Shown here piece after piece: positions 1 through 64,000 of a stretch of DNA of 64,000 nt (the stretch's first letter is position 1; each line of letters starts with the position of its first letter). The position numbers and the translations under genes were made by a program. The stretch is taken from NCBI GenBank assembly GCA_014896455.1, contig JADBKJ010000024.1, forward strand, positions 1-64,000, in the 5' to 3' direction. The notes under the pieces are model-generated. The model was not told where the DNA came from. It saw nothing but the letters and a program-made list of their open reading frames with translations, and ran no database searches. This DNA is from Thermoanaerobacter sp. (GTDB taxonomy: Bacteria > Bacillota > Thermoanaerobacteria > Thermoanaerobacterales > Thermoanaerobacteraceae).

Positions 1-51
1 AGTCGCTCCGATTGCAAAATATCTCCTTTACGAAAGTTTGTCTACAGTCTG
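1..51 (+). repeat. Foldback (MITE-like) element, right end only
   Basis: These bases match the right end of the roughly 265-bp repeat found complete at 14979-15243, including GATTGCAAAATATCTCCTTT and the terminal GTTTGTCTACAGTCTG. The rest of the element lies before the window. A stem-loop follows immediately, as at the other copies. Confidence 0.85.
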
Positions 52-52
52 A

Positions 53-73
53 AATACACTTGGAAAGTGTATT
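53..73 (-). terminator. Stem-loop abutting the repeat, possible terminator
   Basis: AATACACT pairs with AGTGTATT across a 5-base loop. It is the only hairpin downstream of the thioesterase gene at 146-562. On the minus strand it lacks a clear T tract, so termination is uncertain. It directly touches the repeat end. Confidence 0.35.
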
Positions 74-145
74 GAGAAACAATCGGTTACCCTATTATTT
101 ATTATAACTCATTTTAATAGTATTTTATACCATTTTTTATAAATT

Positions 146-562
146 TTAATCACAGCATTTTGCAAGCATTTCATAAACTTCTGGCATTACTTTTTTCAAA
201 TTGATAGGTTTTTTTTCAAGATTTGTAAAGGGATGCTCTGTATAACCTTGTGCTAAAAGTTTGTTATCCTCTTTGCGTATTATATTATATAAAAATTTAA
301 GACGAGTTCCTTTCACAAATTCTAATCGTGTTCGTATTATTATGAGGTCATCGTACAAAGCAGGAGAAAAATATTTACACTGAGCGTCAATTACAGGTAG
401 CATTACATTTTTTTCTTCTAAGCTTCTGTAGGACATCCCCAAAGAGCGAAAAAACTCCGTCCTGCCAATTTCAAACCAATTAAAATAATTGGAATAGTAA
501 ACTATACCCATTTTGTCTGTTTCTCCATATCGGACTCTTATCTCTGCATCCCATACATGCAT
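146..562 (-). CDS. YbgC/FadM-family acyl-CoA thioesterase
   Basis: This 138-residue protein has the single hotdog fold of the 4HBT family, which hydrolyses acyl-CoA thioesters in the cytoplasm. The N-terminal stretch RYGETDKMGIVYYSNYF carries the family's catalytic Asp (ETDxxG) and the following helix; the length is typical. The start at 562 is preceded by an AGGAGT ribosome site. It is the last gene of the dnaE-pfkA-pyk run, separated from pyk by a terminator hairpin, so it may be expressed from read-through. The natural substrate cannot be told from sequence. Confidence 0.88.
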   Translation of the reverse strand: MHVWDAEIRVRYGETDKMGIVYYSNYFNWFEIGRTEFFRSLGMSYRSLEEKNVMLPVIDAQCKYFSPALYDDLIIIRTRLEFVKGTRLKFLYNIIRKEDNKLLAQGYTEHPFTNLEKKPINLKKVMPEVYEMLAKCCD

Positions 563-580
563 AATTTAAATCACTCCTTA

Positions 581-611
581 AAAAAACAAAGACAAAAGAA
601 AATCTTGTCTT
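581..611 (-). terminator. Rho-independent terminator after pyk
   Basis: On the minus strand AAGACAA pairs with TTGTCTT and is followed by TGTTTTTTT, immediately after the pyk stop codon. Confidence 0.75.
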
Positions 612-613
612 AT

Positions 614-2365
<1,752 letters not shown>

Positions 2366-2387
2366 ACCTTCACTCCCTAAAATTTAT

Positions 2388-3353
2388 TTATATAGACAAT
2401 ATCTTGCTGAGCTCATAAAGTTTTCTGTTAAACTCCTTTTTCATGGAAAGAGCTTCATCTATATCATCGTCTACAATTTGATTGTTTCGTATACTTATTA
2501 TCCTCTTAGTTTTATTTTCCAAAAGCAACTCCACCGCTCTTGCTCCCATTTGGCTTGCCAATACCCTATCCATCACTGTAGGAGCTCCACCTCTTTGAAT
2601 ATGCCCCAAAATAGTATACCTTAAGTCTAATTTTGGTAGCCTTTCTTTAATCATTTTCGCTAGTTCGGGAGCGCTCATAACTCCTTCTGCAAGGACAATT
2701 ATATGATGAAGCTTCCCTCTCTTTATCCCGTAAGTAATTTTATCACAAAGTTCGTCGATGCTCCATTCCACTTCAGGAAGTATAATCATCTCCGCTCCAC
2801 CAGCTAGACCAGCATACAAAGCAATGTAACCCGCATTTCTTCCCATCACTTCTATTATATTTGCTCTTTCATGGGAAGTAGCAGTATCCCTTATTTTATT
2901 TATTGCATCAATAACAGTATTACAAGCTGTATCAAAACCTATTGTATAATCTGTACAAGGTATGTCATTGTCAATTGTACCTGGAATTCCAATTGTATTT
3001 ACATTCCATTCTTCACTTAAAAGCTGTGCTCCTCTAAAAGAGCCATCTCCTCCAATTACAACTAGACCTTCTATTCCATGTTTTTGAAGGGTTTCGTAAG
3101 CTTTTTGGCGCACCTCTTTTTTCTTAAATTCTTCACATCTAGCAGTTCTCAAAATAGTACCACCTTTTTGCAATATATCTCCTACTGAAGAAAGATTTAA
3201 GTCAATAACTTCATCCTCTACTAAGCCTGCATATCCTCTCATAATACCTTTTACTTTAAGCCCATAATAAATTCCTGTCCTCACCACAGCCCTTATAGCT
3301 GCATTCATCCCTGGTGCATCTCCACCGCTCGTAAGTATACCAATTGTTTTCAT
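2388..3353 (-). CDS. pfkA: ATP-dependent 6-phosphofructokinase
   Basis: This enzyme phosphorylates fructose 6-phosphate to the 1,6-bisphosphate in glycolysis. At 321 residues it has the length of bacterial allosteric PfkA. Visible motifs are the nucleotide-binding [25 protein letters not shown], the catalytic GTIDNDI with its Asp, and the substrate-binding [11 protein letters not shown]. It lies between the 65-residue gene and pyk on the same strand with a short gap, so it is almost certainly cotranscribed with pyk. The gap upstream (3354-3429) holds the ribosome site and no strong terminator. Confidence 0.98.
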
Positions 3354-3429
3354 ACTTTACCTCCTCATTTTATCCCACATGGACTTTACTTGTCCCGTTT
3401 TCGTTAAAGCAGCCCTTTCGGGCAAAAAA

Positions 3430-3627
3430 TTATAAGCCATATTCAATAATAATGCTTTGCGCATCTTGAGCTTCTGCTTTTGGAACTAAAACCTCACAAT
3501 AAGAACCTTTTTTGTCTATTTTTTTATTAAGTGGACGCAATTTTACCAAAAAACCTTCTTTTGTTAAAATGTCTTTTACCTTTTCTGCTGTCTCCATATC
3601 TTGTGCCATGTATATTACCGTCCACAT
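3430..3627 (-). CDS. Small conserved protein between dnaE and pfkA
   Basis: This 65-residue protein has a DUF2007-like pattern: MWTVIYMAQDMETAEKVKDI followed by alternating strands and a helix rich in Lys and Glu. It has no catalytic motif, membrane segment or cysteine pair. Its AAGGAGG site lies 7 bases before the ATG. Position between dnaE and pfkA and the compact alpha/beta pattern suggest a small regulatory or ligand-binding domain, but the function is unknown. I recall relatives being annotated as glutamate decarboxylase, which this size cannot support. Confidence 0.8.
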   Translation of the reverse strand: MWTVIYMAQDMETAEKVKDILTKEGFLVKLRPLNKKIDKKGSYCEVLVPKAEAQDAQSIIIEYGL

Positions 3628-3710
3628 AAAACGGCCTCCTTAGTATTTCTAAATTATATTTTAATCTATTTTTTTGCAGTTATCAACTCAAAAATTTACA
3701 AATACTTATT

Positions 3711-6700
3711 TCAAATTACTTTGACATTTTCCTCTCCTAAAACAACATACAGTTGTTTAATTAATTCCTTACTTCCATTTACCCACAAGTCTCTATTAGC
3801 TGCCAATAATTTTTTACTATTAAGCTTTAAAACTACTGGCATATTACCAGGATTTTTACGTAATATTTGTTTAACAATCTCAATCTTTGTAGAATCCTGC
3901 AAATTAAGATAAAGTTTTTTCACTATCGCTTGTGACAACAGCTTAATTTCATCGCATAAAATCTTAGGCTCTTCCTCTTCCTTTAAACTAACCTTTCCTC
4001 TCACTACAACCGGGTTGTCTTCTTTTATTATACTGGAATACTTTTCATATACAGTTGGAAATACTATTACTTCTACAGTACCATATAAGTCCTCAATTGT
4101 GACAAAAGCCATCATATTATTATTTTTGGTAAATTTAATTTTTTTTGTAGCTATAACTCCTGCTATCACTACTTCTTGGTTATCTTGCAATTTAGGCTGA
4201 AACATTTCCTCTTCGCTAACTTTAAGATCCAAAGTAGTGGCATTACTAATTTTAGGAATATCCTCCATGTATTCTTCTAGAGGATGCCCACTTATATAAA
4301 GGCCTAAAGTTTCTTTTTCCATGGACAACAATCTGTTTTTAGGAAATTCTTCTACATCAGGAAATTCAAATTCCACCCCATGACTTTGTTCTACTTCTCC
4401 AAATAAAGAAATCTGCCCATTTAAATTATTATTTCTATTTTTCTTTATATTTTCCATTAATTTGTCATATACTGATAAAAGTTGAGAACGCCGCACTCCA
4501 AAAGAACTAAAAGCTCCTGCTTTAATTAAGCTTTCCACCGCTTTTTTATTTAATTGACTGTCCTGCATCCTTTCAAAAAAGTCGACTACAGATTTAAATT
4601 TCCCATTTCTTTCTCTCTCACTTACGATTTCCATTGTCATATTTAAACCAACATTTTTTACTGCACTAAGGCCAAACCTTATTTTATCCTCTACCACAGT
4701 AAAATATGAATCGCTCTCATTTATATCTGGCGGCAGCACTTTTATACCCATTTTTTTACACACCTGAACATAAAAAGCAATCTTGTCCAAGTTATCTACA
4801 AAACTGTTTAAAAGAGCTGCCATAAATTCTACAGGATAATACCTTTTCAAATATGCAGTCTGATAAGCTATAACAGCATAAGCCGCAGCATGAGATTTAT
4901 TAAAAGCATAGTTTGCAAAATCTAGCATTTCGTCAAAAAGTTTATTAGCAGTTACCTCGTCTAATCCATTTCTTAAAGCACCTGGAACTATCACATTTCC
5001 CTCTTCATCAACTATCCCATAGATAAAATTCTTTCTTTCTTGTTCCATTACATCCATTTTCTTCTTAGCCATAGCTCGTCTTACCAAATCAGACCTGCCT
5101 AAAGAGTAACCAGCGACATCTCTTACAATTTGCATAACTTGCTCCTGATACACCATGCAGCCATAAGTTACATCTAAAATTGGCTTTAAAAGAGGATGGT
5201 CATAGACTATACTCTCTGGGTGATTTCTATTTGCAAGATATCTTGGAATTTGGTCCATAGGTCCGGGGCGATAGAGAGAAATTCCTGCTATTATGTCCTC
5301 AAGGTTTTTAGGCTTTAATTCAGTCATAAACTGCTTCATCCCTGGAGACTCTAATTGAAAAACTCCTTCTGTTTCCCCTTTTGATATAAGTTCATAAACT
5401 TTAAGGTCATCGTACTCCATAGAATCAAAGTCTATAATCACACCCTTGTTCTTTTTTACCATTTCAATTGTATCCCTTATAACCGTCAAAGTTCTCAGTC
5501 CCAAAAAGTCCATCTTCAAAAGTCCTAACTCTTCAAGGGTGGTCATCGGAAATTGGGTCACTATGGAATCCTCATTTTTTTGCAGTGGCACGTAATTGAC
5601 AAGGGGTTCTTTTGATATTACAACTCCCGCAGCATGAGTAGAGGCATGTCTAGGAAGGCCTTCTAAAGACCTGGAAATATCAATAAGCTGTTTTACTTTT
5701 TCTTCATTTTCGTATCGCACTTTAAGTTCAGGGTTTAAAGATAAAGCTTTATCAATAGTCATTCCCAATTCAAAAGGAATCATTTTAGCAATTACATCTA
5801 CCTCTGCATAAGGATAATTTAAAGCCCTTCCTACATCCCTTATAACCGCTCTCGCCGCCATTGTACCAAAAGTTATAATTTGAGCTACATTGTCCTTACC
5901 ATATTTTTCTACAACGTAATCAATTACTTCTTGTCTTCTCTCATAACAAAAGTCTGAATCAATATCAGGCATGCTGACCCTCTCAGGGTTTAAAAACCTC
6001 TCAAAAAGAAGGTTGTATTTTATAGGATCTATGTTAGTTATTCCCAACGTATAGGCTACCAAACTACCTGCCGCAGAACCTCTTCCTGGTCCCGTCATAA
6101 TCCCGTTGTCTTTCGCAAACTTTATAAAGTCCCACACTATGAGGAAATAATCCACATATCCCATTTGCTTTATCACAGAAAGTTCGTAATCTAATCTTTC
6201 AATCACTTCTTTGCCTGGATTTTTGTACCTCTTGTACAATCCTTCATAACATAAATTTTTCAAATATTCATAGGAATCAACGCCTTCTGGCAAATCGTAT
6301 TTGGGCAATTTCGTCTTATTAAACTCAAATTCTACATTGCACATGTCTGCAATCTTCTCAGTATTTCCAATGGCCTCTTTACAACAAGAAAAAAGATTCT
6401 CCATCTCTTCTGGAGATTTTAAATAAAATTCATCAGTTGGAAAAGACATGCGATCTTCATCATCAATTGTCTTTCCTGTTTGAATGCACAAAAGCACTTC
6501 ATGAGCTTTTGCGTCTTTTTTTTCAAGATAGTGTACATCATTAGTAGCAACTAAAGGTATTCCTGTCTCTTTGGATAGTCTTATAAGCTCTTTATTTACC
6601 TTTTGCTGTTCTAAAATTCCATGGTCCTGTAGTTCTAAATAAAAATTCCCTCGTCCAAAAATAGAATCGTAAAAAAGAGCTGCCTCTTTCGCTTTTTCAT

Positions 6701-7148
6701 ACTCACCTCTTAAGATATAAGAAGGAACTTCTCCTGCAAGGCAAGCACTTAAAGCGATTAGCCCCTCACTATGCTCTTTTAAAAACTCTCTATCAACTCG
6801 CGGTTTATAATAAAAGCCCTCAATTGAAGCCATAGTCACTATCTTCATTAAATTTTTATACCCTGTCATATCTTTTGCCAGTAATACCAAATGATAATTT
6901 TCATTATCAATCCCATATTCTCTATCCTGCATGCTTCGAGGGGCTATATAAATTTCACAGCCTATAATAGGTTTTATTCCTTGTGCTACGGCTTCTTTAT
7001 AAAAATCTATTACGCCATACATCACTCCATGGTCTGTAATAGCTATGGCTTTCATGTTTAACTCTTTAGTTTTAGCAATCAAATCCTTGATTCTGCAAGA
7101 ACCGTCAAGTAAACTGTATTCAGAATGAACGTGTAAATGGACAAACAT
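3711..7148 (-). CDS. dnaE: DNA polymerase III alpha subunit (DnaE)
   Basis: This is a replicative DNA polymerase subunit of 1145 residues, the length of the DnaE1 type. It opens with a PHP domain (MFVHLHVHSEYSLLDG, then AITDHGVMYG). The palm carries PDIDSDFCYERR with catalytic aspartates near residue 395, and GRGSAAGSLVAY lies just before it. A helix-hairpin-helix region follows, then an OB-fold near residues 990-1060. An AGGTGAT ribosome site precedes the ATG. It lies 10 bp downstream of the ytoI-like gene and upstream of the 65-residue gene and pfkA. Many Firmicutes also have PolC, which is not in this window. Confidence 0.97.
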   Translation of the reverse strand: MFVHLHVHSEYSLLDGSCRIKDLIAKTKELNMKAIAITDHGVMYGVIDFYKEAVAQGIKPIIGCEIYIAPRSMQDREYGIDNENYHLVLLAKDMTGYKNLMKIVTMASIEGFYYKPRVDREFLKEHSEGLIALSACLAGEVPSYILRGEYEKAKEAALFYDSIFGRGNFYLELQDHGILEQQKVNKELIRLSKETGIPLVATNDVHYLEKKDAKAHEVLLCIQTGKTIDDEDRMSFPTDEFYLKSPEEMENLFSCCKEAIGNTEKIADMCNVEFEFNKTKLPKYDLPEGVDSYEYLKNLCYEGLYKRYKNPGKEVIERLDYELSVIKQMGYVDYFLIVWDFIKFAKDNGIMTGPGRGSAAGSLVAYTLGITNIDPIKYNLLFERFLNPERVSMPDIDSDFCYERRQEVIDYVVEKYGKDNVAQIITFGTMAARAVIRDVGRALNYPYAEVDVIAKMIPFELGMTIDKALSLNPELKVRYENEEKVKQLIDISRSLEGLPRHASTHAAGVVISKEPLVNYVPLQKNEDSIVTQFPMTTLEELGLLKMDFLGLRTLTVIRDTIEMVKKNKGVIIDFDSMEYDDLKVYELISKGETEGVFQLESPGMKQFMTELKPKNLEDIIAGISLYRPGPMDQIPRYLANRNHPESIVYDHPLLKPILDVTYGCMVYQEQVMQIVRDVAGYSLGRSDLVRRAMAKKKMDVMEQERKNFIYGIVDEEGNVIVPGALRNGLDEVTANKLFDEMLDFANYAFNKSHAAAYAVIAYQTAYLKRYYPVEFMAALLNSFVDNLDKIAFYVQVCKKMGIKVLPPDINESDSYFTVVEDKIRFGLSAVKNVGLNMTMEIVSERERNGKFKSVVDFFERMQDSQLNKKAVESLIKAGAFSSFGVRRSQLLSVYDKLMENIKKNRNNNLNGQISLFGEVEQSHGVEFEFPDVEEFPKNRLLSMEKETLGLYISGHPLEEYMEDIPKISNATTLDLKVSEEEMFQPKLQDNQEVVIAGVIATKKIKFTKNNNMMAFVTIEDLYGTVEVIVFPTVYEKYSSIIKEDNPVVVRGKVSLKEEEEPKILCDEIKLLSQAIVKKLYLNLQDSTKIEIVKQILRKNPGNMPVVLKLNSKKLLAANRDLWVNGSKELIKQLYVVLGEENVKVI

Positions 7149-7158
7149 AATATATCAC

Positions 7159-8466
7159 CTAAGCCATCTTTATTCTTTTAGAAAGCCTGACAGACATCAA
7201 CGCCTTTGCAATTTCTTCTTTTTCATGAATGATTTGAATTTCCAACTTACTAAAATTATTACTAACCTCTATTATTTTTGCGAAAACTTCTATTACTTCT
7301 TCTGTGCGCATTGGTTTTATAAAATAAATTGAGAAATTATCCAATACTGCATCATATCTTTTATTCTGCGTTATAGCAAAAATACCAGATTCACACATTA
7401 ACATCATCAAGGCACTGCTACTTACTGTACCAAATTGGTTAATCATCATTGAAGGAATCTTACCTTTAAATTTTACTCCATTTTCTATTTTTTCCATATC
7501 AAAATCTTTAAAAATTGTATCTTGAATAGCTTCACTAATCTGTGGCTGTTTTGTCGTATAATGTAGGGCCTTAATTACATCTTCCCTGCTTATGAGTCCT
7601 ATCAATTCTCTGCCACGAGTCACAGGTAGTATCTCTACATTCCACCATATCATCAGATGGGCTGCATAAGAAAGCGTAGTAGTATCCGTTACAAATACAG
7701 GGTTAGGAGTCATAATACTCCCAATTTTATCATCATCCGATGCAGTGGCAACATCTCTTGAAGTTACCATACCGACTAACATCCCTTTAGAATCAACAAC
7801 GGGATATCTGGTATGTTTAGTCTCTGTGTATAATTTTTTCCAATCTTTTACTGTTTGTTGAGGCGTCATATAGATTGGATTATATGTCATTACGTCACTG
7901 ACGTACAAAATCTTTTTTCGTGTCATACTTTCATTGATCGCCTTGTTTATAAGAGTCGCTACAGTAAAAGTGTCATAAGAAGTAGATATAAGCGGCAATG
8001 AAAGCTTATCCGCCAGTTCTTTTATATGAGGTAACGTATCAAAACCTCCTGTAATCATCACTGCTGCCCCTGCTTTCAAAGCCGCTTCCTGCGCATCTTC
8101 TCTATTCCCCAAAATTACAAGGTCCCCTGGAGTTATGTACTTCACCATTTCATCAATGGTCATGGCTCCAATTAGAAACTTGTGAAGTTCCATCCCCATT
8201 CCACCATGGCCGCCTAATACTGTCCCTTCTACTACATCTGTAATAACCTCATAAGTAAGACGGTCAAAAAATGGATCTTTTTGTTTCCTTCTTATAGTTC
8301 CCACTCTTGGAATCGTAGTAACAAGCATTAAATTTTCTGCATCCTTTATAGCTTTGTAAGCAGTACCCTCACTTATATGTAAAGTTTGTGCAAGACCTCT
8401 TACTGAAATTTTTGTACCTTCAGGTAAATTTTTTATATATTCCAATACAATTTCATTTTTTTTCAT
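7159..8466 (-). CDS. ytoI: HTH-DRTGG-CBS-hotdog protein, YtoI-like
   Basis: The domain order is a winged-helix N terminus (about residues 1-65), a DRTGG domain (about 70-180), a CBS pair (about 190-305) and a C-terminal hotdog thioesterase-like domain (about 315-430). This is the architecture of Bacillus YtoI. CBS pairs usually bind adenine nucleotides and hotdog domains acyl-CoA, so a nucleotide- or CoA-sensing regulator is likely; the ligand and targets are not known. The start at 8466 is chosen because AAAGG lies 9 bases upstream; an ATG three codons earlier overlaps that site. It lies directly before dnaE, as in Bacillus. Confidence 0.85.
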   Translation of the reverse strand: MKKNEIVLEYIKNLPEGTKISVRGLAQTLHISEGTAYKAIKDAENLMLVTTIPRVGTIRRKQKDPFFDRLTYEVITDVVEGTVLGGHGGMGMELHKFLIGAMTIDEMVKYITPGDLVILGNREDAQEAALKAGAAVMITGGFDTLPHIKELADKLSLPLISTSYDTFTVATLINKAINESMTRKKILYVSDVMTYNPIYMTPQQTVKDWKKLYTETKHTRYPVVDSKGMLVGMVTSRDVATASDDDKIGSIMTPNPVFVTDTTTLSYAAHLMIWWNVEILPVTRGRELIGLISREDVIKALHYTTKQPQISEAIQDTIFKDFDMEKIENGVKFKGKIPSMMINQFGTVSSSALMMLMCESGIFAITQNKRYDAVLDNFSIYFIKPMRTEEVIEVFAKIIEVSNNFSKLEIQIIHEKEEIAKALMSVRLSKRIKMA

Positions 8467-8484
8467 AACTATCATCCTTTATAC

Positions 8485-8516
8485 AAAAAAGGTTTCTAAA
8501 AAGAAACCTTTTTTGT
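8485..8516 (-). terminator. Terminator after ptsH
   Basis: GGTTTCT and AGAAACC form a stem with an A-rich 4-base loop, flanked by A and T runs on either side. It lies 1 bp beyond the ptsH stop and separates whiA-ptsH from the ytoI-dnaE operon. Confidence 0.85.
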
Positions 8517-8783
8517 TTACTCCTCACCGAATTTTGATTCAATGAGGTCAACCAATGCTTTTATAGCAGCCTCTTCGTCGTCTCCTTCGGCACTCAATTT
8601 GACAACATTGCCTTGTGAAACTCCAAGAGACATAATTCCCATTATACTTTTGGCGTTTACTTTTTTGTTATCCTTCTCTACCCATATTTGCGAGGAAAAT
8701 TTGCTGGCAGTTTGTACAAATAATGCTGCAGGTCTTGCATGAAGCCCCGTCTTATTTTTAATTTCAATCGTAACTTCTTTCAT
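8517..8783 (-). CDS. ptsH: HPr phosphocarrier protein
   Basis: This 88-residue protein carries both regulatory sites of Gram-positive HPr: His15 in TGLHARPAA, which relays phosphate in the sugar phosphotransferase system, and Ser46 in [10 protein letters not shown], the site used by HPr kinase for CcpA control. Because His15 is present it is a true HPr rather than Crh, although its place directly after whiA is where Bacillus keeps crh. The gene starts on the last base of whiA, so the two are translationally coupled. HPr kinase is not in the window. Confidence 0.95.
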
Positions 8784-9739
8784 TATTGAACTCTCCTCTC
8801 TTTCAATTTCTTTGAAATTTCTTCAATTTTCCTAAGTCTATGATTCACTCCTGACTTACCGACAGGAGGAACTAGCATTTGTCCTAATTCTTTTAAGCTC
8901 AGATCAGGATAATTAATCCTGAGTTCCGCCACCTCTTTCAAATTAGGCGGCAAGAAATCAAATCCTACTGTCTCTTTAATGTAATTTATACTCTCTATTT
9001 GCCTTAAAGATGCATTAATAGTTTTTGTCAAATTTGCAGTTTCACAATTTACAATTCTATTTACATTGTTTCTCATTTCTTTGTATACTCGTATATTTTC
9101 CAAGTTCAAAAGAGCACTGTGGGCCCCCATTATATTTAAAACATCAACAATTTGCTCTCCTTCTTTTAAGTATACTACATAATTATTTTTTCTTGCAATA
9201 ACCTTTGAATTTAAATCAAAAGAATTTATCAATTTGCTTAAATCTTTTCCGTGTTCTAAATTATGAGTAATAAACTCCATATGATAAGCTTTTTCAGGAT
9301 CGCTTATTGAACCACCCCCTAAAAAAGCTCCTCTTAAATAAGCTTTTTTTGCTTTGCTGTTTTTTAGAATCTTTTGGTCTATCCCATAATTTAATTTTAT
9401 ATGACCTTTTTCATAATTCAATATCTTAATTTTACCCAAAATTTCTTCAACAACTTTTGTATCAGGTACAAATATGAGATAGGTTAAGGTTTTTTTTAGA
9501 TACTTACCTCTTCTTACCATTGTCTCAGGAATTATCCCAAATAAATCTTTTACTAACTTAAAAACTAACCTCGCCACAGAGGCATTTTCTGTAGTAAATG
9601 TTAAAGAAATTTTCCTATTGCCATATATCGAAATGCTGCCTATCGTCCTAATCAAAGCAGCTAACTCTGCTATTTTGCTCTCTTTATCTTCAGGATAAAT
9701 CCTTGCTAATTCGTCTTTTGTATCTGAAGAAAATGACAT
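8783..9739 (-). CDS. whiA: WhiA, LAGLIDADG-like cell-division regulator
   Basis: WhiA is a DNA-binding protein linked to cell division and, in actinobacteria, sporulation. The 318-residue protein begins [14 protein letters not shown] and contains the homing-endonuclease-like core with [18 protein letters not shown] near residue 135. A C-terminal helix-turn-helix covers [18 protein letters not shown] and [13 protein letters not shown]. It is upstream of and overlaps ptsH. Its usual partners yvcK and rapZ are about 7.5 kb away, at 17-19 kb, with starch genes between. Confidence 0.96.
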
Positions 9740-9783
9740 AAAGCATCACCTCAATAGGCTTATCTTTATTATACTACATTATT

Positions 9784-9830
9784 TCAAAAAAAAAACCCCC
9801 TTTAAAAAACAAACGAACAAAAAGGGAGTT
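9784..9830 (-). terminator. Terminator after the 77-residue gene
   Basis: On the minus strand AACTCCCTTT pairs, with one mismatch, with AAAGGGGGTT and runs into a long T tract. It lies between the 77-residue gene and whiA. Confidence 0.75.
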
Positions 9831-9846
9831 ATAAGTTTATAGCAGA

Positions 9847-10080
9847 TTACAATAATTTTTTCTTTTCCCATTCAATATATTTAGGTGAATTTTTCCAATT
9901 ATGTCTTTCTTCGGAATTGCACCATTCCTTGAACTCTTTGTAATCTTTCCACTCTTCATATTCACTTGCTTCAACTAATTTTTTTAATGTGACAAGCTTT
10001 GTAATGTCGTAACTTCCATACAATCTCTCATAATCCTTATAGTATTGATAATCTCTGCCATAGCGGGATGTATCTTTCAT
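9847..10080 (-). CDS. Small charged hypothetical protein
   Basis: I do not recognise this 77-residue protein. It is very rich in Tyr, Trp, Lys and Glu, with repeated aromatic-charged units such as EYEEWKDYKEFKEW. It has no cysteine pair, signal peptide or membrane segment and is predicted to be helical and soluble. The gene is framed by its own terminator downstream and the cyclomaltodextrinase terminator upstream, so it is probably a single-gene transcript. A clean frame and a possible AGGGGTGAT ribosome site before the ATG support it as real. Confidence 0.65.
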   Translation of the reverse strand: MKDTSRYGRDYQYYKDYERLYGSYDITKLVTLKKLVEASEYEEWKDYKEFKEWCNSEERHNWKNSPKYIEWEKKKLL

Positions 10081-10100
10081 ACTATCACCCCTGTTTTTTT

Positions 10101-10129
10101 AAAAAACATAGGGGAATTTTCATCCCCCT
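10101..10129 (-). terminator. Terminator after the cyclomaltodextrinase gene
   Basis: On the minus strand AGGGGGA pairs with TTCCCCT and is followed by ATGTTTTTT. Confidence 0.75.
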
Positions 10130-10171
10130 TTATTTTTCTATTTTCATATTATTCACTTAAACTCAGATTGG

Positions 10172-11896
10172 TTACTTTAAAATATAGGCAGAGTTAGGTT
10201 GCAAATAAAGGAGATTTCCACTTCTTTTTAATTCCTTCATCTTTAAAATATCTTCTTTCCCTTCTGCTTCACTCAAAAATATCACTTCCTGCTTGCTACT
10301 GTTATTTAGTACAACAATTATTGATTTACCTTTGTATTCCCTCCTAAAAGCAAACACCCTTCCTATAGCATATAAAGTAGAGAAACTTCCGTATTTGAGC
10401 TCCTCATTTTCTCTCCTTATAGAAATCAACTTTTTATAGAAATTAAAAATACTTTTATTTTGCTTTTCCTCTTCCCATATCATGCATCTTCTGCAATCAG
10501 GGTCGTAATCTCCCACCATTCCTACCTCGTCCCCATAGTAAATATATGGAATTCCAACAAAGGTAAATTGAAATACTAATGCTAATTTCATTCTCGCAAC
10601 CATGCCATTAGCTAAAGTCAAAAACCTCTCAGTATCATGACTTCCTATTAAATTAAACATAACCCTATTTACACTATCCATATGCCTCATAAGTTGCTCT
10701 GTAATCATTGTATTAAAGCGAAAAGCACTTATTTTCCTTTTTGCAAAAAAGTCCACAACCGCATTTCTAAAAGGATAGTTCATTACACTGTCAAACTGAT
10801 CCCCTCTAAGCCAAGGAGAAGCATCATGCCAAACCTCTCCTACAATTATGGCCTCCGGTTTAGCTGCCTTTACAACTTCTCTAAACTTTCTCCAAAAATG
10901 ATGGTCTATCTCATTAGCAACATCCAGCCTCCAGCCGTCTATGTCCACTTCTTTAATCCAATATTCCGCTACTTCCAATAAATACTTCTGTACTTCTGGA
11001 TTTTTTGTCATAAGTTTTGGCATTCTCCATACAGTATCTGCAAAAGCTTCATAGGAAGGTTTTGGATGAGTTTTAATTGGCCATTCGTATATATTAAACC
11101 AATCCCAGTATTTTGATTTTTTACCATTTTTAATAACATCCTGAAATGCAAAAAAGTCATATCCGCAGTGATTAAAAACGGCATCAAATATGACTTTTAT
11201 GCCATTGTTATGGCATTTTTGCACAAGTTCTCTCGCTTTTTGCGTATCACCAAAGTGGGGGTCAATTGTATAATAATCAGTAGTATCATATTTGTGGGTG
11301 GAATGCGATAAAAATATGGGAGTTAAATAAATGGCATTTATACCCAAATCTTTTAAATAATCTATTTTATCTATTATTCCTTGCAAATCTCCTCCAAAGA
11401 AAGAATCTGCAGTAGGTTTTTCACCCCAGGGCTTTACATTTTCAGGGTCATTTGATTTATCGCCGTTATTAAACCTTTCAGGAAATATCTGATACACTAT
11501 GCAATCGCTTGTCCACTCTGGAGCAAAAAAAACATCCTTTTCTCCTATGTACGGGTAATGAAAAAATCCCCAAAACTGATTTTCTGGCCTTTTTTTGTAA
11601 AATCCTGTTTCTGTATAATATAACTTCTCGCCCCCCTCAGCTACCAAATAGAAAAAATACACAAACTTTTTATTAAGCTCTAAAATAGTCTCATAATAAT
11701 CAAATAACTCGTTGGTATGAGTTAATACCATTGGTTTTATTTTGAATTTTCCCAGCCAATCGTATCTATCTTTGTATAAAACATACACCCTATCTACATC
11801 AAATACAGCAGTCCTTAGCACTATTTTTAATTGATTTTCATTCAGTGGATATGCGAAAGGTATATCACTTTTATGAAATATAGCTTCTTTTATCAT
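10172..11896 (-). CDS. GH13 neopullulanase/cyclomaltodextrinase
   Basis: This 574-residue alpha-glucan hydrolase has no signal peptide, so it should act on imported dextrins in the cytoplasm. An N-terminal beta-sandwich (about residues 1-120), typical of the neopullulanase/cyclomaltodextrinase subfamily, precedes the barrel. Catalytic regions are visible: VIFDAVFNHCG, DGWRLDVANEI (nucleophile Asp), IIVGEVWHD (acid/base Glu) and LIGSHDTERFL (third Asp). It follows the RodZ-like gene by 13 bp and is probably cotranscribed with it, ending at the terminator at 10101. It likely works with the secreted amylase at 15411, which would supply oligosaccharides. The exact specificity (cyclodextrin or pullulan) is not readable. 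Confidence 0.92.
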   Translation of the reverse strand: MIKEAIFHKSDIPFAYPLNENQLKIVLRTAVFDVDRVYVLYKDRYDWLGKFKIKPMVLTHTNELFDYYETILELNKKFVYFFYLVAEGGEKLYYTETGFYKKRPENQFWGFFHYPYIGEKDVFFAPEWTSDCIVYQIFPERFNNGDKSNDPENVKPWGEKPTADSFFGGDLQGIIDKIDYLKDLGINAIYLTPIFLSHSTHKYDTTDYYTIDPHFGDTQKARELVQKCHNNGIKVIFDAVFNHCGYDFFAFQDVIKNGKKSKYWDWFNIYEWPIKTHPKPSYEAFADTVWRMPKLMTKNPEVQKYLLEVAEYWIKEVDIDGWRLDVANEIDHHFWRKFREVVKAAKPEAIIVGEVWHDASPWLRGDQFDSVMNYPFRNAVVDFFAKRKISAFRFNTMITEQLMRHMDSVNRVMFNLIGSHDTERFLTLANGMVARMKLALVFQFTFVGIPYIYYGDEVGMVGDYDPDCRRCMIWEEEKQNKSIFNFYKKLISIRRENEELKYGSFSTLYAIGRVFAFRREYKGKSIIVVLNNSSKQEVIFLSEAEGKEDILKMKELKRSGNLLYLQPNSAYILK

Positions 11897-11909
11897 ATCT
11901 TTCCCCTTT

Positions 11910-12719
11910 CTATGTATGTATATTTATTGTGACTGTTGACGGTGTTTGCACTGTTGGTAGCTCCTCACCATCCACAGTTATTTTAACAGCTGGCGGATAG
12001 CCCATCAAGATAGTAATACTATCTTTTACATCAAAAATTTTAGACATATCCTTTGTCATAAGGCCTTCATAAACGACATTTCCATCTACTTTTACACTAA
12101 ACCAACATTTTTCACCAGGTACGCTTATTTCTACTTTATAACTTTCTCCAAAGGGAACAACTTTATATTCTATTTTTTTAGAAGTCTCTGCTATTTTTTC
12201 AATCGACGTCTTTGCTGTAGATTGAGAAACATTGCTTTCCTGTGAAGGATTTGTTTTGTCTTCCGAAATTGCTGAAGCTTCACTTTGATTTTGTTGATTT
12301 TGTTGTGGAATTGGTGCAAGTCCTTTTTTAACTTGATTTAGAAAATAGTAAAAACTGTATCCTATAACACCTATTATTAAAACAGTAACTATTGCTTTTT
12401 TTAAAGTCAAAAAAAATTGTGAAAAATCTCTCCTCTCTTTTTTGTAAGATGTAGTCTCTATATTAGGTATGGCTTCCTCCTCTTTTTCCTGAAACAAATA
12501 TTCATACTTTTTCACCAACTCATTGCCATCTAACCCTAAAGCCTCAGCGTAACTTTTCACAAAGCCCTTGGCATATACAAGTGCAGGCATTACACTAAAA
12601 TCTCCATCTTCAATAGCTTTCAAATAGCGTGTTCGTATTTTAGTTATTTCTTGAATTTCTTCAAGTGTCAATCCCTTTTTAATTCTTTCACTTTTTAAAA
12701 ATTCTCCCAATTCATTCAT
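11910..12719 (-). CDS. RodZ-like membrane protein with HTH
   Basis: The 269-residue protein has an Xre-type helix-turn-helix (LKSERIKKGLTLEEIQEITK, then RTRYLKAIEDGDF). A charged linker, one membrane segment (AIVTVLIIGVIGYSFYYFL, near residue 120), a Ser/Gln-rich spacer and a C-terminal DUF4115-type beta domain follow. This is the layout of RodZ, which links MreB to the cell wall in rod-shaped cells. The ATG at 12719 is preferred over a GTG three codons earlier because AAGGGGTG lies just upstream of it. Its cotranscription with a glycosidase is odd for a cell-shape gene. Confidence 0.82.
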   Translation of the reverse strand: MNELGEFLKSERIKKGLTLEEIQEITKIRTRYLKAIEDGDFSVMPALVYAKGFVKSYAEALGLDGNELVKKYEYLFQEKEEEAIPNIETTSYKKERRDFSQFFLTLKKAIVTVLIIGVIGYSFYYFLNQVKKGLAPIPQQNQQNQSEASAISEDKTNPSQESNVSQSTAKTSIEKIAETSKKIEYKVVPFGESYKVEISVPGEKCWFSVKVDGNVVYEGLMTKDMSKIFDVKDSITILMGYPPAVKITVDGEELPTVQTPSTVTINIHT

Positions 12720-12794
12720 ACCTATCACCCCTTACTAACCATCCACTTATTATATATTCCACACAAAATACATTTTTCCTTCATTATTTTCGGA

Positions 12795-12840
12795 AAAATA
12801 AAAATTAAAAGGATGATTTCAGCAAATTACCTCCATCCTT
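12795..12840 (-). terminator. Terminator overlapping the end of the COG3581-type gene
   Basis: On the minus strand AAGGATG pairs with CATCCTT across an 18-base loop that contains the stop codon, followed by TTAATTTTTATTTTT. Confidence 0.65.
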
Positions 12841-13895
12841 TTTCTATACAAAAGATCCACAAAAGCTTCCAAACGGGTTTGGTAACCTGCTTGCCCAGTG
12901 TTTTCATCATATACTAAAGACATTACTGGAATATTGTAATCTCGGCTAATTTTTGCAATTATTCCTTGAGCTACTATTTCAGGGGTGCAGGTAAAGGGAA
13001 GTATGTGAATCACACCATCATAATTTAGTTTAGCATATTTTACGGTATTTGCAACAGTGTTGAGACCATGTCCTCCTATATCTCTTTCTAAATATCCTCT
13101 TGCGTTTTTCTTAAACTCCATCCTTTGAGGCAATTTAAAAGCACTGTTAATTAGATAGTCTGAAAGATATTCTGTTTTTGTAACTTCCACTCCCAATTCA
13201 TTTAAAGATTTGCTAATATCCATATTAGTAAAGGGTTCTAATAGCATATAAATTTCTCCCACTAGTGCTACTTTAAGCTGTATTTTCCTGCGTACATTTG
13301 CATTTTCCTTTATTTTTTTCATAGCCTCTGATACTATTTTGTCCACTTCTTTGCCATTTTGAGCTTTTTCTAGCTTTTTCATATATTCTTCATATATTTT
13401 TGTAGTTACACCTGGTTTATCTTCATGGGCTCTTAACTTTAATAAAAACTTTTCTAATTTATCAGCCGCTATCATTTTTTTCACTGCAAATACAAAAGAT
13501 TTTAAAGCCGTTTTTCCATCTACATTAGGAAAATATGAAGCTAATTCTTTTAAAAAGTCTATTAACCTGCCATGGGGTGGATCAACAATTATCATTTTAA
13601 AGTCATAGCCCAAATCTTTTAATATCTCTCTTTGCACTTGACCGTAATACCCAAATCTGCAGGGCCCAATTCCACCTAACATTATAATCGTATCTGCTCC
13701 CCTATCAAGAGCCTCAATAAAATTTCCGACATTGATTTTAAAGGGTAAACATGCAAATTCATGAGAATTTCTAACTCCTAATGTCAAGGTTTTATTAGTA
13801 GAAGGTGGTGGGTCTATCACTTCTACCCCGATTCCTTCAAACATCGTTTTTAAAATCATATTTAAAGAACCCATGTGGGGATAAGTAATTTTCAT
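12819..13895 (-). CDS. Acyl-CoA dehydratase activase-related protein (COG3581 type)
   Basis: This 358-residue protein resembles the C-terminal portion of large 2-hydroxyacyl-CoA dehydratase activase-related proteins. It has family cysteines in SHEFACLPFKINVGN, GGIGPCRFGYYG and LPFTCTPEIVAQG that could bind an iron-sulfur cluster, and a C-terminal YDENTGQAGYQTRLEAF. No membrane segment or signal peptide is present. It overlaps the upstream paralogue (13892-14881) by 4 bp, so the two are translationally coupled and probably form a complex. No activase ATPase or dehydratase subunits are nearby, so the substrate is unknown. Confidence 0.82.
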   Translation of the reverse strand: MKITYPHMGSLNMILKTMFEGIGVEVIDPPPSTNKTLTLGVRNSHEFACLPFKINVGNFIEALDRGADTIIMLGGIGPCRFGYYGQVQREILKDLGYDFKMIIVDPPHGRLIDFLKELASYFPNVDGKTALKSFVFAVKKMIAADKLEKFLLKLRAHEDKPGVTTKIYEEYMKKLEKAQNGKEVDKIVSEAMKKIKENANVRRKIQLKVALVGEIYMLLEPFTNMDISKSLNELGVEVTKTEYLSDYLINSAFKLPQRMEFKKNARGYLERDIGGHGLNTVANTVKYAKLNYDGVIHILPFTCTPEIVAQGIIAKISRDYNIPVMSLVYDENTGQAGYQTRLEAFVDLLYRKRMEVIC

Positions 13896-14881
13896 ACCAT
13901 CACCGCCTTTTTATTAAATCTTAAAAGGTCTGTAAAGGCCTCCAACCTCGTCATAATGCCAGCCTCTCCAGAATGTTCATCAATTGTAATTAACATAAAG
14001 GGTACCTCCTTCTCTCTTTTAAAAATCCTCTCCAACAGTTCTTCTGTCATAGAATTAGGTCCACATCCAAAAGCAGAAACCATAATTACCCCATCTACAT
14101 TCTTTTGTTTTAAAAAATATAATCCCGCTCCCAAAATATCTCTTTCATAGTTCCAAAACATTTCTTTTGAAAGCATTGATGCTCCTTCTAATATTAGATC
14201 TTTCTGTAGCATTTCCATGGTATAAACTTGTGCTCCCATGTTTTTTAGCTTCTCAATAATCCCCATACTTATGTATTCATCCATAATATCATAAGGATGA
14301 GCAATGACGGCTATTTTAAGGTCATAATTACTTTCTTCTTTTACCAAATTCTTTCCTTCCCAAACTTTTAAAGCTTCTAAATTGGTAAGGCCTTCTTTCA
14401 ACAAACTCTCGAACTTTTTTTGTTGGTGGGTAGCCTCAAAATAAGCTTTTAAAGATTGGTCTTTAGTCTTCCCAAACATCCTACCAACTTTTATAAATTC
14501 ATTTTGAGTAAATTCATCGTTATTTTTATAATAATTAATCTCAATATCTATAATAGGTGGTAAATCACCAATTAAGCTTTTTATAAAATCTGGCAGTCCT
14601 AAAAACTTTGAACAAAGGTATTTTTTTCTTTCTACACTTACAATCCTCGGAATAAATATATAATCAACATCTTTTTCTTTTAAATTTATCACATGTCCTA
14701 CATAAGTTTTAACAGGAAGACAAGCATCTTCAACACAGTTTTTTACTCCTTCATCAAGAATTTTTTTATTTGTATCCTGGGAAAACACTACTTTTGCTCC
14801 CACACCTTCAAAAAAAGTCTTCCACATTGGATAAAAATTGTAATATAAAAGTCCTTTAGGTATTCCTACAGTCTTGCTCAT
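13892..14881 (-). CDS. DUF2229-type activase-related protein (COG3580 type)
   Basis: The 329-residue protein starts MSKTVGIPKGLLYYNFYPMW, the signature of DUF2229 proteins related to 2-hydroxyglutaryl-CoA dehydratase activators. Conserved cysteines sit in CVEDACLPVKTYVGH and SAFGCGPNSM, and ITIDEHSGEAGIMTRLEAFTD closes the protein. It is a distant paralogue of the gene it overlaps at 13892, sharing the ACLP, GVG and GxAGxxTRLEAF patterns. In many Firmicutes these two modules are parts of one much larger protein that also carries the ATPase; here they are separate and the ATPase is absent. The function is not established. Confidence 0.82.
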   Translation of the reverse strand: MSKTVGIPKGLLYYNFYPMWKTFFEGVGAKVVFSQDTNKKILDEGVKNCVEDACLPVKTYVGHVINLKEKDVDYIFIPRIVSVERKKYLCSKFLGLPDFIKSLIGDLPPIIDIEINYYKNNDEFTQNEFIKVGRMFGKTKDQSLKAYFEATHQQKKFESLLKEGLTNLEALKVWEGKNLVKEESNYDLKIAVIAHPYDIMDEYISMGIIEKLKNMGAQVYTMEMLQKDLILEGASMLSKEMFWNYERDILGAGLYFLKQKNVDGVIMVSAFGCGPNSMTEELLERIFKREKEVPFMLITIDEHSGEAGIMTRLEAFTDLLRFNKKAVMV

Positions 14882-14939
14882 TTTTGACCTCCTTTAAAAG
14901 CAAATACATATTTATTTTTGCCATAAGTTTTTATTTATA

Positions 14940-14974
14940 TACAAAAATAAAAATACCGGAAATAATCCGGTATT
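14940..14974 (-). terminator. Terminator left of the foldback element
   Basis: On the minus strand AATACCGGA pairs perfectly with TCCGGTATT and is followed by TTTATTTTTG. It would end transcripts from the amylase and lipoprotein-stump region before the DUF2229 gene. Confidence 0.85.
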
Positions 14975-14978
14975 TTCG

Positions 14979-15243
14979 CAGTTTGTTGACAAAGTTAAAA
15001 AATATTCAAAGGAGATATTTTGCATCGTCGCTCCGATGTTCCAAAGCGACAAAACTAAAGCTCGACCTTCGGGCTCCGGCAGGGTACCGGGCACAATCGG
15101 CCTCCTTGCCTCAGGTGCCCGCCTTCGCCATCCATGGCTTCGGCCCTGCCTCCACCCTCAGTCTCGCTAAGTTTTGTTACCGCTTTGTAACAAGTCGCAC
15201 CGATTGCAAAATATCTCCTTTGCGAAAGTTTGTCTACAGTCTG
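14979..15243 (+). repeat. Foldback (MITE-like) element, complete copy 1
   Basis: This 265-bp element is visibly richer in G and C than its surroundings. Its ends, CAGTTTGTTGACAAAGTT and (reverse complement of the right end) CAGACTGTAGACAAACTTTC, are imperfect inverted repeats. The similarity continues inwards for about 85 bp on each side (AAAGGAGATATTTTGCA, then AAAGCG..ACAAAACT). There is no transposase and no convincing gene. It sits between two different stem-loops, at 14952-14974 and 15244-15266. Confidence 0.9.
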
Positions 15244-15354
15244 AGAGAGTATACGAAATACTCTCTTTTTGCTGCCGCCACAACCTGTTAAAGCAGCTGA
15301 CAAAACGAATACCATCACAGTCAGCAATGCAATTATTTTTGTGTACTTCTTCAT
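15244..15354 (-). pseudogene. Lipoprotein gene stump: signal peptide only
   Basis: A strong AGGAGG site precedes an ATG at 15354 and a textbook lipoprotein signal: MKKYTK, a hydrophobic run, then the lipobox SAALTGCGGSKK. Right after the two lysines the sequence turns into a stem-loop (15244-15266) and then the foldback element, so the mature protein is missing. Its position after a secreted amylase suggests it was the binding protein of a sugar or maltodextrin importer, but nothing of that domain remains. Loss probably came with insertion of, or recombination at, the repeat. Confidence 0.8.
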
Positions 15355-15410
15355 ACAAATCCTCCTCTTAATTTTTAATTTTATTATAATTTTGGGAAAA
15401 ACCCAAAATC

Positions 15411-16991
15411 TTATTTCACTTTTACATTTGTCCATATGCTTACACTGTCTTTAGGTAAAGTTATACTTAAAATGTTGTTTTCACTATTTCCTCTTTCAAC
15501 TTTTAAATTAACTCCTTCTAATAAACCCTTTAAATAATCGCTGTATTTGCCTTTTCGAAGAGAAGTCTCTATATTTTTTACAGTAGTCTCTTCTCCTTTA
15601 TTTATTGCAACTACAACTATGTCTTTCCTATATTGCCTCTCATAGATATAAACATCATTACTAACATACCTTGCTACAGTCTTCCCATACTGTAACGCCT
15701 GTGTAGCCTTGCGCAAGTTTGACAATTCTCTAATTAAAACATAAGCCGTAGTATTCTCCTCAAACTTTTCCATCATTGGCCTATTGTAAGGGTCATTTCC
15801 GCCATTTGTGTCATTATGCAAATACTGTTCTGTCCCATAATATATAGCCGGAATCCCACGAGATGTCATTATAAACGCAATAGCTTCATGCAATTTGTTC
15901 TTATCATCATTGACTGATAAAAACCTCGGCATATCGTGATTGTCCACAAAAGTAACCAACTTATAAGGATTATCATAATCTTTATTTGTCTCTTCAATAG
16001 TATCATTCAATCTGTCAAAGCTATAACCTTTTTCAAAAACATCCTTTATCGCATTGTTGAGCATAAAATCCAATACAGAAAAACCACTCATATTGGCAAA
16101 TTGAATATTATAACCGTACAAAGGATCAGTGGGACCGTTTAACATCCACTCGCCAAAAAGAATAGCATCTTTTTTAACGCCGTATATGGTATCAGCAAAA
16201 CTTTTTACCCATTCCATAGGCATATGCTTTACTGCATCTAGCCTTACCCCATCAATTCCATGACTAAACCATAACTTGATAGAATCCTTTAAATACTTGT
16301 CAACAATAGGATTACTTTGATCAAGGTCCGCAAGGTCAAACAAATTTTTATCCTGCAAGTCCTTTAAATTGTTCCAGTTGGTAATTCCACCATTATGATG
16401 AAAAAGTTTATTGACATCATTGCTATAAGTTCCCAATAATTTCCCATCGCTATAAAGTGCACCGTTTTCAGCAAAGTCAGGATTGTTTTCATCTGCAGGA
16501 CTCGTATGATTTGGAGCAAAATCTAATATAACTTTTATCCCATTAGCATGAGCAGTCTTTACAAAATTGTCAAAGTCCTCCCATGTACCAAAATGTTCTT
16601 CTACTCTTTTAAAGTCCCTTGCCCAATATCCGTGATAAGGTGCATTTATTTCGCCATTATATATTGCCTGTTTGTTGATGTTGTCTACAACAGGAGAAAT
16701 CCAAATAGCTGTTACTCCCATCCCTTTTATATATGGAATTTTTTCTGTCAGTCCCTTTAAATCTCCGCCCCAATACATTTTCCAATTAGTATGTGTTGGG
16801 TCAAGCATACCTTTGCTTACTTCTGGGTCATCGTTGGACTTATCCCCATTGTAAAACCTATCTATCATAACCTGATATATTACATCCGATTCAGCGGAAT
16901 TATTAGAACTAGTCTCTTTAATACCACAACTGGTCAGCAATAAAGAAAAGACTAAAATTATTGCCGCAAATAGCTTTACATTCTTTCCCAT
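15411..16991 (-). CDS. Alpha-amylase, GH13 lipoprotein
   Basis: This 526-residue glycoside hydrolase is probably tethered outside the membrane: the signal ends in a lipobox LLLTSC at about residue 22. The mature enzyme starts VIYQVMIDRFYNGD, as in bacterial amylases and cyclodextrin glucanotransferases, but lacks the D and E domains of the latter. Catalytic regions are VILDFAPNHT, GIDGVRLDAVKHM (nucleophile), ILFGEWM (acid/base) and TFVDNHDMPRF. It has its own promoter and three operator-like elements at 17029-17138, so it is probably sugar-regulated. A lipoprotein stump follows it. The ATG at 16991 is chosen because AAGGGGGAAAGTG precedes it. Confidence 0.92.
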   Translation of the reverse strand: MGKNVKLFAAIILVFSLLLTSCGIKETSSNNSAESDVIYQVMIDRFYNGDKSNDDPEVSKGMLDPTHTNWKMYWGGDLKGLTEKIPYIKGMGVTAIWISPVVDNINKQAIYNGEINAPYHGYWARDFKRVEEHFGTWEDFDNFVKTAHANGIKVILDFAPNHTSPADENNPDFAENGALYSDGKLLGTYSNDVNKLFHHNGGITNWNNLKDLQDKNLFDLADLDQSNPIVDKYLKDSIKLWFSHGIDGVRLDAVKHMPMEWVKSFADTIYGVKKDAILFGEWMLNGPTDPLYGYNIQFANMSGFSVLDFMLNNAIKDVFEKGYSFDRLNDTIEETNKDYDNPYKLVTFVDNHDMPRFLSVNDDKNKLHEAIAFIMTSRGIPAIYYGTEQYLHNDTNGGNDPYNRPMMEKFEENTTAYVLIRELSNLRKATQALQYGKTVARYVSNDVYIYERQYRKDIVVVAINKGEETTVKNIETSLRKGKYSDYLKGLLEGVNLKVERGNSENNILSITLPKDSVSIWTNVKVK

Positions 16992-17028
16992 CACTTTCCC
17001 CCTTACAAGTGATTGCCAATATATTACA

Positions 17029-17094
17029 GCAATCGCTTTCTTAAAATGTATTTTTTAAAAGCGCCTAATTGCAACAGTGTTGCAATCGCTTGCG
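17029..17094 (-). promoter_or_regulatory. cre/LacI-family operator cluster of the amylase gene
   Basis: Two copies of GCAATCGCTT (17029-17040 and 17081-17094) match the catabolite-response consensus WTGNAANCGNWNNCW with few mismatches. Next to the second, and overlapping it, is the palindrome ATTGCAACAGTGTTGCAAT (17068-17086). All lie just downstream of the -10 box, where a bound CcpA- or MalR-type repressor would block transcription. Confidence 0.65.
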
Positions 17095-17109
17095 CTTGTT
17101 TCCAATATT

Positions 17110-17138
17110 ATTGTATATCTTAATTTAACAAATGTCAA
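17110..17138 (-). promoter_or_regulatory. Amylase promoter
   Basis: On the minus strand TTGACA and TACAAT are separated by exactly 17 bp, a near-perfect vegetative promoter, with the operator cluster right after it. Confidence 0.85.
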
Positions 17139-17175
17139 TATGTTTTTTTGTACAACATAGACTAAAATTCCTCGT

Positions 17176-18150
17176 TTACTTAAGCAGACTTACAATTACT
17201 TCTGCAAGCTTTTGCTCATCGTGCCTTATAAATTCCTTTTTTAAAGCTACTAAATTTTCCTCTACAACTTTAATTCCCATACTTTCTAACTGATTTTTAT
17301 CGTATTCAACAGGTTGTGACATGTCTTTTATATAGCGCTCCATATAATCATGGGGAATTTCGCCATTGTTGACAATAATGTAATCTAGAGATTTAAGCCC
17401 ATGTTCAAAAAGAGCCTTCACATGGTCACAAGCAGTATAGCCCAAAGTCTCTCCTGGCTGTGTCATGATATTGCAAACATAAATTTTAACCGCTTTGGAA
17501 GCTTCAATGGCATCACACACACCATCTACCAAAAGATTAGGAATTACACTCGTATATAAACTTCCAGGACCTAATACAATGGCATCAGCATTTAATATAT
17601 TCACTAACACTTCTTCAAAAGGCTCTGCATGAGAAGGTTCAAGATATATTCTCTTTATCTTACTGTTTTCTTTTTGCTGTAAAACAGGAATTTGCGATTC
17701 CCCTTTAATGATAGTTCCGTTTTCAAGCTCTGCTACAAGCCTTACATCATCAAGAGTTACAGGAATAACTTTTCCAGATACAGCAAGCACATCACTCATC
17801 TTTTTTACAGCTTCTTCAAAATTTTTAGAAATACCTATCATGGCTGCCAAAAACAAATTCCCAAAATTTTGACCTTTTAACATTCCCTCAGTAAACCTGT
17901 ACTGCAAAAGTTGTTCCATTGTAGGCTCTGTATTTGCTAAAGCCAGTATACAATTTCTTATATCTCCAGGCGGCAGTATTCCTAAATCCTGTCTTAGGAT
18001 TCCCGAGCCGCCGCCATCATCTGCTACTGTAACTACCGCAGTAATATTGGTTGTATAAAGTTTTAATCCTCTTAGCATAGTAGAAAGCCCTGTACCTCCA
18101 CCAACAGCAACAATATGAAGTCCCCCTTTAAAATTATTTTTCATAATCAT
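17176..18150 (-). CDS. yvcK: YvcK/gluconeogenesis factor family protein
   Basis: This 324-residue CofD-like protein has GGGTGLSTMLRGLK at the N terminus, VADDGGGSG, GDIRNCILAL and the IVLGPGSLYTS-type loop (AIVLGPGSLYTSVIPN). YvcK binds UDP-sugars in Bacillus and is needed for normal cell shape on gluconeogenic carbon sources. It follows rapZ by 1 bp and is clearly in the same operon. The usual next gene, whiA, has been displaced; a strong sugar-regulated promoter lies 37 bp downstream instead. Confidence 0.95.
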   Translation of the reverse strand: MIMKNNFKGGLHIVAVGGGTGLSTMLRGLKLYTTNITAVVTVADDGGGSGILRQDLGILPPGDIRNCILALANTEPTMEQLLQYRFTEGMLKGQNFGNLFLAAMIGISKNFEEAVKKMSDVLAVSGKVIPVTLDDVRLVAELENGTIIKGESQIPVLQQKENSKIKRIYLEPSHAEPFEEVLVNILNADAIVLGPGSLYTSVIPNLLVDGVCDAIEASKAVKIYVCNIMTQPGETLGYTACDHVKALFEHGLKSLDYIIVNNGEIPHDYMERYIKDMSQPVEYDKNQLESMGIKVVEENLVALKKEFIRHDEQKLAEVIVSLLK

Positions 18151-18151
18151 A

Positions 18152-19006
18152 TTACTCCTCTCCTACATCTCTATGGTGCAAAATAACAGAATAATCTTCT
18201 TTTTTCAGAAACTCATAAAGGGAATTTGCAATAGTAACAGACCTATGCTTTCCTCCTGTGCATCCAATAGCTATAACAAGTTGAGATTTACCTTCTCTTA
18301 TATAATACGGGATTAAAAATTTAATCATGTCCCCTAATTTCTTTAAGAACTCCTTTGCTTCCTCCCACTTCATCACGTACTCTTTTACCTTATCGTCATT
18401 TCCTGTTAAAGGTCTTAATTCTTCAATATAAAAAGGATTAGGTAAAAACCTCACATCAAATACAAGGTCAGCATCAAGAGGTATTCCATATTTATATCCA
18501 AAAGACATAATATCTATTATGATTCCTTTGAACTTTTTCCCTTTTAAAAAGATATTAGACAATTCCTCTTTTAACTGAGATGAAGTTAAATTAGAAGTAT
18601 CTATTATGCTATTGGCAATTTTCCTTATTTCTGCAAGTCTCTTTCTTTCCTCATTTATTCCATCAACTATTCTACCTTCCTCAGAGATGGGATGCTTTCT
18701 TCTGGTTTCTTTAAACCTCTTTATCAAAACCTCATCAGAAGCTTCCAAAAAAACTATTTCGTAATCGTAGTTGTTTTTTTTCAAAAACTCAAGGCTCGAA
18801 TAGATGTCCTCAAAAAACTGGCCACCTCTTAAATCCATGCCAAGGGCTACCTTATCAACATTTTTTGAGTGATAAAAAAGGTCAGCAAGTTTTGGAAGAA
18901 GAGCAGGTGGAAAATTGTCTATACAAAAAAAGCCCATATCCTCCATAGCCTTTAATGCCTGTGTTTTTCCAGCACCAGAAAGCCCTGTTATTATTACAAA
19001 CCTCAT
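18152..19006 (-). CDS. rapZ: RapZ/YvcJ nucleotide-binding protein
   Basis: The 284-residue protein starts RFVIITGLSGAGKTQALKAMED with a Walker A P-loop and ends with IGCTGGKHRSVTIAN and HHRDV, both diagnostic of the RapZ family. In enterobacteria RapZ guides RNase E to the glmZ small RNA. In Firmicutes YvcJ is a GTPase linked to competence, and no glmZ system is known, so the target here is open. It lies between the PHP gene (7 bp) and yvcK (1 bp). Confidence 0.95.
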   Translation of the reverse strand: MRFVIITGLSGAGKTQALKAMEDMGFFCIDNFPPALLPKLADLFYHSKNVDKVALGMDLRGGQFFEDIYSSLEFLKKNNYDYEIVFLEASDEVLIKRFKETRRKHPISEEGRIVDGINEERKRLAEIRKIANSIIDTSNLTSSQLKEELSNIFLKGKKFKGIIIDIMSFGYKYGIPLDADLVFDVRFLPNPFYIEELRPLTGNDDKVKEYVMKWEEAKEFLKKLGDMIKFLIPYYIREGKSQLVIAIGCTGGKHRSVTIANSLYEFLKKEDYSVILHHRDVGEE

Positions 19007-19013
19007 AAAAATA

Positions 19014-19751
19014 TCACCCCTTTGCGTTTATTATATCTTCCTCTGTTAGTCCCGCCTCTTTTGCAATTTCTATTCCTCTTTCAAAGTCTCCTACTTTGTG
19101 AGGCGTATGGGCATCGCTGTTTATTACAAATTTGCACCTCTCTTTTTTAGCTATTTTTACATATTCAACTGTCATATAACCGTGACTAGAATTAATTTCA
19201 AGAGCCGTTCCTTTCTCTTTTGCTGCCTTTGCAAGCTTTTGGGTATCAATGTCTACTTTAGCCCCTGGGTGTGTTATTATGTCAATTTTGTACTTTTTTA
19301 TAGCATTAATCATCGCTTGAGTATTTTTTTCTCTCATCTCTTCCCGCAAGGAAATAAAATATTTACTTGTCATGTTCTTACCAAAAAGCTGTAAAGCACT
19401 TCTAAAGTCTTTAGGCATAACTCCTCCATGATATCCCATAAGCAAAATATCTAAATATTTCATAAGTTCATCTGGAACATCAATATCCCCTTCTAAGCTG
19501 ATTAAATTAGCTTCTACTCCCATCAGCACTTTAATTTGGGGATATTTTTCATTAATCTTATCTATTTCTTCTCTCATTTTTTTAAAATCCCCTTTTCTTA
19601 AGCCATAAAATACAAGAGCTGGTCCATGGTCAGTGATTGCAATCTCTTCAAGCCCAATTTCTATCGCCCTTTTTACATTATCTTCTATTGTGCCTTTCCC
19701 ATGACTGTATACCGTATGGGTGTGATAATCAGCAAAAATTTTCATTTTCAA
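19014..19751 (-). CDS. PHP-domain phosphoesterase (YcdX-like)
   Basis: This 245-residue protein is a stand-alone PHP domain. It shows the metal ligands FADYHTHTVYSHG, AITDHGP, MGVEANL, ITHPG and VINSDAHTP in the right order. Such proteins are trinuclear-metal phosphatases or phosphoesterases of unassigned physiological substrate. It is embedded in the murB-rapZ-yvcK operon with 5-7 bp gaps, as in other thermophilic clostridia, so a link to cell-envelope or nucleotide-sugar metabolism is plausible but unproven. Confidence 0.88.
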   Translation of the reverse strand: MKMKIFADYHTHTVYSHGKGTIEDNVKRAIEIGLEEIAITDHGPALVFYGLRKGDFKKMREEIDKINEKYPQIKVLMGVEANLISLEGDIDVPDELMKYLDILLMGYHGGVMPKDFRSALQLFGKNMTSKYFISLREEMREKNTQAMINAIKKYKIDIITHPGAKVDIDTQKLAKAAKEKGTALEINSSHGYMTVEYVKIAKKERCKFVINSDAHTPHKVGDFERGIEIAKEAGLTEEDIINAKG

Positions 19752-19756
19752 ATCAC

Positions 19757-20662
19757 CTATTTATCTCCTATTATTCTTATTTCTGGTACAAGTTCCACTC
19801 CAAACTTTTCTTTTACTGCTTTTTGTATATGCTCAATCAAATTTAAAACATCGTAAAAAGTTGCATTGCCAGTATTTATAATAAATCCCGAATGCTTTTC
19901 AGAAACCTTAGCTCCTCCAATTGAATAGCCTTTAAGTCCTGCTTCCTCAATCAATTTTCCAGCATAATATCCAGGTGGCCTTTTAAAAGTACTTCCGGCA
20001 CTGGGATACTCTAAAGGTTGTTTTTCCTTCCTTTTTGCATTTAATTCTTCCATTTTGCTTTTTATCTCTTCGTATTTCCCTTTTGTTAAACTAAGCCACC
20101 CTCTTAAAACAATCCAATCTTTTTCTTGAATAATACTATATCTATAGGAAAAATTCATTTCTTCATTTGATAAAATCAATATATTTCCTTCTCCATCTAA
20201 AACCTCTACTTTTTCTACCACGTCCTTCATTTCAGGCCCATAAGCTCCTGCGTTCATCACTATTGCTCCGCCCAAAGTACCAGGAATCCCGCTAGCAAAT
20301 TCAAAGCCCGCAAGTTCATGTACAAGTGCCACATTGGCAATATAGGAAAGAGGCGCTCCTGCTTCAGCTATTATCCTATTACCCTCTACAATTACATTTC
20401 TCAAAGAGGATAATTTTATTACAACTCCTCTTATGCCTTTTTCACTTACTAATAGATTAGTGCCATTCCCTAGTATAAAAAAAGGTATGTTTTCTCGTTT
20501 CAACAAAGATAAAGCTTCCAATAATTCTTTTCGATTATTTGGCACAACTAACACATCTGCAGGTCCACCTATTTTAAAAGAAGTGTGTCTTTTCATGGGC
20601 TCGTTTAAATACAATTTCCCTTCTCTTAAGATATCTTTCAATTTGTCAACTATTTCAATCAC
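19757..20662 (-). CDS. murB: UDP-N-acetylenolpyruvoylglucosamine reductase
   Basis: MurB makes UDP-N-acetylmuramate, using FAD and NADPH, in the second committed step of peptidoglycan synthesis. The 301-residue protein has the FAD-binding NGTNLLVS and GIPGTLGGAIVMNAGAYG, the YRYS motif (SYRYSIIQ), GSTFKRPPG with the catalytic Ser, and the C-terminal VPEIRIIG. It belongs to the short, type II-like form common in Firmicutes. The start is a GTG at 20662 behind AAGGAGTGG. It heads the murB-PHP-rapZ-yvcK operon. Confidence 0.96.
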   Translation of the reverse strand: MIEIVDKLKDILREGKLYLNEPMKRHTSFKIGGPADVLVVPNNRKELLEALSLLKRENIPFFILGNGTNLLVSEKGIRGVVIKLSSLRNVIVEGNRIIAEAGAPLSYIANVALVHELAGFEFASGIPGTLGGAIVMNAGAYGPEMKDVVEKVEVLDGEGNILILSNEEMNFSYRYSIIQEKDWIVLRGWLSLTKGKYEEIKSKMEELNAKRKEKQPLEYPSAGSTFKRPPGYYAGKLIEEAGLKGYSIGGAKVSEKHSGFIINTGNATFYDVLNLIEHIQKAVKEKFGVELVPEIRIIGDK

Positions 20663-20784
20663 TGTACCACTCCTTAAAATTTAAAGTTAATTAATTATTC
20701 CATCTATAGTCTATCAATAATATATTGTTTTCATTCCAAAATGAAACTTTATATGCATTTTTATAATATCACTTTTTTTTCACA

Positions 20785-20811
20785 AAATAAATAGAGGGGA
20801 TTACCCCTCCT
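20785..20811 (-). terminator. Terminator after the zinc-ribbon gene
   Basis: GAGGGG pairs with CCCCTC across ATTA, immediately beyond the stop codon, with TATTTATTTT following on the minus strand. Confidence 0.75.
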
Positions 20812-20982
20812 TTATGCATTGTAACAAACTTTAAATCTCTTGCTTATGCAACCCTCCGAATCATACATGCTCACAACAGCTGTACACTTTTTTATCTTTA
20901 TCTCGCAATTGCAATCCCTGCAAAAATACAGGTTATTCCCTATTTTGCCCACATTCGTACTCTTGCAATTTGGGCATTCCAC
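20812..20982 (-). CDS. 56-residue zinc-ribbon protein
   Basis: A GTG at 20982, behind AAGAGGTGATT, opens a clean 56-residue frame ending directly at a terminator. The protein starts MECPNCKSTN and has LYFCRDCNCEI, so CPNC at residues 3-6 and CRDC at 21-24 make a classic zinc ribbon. Further cysteines at 26, 33, 45 and 53 hint at a second site. It is basic in its C-terminal half (KIKKC, SKRFKV). I do not recognise a named family; a nucleic-acid or protein-binding role is a reasonable guess. The leader upstream contains an inverted repeat and a tiny reading frame. Confidence 0.75.
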   Translation of the reverse strand: MECPNCKSTNVGKIGNNLYFCRDCNCEIKIKKCTAVVSMYDSEGCISKRFKVCYNA

Positions 20983-21000
20983 GGCAATCACCTCTTCATT

Positions 21001-21076
21001 AGCTGCTTACACTCTAAAACTATCAAAAGGAAACATTACACCTCCTGTAATTAGTTTTATTCCAGTCTAAGCAGCT
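21001..21076 (-). promoter_or_regulatory. Structured leader of the zinc-ribbon gene
   Basis: AGCTGCTTA (21001-21009) and TAAGCAGCT (21068-21076) are perfect 9-base inverted repeats that would enclose 58 bases of the 5' leader. Inside lies an ACAGGAGG ribosome site and a 9-codon frame. This suggests translation-coupled or structural control, but no known riboswitch class fits. Confidence 0.45.
21007..21036 (-). CDS. Possible 9-residue leader peptide
   Basis: ATG at 21036 follows ACAGGAGGTGTA at ideal spacing and encodes MFPFDSFRV before TAA. The stop codon lies in one arm of the 9-base inverted repeat. The strong ribosome site has no other gene to serve. It could be a regulatory leader peptide or the remnant of a lost gene. 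Confidence 0.35.
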   Translation of the reverse strand: MFPFDSFRV

Positions 21077-21385
21077 TTTGATTTGTGCATTAAACAATCT
21101 CAAAATTTTGAATATTTTATGTACCTGTTAAGATTTCTTCTATTCCGATTTTTATTATACCACAAGTAAAGAAATCGGATATAGCTTGAAATACCTTTAT
21201 ATCTTCTAATATTTTGAATTTTTCCTTATATTTATTCAATATTTCTTCTTTTATCAAAAAAAATATCCGTTTTTCTATGTTTTTTGCTAAAACTTAGAGC
21301 ATAATTATGTGAGATGTTTAATATGATTTTTAAAGCCATAAAAGTATTTTCCGTTCCTTTTTTACATCAATTGGAGTTGTTTATT
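21077..21385. other. AT-rich gap, no gene seen
   Basis: This stretch between the zinc-ribbon leader and the patatin gene is very AT-rich. I see no convincing ribosome site, long frame, tRNA or hairpin terminator in it. It probably holds the promoter of the zinc-ribbon gene and the untranslated 3' end of the patatin operon. Confidence 0.5.
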
Positions 21386-22249
21386 CTACATTTCCAGTTC
21401 CCTCTTTATTCTCCAAACAATAGAATCGGCAGCTTCAAATCCCATATTTATACATTTTTCTGCCTGGTCAAACCTATACCAGCGAATATTATCGACATTA
21501 GGTTTTATTGTATAAACCCGTTTATTTCCCTCCATTTTTTCAAGATTCTTATTAGAATTATCTTTTAACAATTTAATAGCGGTTGTTGTAATAGATATAA
21601 TTTCAGGTAAAGGCCTTTTTATATTAAAATACTTTTTTATTGGCAGCACTTTCTCACTATTAGCTAGAGAATAAAAAAACCTTTCGAAAAAGCCCATATC
21701 AATGCTTGAGCTTACATCGCAATTTACAACTATGTCGGCACCCAATTTAGCTGCTAATTCTATTGCCTCAGAAGCAACAATTGACCCATCAACTAACTTG
21801 GTTCCATTGTACTCCACAGGTTCAAAAAATACAGGGATAGAAATGCTTGCCCTTATAGCTTTTATCAAGTCTCCCTCTTTAAATACTACTCCCTTTCCTG
21901 TTTGAATATCAGTAGCCACAATATATAGAGGAATATTAAGTTCCTCAAAACTTTCTTTCACATAACCCCGCAAATATTTCTCTATTTTTTCACCCTTTAC
22001 CAAACCGGTTCGTGAAGCCTTAAAATCCAATAAACTTATAAATTTTACCATATTAATCTTTTTTGCATCACTTATAAGTTTGTCTACATTATGTCCTGAA
22101 GCATAGATTGCTCCTATTATCGCTCCCATACTTATGCCTATTATAAAATCAATAGGAATATTTTCTTCTTCAAATCTTTTTAGTATACCTAAGTGCGCAT
22201 ATCCTCTTGCTGCTCCACCGCCCAGTATAAGTCCCACTTTTTGCCTCAT
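21386..22249 (-). CDS. Patatin-like phospholipase family protein
   Basis: The 287-residue protein has the patatin serine hydrolase signature: oxyanion loop GLILGGGAARGYAHLG, nucleophile elbow GISMGA with Ser near residue 41, and the dyad Asp in KLVDGSIVASEA. The C-terminal region is basic and helical. It resembles RssA/YchK proteins, which act on membrane lipids or lysophospholipids. It is the last gene of the phasin-ABC1-TetR operon, 15 bp after the TetR gene. Together with the ABC1 kinase this suggests a membrane-lipid homeostasis unit. Confidence 0.9.
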   Translation of the reverse strand: MRQKVGLILGGGAARGYAHLGILKRFEEENIPIDFIIGISMGAIIGAIYASGHNVDKLISDAKKINMVKFISLLDFKASRTGLVKGEKIEKYLRGYVKESFEELNIPLYIVATDIQTGKGVVFKEGDLIKAIRASISIPVFFEPVEYNGTKLVDGSIVASEAIELAAKLGADIVVNCDVSSSIDMGFFERFFYSLANSEKVLPIKKYFNIKRPLPEIISITTTAIKLLKDNSNKNLEKMEGNKRVYTIKPNVDNIRWYRFDQAEKCINMGFEAADSIVWRIKRELEM

Positions 22250-22264
22250 TTTTCATCACCATTT

Positions 22265-22834
22265 TTACTCAAAAATAATTTGTATGGCATTTAACGCATC
22301 CAAAATTTCATTTCCATTAGAATCTAAAATCACTTGCATTCCCGTACCAAACATTGCACCAAGTATCATCCTCGCCACTGCTCGTGGAGAATAATTTCTA
22401 AAATTTTCTCCTAAAGCACTGTTACTTAGAATTTTTTCCTCAATCATTTTAGATAAGTCATTAAATAAATCTTTTAATAAACTGTTAAAAGAAGAGGACC
22501 ACATAGCTAAACCTGTAAAATCGTACAACAGTTTAAAAAGTCCTGGATTATTTTTTAAAAGGTCTTTAAAAAAATTCACTAAGGATAGCATCTTATCCTT
22601 TGCAGTTTCTCCCATACTCAAAGCTTCATTTATTTCTTTTAAATATTTATCTATCATCATCTTTATTACCTCTGTGAAAAGCCCTTCCTTACTGCCAAAA
22701 TAATAATGCAATTGGCTTAACACAACACCAGCTTCCTCTGCAATGTCTCTTAAGGAAACATTAGCATATCCTTTAGTAGAAATACACTTATATGCAGCAT
22801 TTAATATTCTTTGCGATTGGTTTTTACCTTCCAT
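22265..22834 (-). CDS. TetR-family regulator
   Basis: This 189-residue repressor-type protein has an N-terminal helix-turn-helix (ILNAAYKCISTKGYANVSLRDIAEEAGVVLSQLHYYFGSKEGLF) and a variable helical ligand-binding domain. The layout resembles regulators of fatty-acid or membrane genes, though the ligand is not readable. It sits inside the operon it most likely controls. A palindrome with GGAC-N4-GTCC arms lies just after the operon promoter at 24926-24943. A ribosome site AAAGGGGAAA precedes the ATG. Confidence 0.92.
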   Translation of the reverse strand: MEGKNQSQRILNAAYKCISTKGYANVSLRDIAEEAGVVLSQLHYYFGSKEGLFTEVIKMMIDKYLKEINEALSMGETAKDKMLSLVNFFKDLLKNNPGLFKLLYDFTGLAMWSSSFNSLLKDLFNDLSKMIEEKILSNSALGENFRNYSPRAVARMILGAMFGTGMQVILDSNGNEILDALNAIQIIFE

Positions 22835-22863
22835 CTTGGATTTCCCCTTTTAAAGTTTATTTA

Positions 22864-24540
22864 TTAAAGCCGCCCAGATCGGAAAATAGAAATTGCTAAG
22901 CCTAAAACTATGACAAAAGCTATCGCTAAACCAATCTTTAAAATTATCTCATTAAGCTTATACATTTCTGCACCAGCATTAGCACTCATTCCTGACCCTA
23001 TTAAAATCCCGGCAATAACAATACTTAAAGCCAAAAGTATAATACTGGTGGAAAGTCGATTAAATACCTTATCAACCCGTTTCTCTAAATTTTCAAAGTC
23101 TCTTATTTTTAATTCTACAGCATAATTTTCTTCTTCTGTTTTCCTTAAAAAATTCAATAAAAATGATGGCAACTCTTTTATCAATCTGCCATAATCCATT
23201 GTGGCATTTATTATCTCTTCTTTCATATGTTGAGTAGAAAACATTCTGGGTATCAACTGCTTTGCAATTGGTTTTGCCACTTCTAAAACGCTAATTTTGG
23301 GATCTAACTTTTCTACTATTCCCTCTAATGTTATAAGGCTTTTAGCCAGCATATTAAATTCATTGGGAATTACAATATTATACGAAAATACAAGGTCAAA
23401 TATCCCATTGAGGACTTCCCCAACTTTGAGCTTTTCTAACGGTATTTCAACATATCTATCTCGCAAATTATTTATATCTTTTTCTAGCTTTTTCATATTG
23501 ACATTTAGAGTCATCGCATTTAAATCTATAACGCTTTCAACAATCATCCTGCTATTTTTATAAACAATCCCCAACAACATTTTAGAAAACTGTCTTTTTC
23601 TTTCTGAGCTTAAGCTACCTACCATTCCAAAATCTAAAAATGCTATTGTCCCATCCTCTAGCACCATAATATTTCCCGGATGAGGGTCTCCATGAAAAAA
23701 ACCATCCCTTAAAATCTGATTCAATACAGATTTTGCAAGGTTTCTTGCAATTGTACCGCGGTCTAATCCAGCCTCATCAATTGCATTAAAATCATTTAAC
23801 GGAATACCATCAATGTATTCCATCGTCAATACACGTCTTGTCGTATGGGTCCAGATTATAGAAGGAATTTTAACTTTTTTGTCTTTTAAAAAATTCTTTT
23901 TGAACTTTTCTGCGTTTCCCCCCTCTATTCTAAAATCTAATTCCTCTTCCAATCTCTTTTTGAAGTCTTCTACCATTTTTGTAAAATTGTATATTTTCCC
24001 ATATTTTGTATGATTATCAACAAATTTGGCGATATCTTCTAATATCCTCATATCTTGGGCTATGATTTTTTCTATCCCTGGCCTTTGAACCTTGACAACA
24101 ACAGTTTTGCCTGACCACAACAAAGCCTTGTGAACTTGTGCTATAGAAGCTGCCGCTAAAGGAGTAGGCTCAAATTCTGCATAGGCTTCCTCCAAATTTT
24201 CGCCAAATTCATTTTGTATAACTGATTTCACCTCATCAAAAGAAAAAGCAGGAGCTTTGTCCTGTAATTTTTCCAATTCCTTTATTATATCTTTTGGCAA
24301 AATGTCAGACCTTGTGCTTAAAATCTGCCCCATTTTTATAAAAGTAGGTCCTAATTCTTCAAGAGCAAGTCTTAATCTTTCTCCCCGGGAAAGTTTCGCA
24401 ATATTTTCATCATTTGTTTGCTTCAAGATTTTTCTTCTTACATTTATATGTTTTAAAATTCCAATATTGTCAATTATAGCACCAAACCCGTATTTGATGA
24501 ATACAAACACTATTTCTCTATATCTTCTTAAATGTTGCAT
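22864..24540 (-). CDS. ABC1/UbiB-family atypical kinase
   Basis: The 558-residue protein has the UbiB hallmarks. These are LGPTFIKMGQILSTRSDILP (KxGQ motif), AAASIAQVHKALLW (the Ala-rich loop replacing the usual glycine loop), VVVKVQRPG with the Lys, DGFFHGDPHPGN (catalytic loop) and AFLDFGMVG. Two C-terminal membrane segments near residues 495-555 anchor it. UbiB proteins support isoprenoid-quinone or other prenyl-lipid synthesis, but an anaerobe of this type probably lacks ubiquinone, so the lipid target differs. It is cotranscribed with the phasin-like gene upstream and TetR downstream. Confidence 0.93.
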   Translation of the reverse strand: MQHLRRYREIVFVFIKYGFGAIIDNIGILKHINVRRKILKQTNDENIAKLSRGERLRLALEELGPTFIKMGQILSTRSDILPKDIIKELEKLQDKAPAFSFDEVKSVIQNEFGENLEEAYAEFEPTPLAAASIAQVHKALLWSGKTVVVKVQRPGIEKIIAQDMRILEDIAKFVDNHTKYGKIYNFTKMVEDFKKRLEEELDFRIEGGNAEKFKKNFLKDKKVKIPSIIWTHTTRRVLTMEYIDGIPLNDFNAIDEAGLDRGTIARNLAKSVLNQILRDGFFHGDPHPGNIMVLEDGTIAFLDFGMVGSLSSERKRQFSKMLLGIVYKNSRMIVESVIDLNAMTLNVNMKKLEKDINNLRDRYVEIPLEKLKVGEVLNGIFDLVFSYNIVIPNEFNMLAKSLITLEGIVEKLDPKISVLEVAKPIAKQLIPRMFSTQHMKEEIINATMDYGRLIKELPSFLLNFLRKTEEENYAVELKIRDFENLEKRVDKVFNRLSTSIILLALSIVIAGILIGSGMSANAGAEMYKLNEIILKIGLAIAFVIVLGLAISIFRSGRL

Positions 24541-24574
24541 TATTTCACACCTGTCATCAAAATTTTATAGTTAC

Positions 24575-24901
24575 TTATTTCTTTGTGTTTTGCATTTCCT
24601 CCAGCACTTTTCTGACTTCCTCACGAACAATATTTCTTATATCTTCTTTACTAACAATGTCCTCCTTTTTGGCGATGTTCATGTAATCTAACGTTTCAGC
24701 AACTGCGTCTTTAATCATTTTTCTCAACTCTTCCTTCTGTTCTTCACCTTTTTTTACCAAGTCTTTCACCATTTTTTGTGCATCTTCTCTTGCAACTTCT
24801 CCTCTATCTACAAGCTCTTCTACTATTTTTTCTATTTTCTCTCGCGATAATGCAAATAATCCCAAACCAAAATTGATAGATTTTTCAAGCAAACTTGTCA
24901 T
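24575..24901 (-). CDS. Phasin-like coiled-coil protein
   Basis: This 108-residue protein (MTSLLEKSINFGLGLFALSREKIEKIVEELVDRG) resembles the phasin/PhaF-like family. It has a short hydrophobic N terminus, then a long charged amphipathic helix with REDAQKMVKDLVKKGEEQ and a C-terminal EEVRKVLEEM coil. Such proteins coat lipid or polymer surfaces or pair with UbiB-like kinases. An upstream ATG at 24934 would place the operator inside the coding region and has no ribosome site, so 24901, behind GAAAGGGG, is preferred. It is the first gene of the operon. Confidence 0.8.
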   Translation of the reverse strand: MTSLLEKSINFGLGLFALSREKIEKIVEELVDRGEVAREDAQKMVKDLVKKGEEQKEELRKMIKDAVAETLDYMNIAKKEDIVSKEDIRNIVREEVRKVLEEMQNTKK

Positions 24902-24925
24902 ATTTATAACCCCTTTCAAAATTAA

Positions 24926-24943
24926 TTCGGACATCCGTCCTAA
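24926..24943 (-). promoter_or_regulatory. Palindromic operator, likely for the operon's TetR protein
   Basis: TTCGGACATCCGTCCTAA has perfect GGAC/GTCC arms with outer TT and AA, spaced by 4 bases. It lies about 14 bp after the -10 box, overlapping the expected start of transcription, which suits repression by the TetR protein at 22265. Confidence 0.65.
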
Positions 24944-24956
24944 TATCTCTATTAAT

Positions 24957-24984
24957 ATTATATACTAAAATTTCCTAAAGTCAA
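24957..24984 (-). promoter_or_regulatory. Promoter of the phasin-ABC1-TetR-patatin operon
   Basis: TTGACT and TATAAT are separated by 16 bp on the minus strand, directly upstream of the palindromic operator. Confidence 0.7.
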
Positions 24985-24996
24985 TATGGAATTTTA

Positions 24997-25743
24997 TTAC
25001 TCCTCAAGAAGCTCTTTTACAACTTCTATACCGTTTAATTTCATGTGATACAAAAACATGGTATGTATCAAATTGCCATCATGAGGCATTATCTTGAGGG
25101 ACTGGGCAGTTTTTACAGATGTATCATAGGTTTCAACGCAATTTTCCGGTACAATTACATTTGCTTTAAGATTATTGGCATTTGCAATCATTTTTATAGA
25201 CATAGCCGTCTGGTAAACGCATAAGTCAGTGCAATCTCCCACTACGATAAAAGTAGATTTTCCTTCCTTTATCATTTCAACAACTTTCTTTAAAAACTCA
25301 TTCCCGCCTTCTAATTCCCCTCCAAAAAACACATTCAACGAATTTTTCTCCACAATCACAGGTTCTCCTTCAACTACTTCCTTCAGTTCGTCAACAATTT
25401 CACCCTCATAGGTGCCTTTTACACAGTGAGGTGGAAATTCTCCAAATTCAACTGCATCTGAAGGATGAGCGTCATTTAAAAAGAACACATTTTTTATCCC
25501 CATTCTGTAGCAGGCCTTTAATAAATTCTTTATAGGTTCTATTATACCTGCCACTCTTGGACTAGCTAATGGACCGCTTTTACAAAAACCGTTTAGCATA
25601 TCCACAACCAAAACTGAAACCTTATCCTCTCCACCAGCATTGTATATTACACTGCTCAAGCTTTTTTCTTCAAGGTTGCTATAAAAGTCAAAAAGGTAAT
25701 TTAAAAAGGGCCTAGTGTTATACAAAAAGCTATCAAAATTCAT
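24997..25743 (-). CDS. Isochorismatase-family cysteine hydrolase
   Basis: The 248-residue protein has the Asp-Lys-Cys triad of the nicotinamidase/isochorismatase fold: Asp in VLVVDMLNGF, Lys in PPHCVKGTYEGE and Cys in VVGDCTDLCVYQTAMS. A metal site like that of nicotinamidase is suggested by FFLNDAHPSDAVEFGEFPPHC. It therefore probably deaminates nicotinamide in NAD salvage, though other amides are possible. An extra N-terminal stretch of about 45 residues precedes the core. TATAAT lies about 36 bp upstream, so it seems to be a single-gene unit. Confidence 0.85.
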   Translation of the reverse strand: MNFDSFLYNTRPFLNYLFDFYSNLEEKSLSSVIYNAGGEDKVSVLVVDMLNGFCKSGPLASPRVAGIIEPIKNLLKACYRMGIKNVFFLNDAHPSDAVEFGEFPPHCVKGTYEGEIVDELKEVVEGEPVIVEKNSLNVFFGGELEGGNEFLKKVVEMIKEGKSTFIVVGDCTDLCVYQTAMSIKMIANANNLKANVIVPENCVETYDTSVKTAQSLKIMPHDGNLIHTMFLYHMKLNGIEVVKELLEE

Positions 25744-25796
25744 AAAAATTACCCCCTCTAATCAACTCTTTTGCCAAAATTATACCACAAAAATAT

Positions 25797-26222
25797 TTAA
25801 TCCAGTACATTGAAAAAAGTTTCTCTTGCCACAGCTAAAAGCCTCCCATCTTCTGCATAGGCTTCACAAACTGCCACAGTAGTTTTACCCCCCGCATGAA
25901 CTATTTTACCTGTCGCTTTCACTTTTTCTCCCACTTTCACTGGCAAAAGGTAATTTATATTCATCTCAATAGTTATCACCTGTTTACCTACTGTCCGTGC
26001 CGCCATACCCATAGTGATATCCATCACTGAAAAAAGCACGCCTCCATGAGCAATATTAAGAGGATTTAAGTGCTTTTCTTCAATTTCTATTTTTGTAACA
26101 GCATAACCCTTCCCTAATTCTGCTACATGCACCCCTATTAATTGATGAAAATTAGTATTCCTATTTATTTTTAAAAGTTCTTCAAAAAGTTTTCCATCTA
26201 TTCCACCATTTATTGCTTTCAC
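25797..26222 (-). CDS. PaaI/YigI-type hotdog thioesterase
   Basis: This 141-residue hotdog protein has the family signature NIAHGGVLFSVMDITMGMAA (HGG motif with the catalytic Asp downstream) and ITIEMNINYLLPVKVGE, typical of PaaI-like acyl-CoA thioesterases. The start is set at a GTG (26222) directly behind GAGGAGGGCGGG. The open frame runs further upstream, through a terminator hairpin and into the foldback element, but that extension has no ribosome site and is not conserved family sequence. A TATAAT box lies just past the terminator. Confidence 0.85.
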   Translation of the reverse strand: MKAINGGIDGKLFEELLKINRNTNFHQLIGVHVAELGKGYAVTKIEIEEKHLNPLNIAHGGVLFSVMDITMGMAARTVGKQVITIEMNINYLLPVKVGEKVKATGKIVHAGGKTTVAVCEAYAEDGRLLAVARETFFNVLD

Positions 26223-26263
26223 ATTCCCGCCCTCCTCATAAGTTGTTGTTATTATTATAGCAT

Positions 26264-26288
26264 AAAAAACACAGGACTTCTCCTGTGT
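26264..26288 (-). terminator. Terminator hairpin beside foldback copy 2
   Basis: ACACAGGA pairs with TCCTGTGT across CTTC and on the minus strand runs into TTTTTTATG. It lies immediately next to the repeat element and upstream of the thioesterase promoter. Confidence 0.75.
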
Positions 26289-26289
26289 A

Positions 26290-26551
26290 GAGTTTGTTGG
26301 CAAAGTTAAAAAACATTCAAAGGAGATATTTTGCATCGTCGCTCCGATGTTCCAAAGCGACAAAACTAAACTCGACTTTCAGGTTCCGGCAGGGTACCCC
26401 GTCAGGCGACGTCCTGTCTCAGGTGCCCGCCTCCGCCCTCCTTGGCTTCGGCCCTGCCTCCACCCTCAGTCTCGCTAAGTTTTGTTACCGCTTTGTCACA
26501 AGTCGCTCCGATTGCAAAATATCTCCTTTACGAAAGTTTGTCTACAGTCTG
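26290..26551 (+). repeat. Foldback (MITE-like) element, complete copy 2
   Basis: This copy is in the same orientation as that at 14979 and strongly similar over the whole length. The middle (around 26396-26420) differs, which is where the two arms meet. TCCTGTGTAG occurs directly before it (26281-26290) and again shortly after it (26565-26574), followed by a second element-end-like ACTGTTGACAAACTG. Confidence 0.9.
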
Positions 26552-26590
26552 CGGCAGGCTAATATCCTGTGTAGACTGTTGACAAACTGT

Positions 26591-26612
26591 GAGTTTGGAT
26601 AATTCCAAACTC
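26591..26612 (-). terminator. Stem-loop at the end of copA
   Basis: GAGTTTGGA pairs perfectly with TCCAAACTC across TAAT and overlaps the copA stop codon. No T tract follows on the minus strand, so it may be an incomplete terminator interrupted by repeat sequence. Confidence 0.45.
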
Positions 26613-29001
26613 ATGCCCTAAATCTTCTCAATCTTAAAGCATTTGTTACAACTGACACTGAGCTAAATGCCATTGCCCCTCCTGCTATAGCCGGAGTCAA
26701 AAGGCCCATCGCAGCAAATGGTATGCCGATTGTATTGTATACAAAAGCCCAGAATAAATTTTGATATATATTTCTCATGGTAGCTTTGCTTAATTTTATA
26801 GCGGTCACAATACCCATAAGATTTCCACTTAAAAGCGTTATATCCGAGGTTTCTATCGCCACATCTGTACCTGTACCTATCGCTATGCCAACATCCGCAG
26901 TAGCTAAAGCAGGAGCATCATTAATACCATCTCCCACCATTGCGACTACTTTTCCCATTTTTTGAAGCTTCGTAATCTCCAAAGCTTTATGCTCTGGCAA
27001 TACTTCTGCCAACACATTTTTTATACCAACTTGTTTTGCTATTGCCTCAGCAGTCCTTTTATTATCTCCCGTAATCATGTATACTTCGATACCCATAGCC
27101 TGTAACTTTTGAATTGCTTTTGCCGAGTCACTCTTTACAGTATCTGCAACAGCTATAATGCCATAAACTCTGTCGTGAGATGCCAATATCATTGCTGTTT
27201 TACCTTGTGATTCTAGTTCTTCAACCTTATCTTCAATTGACGCTATATCAATATTTTGTCTGCCCATGAGCCTTCTATTGCCAATATAAAACTCTTTTTC
27301 ATTTATCGTAATGCATATACCATAGCCTGGTATAGCCTCAAATTTCTCAGGGTCTTCCAATATTTCGAATTTTTCTTTTGCTTTATTGACAATTGCTTGT
27401 CCCAATGGATGCTCAGAATTTTTTTCCGCAATTCCCGCAATTTTCAAAATCTCATCTTCGATGAAATCTCCAAGAGCTACTATGTCTGTAACTTCCGGTT
27501 CTCCTTTTGTTATCGTCCCAGTCTTATCAAATACTATTGCCGTTATTTTCCCTGCCTTCTCAAGATGTTCTCCTCCCTTTATGAGTATACCATTTTCTGC
27601 TCCTTTTCCTGTCCCTACCATCACAGAGGTCGGAACTGCAAGTCCAAGGGCACACGGGCAGGCAATTACAAGTACTGATACTGCGTTTATTATGCCCGCA
27701 TTAAAATCTCCATACCCAAAATACCAAATTAAAAAGGTGGTAGCAGCTATACCCATAACTGTGGGTACAAAAATACCAGAGACCTTATCAGCAATTTGTT
27801 GAATTGGCGCTTTTGATCCTTGGGCATCTTCTACCATTTTAATAATTTGCGATAGTACCGTATCTTTACCCACTTTTGTCGCTTCAAATTTAAACGTTCC
27901 TGTTTTATTTATCGTAGCGCCAATTACTTCATCGCCAACTCCTTTTTCTACAGGAATAGATTCACCAGTTATCATAGATTCATCTATTGTGGAACTACCC
28001 TCAACTATTTTACCGTCAACTGGTATTTTTTCGCCCGGCCTTACAACAACGATATCCCCGACTTTGACTTCTTCAATAGGTATATCTAATTCTTGCCCAT
28101 CCCTTATCACTCTTGCGGTCTTTGCTTGTAGTCCCATGAGGTTTTTTATTGCTTCAGATGTTTTCCCCTTGGCTGTAGCTTCAAGCAGTTTACCTAATGT
28201 TACAAGCGTTATAATAACTGCTGATGCCTCAAAATACAAGTAATTGTGTATCTCATGAGAGGGTTTGGTAAATACATTGTACAAACTATAAAAATACGCT
28301 GCAGATGTTCCCATAGCTACCAAAGTATCCATATTTGCCGTCATATTTTTTAAATTGTTCCAAGCACCTTTATAATATCTAAAACCTACAATAAACTGAA
28401 CAGGTGAAGATAAAAATACCTGTAACCACGGATTATCAAGTATTCCACCTGAAATTTTAAACATTCTCAAAATCATTGGTATTACTAACGGCACAGTTAA
28501 AATCGCTGAATATATTACAAGTTTCCTTAATGTATTTATTTCTTTCTCCTTTATCTCTTTTCCTGTGTCAATACTTACTCCAGTCTTTTCTTTTGCATCA
28601 TATCCTATATCTTTTATCGCTTTAATCATTTTTTCTGTATCAATTTCATTTGAATCATATTCGACAATTGCCGTCTCAGTTGCAAAATTAACTGATGCAT
28701 TGCTTACACCAGGCAGGTTTTTTAAGGTTTTTTCGATTTTGGCAGCGCAGGATGCGCAGGACATACCCATAAGTGCAAGTTCTACTTTATCTTTTATTAC
28801 ACCATATCCTATATCTTCTATCTTTTTCTCAATATTGCATATATTAATTTTATCTGGATCATATATAACTGTTGCTTTTTCAACAGCAAGATTTACATTT
28901 GCGTCTAAAACTCCATCTAAGCTTTTAAGCCCTTTTTCTATTTTGGTTGCACAAGCTGCACAAGACATCCCAGTTATTTTTAAATTAGCTTTTTCGGCCA
29001 T
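26611..29001 (-). CDS. copA: Copper-exporting P1B-type ATPase
   Basis: The 796-residue pump has two N-terminal heavy-metal domains, each with a full metal site ([10 protein letters not shown] near residue 12 and [10 protein letters not shown] near residue 80). Membrane segments follow, then TGES, the copper-type CPCALGL in the sixth helix, the phosphorylation site [16 protein letters not shown] and [10 protein letters not shown]. The CPC motif and double domain mark Cu(I) export. It lies 72 bp after mnmA and ends at the foldback element. A copper chaperone gene (copZ) is at 31719, but no CsoR or CopY regulator is visible here. Confidence 0.96.
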
Positions 29002-29072
29002 ATTTTCATCTCCTCTTCATCTCTCAGCATTCTTATAGGAAATTCTTCAACATAAAAGGAGATTCAGAAATT

Positions 29073-30167
29073 TTATCTAACTTTTCTTTCTATTATTCCC
29101 CCTCCTACAACAATATCTCCATCATAAAAGACTACTGACTGCCCCGGTGTAATAGCCCTTTGTGAATTGTCAAATTTCACAAAAACTTTGCCGTCTTCAA
29201 GTGGTCGTATTACTGCATCCTGCTCTTTTGCAGTGTACCGTATCTTTGCTTTTACTCTCATCTCTTTTTCAAGTTTGTCAATTGAAATAAAGTTGTTATT
29301 ATAGGAAATGAGTTCATCTCCATATACTTCGTCACCGTATCCTAATACTACCACATTATTTTCTGCATCAATATCGACAACATAGAGGGGTTTGCCAGCA
29401 GAAATTCCTAAACCTTTCCGTTGTCCTATTGTATAATGTATAATCCCTTTATGATAACCTAAAAATCTACCTCTTGTATCGCGGAATTCTCCTGGTTTTA
29501 TCTCTTCTTTGGCATTTTCTCTAATAAATTTTCCATAATCATTATCAGTTACAAAACAAATTTCTTGACTGTCTGGCTTTGATGCAACAGGCAGGCCTAA
29601 ATTTTTAGCTAACTCTCTGACCTCATCTTTTTTATATTTACCCAGTGGAAACAAAATATGCTCAAGCTGAGTTTGAGTAAGATTATATAGCACATACGTC
29701 TGGTCTTTTGAAGTATCTACAGACTTCTTTAATAAATACCTTCCTCTTTCTTCATCGTACTCACAAATCGCATAATGGCCTGTTGCTACGTAATACGCAT
29801 CTATCATCCAGGCTCTTTTCAAAAGTTCTTCAAATTTTATATATTTATTGCAAGCAATACAGGGATTGGGCGTCCTACCTTTTAAATATTCATCCACAAA
29901 ATAATCTATTACTTTTTCTTTAAAAACATCTTTAAAATTCATTACATAATATTTAATGCCAATCTTATTCGCTACCCTTCTAGCATCATTAACAGCAGCC
30001 AATGAACAACAGCCACCTTCAACTTTCACTGCTTCCTCATCTTTGTCCTGCCATATTTGCATCGTAACACCTATAACCTCATATCCCTGTTCTTTTAAAA
30101 GATATGCTGAAACAGAGCTATCAACACCTCCGCTCATTCCCACAACTACTCTGTTATTCTTTTTCAT
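29073..30167 (-). CDS. mnmA: tRNA-specific 2-thiouridylase
   Basis: MnmA thiolates U34 of Lys, Glu and Gln tRNAs. The 364-residue protein has the ATP pyrophosphatase loop [17 protein letters not shown], the catalytic cysteines in PNPCIACN and QEICFVTDN, and a C-terminal barrel. It follows the cysteine desulfurase gene, its expected sulfur donor. An ATG at 30203 would overlap the iscS stop but lacks a ribosome site; the ATG at 30167 lies behind AAGGAGG, although the spacing is long, so the exact start is not certain. Confidence 0.95.
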
Positions 30168-30199
30168 AAAAAAATTTTTTGACCTCCTTGTAGATTCTT

Positions 30200-31354
30200 T
30201 CATACAATCTGTGATATTGACCTTAATCTTTTAATAATTTGTGGAAGCACTTCTAAAACTTTATCTATATCTTCTTCTGTGTTATCTTTACCAATTGTAA
30301 GTCTTAATGACCCTCGAGCTAATTCTTTTGAGTGCCCAATTGCCAGAAGCACATGAGAAGGCTCCAATGAACCAGAAGTGCATGCTGAACCACTTGAAGC
30401 ACATATTCCTGCCATATCTAAGTTTAAAATAAGGGATTCGCCATCTACAAATTCAAATGATACATTAACATTGCCTGGAAGCCTTTTTGTTGGATGCCCG
30501 TTTAACCTTACATATGGTATTTTTTCTAATATTCCATTTATAAGTTTATCTCTTAAAAATGTGAGTTTATTTATATGAGAATCCAAATTTTTCGTGATAA
30601 GCTCTATCGCTTCTCCCAGTCCTACTATTCCTGGGACATTTTCTGTGCCCGCTCTTCTATTTTTTTCCTGTGTTCCACCTTGTATAAGCGAATGAATCTT
30701 TATACCCTTTTTTATATATAATGCTCCCACGCCTTTAGGCCCATATATTTTATGGGCAGATAAAGATAACAAATCAACATCTAATTTTTTTACATCTATC
30801 GGTATATTACCAACTGCTTGCACAGCATCAGTATGAAAATATACATTTTTCTCATGAGCTATTTTGACAAGCTCCTCAATTGGCTCTATCGTACCTATCT
30901 CATTATTGGCAAACATTATAGAAACAAGGATTGTTTTATCTGTAATTGCCTTTTTTAAATCTTCAGGTTTTACAAGTCCATATTCGTCAACTGGAAGATA
31001 TGTTACTTTGAATCCTTCTTTTTCAAGATATCGACAAGTATTAAGTGCTGCAGGATGTTCAATTTCCGTTGTAATAATGTGATTTCCCTTATCCTTTAAC
31101 GCATATGCTACACCTTTTAATGCCCAATTATCAGACTCAGAGCCTCCACTGGTAAAATATATTTCGTCTGCATCTGCCCCTAGCGCTTTTGCCACTTTTT
31201 CCCTCGCTTCTTCAATAGCTTTTTTCGCTTCTTGACCATATGAATACAGAGAAGATGGATTACCAAAAACATCACTGTAATATGGTAACATCGCCTCTAA
31301 TACCCTTTTATCAACTGGAGTAGTCGCAGCATTGTCTAAATAAATTCTATCCAC
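30200..31354 (-). CDS. iscS: Cysteine desulfurase (NifS/IscS type)
   Basis: This pyridoxal-phosphate enzyme removes sulfur from cysteine for iron-sulfur clusters and tRNA thiolation. The 384-residue sequence shows [38 protein letters not shown] with the PLP lysine, and the active loop [11 protein letters not shown]. It starts with GTG at 31354. It is coupled to mnmA, whose product needs its sulfur. Its upstream region is a duplicated cysK promoter and leader (31381-31543), so it may respond to the same cysteine regulator as cysK. Confidence 0.93.
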
Positions 31355-31380
31355 AAAAAACGCCTCTCTCTATTTATTTT

Positions 31381-31480
31381 TTACCTTTTAGTATCTCTCT
31401 TACCTTTATAATTTCATCAATGTAAAAATTTAATGTGGCGGGAATAAATCCAGCTCCTATTCCTTGTAACTTAATTCCGA
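31381..31480 (-). pseudogene. Fragment of a duplicated cysK gene
   Basis: Read on the minus strand, the frame [20 protein letters not shown] is nearly the same as residues 224-245 of the intact CysK at 35819 ([20 protein letters not shown]). It is joined directly to the cysK leader, skipping about 680 bp of coding sequence. It has no start codon and ends at a stop just before the cysteine desulfurase gene. It is a relic of a second cysK copy whose promoter has been kept. Confidence 0.85.
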
Positions 31481-31497
31481 GTATTACGATAAGAATT
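31472..31497 (-). promoter_or_regulatory. Candidate CymR/Rrf2-type operator, copy 1
   Basis: TAATTCCGAGTATTACGATA followed by AGAATT has AATTC/GAATT ends and matches the element downstream of the cysK promoter at 36775-36800 at all but two positions. Sharing it would put iscS-mnmA under the same cysteine-responsive control as cysK. The regulator is inferred from the motif type and target genes. Confidence 0.5.
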
Positions 31498-31514
31498 ATA
31501 AATTTTCTCTTTTT

Positions 31515-31543
31515 ACGCTATCACAATCTTATCTTAATGTCAA
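31515..31543 (-). promoter_or_regulatory. Promoter upstream of iscS-mnmA
   Basis: TTGACA and TAGCGT are 17 bp apart on the minus strand. The region is closely similar to the cysK promoter at 36820-36848. Confidence 0.65.
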
Positions 31544-31588
31544 TAGGTGCATTTGCGCATCCAAATTGCTATTCCTTATCAAACTGAA

Positions 31589-31609
31589 TGGGCGGTATCA
31601 AGCCGCCCA
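31589..31609 (-). terminator. GC-rich hairpin after copZ
   Basis: TGGGCGG pairs with CCGCCCA across a 7-base loop. It lies between copZ and the iscS promoter. There is no T tract on the minus strand, so termination strength is doubtful. Confidence 0.4.
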
Positions 31610-31718
31610 ACATATCTTTTCCTTAGTCAGTTGCAAATTATTTAGAAAAGTTAACACCGATGTTTCACAAATTCCACAAAACATCCTCCTACTTTATACT
31701 TTAATTTTTTAATAGATA

Positions 31719-31943
31719 TTACACTTCATATCCTGTATCAATAATTGCTTTTTTCATATCATCTACAGAAACTTTAGCAGGGTCATATGTCACCGTTACA
31801 TTACCTTTGTCAAGGTCAACAATAGCTTTCGATACTCCATTTAACTTCTTTAGTGCATTTTCAACAGACATTTTGCAATGGTTGCATGTCATCCCCTTAA
31901 CATTTATGACGATAGTCTCACCCTTAGGTCCAAACAAACCCAT
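31719..31943 (-). CDS. copZ: Heavy-metal-associated chaperone, CopZ type
   Basis: This 74-residue protein is a single heavy-metal-associated domain with the metal site GMTCNHCKMSVE and the usual C-terminal IIDTGYEV. Such proteins carry Cu(I) to CopA. It directly follows the Cd/Zn-type ATPase gene (37 bp), so it may instead serve that pump; the short N-terminal MGLFGPKGE extension is unusual. A damaged duplicate lies at 38466-38688. Confidence 0.88.
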   Translation of the reverse strand: MGLFGPKGETIVINVKGMTCNHCKMSVENALKKLNGVSKAIVDLDKGNVTVTYDPAKVSVDDMKKAIIDTGYEV

Positions 31944-31980
31944 GATTCATATCCTCCTTTTTTAAAAGTTAATAATATTT

Positions 31981-33951
31981 TTATTTTTTATTAAGCAATC
32001 TTAAGGAATTAAGGACTGCAAGGAGTGCAACACCTACGTCGGCGAACACAGCTTCCCACATTGTAGCAACCCCGAAAGCACCAAGTGCTAAAACCACTAT
32101 TTTTACTCCTAATGCAAGAAGAATATTTTCCCATACTATTAATTTTGTCCTTTTGGATATCTTTATAGCTGTTACCAGTTTTGACGGTTCATCTGTCATT
32201 AAAACTACATCGGCTGCTTCTATAGCAGCATCTGACCCGATTCCACCCATTGCAACACCCACATCAGATCTCGCTAAAACCGGTGCATCATTTATGCCAT
32301 CACCGACAAATATGAGCTTGCCTTTTTTATTGTCAGCATACAATTTCTCAAGTACGCCAACTTTCTCATTTGGAAGAAGTTGTGAATACACTTCATCAAT
32401 TCCTAATGAAACACCGATTTTATCGCTGACAGCTTTGTTATCCCCCGTAAGCATGACAATCCTTTTAATGCCCATTTTCTTGAGACTTTCTATAGCTTTT
32501 GAGGAATCTTCTTTTACTTCATCGGATATAAGGATATAGCCACAGTATTTGTTATCTATAGCTACATGGATGATAGTGCCTGTTGAGTCACCGGTAACAA
32601 AATCGATATTTTCCATCTTCATTAACTTAGCATTGCCCACAAGGACTTCTTTTCCTTCTATATTTGCTCTTACGCCATTTCCTGAAATTTCTTCATAGTT
32701 TTTTATTTTAGATCTGTCTACTTCTTTCCCATAGGCTTTTAAAATGGATTCTGCTATAGGATGATTTGAAAAACTTTCGGCATATGCCGCATATTCTAAA
32801 AGCGCATCCCTGCTCATGCCATTTACAGATTTAATTTCCGTCACCTTAAATACCCCTTTTGTAAGGGTACCTGTTTTATCAAATACAACAGTTTCTACAT
32901 CGCTTAACGCTTCCAAATAGTTACTTCCTTTTACAAGGATGCCATTTTTTGAGGCAGCACCTATACCAGCAAAAAAGCTTAAAGGAATCGATAACACCAG
33001 TGCACAAGGGCACGATATAATAAGAAAAATAAGTGCTCTATATATAAATTCCTTGAAGGTTGCTGCTGGCATAATTAAAGGAGGAATTACTGCAATAATC
33101 AATGCCAAAAAAACAACAATAGGAGTGTAATATTTGGCAAACTTTGTCATAAATTTTTCTGTAGGAGCTTTCTTACTGCTAGCCTCTTCAATAAGTCCTA
33201 GTATTTTTGAAACAGTTGATTCTGCAAACTCTCTGGTCACTTCTATTGTGAGAAGTCCATTTTTATTTATAAAGCCACTTAAAACCTCCGCGCCTTTATA
33301 AACCTCTTTTAAAACAGATTCTCCTGTTAATGCAGAAGTATCCACCATCGATTCCCCTTCGATTATCTTCCCATCAAGTGGTATTTTTTCACCAGGCTTT
33401 ACTATGATGACGTCTCCCGGTCTTACTTCTTGTGGTGAAACCCTCTTTATTTCATATCCAATTTTTAAGTTAGCATAATCGGGACGAATATTCATTAACT
33501 CTTTAATAGACCCTTTCGAATGATCAACAGCAATATCCTGCAGAAGTTCCCCAATTTGGTAAAAAAGCATTACTGCTACACTCTCAGGATACTCTCCAAT
33601 AGCAAAAGCACCAATTGTCGCTATGCTCATGAGAAAATACTCATCAAAAATCCGCCCTTTCAAAATATTTTTGGCAGCTTTTAAGATGACATCTCCTCCT
33701 GCGATTATATAACTTACAAAAAATAAGGTAAATTTGACATAACCTAATGAATTAAATAGCAATGCTATTGCAAACAAGATAGCAGAAATCCCATATTGAA
33801 TGATTCTCCTGTATACTTCATTAGAGTCATCATTCTCAAGCTTACAACTATCAGAATCACAATTTGCGTTAAGAAAACTTCCTTTTGCATCTAGGGCACA
33901 ACTTCTACAACCAAACTTCTCTAAAACAAAGGCCCTTTTATTATTTTGCAT
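31981..33951 (-). CDS. cadA: Cd2+/Zn2+-exporting P1B ATPase
   Basis: The 656-residue pump has the TGES loop (ALTGESVLKE), the CPC motif SCPCALVLSIPLSF typical of zinc/cadmium pumps, DKTGTLTKGVF, HPIAESIL and [20 protein letters not shown]. Instead of a normal heavy-metal domain, the N terminus has the short motif CRSCALDAKGSFLNANCDSDSC. The ATG at 33951, behind GGAGAGG, is chosen; the frame extends into arsR but without a ribosome site. It is cotranscribed with the ArsR-type repressor upstream and copZ downstream, a compact metal-resistance operon. Confidence 0.92.
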   Translation of the reverse strand: MQNNKRAFVLEKFGCRSCALDAKGSFLNANCDSDSCKLENDDSNEVYRRIIQYGISAILFAIALLFNSLGYVKFTLFFVSYIIAGGDVILKAAKNILKGRIFDEYFLMSIATIGAFAIGEYPESVAVMLFYQIGELLQDIAVDHSKGSIKELMNIRPDYANLKIGYEIKRVSPQEVRPGDVIIVKPGEKIPLDGKIIEGESMVDTSALTGESVLKEVYKGAEVLSGFINKNGLLTIEVTREFAESTVSKILGLIEEASSKKAPTEKFMTKFAKYYTPIVVFLALIIAVIPPLIMPAATFKEFIYRALIFLIISCPCALVLSIPLSFFAGIGAASKNGILVKGSNYLEALSDVETVVFDKTGTLTKGVFKVTEIKSVNGMSRDALLEYAAYAESFSNHPIAESILKAYGKEVDRSKIKNYEEISGNGVRANIEGKEVLVGNAKLMKMENIDFVTGDSTGTIIHVAIDNKYCGYILISDEVKEDSSKAIESLKKMGIKRIVMLTGDNKAVSDKIGVSLGIDEVYSQLLPNEKVGVLEKLYADNKKGKLIFVGDGINDAPVLARSDVGVAMGGIGSDAAIEAADVVLMTDEPSKLVTAIKISKRTKLIVWENILLALGVKIVVLALGAFGVATMWEAVFADVGVALLAVLNSLRLLNKK

Positions 33952-33970
33952 AGTATTCACCTCTCCTGAT

Positions 33971-34336
33971 TCATTCATTAATATGGTCAAAACCCTGTTC
34001 AAATATTTTCTTTACATGGTCATCCGCCAAAGAATAATAAACCACTTTTCCTTCTTTTCTGAATTTAACAAGCTTATTTTGCCTTAGTATCCGAAGCTGA
34101 TGAGAAACTGCAGACTGGCTCATACCAAGAAGTACAGCAATATCACACACACACATTTCTGATTCAAATAATGCATAAAGAATTTTTATCCTTGTAGTAT
34201 CTCCTAATACTTTAAACAATTCTGCAAGGTCATACAATTTTGTTTCCTCTGGCATAGCTTCTTTTACTTTATTTATAATATCTTCATGTATTACGCTAAC
34301 TTCGCAGATTGGGATTTTGCTGTCTTCTCTTTTCAT
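33971..34336 (-). CDS. ArsR/SmtB-type metal repressor (CadC/SmtB-like)
   Basis: This 121-residue winged-helix repressor has the DNA-reading helix MSQSAVSHQLRILRQ. It carries both possible metal sites: a CVC pair in the helix before it (SEMCVCDIAVLL) and the C-terminal helix pattern D-D-H-V-K-K-I-F-E-Q-G-F-D-H-I-N-E, like the zinc site of SmtB. It should sense Cd, Pb or Zn and repress its own operon. The matching palindrome lies at 34361-34378, between a strong promoter and the gene. Confidence 0.93.
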   Translation of the reverse strand: MKREDSKIPICEVSVIHEDIINKVKEAMPEETKLYDLAELFKVLGDTTRIKILYALFESEMCVCDIAVLLGMSQSAVSHQLRILRQNKLVKFRKEGKVVYYSLADDHVKKIFEQGFDHINE

Positions 34337-34360
34337 AGGTATCTCCTCTTTGCTTTAATA

Positions 34361-34378
34361 TATGAATAATTGTTCATA
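34361..34378 (-). promoter_or_regulatory. ArsR/SmtB-family operator
   Basis: TATGAATAATTGTTCATA is an imperfect palindrome matching the SmtB-type 12-2-12 consensus around TGAAYA-N2-TRTTCA. It lies directly after the -10 box of the arsR operon. Confidence 0.85.
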
Positions 34379-34382
34379 CTTT

Positions 34383-34411
34383 ATTATATAATAATTTTCG
34401 CTTCCTTTCAA
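34383..34411 (-). promoter_or_regulatory. arsR-cadA-copZ promoter
   Basis: TTGAAA and TATAAT are separated by 17 bp on the minus strand, immediately upstream of the operator. Confidence 0.8.
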
Positions 34412-34438
34412 GAACTCCAATTTCCTTTTTTAAAATTC

Positions 34439-34467
34439 TTGACCGAATAGTTCAAATGTGTTATAAA
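34439..34467 (+). promoter_or_regulatory. ttuB-ttuA promoter
   Basis: TTGACC and TATAAA are separated by 17 bp on the plus strand, about 50 bp before the ttuB start codon. It diverges from the arsR promoter with only 27 bp between the two -35 boxes. Confidence 0.7.
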
Positions 34468-34517
34468 TAATTTTGCCACACAATTTTCAAGATTTGGTTT
34501 CTACGGGGGTATCGAGA

Positions 34518-34712
34518 ATGACAGTAATATTTGTAGGAAAAAACAATCAAATTACAATAAAAGCTCCAAAAAATGTTGAAAAACTCGCGAAAGAGTTGAA
34601 TATAAATTTAGAATCACATGTCTTTATAAAAAATGGAGAAATAGTTACTCCAGATGAAATTCTTCAAGATGATGATGTAGTAGAGATAATATCGGTAGTT
34701 TCTGGAGGTTAG
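34518..34712 (+). CDS. ttuB: Ubiquitin-like sulfur carrier, TtuB/ThiS type
   Basis: This 64-residue protein is a beta-grasp sulfur carrier ending in VVSGG. The free Gly-Gly end becomes a thiocarboxylate after adenylation by an E1-like enzyme. The context, directly upstream of a TtuA-like thiolase, points to TtuB of the 2-thio-T54 tRNA pathway rather than ThiS; no thiamine genes are nearby. The ATG at 34518 is chosen because it starts the MTVIFVGKNN strand of the fold; an ATG 45 bases upstream would add unrelated residues. A GGGGG stretch serves as a weak ribosome site. Confidence 0.85.
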   Translation: MTVIFVGKNNQITIKAPKNVEKLAKELNINLESHVFIKNGEIVTPDEILQDDDVVEIISVVSGG

Positions 34713-34731
34713 TAGAAGGAGGCTTTACCAA

Positions 34732-35634
34732 TTGAAGTGCATAAGATGTAAGAAAAAAGCAGTTATCACTCTAAAAAGGCATAATGCAGCCTTCTGTGCT
34801 GAGTGTTTTTTGCATTATTATAGAAACCAAGTCTTAAAAAACATTCAAAAAAATAAAATGTTTAAAAAAGACGACAGAGTTTTAGTGGTAGTATCTGGCG
34901 GCAAAGATAGTATGGCTCTGTGGGACGTTCTAGCCAGGGAAGGTTATAACGTTACCGCAATGTATATAAACCTTGGAATTGGAGAGTATTCAAACAGGTC
35001 TCAAGAAGTGGTTGAAAATTTTGCAAAGAAAAATAATCTTCCACTCATTGTAAAAAATATTAAAGAAGAATTCGGGCTTGATATATACAAGCTTTCAAAG
35101 ACTTTAAAACGAAGCCCCTGTTCCGTATGTGGAACAATTAAAAGATACCTGTTTAACAAAGTAGCTTACGACAATGGATTTTCAGTTATCGCAACAGGTC
35201 ACAATCTAGATGACGAAGCAGCAACACTTTTAGGCAATATTTTGAATTGGGGAGAAAGCTATCTTGCAAGACAGGGACCAGTTTTACCTCAAACTCACCC
35301 TAAACTCATAAAAAAAGTAAAGCCCCTTTATACTTTAACAGAAAAAGAAAACATGTATTACGTGCTTTTAAACAAAATTGAATTTTTACATGAAGAGTGT
35401 CCTTATTCAATTGGAGCTCGTTCAATTCTTTATAAAGAATTGCTGAATGAACTGGAAGAAAAAAGTCCTGGCACAAAACAGCGTTTTTTGATTGGCTTCC
35501 TTGAAAAGGGCAAAAAGCATTTCAAAGAGGTAGAAAATATTGAATTGAAGGAATGCAAAACTTGTGGCCATGTCACAACAACGGAAGAATGTTCTTTTTG
35601 CAGACTTACAAAAGTTTCTAATACCGTTAGCTAG
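34732..35634 (+). CDS. ttuA: TtuA-like tRNA 2-thiolation enzyme
   Basis: TtuA thiolates ribothymidine 54 of tRNA, which stabilises tRNA at high temperature. The 300-residue protein has an N-terminal zinc finger (Cys3, 6, 22, 25), the ATP pyrophosphatase loop SGGKDS at 55-60, and three cysteines at 130, 133 and 223, almost exactly where Thermus TtuA holds its Fe-S cluster. A C-terminal zinc finger follows (Cys275, 278, 287, 290). The start is TTG at 34732, 9 bases after AAGGAGG. It follows ttuB by 19 bp and is followed by a remnant of an E1-like gene. Confidence 0.92.
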   Translation: MKCIRCKKKAVITLKRHNAAFCAECFLHYYRNQVLKNIQKNKMFKKDDRVLVVVSGGKDSMALWDVLAREGYNVTAMYINLGIGEYSNRSQEVVENFAKKNNLPLIVKNIKEEFGLDIYKLSKTLKRSPCSVCGTIKRYLFNKVAYDNGFSVIATGHNLDDEAATLLGNILNWGESYLARQGPVLPQTHPKLIKKVKPLYTLTEKENMYYVLLNKIEFLHEECPYSIGARSILYKELLNELEEKSPGTKQRFLIGFLEKGKKHFKEVENIELKECKTCGHVTTTEECSFCRLTKVSNTVS

Positions 35635-35635
35635 T

Positions 35636-35743
35636 GTAGAGATTGTATTTAAAAATTATTTTGATGAAAAGATGCTTGACAAGCTTTCAAGAGTAAAAAT
35701 TCTTCTCATTGGCTGTGGTGGACTTGGTTCAAATGTTGCAATT
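35636..35743 (+). pseudogene. N-terminal fragment of a ThiF/MoeB/TtuC-type E1 enzyme
   Basis: Starting at the end of ttuA, the frame VEIVFKNYFDEKMLDKLSRV then KILLIGCGGLGSNVAI matches the start of ThiF/MoeB adenylating enzymes, including the GxGGLGSN nucleotide loop. The match stops at 35743, after about 36 residues, and no start codon is clear. The following 75 bases are unrelated and lead into the end of cysK. This was very probably the activating enzyme for TtuB, cut by the rearrangement that brought cysK here. Confidence 0.75.
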
Positions 35744-35818
35744 GGTTGGTATATTAAAGCAATGAACAGGAGCATCAGCAACACAAATTTTTTTCCAAAT
35801 ACAGCCAGATATAATCGT

Positions 35819-36757
35819 TCAATATTCAAAAAATTTGTGCATACTTAAATATCTTTCCCCAGTATCAGGTAGTACTGTTACAACTCGTTTTCCTTTCCCG
35901 AGGCGATTTGCAACTTCAACTGCCGCAAAAACATTTGCACCTGAAGAAATACCACAAAGAATTCCTTCTTGTTTTGCAAGTTTCATTGACATTTCAAAAG
36001 CATCTCTCTCTTTTACCTTTATAATTTCATCGATAACGTCAAGATTTAATGTGTCAGGGATAAATCCAGCTCCTATTCCTTGTATCTTATGAGGTCCAGG
36101 TTTGCCGCCTGACAATACAGGAGATTCCTCTGGTTCTACTGCAAAAATTTTTATATCTTTGTTATATTGCTTTAAAACTTTCCCTACTCCAGATATTGTT
36201 CCCCCTGTGCCTACACCTGCTACAAATGCATCTACTATTCCATTTGTATCTTTTAATATTTCTTTTGCCGTTGTAAGTTCATGTATTTCTGGATTCGCAG
36301 GATTTTTAAACTGATCTAACATTATATAATCAGGATTTAATTCCAAAATTTCTTGTGCCTTTTTTATGGCTCCTTTCATACCCTCTGCACCGGGTGTTAA
36401 AACAAGCTCTGCTCCATATGACAAAAGTAAATTTCGTCGTTCTATACTCATCGTATCAGGCATTACAAGAATCAACTTATACCCTTTTACAGCACTGACC
36501 ATCGCAAGACCAATGCCTGTATTTCCACTGGTAGGTTCAACAATTGTCCCACCAGGTTTTAATCTTCCTTCTTCCTCAGCTCTTTTTATCATATTTAATG
36601 CAATTCTGTCCTTAACACTTCCACCTGGGTTAAAAGACTCTAATTTTACTATGACTTCCGCTGCATCTTTTGGAACAATTTTATTTAATCTAACAATAGG
36701 CGTATTCCCTATAAGCTGGGTTATATCCTCATAAATTTTGTCTTCTCTTTCAGGCAT
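35819..36757 (-). CDS. cysK: Cysteine synthase (O-acetylserine sulfhydrylase)
   Basis: CysK makes cysteine from O-acetylserine and sulfide with pyridoxal phosphate. The 312-residue protein has the PLP lysine in [12 protein letters not shown], the substrate loop [12 protein letters not shown], the phosphate loop [11 protein letters not shown] and the terminal serine motif GISSGAN. AAGGAGG precedes the ATG at 36757. It stands alone on the minus strand, convergent with ttuA, with its own promoter and a candidate CymR-type operator. A fragment of a second copy lies before iscS. The neighbouring truncated genes show that it is a late arrival here. Confidence 0.96.
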
Positions 36758-36774
36758 AACTTTTTGCCTCCTTT

Positions 36775-36800
36775 TAATTCCGAGTATTTCGATATGAATT
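36775..36800 (-). promoter_or_regulatory. Candidate CymR/Rrf2-type operator, copy 2
   Basis: TAATTCCGAGTATTTCGATA followed by TGAATT, with AATTC/GAATT ends, lies in the cysK leader. It is preserved almost unchanged at 31472-31497, while the sequence between the two cysK copies has diverged more, which suggests selection. Confidence 0.5.
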
Positions 36801-36819
36801 TATATTTTTTCTCTCTTCT

Positions 36820-36848
36820 AGAGTATCACAATCTTAAATTAATGTCAA
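36820..36848 (-). promoter_or_regulatory. cysK promoter
   Basis: TTGACA and TACTCT are separated by 17 bp on the minus strand, 63 bp before the start codon. Confidence 0.75.
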
Positions 36849-36899
36849 TTGATATATTCACGTTATGCTGCGATTCTGAACATTTTGCTGCGAGTCCAT

Positions 36900-37050
36900 C
36901 TATATCAGGCAAAAGTTTTTTCCACTCATTAAAACGCTTAGGCCCTTCTAACAGCTGCCATATTATGACCAGCTTCCATTTGACAGCTACAACGTACTGA
37001 GTGATAGCTATAGGACATTTTACATTTAACAATTCTTCTCTTAAATCCAT
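36900..37050 (-). pseudogene. Truncated HxlR-family regulator
   Basis: The first 50 residues, including CPIAITQYVVAVKWKLVIIW and EGPKRFNEWKKLLPDIDGLA, match the start of HxlR-type winged-helix regulators. The recognition helix and wing are missing: the frame runs out into the cysK promoter region and stops at 36826. Such regulators commonly sit opposite azoreductase genes, as azoR does here. The break coincides with the edge of the cysK segment. Confidence 0.8.
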
Positions 37051-37099
37051 TTTTACGCCCCTTTAGTACATTTTTTATACTACGCACGAAAAATTGTTG

Positions 37100-37114
37100 T
37101 ACTTGCGAAAAGTA
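37100..37114. promoter_or_regulatory. HxlR/YodB-like operator
   Basis: TACTTGCGAAAAGTA fits the TACT-N7-AGTA pattern of YodB/CatR-type operators and lies between the broken regulator and azoR. The rest of this 338-bp gap (37051-37388) is AT-rich, and I see no other gene or clear promoter in it; CGCACGAAA occurs near both ends. Confidence 0.5.
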
Positions 37115-37388
37115 ATTTTATTTGATATTATTTTGCTTGAACATCAAAAAATACACCAATACTTGGAGGTGGAATATAAGAAACATATTTAATTTCTTAA
37201 TTAGGAAAGCACTGGGTGAAATTACGGTGTTTTTAATTTGAACAACAAGGCATATGCAGCCAATCCATTTTGTGAAGTATTTTATTTATATATATAGTGC
37301 ATAACAAAAATTGCTATTCAGCATAAACATTTTAAGCGCTCAAACGTTAATTTTTTAACTAAAATTTTCGCACGAAAGGAGACTAAAA

Positions 37389-37994
37389 ATGAGCAAATTA
37401 TTGTATATTAAAGCAAATCCTAAAAATGATGATGCATCAAGGACTTTCAGGATATCTGAACAATTTATAAAGACCTATAAAGAATATAATCCTCAAGATG
37501 AGATAATCACTTTGGACCTATACAAAGAAAAAATACATTTTTTGACTCTGGATGACATCAATAGCATCTCTGGACCCAAAACTGATAGCTCAAAGGAGCA
37601 TCCAATATTAAAATATGCTTATCAATTTGCAGAAGCTGACAAGTACGTCATAGCTGCTCCTATGTGGAACTTAGGTATTCCCTCCATTTTAAAAGCCTAC
37701 ATCGACTATATAGCAATATCAGGTATAACATTCAAATACACAGAGCAAGGGGCCGTGGGGCTGATGAAGGGCAAAAAAGCTGTCCATATCATGGCCACTG
37801 GCGGGGAATACACTCATGGACCTTTTTCAGGATTTGAAATGGCAAACAGATATATAAAGGCAATACTTACCTTTATGGGAATTGAATTAGTAGAAACTAT
37901 AGTAGCAGAAAGACTGGATATAATAGGAGAAGATGTAGGAAAAATAGTGTCAGAGGCAACCAAACGTGCTCAGGAAGTTGCTAAAACATTTTAA
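37389..37994 (+). CDS. azoR: FMN-dependent NADH:quinone/azo reductase
   Basis: The 201-residue flavodoxin-like protein has the AzoR motifs KANPKNDDASRT at the N terminus, PMWNLGIPSILKAYIDY for FMN binding, and ATGGEYTHGPFSGFE. AzoR two-electron reductases detoxify quinones and other electrophiles. GAAAGGAG lies 6 bases before the ATG. Its probable regulator (HxlR type, opposite strand) is truncated, so expression may now be constitutive. A stem-loop at 38122-38147 follows and could terminate it. Confidence 0.92.
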   Translation: MSKLLYIKANPKNDDASRTFRISEQFIKTYKEYNPQDEIITLDLYKEKIHFLTLDDINSISGPKTDSSKEHPILKYAYQFAEADKYVIAAPMWNLGIPSILKAYIDYIAISGITFKYTEQGAVGLMKGKKAVHIMATGGEYTHGPFSGFEMANRYIKAILTFMGIELVETIVAERLDIIGEDVGKIVSEATKRAQEVAKTF

Positions 37995-38121
37995 TACAAA
38001 AGTCTTCCATAAGTAATTTAGAAAGGCCAGATAGAAAAAAAGAACGATCCCATTTGACATGAGGAAAGAGAAATTTCCATGGTTTAGAACTATTCTAGAA
38101 ATAACCAAGACAACGCAAAAA

Positions 38122-38147
38122 AAGCATTGATATTTCATTCAATGCTT
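38122..38147. repeat. Hairpin direct repeat, left copy
   Basis: AAGCATTGA pairs with TCAATGCTT, and the 26-bp unit occurs again at 38412-38437 with one base changed. The two copies bracket the foldback element exactly. The stretch 37995-38121 after azoR holds no gene I can support. Confidence 0.9.
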
Positions 38148-38411
38148 CAGACTGTAGACAAACTTTCGAAAATAGGATATTTTGCAATCGGTGCGACTTG
38201 TGACAAAGCGGCAACAAAACTTAGCGAGACCGAGGGTGGAGGCAGGGCCGTAGCCAAGGAGGGCGGAGGCGGGCACCTGAGGCAAGGAGGCCGATTGTGC
38301 CCGGTACCCTGCCGGAACCCGAAGGTCGAGTTTAGTTTTGTCGCTTTGGAACATCGGAGTAACGATGCAAAATATCCTATTTTAAAATTTTTTGACTTTG
38401 TCAACAAACTG
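38148..38411 (-). repeat. Foldback (MITE-like) element, complete copy 3
   Basis: This 264-bp copy is inverted relative to those at 14979 and 26290. It begins CAGACTGTAGACAAACTTTC and ends TTTGTCAACAAACTG. It is bordered on both sides by the same 26-bp hairpin, giving the clearest view of its limits. Confidence 0.92.
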
Positions 38412-38437
38412 AAGCATTGATATTTCACTCAATGCTT
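38412..38437. terminator. Hairpin direct repeat, right copy; likely terminator
   Basis: This is the second copy of the 26-bp hairpin. On the plus strand it is followed by TTCTTTCATTT and could end azoR transcripts. On the minus strand it could end the copZ relic. Confidence 0.7.
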
Positions 38438-38465
38438 TTCTTTCATTTAAATTTTCTAATAAGTA

Positions 38466-38688
38466 TTACACTTCATACCCCGTATCAATAATTGCTTTTT
38501 TCATATCATCTACAGAAACTTTGTCAGGGTCATATGTCACCGTAACATTATCTTTGTCAAGGTCAACAAAGCTTAAATACACCATTTAATTTCTTTAGTG
38601 CGGTTTCGGCAGACATTTTGCAATGATTAGATGACATTCCTTTAACATTTATAACGATAGTCTCAGCTTTAGTTCCAAAAAGGCCCAT
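38466..38688 (-). pseudogene. Frameshifted duplicate of copZ
   Basis: Aligned with the intact gene at 31719-31943, this copy is 2 bp shorter. The deletion falls after LNGV and puts the rest of the domain out of frame. The first metal cysteine is also lost (GMSSNHC instead of GMTCNHC). The tail that would read VTVTYDP...IIDTGYEV is still recognisable in the other frame. Flanking bases on both sides also resemble those of the intact copy, so a segment longer than the gene was duplicated. Confidence 0.9.
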
Positions 38689-38771
38689 AATCAATATTCC
38701 CCTTTCATAAAATTTAAAATATATTAAATTTATATTGAAGCAACACACATCTTATCAAAAAACTTCCTGCA

Positions 38772-39407
38772 TCAACGTTTTTTCCCTTTTAAAACACTTA
38801 TAATTGCGGGTATTAATGATATGACAATTATCGCAATTGTCACCAATCCAAAATGGTCTCTTACTATTTGCAAATTCCCAAAATAGTACCCACCTAAAGT
38901 AAAAAGTAAAACCCACAGTATTCCTCCTAATGCATTGTAAAATAAAAATTTAAAATATCTCATTTGTCCAATACCCGCTACAAAAGGGACAAAAGTTCTA
39001 ATAATTGGTATAAATCTTCCTACAACAATAGTAATAGAACCATACTTTTCATAAAAATCACGAGCTTCCAGCAAATGCTCTCTTTTTATTAACCGTAGAT
39101 TTTCTCTTTCATAAATCTTTTCTCCCACAAATTTACCTATATGATAGTTTATTGTATCTCCTAATATGGCAGCAGATACCAAAAGTATAACCACATAAAA
39201 TATATTTAAACTGCCAATTGCTGCAAAAGTCCCTGCTGCAAAGAGAAGAGAATCTCCAGGCAAAAAAGGCGTCACCACAAAGCCAGTCTCAAGGAAAACA
39301 ATAAAAAACAAAATGCTGTAAGTATATGTGCCATAAGTTTGAATAACACTGCCTAAATACTTATCAAGATGCAATACAATATCAATGAAGTTTTTTATAA
39401 GGTCCAT
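38772..39407 (-). CDS. DedA-family membrane protein
   Basis: This 211-residue protein has about five membrane segments and the DedA signatures FLETGFVVTPFLPGDSLLFAAG and KYGSITIVVGRFIPIIRTFVPFVAGIGQM. DedA proteins act as lipid scramblases or flippases and support envelope function; some also affect selenite uptake. It lies alone between the copZ relic and the DUF134 gene. A run of TATATATG repeats precedes it at about 39420-39470. Confidence 0.9.
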   Translation of the reverse strand: MDLIKNFIDIVLHLDKYLGSVIQTYGTYTYSILFFIVFLETGFVVTPFLPGDSLLFAAGTFAAIGSLNIFYVVILLVSAAILGDTINYHIGKFVGEKIYERENLRLIKREHLLEARDFYEKYGSITIVVGRFIPIIRTFVPFVAGIGQMRYFKFLFYNALGGILWVLLFTLGGYYFGNLQIVRDHFGLVTIAIIVISLIPAIISVLKGKKR

Positions 39408-39508
39408 TTACTTCATCCTTTCATATATATAGTAACTATTATTCACAGCATTAATTATACTATATATATGAAAGGTTTTGTAAAAAAACATGAAAATTTA
39501 ATAGAATT

Positions 39509-39865
39509 TTAATCTTCTCCACCCCAGTGGCCATGTCTATGTCGCATACCTCTATGACATCTTTGTTCTTCTTCATAAACTCTGTAATTTCCACCTTCCA
39601 CTCTTATCGCTTTACCATTAACCAAAGCATCGGCTACTTTTTGCCTAGCAGAATTGATTATTCTAAAAAAAGTAGGTCTCGACACCTTCATCATATCAGC
39701 ACATTCTTCTTGCTCTAAGCCTTCTAAATCCTTAAGCCTTATAGCTTCTAATTCCTCTACTGTTAGTATAACTTCATCTAACATAGACATAGGCACACCT
39801 ACTGGTTTAAAATGAGTTACATTTGGTTCACTTCTAACCCATCTGCATTTTGGAGGTCTTGGCAT
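39509..39865 (-). CDS. DUF134 / UPF0251 DNA-binding protein
   Basis: The 118-residue protein starts MPRPPKCRWVRSEPNVTHFKPVG and has ELEAIRLKDLEGLEQEECADMMKVSRPTFFRIINSAR, a sigma-region-4-like helix-turn-helix characteristic of DUF134. The C-terminal tail RCHRGMRHRHGHWGGED is His-rich and may bind metal. Members often occur near iron-sulfur cluster carrier or NifB/NifX-like genes, which are absent here. The regulatory target is unknown. Confidence 0.85.
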   Translation of the reverse strand: MPRPPKCRWVRSEPNVTHFKPVGVPMSMLDEVILTVEELEAIRLKDLEGLEQEECADMMKVSRPTFFRIINSARQKVADALVNGKAIRVEGGNYRVYEEEQRCHRGMRHRHGHWGGED

Positions 39866-39932
39866 TTTATCACACCCTATTGTTTAATAAATGACGATTA
39901 CTTTAATATTTTATACTTTTTAAAGAAAAATA

Positions 39933-42737
39933 TCAATCCTTCATAAAGGCTAAAAATTTTTCAACAAGAATAGGGTCAAATTGTATCCCCGCCATCTTTC
40001 TAATCTCTTTTAGCGCTTGCTCTTTAGAAAGTCCCTTCCCTTCTTCATCTATCATCTGCACGTAAGCATCTACTATAGCCAAAATTCTACATTCGTAAGG
40101 AATATCCTCTCCTTTTACAGCAAGTGGATAACCTTGTCCATTCCACCATTCATGATGCATTAAAATCATATCCGCAAGGTGAGCTAAATCAGGGGAAGAC
40201 ATTGCGATTCTATAGCCTATTTCACAATGTTTTTGTAATTCCAATTTTTCTTCTTCATTTAAGTTATCTATCTTATCTAGCATTTTATCTGAAATTCCTA
40301 TCATTCCAATATCATGAAACTCAGCCAGAAGCTCTAAATTTTTTATCCGCACTTGTGAAAGTTTTAAATATTCGGCAAAGTTTGCTAAAATTTCTTTGAC
40401 TGCATTTAGATGCTTTTGTAGTTTAGGCTGGCGTATTTCAAACATCTTTAAGATAGAATCTAGTACTTTTCTATAACTGCTTCTTTTATGGAATAGCTTC
40501 TCTCTATACATGTTATTATCTGCTTCTTTAAAAACTTCCTCAATTTTTTTAAAACTATTATTCTTCACTGCATAGCCTATTGACATACTTAAAGGTATGT
40601 TTTCTTTTTCAAAGGCAAATTTACTATTTTCAACCATTTTTCTTATTCTATCAACCACTTCTTCTACAATCTCAATGCTAGCGTTAGGCAGTATTACAGC
40701 AAATTCATCTCCTCCTATTCGGGCGATAATGTCCTGCCCTCTAAAACATTTTCTCAGCACATCCGCCGCTGTTTTTAAAAGCATGTCTCCTGCCTTATGT
40801 CCTATTGTATCATTGATAAGTTTTAATCCGTCTACATCACAAATTATCAAACCAATCGGCACTATATTCTGTTTATCAACAAAAGCTAATTTTTCTTCAA
40901 AGAAGTTTCTATTGTAAAGGCCAGTAAGTATATCATGGGTGCCCAACTGCTCAAGCTTCTCTTGTGCTAATTTCCTTTCTGTTATATCTCTTATTATCGT
41001 CATAATAAGCTTTTCATTTTCAAAATCAACACTTACTACATTGGCCTCCACATAAAACTTGCTACCGTCTTTTCTTTTATGCTGTAAGTTCAGCAAAACA
41101 CCCCTTTCATCTTCAACATCTAACAACTGAGTTAACTCATCTTTCTCGCAATTACAAAGCTCAAAAATATCCATCTTTAAAAGTTCTTCCATTTTATAGC
41201 CATAAGCCTTTATTGCAGCTTTATTCACCTCTATAATTTTACCATCTTCATATCTTGCAAATAAAATTATGTCATTTATATTGTCAAAAAGCAGTTTATA
41301 TCTTTTTAAAATTTGTTCAGCTTTTTTATTCTCTGTTATATCATGAGAGATAAAAGATACACCAATGTATCTCCCTACTTCATCTTTTAAAGCTGCAATT
41401 GAAACCAACACATTTATGAGTTTTCCATCTTTTCTATTTCTTATTCCTTCATAACTTTTTACATTTTCTCCTTTTAACAATCTTTCTAAAATGTTCTTAA
41501 TCTTTTCTCTTTCAAAATCAGGAATCACCGTATATATGCTCTTACCTATTATTTCTTCCGCCTTGTAACCGTATATTTTTTCACATCCTTTATTCCACGT
41601 CTGAATAATTCCACTAAAGTCAAAAGTTCCAATTCCTTCTTCTGAAGACTCAACAATAAATTCATACTGTTTCAATAGCTTTTCATACTTTCTTTTATCG
41701 CTTATGTCTCTAAAAACCATAACTGTCCCAATAACATTCCCCTCTGAGTCTTTTATGGGAGCAGCAGAATCGGCAATAGATATCACACAACCATCTTTTG
41801 ATATCAAAGCAGTATGATTTGCAAGCCCTCTAATTTCACCAGTTTTTAAAACTTTTTCTATCGGAATTTCTACCTTCTCTTTTGTATCTTCATTGATTAT
41901 ATTAAAAACCTCATCAATTCTCTTTCCTAATACCTCTCCTTCTTTATACCCTGTAAGCTTTTCTGCAGTAGGATTCATAAACTCTATATTGCCGTTTGCA
42001 TCTGTAGCAATAACTCCGTCTCCAATGCTCTTTAATGTAACACGAAGCCATTCTTTTTCTTTATTCAAAGATTTCATAAGTTCTTCTTGTTTATGAAAAA
42101 TAATAGATAATTTATTGCTTGCAATTTCATAGAAATGCATCAGTAAAACAATCGCTAATATAACTTTTAAGGAATTCAAAAAGTTAAAGTCAATTAAATA
42201 ATTTATTAAATTAAAGTGTTTTATAGCAGGAAATGTAATCTCACGAATGCCAATTAAAATAAGTAATATTCCTATGACTAAACTAGAAATCACTTTTGAG
42301 GATTTGAAATTTTTAAATATCAATGTACCAGAAAATATATTCATAACTCCTAAAAAAATATACATTGAAATCACAGCTATATAATTACTACTTCCTAAAA
42401 TTTTATTTACTACATACCACCCTAAACTTAGTGAAATAATCCATAAACCCTTTTGCAAAAAATTTACTTCAAAAAAAGATTGAAAACCATAAGTAAACAA
42501 TATAGAACTTATTACAAGCAAACCATATACTATCACCTGTATCAAAAATGTATTAGGCATATCTCTATATTCTATTGCATATTCCATGGCATATCTTATT
42601 AAATCAAGTCCCCATGCACTTCCCCAAAATAGAATATATTTTTCCTTTCCTGCGTTATGCACTAATAAATAAAATATTGCTAAAATCAACAAAATTAATA
42701 TCTGGTAATTTATTGAAATATGTATATTGCTAGTCAT
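39933..42737 (-). CDS. Membrane sensor with PAS, GGDEF and HD-GYP domains
   Basis: The 934-residue protein has about seven membrane segments in the first 210 residues. Three PAS domains follow (starting near LKSIGDGVIATD, YEFIVESSEEGI and YKLLFDNINDII), then a GGDEF domain with an intact GGDEFAVILP, then a C-terminal HD-GYP domain (EFHDIGMIG and HHEWWNGQGYP). GGDEF domains make cyclic di-GMP and HD-GYP domains degrade it, so the net activity may switch with the PAS signals. It is monocistronic, ending just before DUF134. Confidence 0.92.
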   Translation of the reverse strand: MTSNIHISINYQILILLILAIFYLLVHNAGKEKYILFWGSAWGLDLIRYAMEYAIEYRDMPNTFLIQVIVYGLLVISSILFTYGFQSFFEVNFLQKGLWIISLSLGWYVVNKILGSSNYIAVISMYIFLGVMNIFSGTLIFKNFKSSKVISSLVIGILLILIGIREITFPAIKHFNLINYLIDFNFLNSLKVILAIVLLMHFYEIASNKLSIIFHKQEELMKSLNKEKEWLRVTLKSIGDGVIATDANGNIEFMNPTAEKLTGYKEGEVLGKRIDEVFNIINEDTKEKVEIPIEKVLKTGEIRGLANHTALISKDGCVISIADSAAPIKDSEGNVIGTVMVFRDISDKRKYEKLLKQYEFIVESSEEGIGTFDFSGIIQTWNKGCEKIYGYKAEEIIGKSIYTVIPDFEREKIKNILERLLKGENVKSYEGIRNRKDGKLINVLVSIAALKDEVGRYIGVSFISHDITENKKAEQILKRYKLLFDNINDIILFARYEDGKIIEVNKAAIKAYGYKMEELLKMDIFELCNCEKDELTQLLDVEDERGVLLNLQHKRKDGSKFYVEANVVSVDFENEKLIMTIIRDITERKLAQEKLEQLGTHDILTGLYNRNFFEEKLAFVDKQNIVPIGLIICDVDGLKLINDTIGHKAGDMLLKTAADVLRKCFRGQDIIARIGGDEFAVILPNASIEIVEEVVDRIRKMVENSKFAFEKENIPLSMSIGYAVKNNSFKKIEEVFKEADNNMYREKLFHKRSSYRKVLDSILKMFEIRQPKLQKHLNAVKEILANFAEYLKLSQVRIKNLELLAEFHDIGMIGISDKMLDKIDNLNEEEKLELQKHCEIGYRIAMSSPDLAHLADMILMHHEWWNGQGYPLAVKGEDIPYECRILAIVDAYVQMIDEEGKGLSKEQALKEIRKMAGIQFDPILVEKFLAFMKD

Positions 42738-42855
42738 CCTATTCCCTCTCTCCCCAGAAAAACAAATATTTCTAAATACATTATAAATCCATTTTTAATT
42801 TATGTCCATTATCAAGTTCATTTTTCCGAAAAATAAAAAGAGAGAGGTGCCTCTC

Positions 42856-43542
42856 TCATTCTCTTATTAATATTTCGCCAAAATTTCCATTCAGTTTTCC
42901 TTTTATTTTTTTTAAAAAGCTAATATCACAATCTTGAATTTCACTTTTCTCCTTATCTAATACTCCTTCAGCATACTTGTACCTTTGTAAAACATACCTT
43001 TTTGCAGGAGAAATCCAATCAGCTAAAGCCTCAAAATCTTCTAAAGTAAGTAGTTTGTCATTTACAGTAGTTCTAAATTCGTAATCTATATTAGAATTTT
43101 TAACCACCTCTACACTTTTTTGAATATTCTCTATATCTTTTTTGTTTTTTAAAAATATGCCATATTTTTCTATTGGCGCTTTTATATCCATGGCTATATA
43201 ATCGAGCAATCCTTCATCTAATAAATCTTCTAACACTTGTGGCCTTGATCCATTAGTGTCAAGCTTAACACTAAAATTTAATTTCTTTATATTTTTCATA
43301 AAATCTTTTAATCCTTTCCAAAGAGTAGGTTCTCCGCCTGTAATACACACTCCTTCTATTAAATTTGCTCTCTTTTTAAGGTAATCAAAAAACTCTTTTT
43401 CACTCCGTATACCTTCCCTTATTTGAATTAAATAAGAGTTATGGCAGTAAGGACACTTAAAATTGCAGCCACTTACAAAAACAGTGGCTGCAATTTTTCC
43501 TGGGAAATCAACAAAAGAAACAGGCATAAAATCGTATATCAT
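42856..43542 (-). CDS. nrdG: Anaerobic ribonucleotide reductase activating enzyme
   Basis: NrdG is a radical SAM enzyme that installs the glycyl radical on NrdD. The 228-residue protein has the cluster motif VSGCNFKCPYCHNSY and the GGEPTLW loop. Its start overlaps the nrdD stop by 4 bp, so the two are coupled. At about 228 residues it belongs to the longer NrdG form seen in strict anaerobes. It shares the cobalamin riboswitch in the nrdD leader. Confidence 0.95.
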   Translation of the reverse strand: MIYDFMPVSFVDFPGKIAATVFVSGCNFKCPYCHNSYLIQIREGIRSEKEFFDYLKKRANLIEGVCITGGEPTLWKGLKDFMKNIKKLNFSVKLDTNGSRPQVLEDLLDEGLLDYIAMDIKAPIEKYGIFLKNKKDIENIQKSVEVVKNSNIDYEFRTTVNDKLLTLEDFEALADWISPAKRYVLQRYKYAEGVLDKEKSEIQDCDISFLKKIKGKLNGNFGEILIRE

Positions 43543-45617
43543 ATAACAAATTCCTTTCTGTCCTTAAACTCTTTTTTCTTCCCTTCATTCCAATTCTTTA
43601 CTGGCCTATAATATCCAACTACGCGGCTATAAACCTCACATTCTTTCCCACAGTAAGGACATTCAAAATGTTCACCCGAAATATACCCATGGTCTTCACA
43701 GATTGAAAAAGTTGGAGTTATAGTGTAATAAGGAATTTTATAATTATAAGCTATTTTTTTGACTAGAGCTTTGCAGGTAGTAATATCGTTTATACTCTCT
43801 CCAATAAATCCGTGAAATACTGTACCTCCTGTGTATTTTGTTTGTAACTCTTCTTGTAAGTCTAAAGCAGTAAATATATCTTCCGTGAAGTCTACAGGAA
43901 GCTGTGTTGAATTAGTATAGTAAGGCACATCGCTACCTGCAGTTATTATATCGGGGAATAATTCTTTATCTTTTTTAGCCAATCTATAGGAAGCTCCTTC
44001 TGCAGGGGAGGCTTCTAAATTATACATGAAATTAGATTCTAATTGATATTGTTCTAATTTATGCCTCATAAAATCTAATACTTCAAGTGCAAATTTCCTT
44101 CCCTCTTCACTGGCTATGCTTACCCCCATGAAATTTAATAGTGCTTCATTCATTCCAATAAGTCCTATCGTGTTAAAATGATTTTGCCAGTAAAATCCAA
44201 ATCTCTTTTTTATATCTCTTAAGTAAAATTTTGAATAAGGATACAATCCCATTTCAGTCATTTTCTCTAAAACTTCTCTTTTTATTTCAAGGCTTGTTTT
44301 TGCAATATCCATAAGCCTTTCTAACCTTTGGAAAAACTCTTCTTTTGATTTGGATAAATATCCAATTCTCGGAATATTTATAGTTACAACTCCTATTGAA
44401 CCTGTAAGAGGATTCGCACCAAAAAGCCCTCCTCCACGCTTTCTTAATTCTCTGTTGTCCAACCTTAGCCGACAGCACATACTGCGCACATCATTTGGAT
44501 CTAAATCACTATTTACAAAATTGCTAAAATAGGGTAAACCATACTTTGCGGTCATTTCCATTATTTTATTTATGACAGGACTATTCCAGTCAAAATTTTT
44601 AGTTATGTTATAAGTAGGTATTGGAAAAGTAAATATCCTCCCGCTGGCATCTCCTTCCATCATAACTTCTGCAAATGCTATATTTAACATGTCCATTTCT
44701 TTTTGAAATTCTTTATATGTTTTATCCATCAACTGGCCACCAATTATAACAGGTTCATCTGCCATAATCTCCGGTACCACAAGGTCCATAGTTATGTTTG
44801 TAAAAGGAGTTTGAAATCCCACTCTAGTTGGAACATTTATGTTAAATATAAACTCCTGTAAAGCTTGCTTAACCTCTTTGTAAGAAAGATTATCGTAATA
44901 TATAAAAGGTGCCAAATAGGTATCAAAATTAGAAAAAGCTTGTGCACCGGCTGCTTCCCCTTGAAGTGTATAGAAAAAATTTACAATCTGCCCAAGTGCG
45001 GACCTAAAGTGCTTTGGAGGTTTGCTTTGAACTTTCCCCTCTACCCCTGTAAATCCAGAAAGCAGTAAATCCCTTAAATCCCATCCACAACAATACACAG
45101 ATAAAAGGCCTAAATCATGAATGTGCAAATCTCCATTTACATGAGCATCTCTAACTTCTGGAGGATATATTTTGTTTAACCAGTAATGAGCTGTTATCGT
45201 ACTGGAGATATGATTATTTAAACCTTGAAGTGAATAACTCATATTGCTATTTTCATTTACTCTCCAATCTTGTTTCCCTATGTATTCATCCACCATTTTT
45301 TCAATGTCCATAAACATTTTTTTAAATTCTCTTATCTCTTGATGCTGTTTTCTGTACAAAATATAGGCTTTTGCTGCTTTAGCATGACCGTGCTTTATTA
45401 AGTATTGCTCTACAATATCTTGAATCTGCTCTACACTGGCTATTCCTTCTAAATTATCTTCTACGTACTCTGTCACTTCATCTGCTATTTCAAGGGCATC
45501 TTTGTATTCCCCTTCTCCTACTGCCTTAAAAGCTTTGTATATAGCATTTACAATCTTTATCTTATCAAACTCAACTTCCCTTCCATCTCTTTTTATAACC
45601 TTCATAGCAATTTTCAT
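43539..45617 (-). CDS. nrdD: Anaerobic ribonucleoside-triphosphate reductase
   Basis: This class III reductase makes deoxynucleotides without oxygen. The 692-residue protein starts with an ATP-cone regulatory domain (VIKRDGREVEFDKIKIVNAIYKAF). Its C terminus has a zinc site HFECPYCGKECE and the glycyl-radical loop SRVVGYYRPV. GGAGG lies 9 bases before the ATG at 45617. An adenosylcobalamin-type riboswitch in the leader suggests that it is turned off when B12 is plentiful, which implies a B12-dependent NrdJ elsewhere in the genome. Confidence 0.97.
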   Translation of the reverse strand: MKIAMKVIKRDGREVEFDKIKIVNAIYKAFKAVGEGEYKDALEIADEVTEYVEDNLEGIASVEQIQDIVEQYLIKHGHAKAAKAYILYRKQHQEIREFKKMFMDIEKMVDEYIGKQDWRVNENSNMSYSLQGLNNHISSTITAHYWLNKIYPPEVRDAHVNGDLHIHDLGLLSVYCCGWDLRDLLLSGFTGVEGKVQSKPPKHFRSALGQIVNFFYTLQGEAAGAQAFSNFDTYLAPFIYYDNLSYKEVKQALQEFIFNINVPTRVGFQTPFTNITMDLVVPEIMADEPVIIGGQLMDKTYKEFQKEMDMLNIAFAEVMMEGDASGRIFTFPIPTYNITKNFDWNSPVINKIMEMTAKYGLPYFSNFVNSDLDPNDVRSMCCRLRLDNRELRKRGGGLFGANPLTGSIGVVTINIPRIGYLSKSKEEFFQRLERLMDIAKTSLEIKREVLEKMTEMGLYPYSKFYLRDIKKRFGFYWQNHFNTIGLIGMNEALLNFMGVSIASEEGRKFALEVLDFMRHKLEQYQLESNFMYNLEASPAEGASYRLAKKDKELFPDIITAGSDVPYYTNSTQLPVDFTEDIFTALDLQEELQTKYTGGTVFHGFIGESINDITTCKALVKKIAYNYKIPYYTITPTFSICEDHGYISGEHFECPYCGKECEVYSRVVGYYRPVKNWNEGKKKEFKDRKEFVI

Positions 45618-45657
45618 TATTTTAAACCTCCATTCTTTTGTAAAAATAATTAAACCC

Positions 45658-45718
45658 CTTAACTTCTACGGCAAGTTAAGAGGCATACAAAGTACCTCAC
45701 CTCCTCTATCGACCGTAG
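45658..45718 (-). promoter_or_regulatory. Expression platform of the nrdD riboswitch
   Basis: On the minus strand CTTAACTT pairs with AAGTTAAG (45658-45680) and is followed by GGGGTTTAATTATTTTT, a plausible terminator. CTACGG at 45713-45718 can instead pair with CCGTAG (45666-45671) in the loop of that hairpin, giving a competing structure. A strong AGGAGG and a tiny frame (MPLNLP) lie between. Confidence 0.6.
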
Positions 45719-45735
45719 AGCAAGTGTAATCTAAA

Positions 45736-45935
45736 TACAGGCAGGTCTCCTGACTTAGGTTCATCGCTCTTTACGCCTTCCCACCTTTCAAACATCGGGG
45801 ACGGTTCCTTTTGTTTGAACAGACAGTGGCATATTGTAAAGAGCTCACCATCACAGTGGCGGGACCGTGCAGGGTTCTCACCTGCTTCCCTTTTAACCCA
45901 ATTTCCCTTTGAAATTGGGCACCTGTATCTGTGTA
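45736..45935 (-). ncRNA. Cobalamin (B12) riboswitch
   Basis: Read on the minus strand, the conserved blocks occur in order: ACAGGTGCC, GGGAAGCAGGTGAGAACCCT, CCCGCCACTGTGA, GCCACTG, GGTGGGAAGGC, GAACC, and the closing GTCAGGAGACCTGCCTG. These are the hallmarks of the AdoCbl riboswitch. It lies in the nrdD leader. A 33-bp REP-like palindrome occupies the loop of a peripheral stem, between GCCACTG and GGGAAGGC. Confidence 0.93.
45787..45819 (+). repeat. REP-like 33-bp palindrome inside the riboswitch
   Basis: TTCAAACA and TGTTTGAA form the arms around a core GGGGACGGTTCCT. The unit has the same length and core as those at 46687 and 46722. Confidence 0.85.
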
Positions 45936-45988
45936 TATTCTATTTTACACAAAATCTAGTATATTATTTATTAATATCATCAACATAT

Positions 45989-46017
45989 AGTATACCACTG
46001 CTTTTTTGCATTGTCAA
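45989..46017 (-). promoter_or_regulatory. nrdD-nrdG promoter
   Basis: TTGACA and TATACT are separated by 17 bp on the minus strand, just upstream of the riboswitch. Confidence 0.8.
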
Positions 46018-46056
46018 TATAAAAAATAAAATAATCCATTATTTTTGTCTATTTTA

Positions 46057-46205
46057 CAGACTATAGACAAACTTTCAAAAATAGGATATTTTGCAATCGG
46101 TGCGACTTGTGACAAAGTGGCCCGGCACTCAAGTAAGAAAGTTTATAAAGCAAAATAGAAAAACAAGCATACTTACTTGAGTGCCGGGAAACTTAGCAAG
46201 ACCGA
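46057..46205 (-). repeat. Foldback (MITE-like) element, truncated copy 4
   Basis: The first half of the element (CAGACTATAGACAAACTTTC onward, matching the copy at 38148) is present but ends after AAACTTAGCAAGACCGA. A 68-bp palindromic insert interrupts it at 46121. The opposite arm is gone, so this copy is decayed. Confidence 0.85.
46121..46188. repeat. 68-bp palindromic insertion in the repeat
   Basis: Perfect 17-base inverted repeats (CCCGGCACTCAAGTAAG and its complement) enclose a 34-base AT-rich centre. Compared with the intact element, it replaces about 5 bases (CAACA). It has no coding capacity and looks like a second, very small mobile unit. Confidence 0.8.
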
Positions 46206-46231
46206 ATATTTTAACTGTATTGAAGGGTATA

Positions 46232-46648
46232 TTACAATGTATCCTTTGGACCTTTTATGCTGTCAAGCTCATAAACATAAGGCTTTATATCCAGTATAGG
46301 ACTTCCATTTAAGGCATCCACACCTTTTACATAAAGTTTATTTCCTTCAATTTTCACAAGGTCTGCTACACAAAAAGCTATAGGATTAGGCCTATTAGGT
46401 GAACGGGTAGCAAAAACACCTTTTATCTCCGGTCCCCACGGAGTGACAGTTTTTATCACGTCTCTTTTCCCTAAATGGCACCAATAAAGAACTATTATGT
46501 GCTTTTTCTTCTCTATATCTTGGAGCCCTTCTTGAAACTCAGAATATATTTCCAACACTGCTTCCTTATCGCTCACCCTTCCTTGATGAGGCGCTTCCCC
46601 TTTCCTTTTATAAGGGCTGTGTATAACACCTATAGGTATTAGTTCCAC
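46232..46648 (-). CDS. trmO: tRNA methyltransferase TrmO (TsaA/YaeB family)
   Basis: TrmO methylates the N6 of t6A37 in certain tRNAs using SAM. The protein of about 138 residues has the family motifs IGVIHSPYKRKGEAPHQG, VTPWGPEIKGVFATRSPNRPNPI and GVDALNGSPILDIKPY. The start is uncertain: a GTG at 46648 has an AAGGAAG site at usable spacing, while a GTG at 46660 sits on top of it. In this position, after a FecBCD-type importer, relatives are often found near metal or molybdate transport genes, so a different role is possible. Confidence 0.82.
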   Translation of the reverse strand: MELIPIGVIHSPYKRKGEAPHQGRVSDKEAVLEIYSEFQEGLQDIEKKKHIIVLYWCHLGKRDVIKTVTPWGPEIKGVFATRSPNRPNPIAFCVADLVKIEGNKLYVKGVDALNGSPILDIKPYVYELDSIKGPKDTL

Positions 46649-46686
46649 AGCAATTCTCACTTCCTTTCCGTTAAAGTAGAATAAAA

Positions 46687-46719
46687 TTCAGACGGGAGGG
46701 ACGGTTCCTCCTGTCTGAA
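46687..46719 (+). repeat. REP-like 33-bp palindrome
   Basis: TTCAGAC and GTCTGAA arms surround GGGAGGGACGGTTCCTCC. It forms an inverted pair with the unit 2 bp away. Confidence 0.88.
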
Positions 46720-46721
46720 AA

Positions 46722-46754
46722 CTCAGACGGAAGGAACCGTCCCCTTTGTCTGAG
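46722..46754 (-). repeat. REP-like 33-bp palindrome, inverted partner
   Basis: CTCAGAC and GTCTGAG arms surround AAGGAACCGTCCCC, the same core on the other strand. The pair lies between the ABC ATPase gene and trmO and could act as a transcription terminator. Confidence 0.88.
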
Positions 46755-46757
46755 CTG

Positions 46758-47510
46758 TTAAAGTGGAATGACAACGGGTACTCCTCGGCAGGTTTCTACT
46801 GCAACAGGAATCCCATATACAGCCTCTATATTTTCCTCAGTCATGACTTCCATTCCACCATAGGCAAAAATGGTATTGTCTTTTAAAAGCAAAAATTTAT
46901 CTGAAAACCTAAGTGCCAAATTCAAATCGTGAATTATTACAATTGCGGCGATATTCTGCTCTTTTACAGTATCTTTTATAATTTTTAAAACCTCAATCTG
47001 ATTTTTTAAATCCAAGTTATTCGTAGGCTCATCTAATAGCATAACAACTGGTTGCTGCGCCAAAGCCCGCGCTATAACCACTTTTTGCAGTTCTCCACCG
47101 CTTAACTCATTTAAGTATCTTAAGGCAAGTTTTTCTAAATCAAACTTTTTTAAAACCTCATTTACAATTTTTATGTCCTTTTCAGTAATATCCCACTTTA
47201 TATAGGGCTTTCTCCCCAAAAGCACAGCATCAAATACTGTAAACCGGCCATTCTCATTTCTTTGAGCGACATACCCAATTTTCTTTGCAATTTCCACCCT
47301 ACTGAGCTTTGAAATCTCGTCTTTTTCAATGTATATAGTACCTTTGTGGGGTTTCAAAATCCTGTTTATGCATTTTAAAAGAGTAGACTTTCCAGCCCCA
47401 TTATTTCCTAAAATAGATAAAAATTCTCCTTTTTCAAGATGAAATTTCACATTTCTTAACACAGGAACGCTGGTGTAACTGAATTCTACACCATCTATGT
47501 TTAAAATCAC
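46758..47510 (-). CDS. FecE-type ABC transporter ATPase
   Basis: The 250-residue ATPase has Walker [10 protein letters not shown], the signature [17 protein letters not shown], Walker [15 protein letters not shown] and the switch His in [11 protein letters not shown]. It belongs to the iron-complex/cobalamin/molybdate importer class. Its start overlaps the permease stop by 4 bp. The substrate is unknown; see the binding protein at 48639. Confidence 0.93.
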
Positions 47511-48571
47511 CTTCTATACCCCCTAGAAAGCACATATAAGAAAACCGGGGCACCTAAAAAGGAAGTGATAGCTCCAACGGGGAGAACTATCGGAGAAATT
47601 ATTGTCCTGCCCAGAGTATCTGAAGCAAGAAGTATCAGTGCACCTATTGCAGAAGACGCAGGAATTAAAAACCTGTGGTCTCCTCCAATCAATCTTCTCA
47701 TAATGTGGGGCCCTACAAGCCCTACAAACCCTATTATGCCTACAAAAGATGTAATCACTGCAGCAACCAAAGAAGACATAAACATGCCATAAAGCCTTAT
47801 CTTCTCAACTTCTACGCCTAATCCCTTTGCCGTCTCCTCTCCGCTGTCTAAAGCATTATAATTCCATCGGTTTAACATAAAATATATAAGTGAAATCCCT
47901 ACCACAGCAGACATTATAGTTAAATCTCTCCAGGAAGTCCTTCCCAAATCACCAAAAGTCCAGAAAACTATTGAAGCCACTTTTACATCATCTGCAAAGT
48001 ACTGCAAAATCATCGTGATGGCAGAAAATAAAGAACCCAAGGCAACCCCTGCGAGCACCATCGCTTCAGGTGTAACTCTAAAATTTTTCGCCAGAATAAG
48101 CACAACTACAGTAGAACCCATAGACCCCAAAAAAGCAAAGATGACCACAAGATAGGGATTGTTTATTATTACAGAATCAGGATTTGTAGTGCTTCCTGCT
48201 CCAAATAAGATAATGGCAACTGCCGCTCCAAAAGCTGCACCCTGTGATATGCCTAAAGTAAAAGGGGACGCCAAGGGATTTCTCAATATGCTTTGCGTAA
48301 CACACCCAGCTACAGAAAGCCCTACTCCTGCCACCATAGCCGATAAAATTCTCGGCATCCTTATATTCCACACAATTATCCTGAATCTTTCTTCCCCTTG
48401 TCCTACCAAAGTTTTTACTACATCCTTCACGCTAAGTCCTGCAGAACCAGCATTTATGGCATACACAGCAAGGAGAAAAGTTGCTAATATAGTAAGAAGT
48501 ATTATCCATATTTTTCTCCTTATATAACGATTGTAACTTTCAGGTACCGCCTCTAATATCAACTCCCTCAA
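47507..48571 (-). CDS. FecCD-type ABC transporter permease
   Basis: This 354-residue protein has about ten membrane segments and the FecCD motifs [20 protein letters not shown]-like ([20 protein letters not shown]), [19 protein letters not shown] and [20 protein letters not shown], which contacts the ATPase. The start is probably TTG at 48571 behind GGGGGAGAAAG. It lies between the binding-protein and ATPase genes in one operon. Confidence 0.93.
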
Positions 48572-48638
48572 GACTTTCTCCCCCTCGTCCTTTATAATTC
48601 CCCCACAAAAAGTGGGGGAATTTATCTTTGATTATCCC

Positions 48639-49778
48639 TTAAAATTTAATTTTTTCAAAACCGCCATAGACCTCTTTCATCTTATCGTAGAGGACCTTAC
48701 CCTTTTCACCAAAAAACTTCGCATATATTTCTTTCGCTTTCTCTACATGGTCTACATCATTGAATTTTTCAGGGTATATAACTTTGCCTACCCAGTATGA
48801 ATCAACTAAAGCCGTGTCAACATTTGTGCTGTACTGGTTATATGGGAGTATCCCATACACATTGCCATTTTTAACTGCCTTTAAATTATTATAAAAATCG
48901 GGATTTTTCTGATAATCTTGCTTGACCAAATCAAGATTCCCCTCATCAATGAAGATTATATCTGGATTCCAAGCCAATAACTTCTCTTTTTCTATCATTA
49001 CACTACCTTTTTGCCCTAAAGTATCAGCCACATTTTTAGCATTAACCGCCATAAAAGGAGGATAATTTCCTTGAGTGCTTTCTATGCCGTGACCGCCTTT
49101 AAATCCCAACGCCCCTACATAAACTGTCGGTTTTTTATCATCGGGAATATCTTTAGTCCTCTCCTCTAAATCCTCCTGAATCCCTTTTATATACTCCACC
49201 AGTTCTTTTGTTCTATCCTCTTTCCCCAACACTTTTCCTATAATCTCTAAAGAAGTGTATACATCTTCTTCAAAAGTCCCCAATTTACCGTAGCTCAAAA
49301 CAACTACAGGGATTCCTGTTTTTGACTGCAGGTCATCAGCTTTTGACTTGTCAAGCAAAGATATGGCAAAAATCACATCCGGATTTACTTGCACCAGCTT
49401 TTCGGCGTCCGGTGTAGAATCAGGGCCTCCCTGCCCAATGGTAGGAAGCTTCGCAAACTCTTCCTGGAAAAACATGTTGTAGGTTCTGCCATTAGTCAAT
49501 TTTTTGTCTATGTTTTCAACCCCTACAATTCTGTCAATACCATCAACATAAGTCACAAGCCTTAAAGCCCCAGGACCAATAGCAACTACTTTATGTACTG
49601 GACCTTTTACTTCCACCTGCCTTCCTACCAAATCTGTAACCGTTATAGTTTGAACTGTCTCTTTGGAAGTTTCAGAGATTTGCGCCTGATTATGCGATTT
49701 ACTACAGGCTGTTAAAGACATAACAATTATTAACAGTATAGCTAGCACAACGTTTAACCTCTTAAAACCTTTTAACAT
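48639..49778 (-). CDS. FecB-type substrate-binding lipoprotein
   Basis: The 379-residue protein has a lipoprotein signal (lipobox SLTAC near residue 25) and a two-lobed periplasmic-binding fold with TVTDLVGRQVEVKGPVHKVVAIGPGALRLVTYV. A central KGGHGIESTQGNYPPF segment probably lines the site. The ATG at 49778 behind GGAGG is used; the frame extends further but without a ribosome site. It precedes the permease and ATPase. Iron chelate, cobalamin, molybdate or tungstate are all possible ligands. It is probably regulated through the palindrome at 49814. Confidence 0.88.
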   Translation of the reverse strand: MLKGFKRLNVVLAILLIIVMSLTACSKSHNQAQISETSKETVQTITVTDLVGRQVEVKGPVHKVVAIGPGALRLVTYVDGIDRIVGVENIDKKLTNGRTYNMFFQEEFAKLPTIGQGGPDSTPDAEKLVQVNPDVIFAISLLDKSKADDLQSKTGIPVVVLSYGKLGTFEEDVYTSLEIIGKVLGKEDRTKELVEYIKGIQEDLEERTKDIPDDKKPTVYVGALGFKGGHGIESTQGNYPPFMAVNAKNVADTLGQKGSVMIEKEKLLAWNPDIIFIDEGNLDLVKQDYQKNPDFYNNLKAVKNGNVYGILPYNQYSTNVDTALVDSYWVGKVIYPEKFNDVDHVEKAKEIYAKFFGEKGKVLYDKMKEVYGGFEKIKF

Positions 49779-49813
49779 TTCCTTACCTCCACTAAAATTT
49801 TCTAATTGCACTT

Positions 49814-49826
49814 GTACACTGTATAC
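49814..49826. promoter_or_regulatory. Palindromic operator before the importer
   Basis: GTACACTGTATAC is palindromic (GTAYACWGTRTAC) and lies in the leader of the binding-protein gene, next to a CTAG-N7-CTAG repeat. A TATAAT box lies about 35 bp further upstream. The regulator is not identifiable. Confidence 0.45.
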
Positions 49827-49905
49827 TCTAGTTTTAATCTAGTGCTACTTTTATAAAAATTATAACACAAAATATAAAAAACAATAAGGTCTCAAAAAAA
49901 ATTTT

Positions 49906-50130
49906 TCATCCTTCTATAGAGTAAAATCCCCTTACTAAAACACCATTTTGTTCTAAAAGCTTCCGTATTACCTCTTCATCTTTCTTATCATACATTATCG
50001 ATATTCCACAGCTTAAATCAATAGACCTTGGCGTTGGTACTACTTTATACCATAAATTCTTTTTCTTCAAAATATCCTCTGCTTTCATGACATAATTCAC
50101 ACTTGGAAAAGCTATATAATTGCCCTTCAT
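49906..50130 (-). CDS. DUF3343 protein, selenium-cluster associated
   Basis: The 74-residue protein has the DUF3343 pattern: YIAFPSVNYVMKAEDILKKK, then VPTPRSIDLSCGISIMYDK with one conserved cysteine. Members usually lie close to yedF, selenium or sulfur-transfer genes. Here the gene is next to tRNA-Sec and selB, which supports a role in selenium or persulfide handling, but the reaction is unknown. Confidence 0.82.
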   Translation of the reverse strand: MKGNYIAFPSVNYVMKAEDILKKKNLWYKVVPTPRSIDLSCGISIMYDKKDEEVIRKLLEQNGVLVRGFYSIEG

Positions 50131-50149
50131 ATTTCCCCTCCTAAAATTT

Positions 50150-50179
50150 TTGTTGAAAAGCTTTAAAAAATGTTATAAA
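50150..50179 (+). promoter_or_regulatory. Promoter of tRNA-Sec
   Basis: TTGTTG and TATAAA are separated by 18 bp, ending 10 bp before the mature tRNA. The -35 match is weak. Confidence 0.5.
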
Positions 50180-50189
50180 ATAAACTATT

Positions 50190-50284
50190 GGGAGTAGATA
50201 GGCGCTGGTGTGCCTCCTAGACTTCAAATCTACGGTCTCGCTATTTACGCGAGAGGTGGGTTCGATTCCCACATACTCCCGCCA
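50190..50284 (+). tRNA. selC: Selenocysteine tRNA (anticodon UCA)
   Basis: This 95-base gene folds as an unusually long tRNA with acceptor strands GGGAGTA and TACTCCC, anticodon TCA in GACTTCAAATC, a long variable arm (GGTCTCGC...GCGAGAG) and the T loop GGTTCGATTCC. It ends GCCA, so CCA is encoded. It decodes the UGA codons in grdA, grdB and selD. It points against selB and meets it at a shared hairpin. Confidence 0.97.
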
Positions 50285-50296
50285 TCAATTGATAAT

Positions 50297-50321
50297 AAGC
50301 CCATGGTGTTCCCATGGGCTT
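50297..50321. terminator. Bidirectional terminator between tRNA-Sec and selB
   Basis: AAGCCCATGG pairs with CCATGGGCTT across a 5-base loop. On the plus strand AATTCTTTATTT follows. It overlaps the selB stop region and should serve both converging transcripts. Confidence 0.75.
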
Positions 50322-52206
50322 AATTCTTTATTTCCCTTGCTAGAACTCTTACATCTCCTATTCTTTTAGTCAGTTTAATAAAATCAAAGTACTCCAAAAT
50401 TGCCATAGCATATTTTCTGCTGGTATTTAACAGATCCCTATAAACTGCCAAAGTGATTTCCTTATTTTCCTTAAGATAATTTATCAGCACATTTTGGGCT
50501 TCTTCATAATTATCTTTTGAAAGAAAAATCTCCTCATCAAGTTTTACTAACTCTCCTATACTTACCAAATATTCTACCATAGGAATTATTTCGGGATACC
50601 CTTCTAACTCGGAAAGTTTCGGAGGTTCAAATTTTGAGTCTCTATAAATTTTTATTATCCTTTCTTTTAACTTTTCTTGCTCTTCATTAAGTACGACTTT
50701 AAAGTCTTTTAAAGCTACTAGCTGATTTTTTATCTTTATTATTTCTTCCTTTTCCATTAATTCAAAGATAAAATCGCAGAGCTTAGATTTAATATCTCCA
50801 AACAGCTTGTTCCTAAGCTCTTCTTTTGAAATACCTTCTTTTAAAGGGTTTTTTCTGTGAAAATCCTCGAGGATTTCTTTTGTTCTCAAACACATCTCTT
50901 CATACTTTTCCAGGTGATAAAAATAATCTTTTTCTTCCAATTTTAGTTTAATCAAATTTTTAAGAGAAAATTTACCTATATCAACCACATTTGCTTTTCT
51001 CTTAATTTCTTCTTCTGACAATGGCAATAACGATTCATAGACTAATTTCTCTATCACAAATTCATCCCCAAGTTTTTCAATGTTACTCAGCGTTTCAATG
51101 ACCTCTATATCAAATCTTTTGTGTTTTTCCGGATTCGGATCTAATACGATACCTCCTCCTATTGTAAGCATGGGGGAATAAGTTCTAATGACAAATTTAT
51201 CTTTTCTCAACACAGAGACACAATCCTCCAAGTAAATCTGCGCATAACAGCTTTCTCCACCATGTAGCTCATCCCTATCAAGCAACACTGCTCTTCCTAT
51301 TACTTCTGAAGCACCTGTATAAAATCTTATTCTTTCTCTATTTTTAAGAGTTTTTGCTTCTTTTAAAAGAGAGAGCTTCACATCTATCATAGTAGAAGGA
51401 ATAATGGCCTCAGGAGGAGCTATCACATCTCCTCTTTCTATCTCTTCTGCCTTGACATTTGCTAAATTTATTGCAGTTCTCTGCCCTGCAAAAGCACACT
51501 CAACATTTCTTTCATGCACCTGAAGGTTTCTCACTCTTGACTCGATAATCTTGGGATAGAGCATCACTTTATCTCCGACTTTTATCTTTCCAGATATCAA
51601 AGTACCGGTAACTACAGTCCCAAAGCCGGCAATAGAGAAAACTCTGTCTACAGGCAGGCGAAATATTCCTTCTGAACTTCTTGCCTTAATTTTTTTCGCT
51701 AATTCGTCCAGTGTATTTACCAAAATATCTAATCCTTCTCCTGTAACAGACGATAGATGAACTATTGGCGCATTTTCTAGAAAAGTACCTTTTAAATTCT
51801 CTCTTACATCTTCCTCTACTATTAAAAGCCAATCTTTTTCTACCAAATCACATTTTGTCAGCACAATTATGCCAGCCTTTATATCGAGAAAAGAGAGTAT
51901 ATCCACGTGTTCTTTAGTCTGTGGCATTACTCCCTCATCAGCAGCAATTACAAGCATGACTATATCTATGCCGTGAGCCCCTGCCAGCATGTTTTTTATA
52001 AACTTTTCATGGCCTGGCACATCAATTATCCCTGCTCTTATGCCAGAAGGCAAATCAAAATAAGCAAATCCCAAATCCGTGGTAATTCCCCTTAATTTTT
52101 CTTCTTTGAGCCTATCTGTATCCTTCCCTGTAAGAGCTTTTATCAAGGTCGTTTTACCGTGGTCAATATGTCCTGCTGTGCCAATTATAATATTTTTCAC
52201 TGGCAC
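50320..52206 (-). CDS. selB: Selenocysteine-specific elongation factor
   Basis: SelB brings Sec-tRNA to UGA codons marked by a SECIS hairpin. The 628-residue protein has the GTPase motifs [21 protein letters not shown] and TKCD, then translation-factor barrels, and several C-terminal winged-helix domains that bind the SECIS RNA. It starts with GTG and overlaps selA by 10 bp. It is the last gene of the long grd-sel transcript. Confidence 0.96.
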
Positions 52207-53582
52207 ACCCCCGCTATTTCTTCTAAAGCATGAAGAATTACCTCTTCATCACCCTCTAATAAAGTCCTCACATCTATTGTAACAACACCATCAACTATAC
52301 GGGTTATTATAGGAATATCTCGTATTCTTAGCCTTCTTTCTAAATCTTCAGCATCAAACCCTTCCACCTCTAAAGTAATACCGTAGGAAGGCAAACTTTC
52401 TTCTGGCAGTGATCCTCCTCCCGACAAGGATGCAATTTCTACAACTTTTGATTTAACTTTAGGAATTGTTAAAACAAGCTTATTTAAGATAGCTGCCTTT
52501 TCATATAATTGGGAAGGTTTTAAAGTCAGCATCTTTAAAGTAGGGATGGCTTCTACTGGATTATAATCCCTATAAATTCTTAACACACTTTCTAAAGAGA
52601 CAAGACAAAGCTTATCCACTCTCAATGCCCTTGTAAGAGGATTCTTTTTCATAAGGTCAATGTATTTTTTCTTTCCGACGATTATCCCTGCCTGCGGTCC
52701 TCCCAAAAGTTTGTCCCCACTGAAAGTGACAATATCCACACCTGCTTTTACAACTTCCTGGACGGTTGGTTCATGGGGCAAACCGTATTCTCTTAAATCT
52801 ACCATAACTCCGCTGCCCAAATCCTCCATTGTAGGAATGTCGTACTTCCTGCCAATCTGAACCAATTCCTCAGTTGCTATGTCATGGGTGAAACCTACAA
52901 TTCTGTAGTTGCTGGTGTGAACTTTTAAGAGAAGAGCGGTATTCTCAGTAATAGCATTTATATAGTCAAAGTCGTAAGTCTTGTTCGTAGTACCCACTTC
53001 TTTTAAAATGGCTCCGCTTTGAAGCATTACATCGGGAATTCTAAAAGATCCTCCTATTTCAATAAGCTGTCCCCTTGAAACTATAACCTCTTTCCCTTTA
53101 GCGAGGGTGTTAAGAGCAAGGAGCACAGCAGCTGCATTATTATTTACAACCAAAGCTGCCTCCACATCCAAAAGTTCGCACAAAAGCTTTTCTACATGAG
53201 AATACCTAGAACCCCTCTCTCCCTTTTCCACATCATACTCTAAAGTGGAATAGTAAAAGGCTATATCTAACAGATGTTCTCTCACTTGAGGAGGGAATAT
53301 AGCTCTTCCAAGATTTGTGTGTAGAATAATTCCTGTTCCATTCACTACCCTTTTAAAGCTCATTTTCTTTTTCTCTTCAATCTGGCTTACCACATCTTCC
53401 AAAATTTTTTCTATGTCAATCTTTTTTACTTCTCCCCTTCTAATTTTTTCTCTGTATCTTTCAAGAACTTCCCTTATACAGTTTTTTACTACTTCCCTCT
53501 TATTAAATTTCAAAACCTCATTTATTTTTTCTTCCCTAAGTATCTCATCTACTGACGGAAGTTCTTTATACAAGTCCTCCAT
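52197..53582 (-). CDS. selA: L-seryl-tRNA(Sec) selenium transferase
   Basis: SelA converts seryl-tRNA(Sec) to selenocysteyl-tRNA using selenophosphate and pyridoxal phosphate. The 461-residue protein has [25 protein letters not shown] and the PLP lysine in [14 protein letters not shown]. The ATG at 53582 is chosen because GGGGAGAGGAG lies just upstream; a longer frame overlaps selD. It sits between selD and selB. Confidence 0.95.
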
Positions 53583-53604
53583 ACCAAAACTCCTCTCCCC
53601 GGAG

Positions 53605-54639
53605 TTATCTGACATAAATATCATACTCTTGTTTTTCTTTCACCCTTCCTACAATAAAAGCTCCAAATTTTAACTTTTTATTAAGCCTTCGATAAAGTTC
53701 TTCTGCTTTCTCTTCTGACACTGATATTAACAATCCTCCTGAAGTTTGAGGGTCAAACATAAGGTCAATGACCTCGTCCTCTTCCACCTCTATGCAAACT
53801 TTCCCTTTTAAATACTTTTTATTCCTATAACATCCCCCAGGGATTAACCCCATTTGAGCCAATTCTCTCGCCCCTTCAATCAAAGGAATAGAATCTTTAT
53901 CAAATTCAATAGTAACACCGCTGGAAAAAGCCATCTCATAGGCATGCCCTAAAAGTCCAAACCCTGTTATGTCGGTACATGCGTTAACTCCAACCTCTTT
54001 CATTATTTCAGAAGCCTCTTTATTTAAATATTTCATAACTTCCACTGCCAATAAATATGTTTCAGATGGGCACATCTCTCCTTTTATGGCAGTATTTATA
54101 ACACCAATTCCCAAGGGCTTCGTGAGAATCAGCACATCTCCCGGCTTAGCAGTAGAATTTTTTATCACCTTCTCAGGATGCACAATTCCTGTGACGCTCA
54201 ATCCGTATTTAGGTTCTTCGTCCTCAATAGTATGACCTCCTGCTATTAAAGCTCCCGCTTCTTTCACTTTGTCATTTCCACCTCTTAACACTTCCTTCAG
54301 CACGTCAATGTAAGCAGCTGGAAAACACACCACGTTTAGCGCAAACAAAGGAACTGCTCCCATGGCATATACATCACTTAGGGCATTTGCTGCCGCAATC
54401 TGTCCAAAGTCATAAGGGTCATCCACCACAGGAGTGAAATAGTCAACTGTATGGACTACTGCAATGTCCTCATTTAATTTGTACACAGCAGCATCATCAT
54501 TGGTATTCAAACCAACTAGCAAATTTTCATTCCAGGTTATCTCTAACTGGCACAGAACCTGTGCCAAGGCCTCAGGGCCAATCTTGGCTGCTCAACCAGC
54601 GCTTTTTGTCAATTGTGTAAGTTTTATTTTTTCTATCAC
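53605..54639 (-). CDS. selD: Selenophosphate synthetase, selenoprotein form
   Basis: SelD makes selenophosphate from selenide and ATP. The gene starts at a GTG (54639) behind AAAGGAGG and contains an in-frame TGA at 54592-54594, so it encodes 344 residues with selenocysteine at position 16 in KSAGUAAKIGP, where other SelD proteins carry Cys or Sec. Later motifs are TNDDAAVYKL, VVDDPYDFGQIAAANALSDVYAMG and DPQTSGGLLI. A frame beginning after the UGA would lack the catalytic residue and is not the real gene. It lies 57 bp after grdD. Confidence 0.95.
54548..54566 (-). promoter_or_regulatory. Candidate SECIS hairpin of selD
   Basis: TGGCACAG pairs perfectly with CTGTGCCA across a 3-base loop, inside the coding region and about 33 bases after the UGA. 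The distance is at the long end of the bacterial range. Confidence 0.5.
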
Positions 54640-54696
54640 AACTGATACCTCCTTTCTGTTATTATAAATCGGCCCAGGGCCTTGTCACTATGAAAA

Positions 54697-55833
54697 TTAC
54701 CGCCTGTTGAGAACTTCTAATGCTTTTTCATAATCCTCTTTACTTACAAGGATCACAGGCCCTGTGCAGCCCATTCCACTCTCTGCATAAATCCCATTTT
54801 CCCATAAGAGTTTCACCATATCTTCAAGCTCCAGAACATCAATCCCAGAAATTTCTTCTGTAACTGGCTTTTTCTCAGGTATTTTGACAGAAATTTGCTT
54901 CTCTTCTATCTCTTTACTCTTCAATCCCTTTATTACATCATCAAATCCTGCTCTTCTAACCAGCTCAAACTCTTTTGATGCAATTTCAAAGAGATTCCCC
55001 TTTACTAAATCTGCTGTAAACCTTATGGCATTGGCAGCTACAGGAGCTCCAGAAGCGCGCGATAAAATCAGTATAAGTCTTCCATAATTTTCTCCTATCC
55101 CCGGTCCATAGCCATATCCCAACGCTTCATAGTCTCCTCCCGTAGTATAAGCAGAGAGAACCTTTACAATGATATTTCCTGTAAGTGTGTCCGTCACCAT
55201 CACGTCGCAGGAAGCGGACAAAAGGTCATTTCCCCTCATTATCAAGCCGCCATCCTGCCTTATAGAAGTAGCAAAATCTATGTCATAACCTCTTTCCCGA
55301 AGCTCAAGCAAAATCCGCTCAACCTGTCTTGCACCATCTACATTTAAAATTCCTATTCTAGGCTTTTTGATCCCTAGCGCTTTTGCTACAATATTGCCGT
55401 ATACAGCATTTCTCACCATAGCTTCTATTCTATCAAAGGCAGCAGTACCTGTTGTGGTAGCTATCAAAAGTTCCTTCCCCTTTGCAGGTGTTATAACTCT
55501 TCCCACTGTAGCAACACCAAGGGGGAAATTGTAATGCATTGTGACACAGGCATCCAGTTCTTTTCTATCTAATAAATCCTCCATTATTTTGTGGCATTCT
55601 TCAAGTGTTTTTGCTTCATAACATTTTAAGTCACTATCTCCCCTATCCCCAATGAGTACAACTTCGACATCGCTAAACATCTCTTGTGCCATCCTAGCTC
55701 CCAAGATTATTTCAGAACTTCCATGTTCACTGCCTAAGGTAGTTATTCCTACTCTTATTTTCTTGCTGTATTCCCCCTTCTCAACAAAATCCGCCATCTG
55801 ATTAAAAATCTCTGCAATCACTTTCTTGTTCAT
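54697..55833 (-). CDS. grdD: Glycine reductase component C, subunit GrdD
   Basis: With GrdC this subunit turns the carboxymethyl-selenoether on GrdA into acetyl phosphate. The 378-residue protein resembles phosphate acyltransferases (RVGITTLGSEHGSSEIILGARMA). It has Cys356 in GMGCTGP near the C terminus, close to Cys359, which is reported to carry the acetyl group in Eubacterium acidaminophilum GrdD. It follows grdC by 3 bp and is followed by selD. Confidence 0.94.
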   Translation of the reverse strand: MNKKVIAEIFNQMADFVEKGEYSKKIRVGITTLGSEHGSSEIILGARMAQEMFSDVEVVLIGDRGDSDLKCYEAKTLEECHKIMEDLLDRKELDACVTMHYNFPLGVATVGRVITPAKGKELLIATTTGTAAFDRIEAMVRNAVYGNIVAKALGIKKPRIGILNVDGARQVERILLELRERGYDIDFATSIRQDGGLIMRGNDLLSASCDVMVTDTLTGNIIVKVLSAYTTGGDYEALGYGYGPGIGENYGRLILILSRASGAPVAANAIRFTADLVKGNLFEIASKEFELVRRAGFDDVIKGLKSKEIEEKQISVKIPEKKPVTEEISGIDVLELEDMVKLLWENGIYAESGMGCTGPVILVSKEDYEKALEVLNRR

Positions 55834-55836
55834 TTT

Positions 55837-57366
55837 TTACACCTCGCTACCAATGAGATACTCTGCAAGGTCCCTCAGGGCTTTAGCTATCATTTTCCTT
55901 ATCTCTTTTTCTTCAACTCCCTTTTCTTCTTTTACCCCCGGATTTGCCTCTATAATCATTGAAATCCCATCAAACAGATTTGTCATGCGCGCCAGAAAAA
56001 GGCTACCTTTCCCTATTATCATAGCTCTTTTAATTTCTCCCTTTAGTATTTTTTCTCTTATATGCCCCAATACAGGAACACCTGAAGGAATGTGTCCTTG
56101 AGTGGGAGCAAAACCAGGCATGCCGTGTTTTAGTATGAATTCATCTATTTGACTCTTTTCTATATCCCCTCGCTTCACACCTAGTGCTGCAATCATCTTG
56201 TAGTTAGCTTTAGGGACATCTCCTGCACCTGCTGGCTCTGTTATCTCTGGGTTTTGCATCTCAACTGAATATTTGTCAACATCTGTCACTTTAAGCCCCA
56301 ACCTCTCAAGAGGTTCCACTGCTACTGCATGCATGACCACCTGAGGCGAAGCGCCTGCTCCTATTGTATGTCTTCCAACGCTATCCAATCTAATAATTGG
56401 ATTTATTCCATCATCCTGTGAAACTAGTACAGCAAAACCGCCTAACACATCCTCAAGGACAGGCAATCCTTTTTTCACATGGTCTCTCCCATTCATTCCC
56501 AATTTAGCAGTAGCCCCACCAGCTACCACTACTACATTTTTAAAAACACCTGATTTTATTAGCGACGCAGCATTCAAAAGAGCATGGGCAGGTCCGGCAC
56601 AAAATCCCCTTACATCGGCACCTGTGGCATTACTGCAACCTACAATTTCACCAATGGCTTTTGCAAAGTTTCCGCCACCTCTCTGATTCATGTCCCCACA
56701 GGCTTCTTCCGAACATTCTATTATGTAGTCTATTTCTTCCGGACTCATCCCTGTATTTTTCAACAAATGCTTGAATGCCAGTATTGCAGAAGCCTTTGTG
56801 GCCAGATTTTCCAACATTACATGGGAGGAAAGAGTTATATCTTTGTCATGAGCTTTCTTCACACATCCAACTATTTTGCCGTTAAATCTAAGAGGTACCG
56901 CCTTATTTTCTATCTGCCTCTCTATCTCCTCTAAAGAAACTACTTCTTTTAATCTTGACAAATCTTTCTCACTGATCAATGGATGTCCTTCTAATTTTCT
57001 TCTAACTTCTTTTACAAAGTCTTCTTCCAAAAGCACTAAATCAAAAACGTCAGATATCTGCATCAAAGCGTAAAACTCATCCTCAGGCATTATCTCTCCA
57101 AATGCCCCAAATCTCTTAGGAGGCAATGGATTTTGATACCATGGCCGTGGAATATCATTCAGTTTGTCAGGATATATATTCCCTATATAAGCTTGATTTG
57201 GAGGGTAAGAAATACAGTCTTCATAAGACCTTATGTAGTCATTTATTTTTAAGAGATAATCAGAATTTTTGTTTTCTCTTTCTAATATTTGGGTTGTACC
57301 TGCTTCCAGCATTACGTTAGGGACATGAACCAAAATATGGCTACACCCTTTTATCACTGGATTCAT
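55837..57366 (-). CDS. grdC: Glycine reductase component C, subunit GrdC
   Basis: The 509-residue protein is the larger subunit of component C and resembles ketoacyl synthases such as FabH (GCSNATGADVRGFCAGPAHALLNAASL, then GGNFAKAI and GIHTIGAGASPQ-like GRHTIGAGASPQ). The start at 57366 lies behind AAAGGAG; a longer frame has no ribosome site. It lies between grdB and grdD and works with GrdD on the GrdA-bound carboxymethyl group to give acetyl phosphate, which yields ATP. Confidence 0.93.
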   Translation of the reverse strand: MNPVIKGCSHILVHVPNVMLEAGTTQILERENKNSDYLLKINDYIRSYEDCISYPPNQAYIGNIYPDKLNDIPRPWYQNPLPPKRFGAFGEIMPEDEFYALMQISDVFDLVLLEEDFVKEVRRKLEGHPLISEKDLSRLKEVVSLEEIERQIENKAVPLRFNGKIVGCVKKAHDKDITLSSHVMLENLATKASAILAFKHLLKNTGMSPEEIDYIIECSEEACGDMNQRGGGNFAKAIGEIVGCSNATGADVRGFCAGPAHALLNAASLIKSGVFKNVVVVAGGATAKLGMNGRDHVKKGLPVLEDVLGGFAVLVSQDDGINPIIRLDSVGRHTIGAGASPQVVMHAVAVEPLERLGLKVTDVDKYSVEMQNPEITEPAGAGDVPKANYKMIAALGVKRGDIEKSQIDEFILKHGMPGFAPTQGHIPSGVPVLGHIREKILKGEIKRAMIIGKGSLFLARMTNLFDGISMIIEANPGVKEEKGVEEKEIRKMIAKALRDLAEYLIGSEV

Positions 57367-57423
57367 CAGCGCCACTCCTTTCACATGAAACTGCAGCTCT
57401 TTTAAAAAGAGCTGCATAAAATT

Positions 57424-58722
57424 TTATTCAAAAACAGTTTGCCCTTCTATATCTGTTTCTAAAGCTTTTAGAGCCTTTTCTACTAATTTTTTCCTTAAAG
57501 CGTATTCCTCTTTAGGCCCAAGTGAAGGATTGCCCAAAGGATGTGGTATAGCCACTGCTGGCACAATCCTATTCGCACCTACTGTCTTGGAGATTGGAAC
57601 TATGGTGCAAACGTGAACTGTCGGTATACCGGCCCTTTCCAACTCTTTTACCATCGTTGCACCGCAACGAGTACAGGTTCCTCAGGTAGAGGTTAGAATA
57701 ACAGCCTGCACTTTGTCTTCAAGCAATTCCTTAGCAATATTTTGAGCAAATCTTCTCGCATTAGCTACTGAAGTGCCATTCCCAACAGTAGCATAGTAGT
57801 AGTTATAAAGCTTGCCAATCTTGCCCTCCCTTTCTAACTCCCTTAAAGCGTCAACCGGAAGCACCCTGTCAGGGTCTTCATTGGCGTATACAGGGTCATA
57901 TCCTCCATGAGCCGTTTCATGAGTTTCGCTAGTTAAATTATCTATTCCTTCTATACTGTATTTGCCGTACTTAGAAGCACTGGAAGATTCTATGTGGTCT
58001 GGATTGCCTTTGGGCACTATTCCGCCTGAAGTGACGAGTGCGATCAGGGCCTCTTTGACATTTACAGCTTTAGCGGGAGGAACTCTGTCAAAATCAGGCA
58101 TAGGATATTCCGTGGTAAAAGGCTCTCCTTTTAACTTTTTGATGAGCATTTCTACAGCCCTTTTAGAAGCCCTTTCTTCAACAAAGATGTTTTTTCTTAT
58201 TCCTCTTGGAATATATCCCTCTTCTTCAGGCGCACCTATGGGCTCCTTAAAACCTAACTTCAAAGCTAAACTTGCCATTTTAGAAACTGCATTTTTCATT
58301 CCTGCTGCCGAATCAGTAGTTTTTATGATGTACACATGCTTCTTATATAGGTCAACTCCTGGGTTTTCAGGATACATTCCAGTAACCGCAGGAATTCCAA
58401 ACTTATCCTGAACAGCTTTGCAGATGGTGCCACAAGCTGTTCCATACCTTCCCGCATTAAAAGCAGGACCAGCTATGAAAACATCAGGCTTATATCTTTC
58501 AATCATCTGTAGAATCTCTTGTGTAGCCTTTTCAATGTTTTCATTAAAATAGCTGTCTCCACAAATTACTGTTGCTACAATCTCTGCTTTATCACCAAAA
58601 GAACCTTTAAAAGCCATTCCCGGACCTACCGGTCCTTCTTTCACCATGGGCGGAATTGAAGCTTTGTCCTCTCCTCCAATTTGACCAAAAAACTGATTTA
58701 AATAATGGACAACCCTTAACAA
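57424..58722 (-). CDS. grdB: Glycine reductase component B, selenoprotein GrdB
   Basis: GrdB is the substrate-specific subunit that binds glycine as a Schiff base partner of GrdE and transfers its methyl-carboxyl unit to GrdA. One continuous frame of 432 residues is interrupted only by a TGA at 57682-57684. This is read as selenocysteine 347 in TSTUGTCTRCGATM, the known GrdB active site. A SECIS hairpin with a GGT loop follows 12 bases later. It would be mis-called as two separate genes. It lies between grdA and grdC; sarcosine or betaine homologues are excluded only by context (glycine riboswitch). Confidence 0.95.
57655..57669 (-). promoter_or_regulatory. SECIS hairpin of grdB
   Basis: On the minus strand CGTTGC pairs with GCAACG across a GGT loop, starting 12 bases after the UGA. 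Spacing and loop fit bacterial SECIS elements. Confidence 0.75.
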
Positions 58723-58747
58723 ATTATCTCCTCCTTTCGAGGAAAAC

Positions 58748-59212
58748 TTAATATTTTGAATACTGTTCTCTTATAGACCTGACTTCTTTAGAAATTGCCT
58801 CAACATCTAGCACCATCTCCATCATGCCGACCTGTTCTTCATACACATTAGGGTCTATCTCCTTCTTTATTTCCTCTTCTAATATGTGGTAAACTCTGAG
58901 TCCCAACGGGACCCCTGCCAGTGGACCTGCATAGGTAGGATCTCCATTTGTAACCGTTTCTGCAGCCAAACTTGCAGCTTCTGCCTCATTGCTTCCCAAA
59001 ATCACTACTACATTTTCCGGACCGTATTTTTCTGCTAACTCTTTAATCCTACCTTGGATCTCCAGGTCCATTGCTCCTGCAGCAGTTCAGACAAAGCATT
59101 CAGTAGCAGTAAACACCACTTCTGCTCCAGTTGTCTTTATACACTCTTCAATGGCAGGACCTGGTATTCCATCCCTATCGCCTACTATTATCACTTTCTT
59201 ACCTTCTAACAT
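58748..59212 (-). CDS. grdA: Glycine reductase protein A, selenoprotein GrdA
   Basis: GrdA is the small selenoprotein that carries the carboxymethyl group between components B and C and is re-reduced by thioredoxin. An ATG at 59212 behind AGGGAGG opens a 154-residue frame with TGA at 59087-59089, read as selenocysteine 42 in [15 protein letters not shown], the universal GrdA redox motif CxxU. A short TGCT/AGCA stem with a GCAGG loop lies just after the UGA. Calling the gene from the ATG after UGA would lose the active site. Confidence 0.96.
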
Positions 59213-59227
59213 TCTTTCTACCTCCCT

Positions 59228-60514
59228 TTAATATTCTCTTGCAGTCAGATTATTAAATCCCACTTCAGAAGTAGAACCAGTAATAGCCTGTAATTCTACC
59301 TCTATGCTGCCATCTTCTTTAACGCTTCCCTCAAAACCACCCGCTATTACATTTGCTGCTTCTATATGCCCTATAATCTTTTTCATTTTTGGGAGCCTTA
59401 TTATCTCATTTGCATTTCCTGTACTTACAACAGCATTTGCTCTCGGGTCTGCATCTGCTAAAGACTGAGACAAACCGTCTCTTCCTGCAAATTCATCTGT
59501 AACAAGAACCGTTTTTATTCCTTTCTCTTCCAGCTTACGACAATTCATTATCAAGTCTGTGTCTGGATTCCCGAAACCTTCTTCTGAAATAATGACTCCC
59601 TCAAGCCCAAGGTATTCTGCCAATTTGGCTGTATAATCAGAAGACCTTTCTTTGTCCGCTAGTGTGACATTTTCATTTGTTATGATTATTCCCACAAAAT
59701 TTATTTCTTTGCCATGCTTTTCATATAAATCTTCTATGATGGGATTATTCATGTGAACATAGGTGGTATTTTTATCGCAGGCTGAAACGCAATTGCCGCT
59801 GACTATAGCCCCGTCCATCACTTCTGTAGGATAAATGAAAGTTGGAACAATTTTCTTAGCATCAACTCCATACACATAAGTATCGTGAAGCAACCCCTGG
59901 CTCTGTAACATGTAAATATATCCTACTCTAGGCAAATCGGGATACTTTTTCACACTTTCAAGGAGTGGCAAAGTTTCATATTCCTTTATCTCATCAGGTT
60001 CTACATCTCTTCCAGCTTCCCCTATCAAAGCTGCTGCTTTTAAACCAGCTATTCTTACAACTTCCTCATGTTCATGTTTTGGAAGCCCTTCTACGGGTTC
60101 ACACACCACTACGATATTTATAAGCTTCGAAAAAGGAGTATATTTTGCACCTTCCCCTGACATGTCAATTATGCCTTCCTGGAATCCCACAATCCTACCG
60201 GTTGTCACCACAGCTGTCCCTTTTAAGACATGAGTTCTACCCTCTCCTACTGTCTCTACTTTGCTTATAAATCCTGGAAATATTCCTCCTTTTCCTCTAA
60301 CTTTGACACGCGGTTCAATTACGTCCTTTACTGGTATTATTCTCACTTCTTCTCCCGGCTTTGCAATTTCTATATCTACTCTTTCTAGTCTGCTGTCTTG
60401 CTTTAAAGCTTTAATTATTTCTTCTTTATTTAAGTAAAGCACTCCATCTTTTACTTTTGTTACATCAGAAAACACCACATCTTTTATATAAATATTCCCT
60501 ATTTCCAGCCTCAT
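59228..60514 (-). CDS. grdE: Glycine reductase component B proprotein GrdE
   Basis: The 428-residue proprotein is cleaved in known systems to give two chains and a pyruvoyl-type carbonyl that binds glycine. The cleavage motif SGNCVSACDKNTTY is present, with Cys242 as the processing residue, at the position described in related proteins. GAGGAGGTG lies just before the ATG. The gene is 13 bp after trxA and 15 bp before grdA, in the standard glycine reductase order. Confidence 0.95.
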   Translation of the reverse strand: MRLEIGNIYIKDVVFSDVTKVKDGVLYLNKEEIIKALKQDSRLERVDIEIAKPGEEVRIIPVKDVIEPRVKVRGKGGIFPGFISKVETVGEGRTHVLKGTAVVTTGRIVGFQEGIIDMSGEGAKYTPFSKLINIVVVCEPVEGLPKHEHEEVVRIAGLKAAALIGEAGRDVEPDEIKEYETLPLLESVKKYPDLPRVGYIYMLQSQGLLHDTYVYGVDAKKIVPTFIYPTEVMDGAIVSGNCVSACDKNTTYVHMNNPIIEDLYEKHGKEINFVGIIITNENVTLADKERSSDYTAKLAEYLGLEGVIISEEGFGNPDTDLIMNCRKLEEKGIKTVLVTDEFAGRDGLSQSLADADPRANAVVSTGNANEIIRLPKMKKIIGHIEAANVIAGGFEGSVKEDGSIEVELQAITGSTSEVGFNNLTAREY

Positions 60515-60527
60515 AAAATCACCTCCT

Positions 60528-60845
60528 CTAAATATGCCTTTTTATCATCTCCTCAATCTTCTCTATTGTCACATCTTTTGATATTTCATCCACTTTTTCG
60601 CCATTTTTGTAAAGCTGAAAAGTTGGAAGTCCTAATACCTTCAAAGAAATGCACAATCTCCTGTTTTGTGAAGCATCTAATTTGCAAAATTTAACTTTAT
60701 CAGCATATTTTTGCTCTAACTTTTCTACTTCAGGCATTAAAGCAAGGCACTGTTCGCACTTTGGTCCCCAAAAGTCAATCAAGACCAACTTTTCTTCCTT
60801 TTTTACTACTTCATCAAAATTGTCTTTATTCACTTCAATCACCAA
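60528..60845 (-). CDS. trxA: Glycine-reductase-type thioredoxin
   Basis: This 105-residue thioredoxin donates electrons to GrdA. Its active site is WGPKCEQC (Cys30 and Cys33), not the usual WCGPC, a deviation often seen in thioredoxins of glycine reductase operons. The conserved cis-Pro is present (VLGLPTFQLYK). It lies 13 bp after trxB, its reductase, forming the electron chain NADPH-TrxB-TrxA-GrdA. Confidence 0.94.
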   Translation of the reverse strand: MVIEVNKDNFDEVVKKEEKLVLIDFWGPKCEQCLALMPEVEKLEQKYADKVKFCKLDASQNRRLCISLKVLGLPTFQLYKNGEKVDEISKDVTIEKIEEMIKRHI

Positions 60846-60858
60846 TTCTCACCTCCTT

Positions 60859-61785
60859 TCAACACTCCAATTCTTCAATATACCTCTCAGCAGCTACTGC
60901 TGCTATCGCCCCATCTGCCGCTGCTGTCACTATTTGTCTTAACAGTTTTGCCCTGCAATCCCCTGCGGCAAACACTCCTTCAATATTTGTCCTCATATTT
61001 TCATCTGTCAGAATATATCCCCTTTCATCCATCTCAATTAATCCCTTGAAAATTTCTGTACTGGGCTTCATCCCGATGAAAATAAACACCCCATCCGTTT
61101 TTACTTCCTTCAACTCTCCTGTTTTGACGTTTCTCACTATAACTTTCTCTACTATCCCATCCCCTTCTATCCTTTCCACTACGCTGTCCCACAGAAATTT
61201 TATTTTGGGATTTTTAAAAGCCTTATCTTGCAAGCATTTGTTTGCTCTTAACTTATCTCTTCTGTGGATAATTGTAACGTTTTTAGCAAATTTAGTGAGG
61301 TATAACGCCTCCTGAACAGCAGAGTCCCCTCCCCCTACCACTACCACATCCAAATCAGTAAAGAAATCTGCATCACAGGTTGCGCAATAAGAAACTCCTT
61401 TGCCTATAAATTCTTCTTCTCCTGGCACATTTAATTTCATATGTTCCGCTCCTGTAGCAATTATAACCGTCTTCCCTTCATAACAGCCTTTTGTAGTTAT
61501 AACCTTTTTTATCTTTTCGCTCAATTCTACTTTTTTGACTTCTTCCATGACAAAACAAGTTCCAAAAGATTCTGCCTGTTCTCTCATCCTCTTTACAATT
61601 TTAGGTCCTGTCGCCTCTTCCACAGAACCGGGATAATTTTCTATATCATCCGTTATAGCAGCTTGACCTCCAATCTTACTTCTTTCAAAAACTACAGTAT
61701 TCAATTTTCCTCTTGAAGCGTAAATCGCTGCAGATAGTCCAGCAGGCCCTCCACCAATTATGAGACAATCATATAAAGTAGACAC
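60859..61785 (-). CDS. trxB: Thioredoxin reductase
   Basis: This 308-residue flavoprotein has the FAD-binding IIGGGPAGLSAAIYASR, the redox CATC at residues 134-137, the NAD(P)-binding VVVGGGDSAVQEALYL and the C-terminal GVFAAGDCRA. It reduces the adjacent thioredoxin, which feeds glycine reductase. It is second in the operon, 12 bp after grdX. Confidence 0.96.
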   Translation of the reverse strand: MSTLYDCLIIGGGPAGLSAAIYASRGKLNTVVFERSKIGGQAAITDDIENYPGSVEEATGPKIVKRMREQAESFGTCFVMEEVKKVELSEKIKKVITTKGCYEGKTVIIATGAEHMKLNVPGEEEFIGKGVSYCATCDADFFTDLDVVVVGGGDSAVQEALYLTKFAKNVTIIHRRDKLRANKCLQDKAFKNPKIKFLWDSVVERIEGDGIVEKVIVRNVKTGELKEVKTDGVFIFIGMKPSTEIFKGLIEMDERGYILTDENMRTNIEGVFAAGDCRAKLLRQIVTAAADGAIAAVAAERYIEELEC

Positions 61786-61797
61786 AATTTCACCTCG

Positions 61798-62175
61798 CTA
61801 TTCTCTAAAAGTTTCTATAGCTTCTTTTATCAATTCTTTATCAAGGTAGGCAAAGTCATTTAAAACCTTTTCATCGTCTATATAATTTATTCCTTCCTTC
61901 TCTATTATCTCTTTTACTCTATTAAGGCATTCCTCAATTATCATCACACTATTAAAATCAACAGGGCCTTTATTTTCCTTAAGCAAAACAGATTTAAAAG
62001 GAGAACAATCTGGTTTTACGTTTCCCGCAAGAGGATGGGACATTAAGACATATCCTTTATGGATGAGGTCTCTACACCTTGTCAATACATTAACAATTGT
62101 TCCCACAACAAACTCACAGTTTTGAGGATATTTATCTCTTACTAAAGGGTTATTTGTGATGATAACGTATTTCAT
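61798..62175 (-). CDS. grdX: GrdX family protein
   Basis: GrdX is a small protein of unknown function found at the head of glycine, sarcosine or betaine reductase operons. The 125-residue protein starts MKYVIITNNPLVRDKYP and has GYVLMSHPLAGNVKPDCSPFKSVLL, typical of the family. Its start follows the riboswitch terminator directly, so its translation depends on riboswitch-controlled read-through. Confidence 0.9.
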   Translation of the reverse strand: MKYVIITNNPLVRDKYPQNCEFVVGTIVNVLTRCRDLIHKGYVLMSHPLAGNVKPDCSPFKSVLLKENKGPVDFNSVMIIEECLNRVKEIIEKEGINYIDDEKVLNDFAYLDKELIKEAIETFRE

Positions 62176-62190
62176 AATATCACCAAAATA

Positions 62191-62224
62191 GGGGAATAAA
62201 AGGACCTTACGCCTTTTATTCCCC
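62191..62224 (-). terminator. Riboswitch-controlled terminator before grdX
   Basis: On the minus strand GGGGAATAAAAGG pairs perfectly with CCTTTTATTCCCC and is followed by TATTTT. It lies directly between the second glycine aptamer and grdX. Confidence 0.85.
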
Positions 62225-62225
62225 C

Positions 62226-62398
62226 GTCTGTTTACCTGAGAGATTCTTCTTTATAGAAGAATTGCTCCTTCGGTGCCTCTTTAGAGGCTTTCCGGGATAT
62301 GGTCCGAATGCGGTCCTTTTGCCTGAGAGTTTCACGAGTATACAGGCCATATACCCGCTTGCTCCTTCGGCGCCCGGTTAGGGTCTCTCCCGCATTCT
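62226..62398 (-). ncRNA. Tandem glycine riboswitch
   Basis: Two aptamers lie head to tail on the minus strand. The first has GCGGGAGAGACCC, GGCGCCGAAGGAGCAAGC and AACTCTCAGGCAAAAGGACC. The second has GGCACCGAAGGAGCAATTC and GAATCTCTCAGGTAAACAGA. The paired GCCGAAGGAGCAA and CTCTCAGG blocks identify the gcvT class. Glycine binding should prevent the following terminator from forming and so turn the operon on. Confidence 0.96.
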
Positions 62399-62445
62399 TC
62401 ATCCCATTTCAAAATTAAATTGTTTGTTAAATACTTTACAATTAT

Positions 62446-62474
62446 ATTATATTCCATAAAATCACCAACGTCAA
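62446..62474 (-). promoter_or_regulatory. Promoter of the glycine reductase-selenium operon
   Basis: TTGACG and TATAAT are separated by 17 bp on the minus strand, about 45 bp before the first aptamer. Confidence 0.85.
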
Positions 62475-62492
62475 TACATTTTCTCTTAAAGG

Positions 62493-63062
62493 TTATACCC
62501 TGATTGCCCTCAAAGTAGTCATTTTTTCTGCTATTGAATACATATTTGAAATACTGCCCACTAAAAGCTTTTCTTTTATGCCATAAAAATCAAGACAAGT
62601 TCCACAAGAGATAATCTCCACTCCCATTTCCATTAACTCTTTCAAATCTTCGATGACTTCTGAACCTTCTGTGGTAAGCTTTACACCATTATTTATAAAA
62701 ATTATACTTTCAGGCTTTTTACTCTGCTCCTTTAGAGAAACAATAAAGCTCTTCATTAGAATTTTACCAAGTCTCTCATCTCCCTCACCAAATTTGTCAG
62801 AAGTAACGACAACTACATAATTATCGCTCTTTTCATTGATTACAGTCTTTTTCCTGTAAATATTTATGTAAAATTCTTTTTCCTTTTCTTCTACTGCCAC
62901 TTCACAACCTGCACTTTTCGCATATTTTGAAACATTCTCTTTAGCCGTTTCATTGTCCACAATTACTAAAATTTTTCCTTCCTGAATGTTTTCCAACGCT
63001 TTTTTAGTCATAATGACAGGAATAGGGCAGTTTTTACCCCTTGCATCAACTATATTATCCAT
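62493..63062 (-). CDS. yedF: Selenium metabolism protein YedF
   Basis: The 189-residue protein joins a TusA/SirA-like domain with Cys in DARGKNCPIPVIMTKKAL (residues 1-70) to a DsrE-like domain with ISCGTCLDFYGIKEKL. This fusion is the YedF form found in selenium-using bacteria and thought to handle selenium or persulfide sulfur on the way to SelD. No terminator separates it from the downstream operon promoter, so read-through is possible. Confidence 0.93.
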   Translation of the reverse strand: MDNIVDARGKNCPIPVIMTKKALENIQEGKILVIVDNETAKENVSKYAKSAGCEVAVEEKEKEFYINIYRKKTVINEKSDNYVVVVTSDKFGEGDERLGKILMKSFIVSLKEQSKKPESIIFINNGVKLTTEGSEVIEDLKELMEMGVEIISCGTCLDFYGIKEKLLVGSISNMYSIAEKMTTLRAIRV

Positions 63063-63091
63063 AAAAATTCTCCCTCCCCTTTTAACTCATG

Positions 63092-63126
63092 AAAAAAGGC
63101 AGGTTTGTTAAAATCCTGCCTTTTTT
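63092..63126. terminator. Bidirectional terminator upstream of yedF
   Basis: AAGGCAGG pairs with CCTGCCTT, flanked by A and T runs. It ends the oxidoreductase gene on the minus strand and isolates yedF. Confidence 0.85.
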
Positions 63127-63152
63127 CATTTTAATTTAATTATAACACTTAA

Positions 63153-64000
63153 TCATATTTTTGACAAAGCATCTAAAGCAGCAGAACTTATTGGGTAAGA
63201 AACTGGCGATGAAGTAAGAAGTGGATGGGTCGCCACTTGGAAAGTAGTCAATTCTGAAGCTGTTGTCCCTTTTTGTATTGCTAGGCTTAAAATGTTTATC
63301 ATTTCACCCACATTATCTCCACCTGCTAGTTGAGCTCCCAGTATAACTCCTGAATACCTTGAAAAAATCAATTTTATCTTAACATTCATGGTATTTGGCA
63401 GTGTTCCAGGGTGTTTGTCTATAGTGTTAAATTCACCAATGACTATATCAAATCCCTCAGCTCTAGCTTGTGTTTCTGTGAGGCCTGCTGCAGCAAAAGC
63501 AGTATTGTATATCTTTGTTGAGAAAGCACTTATAGTGCCTTTATTTTCTCTCACTAATCTTAACTCAAATGCATTTACACCAGCAATTTTAGCTTCATTA
63601 GCTGCAATAGAAGCTAAAAGTATTGGCACATTCTTTCTTGTGAAGAAACACTTTTTCTCTGCGCAGTCACCTACTGCGAAAATATCCGGGTCGTTCGTCC
63701 TCATATATTCGTCCACAGTTATTGCGCTTTTTTCATTTAGTTTAATACCCGCTTCTTCAGCTAACTTTGTATTAGGCTTTACTCCCATAGCTACTATAAC
63801 AACATCTGCTTTTATTTTCTCTCCAGTGTGAATCTCCACTTCCTCAACTTCTTTCTCTCCAATGAATCTTGTAACCTTGGTGTTAGTCAACACTTTTATA
63901 CCATGCTCTTTTAATTTAGCTTCCGCCATATCACTAAATTCTGGGTCAAAAGCCTGCCACAAGAGTTTATCTGCCACTTCTATTATTGTAACATTCTTAC
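63153..64000 (-). CDS. FAD/NAD(P) oxidoreductase, C-terminal part (window edge)
   Basis: The frame continues to the window edge with KNVTIIEVADKLLWQ, so the first roughly 160 residues lie outside. The visible part has the end of the NAD(P) domain, VVIVAMGVKPNTKLAEEAG, TNDPDIFAVGDCAEK for FAD binding, and a dimerisation domain (GAQLAGGDNVGEMIN). This fits the NADH oxidase/CoA-disulfide reductase/nitrite-reductase-like group. The active-site cysteine of that group would lie in the missing part, so the exact activity cannot be decided. A GTG at 63977 is internal and not the start. Confidence 0.88.
   Translation of the reverse strand, partial: KNVTIIEVADKLLWQAFDPEFSDMAEAKLKEHGIKVLTNTKVTRFIGEKEVEEVEIHTGEKIKADVVIVAMGVKPNTKLAEEAGIKLNEKSAITVDEYMRTNDPDIFAVGDCAEKKCFFTRKNVPILLASIAANEAKIAGVNAFELRLVRENKGTISAFSTKIYNTAFAAAGLTETQARAEGFDIVIGEFNTIDKHPGTLPNTMNVKIKLIFSRYSGVILGAQLAGGDNVGEMINILSLAIQKGTTASELTTFQVATHPLLTSSPVSYPISSAALDALSKI

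What the first reader, a model, noticed from the sequence alone, without database searches (positions are those of the whole stretch)
14979..15243. A foldback element family that always sits beside stem-loops
Five copies or fragments occur in 64 kb (1-51, 14979-15243, 26290-26551, 38148-38411, 46057-46205). Their ends are imperfect inverted repeats that continue for about 85 bp per arm, and the base composition is visibly richer in G and C than the surroundings. There is no transposase. The three complete copies and the edge fragment directly touch hairpins, several with terminator features. That points either to a mobile element whose transposase, acting from elsewhere, targets terminator-like hairpins, or to a structured RNA insulated by hairpins.
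Basis: partly seen in the sequence, partly recalled or inferred. Interest (0 to 1): 0.8.

Follow-up and report, generated by a model that had tools for sequence, protein, structure and literature searches.

The report
Terminator-targeting mini-transposon with RNA-like core
The repeats look like small non-coding mobile elements, apparently moved by an enzyme encoded in related genomes, that insert at the hairpins ending bacterial genes and duplicate the whole hairpin; their folded core is related to a known candidate RNA family, which suggests that this family can be part of mobile DNA.

Summary
The repeat is a ~264-bp MITE of the Thermoanaerobacter group (99 left-end matches in this genome). 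Both its unlike ends match a 1.57-kb IS1182-family insertion sequence in sister genomes; only degraded transposase pieces were found here. The hairpins are not part of the element. They are the target site, duplicated whole (16-33 bp, centred on the dyad). In complete sister genomes 46 of 56 copies have hairpins on both sides (5 of 671 control positions). All 8 sites tested have a single-hairpin empty site elsewhere. The IS uses the same targets (12 of 14 loci with typical ends). The characterised relative IS1272 instead deletes its target hairpin. Unexpectedly, the core is a divergent homologue of the Rfam TwoAYGGAY RNA (E 7.6e-5 genome-wide, below the gathering score; reciprocal model hits; strong covariation). 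In print that RNA is predicted to bind CsrA; GGA stands in both loops in 63 of 78 and 53 of 56 MITE copies. In three genomes of two other families TwoAYGGAY sequences also have similar ends and hairpin flanks. Two window copies sit at probable assembly chimeras, so the hairpin at 15244-15266 is probably not native.

The parts
1..51 (-). left-end fragment of a MITE copy, cut by the start of contig C17
53..73 (.). hairpin AATACACT-loop-AGTGTATT next to the edge fragment (probably the duplicated target)
   Evidence: sequence
14951..14975 (.). native target hairpin AAATACCGGAAATAATCCGGTATTT of MITE copy 1; present once, without an element, in G001, G002, G006, G007, G009 (one base differs in G002 and G007) and twice around elements in G004, G005, G008
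14979..15243 (-). MITE copy 1, full length 265 bp
15244..15266 (.). hairpin that probably does not belong here: the same flank piece occurs at 19 MITE loci of this assembly; in G001 and G006 it is the target of one site (L139, L153)
26270..26287 (.). native target hairpin CACAGGACTTCTCCTGTG of copy 2; empty in G006 and G008, twice around a MITE in G002 and G004
26290..26551 (-). MITE copy 2
26552..26589 (.). probably chimeric right flank of copy 2 with a remnant element end; relatives have 1.1-3.8 kb between the two flanks
38122..38147 (.). target-site duplication, left copy, AAGCATTGATATTTCATTCAATGCTT
38148..38411 (+). MITE copy 3, full length 264 bp, best intact reference; apparently the same insertion is in G008 (L163)
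38155..38183 (+). inward promoter-like site TAGACA-17-TATTTT at the left end (consensus match only)
38197..38355 (+). core homologous to TwoAYGGAY RNA (RF01731), aligned over the full model 1-168
   Evidence: 27.7 bits in L001
38412..38437 (.). target-site duplication, right copy, AAGCATTGATATTTCACTCAATGCTT
46057..46205 (+). truncated MITE of the subtype with a nested foldback; the orthologous terminator is empty in G001, G004 and G008
46121..46188 (.). nested 68-bp foldback CCCGGCACTCAAGTAAG...CTTACTTGAGTGCCGGG

Best explanation
The repeats are non-autonomous elements (a MITE family) moved in trans by an IS1182-family transposase. Shown: both unlike ends match those of a 1.57-kb IS; MITE and IS sit at the same kind of site, in one case the same terminator in different genomes; the target is a palindromic stem-loop, usually at a gene's 3' end; and in most copies the whole stem-loop is duplicated, with breaks symmetric about the dyad. 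Inferred: the transposase reads the dyad (probably an extruded cruciform), joins element ends at the 5' feet of the stem on both strands, and gap repair copies the hairpin. The host gene thus keeps its terminator, which would explain why about 100 insertions are tolerated. Inside the element is a conserved branched fold homologous to TwoAYGGAY RNA. Whether it acts as RNA, perhaps started from the inward promoter-like site and ended by the duplicated terminator, or as a DNA structure is not settled.
For: Genome-wide copies. Ends of the IS equal ends of the MITE; the transposase is IS1182 by NF033551, 496 bits against a cut-off of 270. Hairpins on both sides in 46 of 56 copies against 5 of 671 controls; direct repeats in 44 of 56, median 24 bp. 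Dyad offset 0 in 57 of 70 and within 0.5 bp in 66 of 70 duplications, lengths 16-33 bp (dyads were sought within 6 bp of the middle). Empty single-hairpin sites for 8 of 8 sites tested and for window sites 1, 2 and 4. IS loci with both typical ends and duplicated hairpins: 12 of 14, by eye. One terminator carries a MITE in G000 and the IS in G008, and is interrupted in G005, where an element copy lies in the gap. A gene ends towards 52 of 55 sister-genome copies (open-frame heuristic). A second transposase lineage in G008 is not at hairpins, 0 of 5 by eye.
Against: Transposition was not observed. The window's genome holds only degraded transposase pieces, so current mobility there is unproven; the assembly is 90% complete. 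The MITE shares only about 20-29 bp with the IS at each end, so it is not a simple internal deletion of it. Two of 14 IS loci (L052, L070), and three more T. wiegelii copies with one diverged end (L287-L289, unlike hairpins on the two sides), lack the duplication; so do 12 of 56 sister-genome MITE copies and 36 of 77 G000 copies (19 of 58 when the 19 shared-flank loci are left out). At the place of copy 2, G003 has a divergent element between two unlike hairpins.
Confidence: 0.93

Rival explanations
1. A fixed structured-RNA gene family insulated by terminators, not mobile.
For: The core is homologous to TwoAYGGAY RNA and shows strong covariation; an inward promoter-like site is present in 69 of 78 and 50 of 56 copies; terminators flank it.
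Against: Orthologous empty sites, duplicated targets, opposite orientations at one site, an IS with the same ends.
Confidence: 0.03
2. Stem-loop-replacing insertion as described for IS1272/TnSha1: the target hairpin is deleted.
For: Same transposase family and same kind of target (PMC5678879: abstract, sections 22-24 and part 1 of the Discussion seen; PMC4923244: passages seen). Copies without a duplication exist.
Against: Most filled sites carry two copies of the hairpin and empty sites one.
Confidence: 0.03
3. The transposase is recruited by terminating RNA polymerase (or the RNA hairpin) rather than by the DNA palindrome.
For: Most sites are at gene 3' ends; the sequence after the duplication is mostly T-rich.
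Against: The breaks are symmetric about the DNA dyad, and some duplicated palindromes are followed by few T (15 of 70 have at most two T in the next six bases).
Confidence: 0.15
4. The flanking hairpins are an assembly artefact.
For: The same flank pieces recur at 19 G000 loci, window copy 1 included.
Against: Four single-contig sister genomes show duplicated hairpins at unrelated sites.
Confidence: 0.02

Closest known systems
IS1182-family insertion sequences, IS1272 and TnSha1 of staphylococci (PMC5678879, PMC4923244)
   Same: Transposase family; target is a stem-loop, often a terminator, without sequence consensus; repeated independent hits of one terminator in both orientations.
   Different: IS1272/TnSha1 are reported to delete the stem-loop without target duplication. 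Here the whole stem-loop is duplicated, which PMC5678879 draws only as a possible pathway (Fig 13 b). That ISfinder lists long variable direct repeats for IS1182 members is recalled, not checked.
Bacterial MITEs (review PMC10969869, passages seen)
   Same: Short, no transposase, terminal repeats shared with an IS, many intergenic copies.
   Different: The target is a palindrome duplicated whole; GC-rich core with its own conserved fold.
TwoAYGGAY RNA, Rfam RF01731 (PMC2864571, PMC11701678, PMC4333381, PMC7657543, PMC11661157; passages seen)
   Same: Core aligns over the full model; same branched fold; GGA in both terminal loops of most copies; reciprocal covariance-model hits.
   Different: Scores below the gathering score in Thermoanaerobacter; strict AYGGAY in the second loop in none of 78 G000 copies. 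The passages seen name no mobile context; PMC4333381 predicts that it sequesters the regulator CsrA.
SPRITE/BOX/RUP repeats of pneumococcus (from PMC10969869 passages)
   Same: Intergenic repeats, some terminator-like.
   Different: Here the terminator belongs to the host and is the target, not the element.

Membership tests
MITE | short, no transposase gene, terminal inverted repeats, dispersed copies | tested here: met
   median 263-265 bp, 99 left-end matches, ends
MITE | ends shared with an autonomous IS | tested here: met
   both ends of the 1.56-1.57-kb IS
MITE | target-site duplication | tested here: met
   44 of 56 sister-genome copies; empty sites
IS1182 family (the putative mobiliser) | transposase above the NF033551 cut-off | tested here: met
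   496 bits, cut-off 270, for L060 of G006; none over the cut-off in G000
IS1182 family (the putative mobiliser) | transposase actually mobilises the MITE | not testable with these tools
   needs a transposition assay
IS1272-type stem-loop-replacing insertion | target is a stem-loop | tested here: met
IS1272-type stem-loop-replacing insertion | target stem-loop deleted, no duplication | tested here: not met
TwoAYGGAY RNA (RF01731) | score at or above the gathering score of 43 bits | tested here: not met
   best listed for this genus 40.1 (G005) and 39.5 (G000); sister genus g2 42.7 (G012) (six candidates scored per genome). Met in other genomes such as G153 (63.8)
TwoAYGGAY RNA (RF01731) | homologous fold and position | tested here: met
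   E 7.6e-5 genome-wide; reciprocal model hits 31 of 60 at E<=1e-3, 37 of 60 at E<=1, 23 of 60 not found; 34 of 36 pairs change on both sides
TwoAYGGAY RNA (RF01731) | AYGGAY in both terminal loops | tested here: inconclusive
   strict in 18 of 56 sister-genome copies and 0 of 78 G000 copies; GGA in both loops in 53 of 56 and 63 of 78, and in 37 of 37 aligned relatives
TwoAYGGAY RNA (RF01731) | acts as RNA | tested here: inconclusive
   G.U 29, A.C 20, other mismatches 101; core helices alone 9 against 2; MITE alignment 64 against 43 over both predicted structures, 51 against 21 and 21 against 26 for either alone

The most novel reading that the evidence does not exclude
TwoAYGGAY, a candidate RNA since 2010 and predicted in PMC4333381 to bind CsrA through GGA loops, is the core of a widespread class of non-autonomous mobile elements. 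In several clostridial lineages these have IS1182-type ends and insert at terminators, duplicating them, so that each copy gains a ready-made terminator. A genome would then hold some 100 mobile, self-terminated decoys for a global regulator. I cannot exclude that the core instead acts as folded DNA in transposition.
Probability: 0.35. Interest if true: 0.85.

Novelty: new variant of a known kind. Interest (0 to 1): 0.67.

Why it matters
It documents, with empty sites and many independent duplications, an insertion mode in which elements of the IS1182 group duplicate an entire hairpin with breaks centred on the dyad, the opposite outcome to the deletion reported for IS1272, and so gives a natural data set on how a transposase reads DNA structure. 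It suggests how about 100 insertions can sit at gene ends without destroying termination. It gives a candidate RNA class (predicted, not shown, to bind CsrA) a mobile context that makes its function testable. It is also a caution for draft genomes: such repeats seem to create false joins.

Tried and rejected
Known RNA at gathering thresholds: no match in the elements of the window. Hairpins as fixed element parts: rejected (sites differ; empty sites keep one). IS1272-like replacement: rejected for most copies. A second transposase lineage of G008 (NF033551 164 bits, below cut-off) as mobiliser: its ends differ and it is not at hairpins, five copies judged by eye. The MITE as an internal deletion of the IS: rejected, only the terminal 20-29 bp are shared. 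MITE in phages: no match; in plasmids: one 74%-identical partial match, to the core, in an unannotated record named Klebsiella pneumoniae plasmid, possibly a contaminant (inference). Defence-system models: no match for the transposase. Whether these genomes encode CsrA was not tested. Papers: none holds Thermoanaerobacter, MITE and transposase together (0 papers); other searches are. Of the listed papers I opened those named in this report only. Absence claims are limited to those searches of an open-access library; supplements could not be read.

Full report
Observation. A search of the whole assembly gives 99 left-end matches (74 exact; reversed control 0) and, with the full element as query, 48 alignments of which 40 are nearly full length, only 40 of 124 first-look candidates being scored. 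The element is present in 10 of 10 genomes of the genus examined and, as single weaker matches, in 3 of 10 genomes of other genera of the family. No call names the window's own species.

The hairpins. In four single-contig sister genomes I fetched 60 copies; 56 could be delimited. Stems of at least 6 pairs touching the junction occur on both sides in 46 of 56 and on at least one side in 56 of 56, against 5 of 671 control positions with both; in the window's genome 62 of 77, 76 of 77 and 15 of 2660. The controls are positions in neighbouring DNA, mostly genes, so they do not tell how common hairpins are at gene ends in general; the duplications and empty sites do not depend on them. In 44 of 56 and 41 of 77 the two flanks are direct repeats of one another, median 24 and 23 bp. 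Without the 19 G000 loci that share one flank piece it is 39 of 58. For the 70 duplications with at most one mismatch, the centre lies exactly on the dyad in 57 and within half a base in 66; length varies from 16 to 33 bp and correlates moderately (r 0.54) with the span of the stem-loop; 55 of 70 start with A and 58 of 70 end with T.

Empty sites. For 8 sites chosen for clean duplications I joined the flanks with one hairpin copy and searched the genus. All 8 have a full-length match in another genome, the best being 96-100% identical. The orthologue of window copy 1 carries one hairpin and no element in G001, G002, G006, G007 and G009. In G005 an element lies there in the opposite orientation, flanked by the perfect 25-bp hairpin twice. 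In G004 and G008 elements lie in the window's orientation with the hairpin twice. Copy 2 has the duplicated hairpin in G002 and G004 and is empty in G006 and G008; copy 4 is empty in G001, G004 and G008. So the hairpins were there first and insertion duplicates them.

The mobiliser. A search for PF13751 in the genus found intact 1.57-kb IS copies in sister genomes. Their ends, CAGACTGTTGACAAA... and CAGTTTGTTGACAAAG..., are the two unlike ends of the MITE. The protein is an IS1182-family transposase by NF033551 (496 bits, cut-off 270) with DUF772 and DDE domains. By eye, 12 of 14 distinct IS loci with both typical ends have a palindromic duplication; L052 and L070 do not, nor do three T. wiegelii copies with one diverged end, L287-L289. 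One terminator carries a MITE in G000 (L026) and the IS in G008 (L077); in G005 it is interrupted and an element copy lies in the gap. Five copies of a second, more distant transposase in G008 are not at hairpins. An IS with a 51%-identical transposase in an uncultured Bacilli assembly is also flanked by a duplicated 23-bp hairpin (L296). In G000 only degraded transposase pieces were found. A gene ends towards the element on at least one side in 52 of 55 sister-genome copies and 70 of 75 G000 copies, by an open-frame heuristic.

The core. The core recurs in a sister genus (handle g2, unnamed) and in one plasmid record with other arms, which led to a permissive Rfam scan. TwoAYGGAY (RF01731) aligns over its full length to the core: 40.6 and 40.3 bits in genus g2, 27.7 in the window copy 38148-38411, 30.6 in L172; the gathering score is 43. 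In whole-genome terms E is 7.6e-5 in G000; four of the six G000 matches are listed and all four lie inside MITE copies. Over 398 genomes drawn from the phylum, 51 have matches at E<=0.001, 33 over the cut-off, and 0 of 14 control genomes do; six candidates were scored per genome. A covariance model from 21 cores (16 MITEs of this genus, 2 of G003, 2 of genus g2, 1 plasmid record) finds 37 of 60 RF01731 loci from other genomes at E<=1, 31 of them at E<=1e-3; 23 of 60 are missed, among them all five of G153. On those matches 34 of 36 pairs change on both sides; 90.1% of cells pair, against 53.5% in shuffles and at most 39.7% for slid structures. That alignment was fitted to the structure, so it leans towards it.

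Mobile context of TwoAYGGAY members elsewhere. From the positive genomes I took 13 that had several listed matches (59 loci; so chosen for being multi-copy). In all 13 the copies share a repeat, and in 12 of 13 at least two copies share it for 12 nt or more beyond the model on both sides; G252 is the exception. In G153 (matches over the gathering score) 4 of 5 copies have the end CAGACTGTAGACAAA exactly, and all five have similar hairpins on the two sides by eye, less cleanly in L389 and L391. G286 copies begin with CAGACTGAAGACAAA or one mismatch from it and have left hairpins in 5 of 5, with clear duplications in two. In G263 two of three copies lie between similar hairpins. In the other ten genomes I saw no such ends. 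Mobility and transposases of these genomes were not tested.

RNA or DNA? An inward promoter-like TAGACA-17-TATTTT (near variants allowed) lies at the left end in 69 of 78 and 50 of 56 copies, reading into the TwoAYGGAY strand; it is a consensus match only. GGA stands in both hairpin loops in 63 of 78 and 53 of 56 MITE copies and in 37 of 37 aligned relatives, as expected for the CsrA binding predicted in PMC4333381. G.U pairs are few (29 of 1126 standard pairs) and not clearly commoner than A.C (20); in the core helices alone 9 against 2; in the MITE alignment 64 against 43. This does not settle the question.

Literature. PMC5678879 (abstract, sections 22-24 and part 1 of the Discussion) and PMC4923244 (passages) describe IS1272/TnSha1 insertion into stem-loops, often terminators, with deletion and no duplication; the first draws whole-hairpin duplication as a hypothetical pathway. 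PMC2864571 (passages) lists TwoAYGGAY as a probable RNA, probably not cis-regulatory, in human gut, gamma-proteobacteria and Clostridiales. PMC4333381 (passages) predicts CsrA-binding sRNAs for it; PMC11701678, PMC7657543 and PMC11661157 (passages) concern its structure. PMC10969869 and PMC3196728 were seen as passages. None of these passages links TwoAYGGAY to mobile elements; the searches were (9 papers hold the term, 7 listed, 5 opened).

Judgement. The element is a MITE, a new variant of a known kind through its target mode and its core. It is not filed as a TwoAYGGAY member, since the gathering score is not met, but as a divergent homologue.

Noticed in passing
window 15244-15268 and 26552-26589; also L010-L012, L014, L016-L020, L022, L023, L028, L029, L088, L098, L102, L110, L112, L132: Probable assembly chimeras: pieces of the flanks of one MITE site (in place in L139 and L153) recur with varying length at 19 MITE loci. 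Relatives have 3.0-4.7 kb (6.3 kb in G001) between the flanks of copy 1 and 1.1-3.8 kb between those of copy 2.
   Followed up: partly
window 46121-46188; L319, L327 and others: A second foldback with 17-bp arms CCCGGCACTCAAGTAAG nested in a MITE subtype; matches in 8 of 10 genus genomes.
   Followed up: partly
L296: An IS1182-like IS from an uncultured Bacilli assembly with a 51%-identical transposase and a duplicated 23-bp hairpin: the target mode seems wider than this genus.
   Followed up: no
L187, L191, L287-L289: In T. wiegelii (G009) several MITE and IS copies share one flank with a fixed hairpin (GGAGCTGAATAATTATTTTATTCAGC), as if another repeat were joined to their end.
   Followed up: no
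L343 (NZ_CP061968.1): A TwoAYGGAY-like core with long inverted-repeat arms in a record named Klebsiella pneumoniae plasmid without annotation; possibly a contaminant.
   Followed up: partly
window 45787-45826, 46687-46753: Palindromic repeats with GGGACGGTTCC-type arms form a separate repeat family, one of them within the cobalamin riboswitch match.
   Followed up: no
window 57644-57681, 50190-50280: A SECIS_4 element and a tRNA-Sec gene: selenocysteine use in this genome.
   Followed up: no
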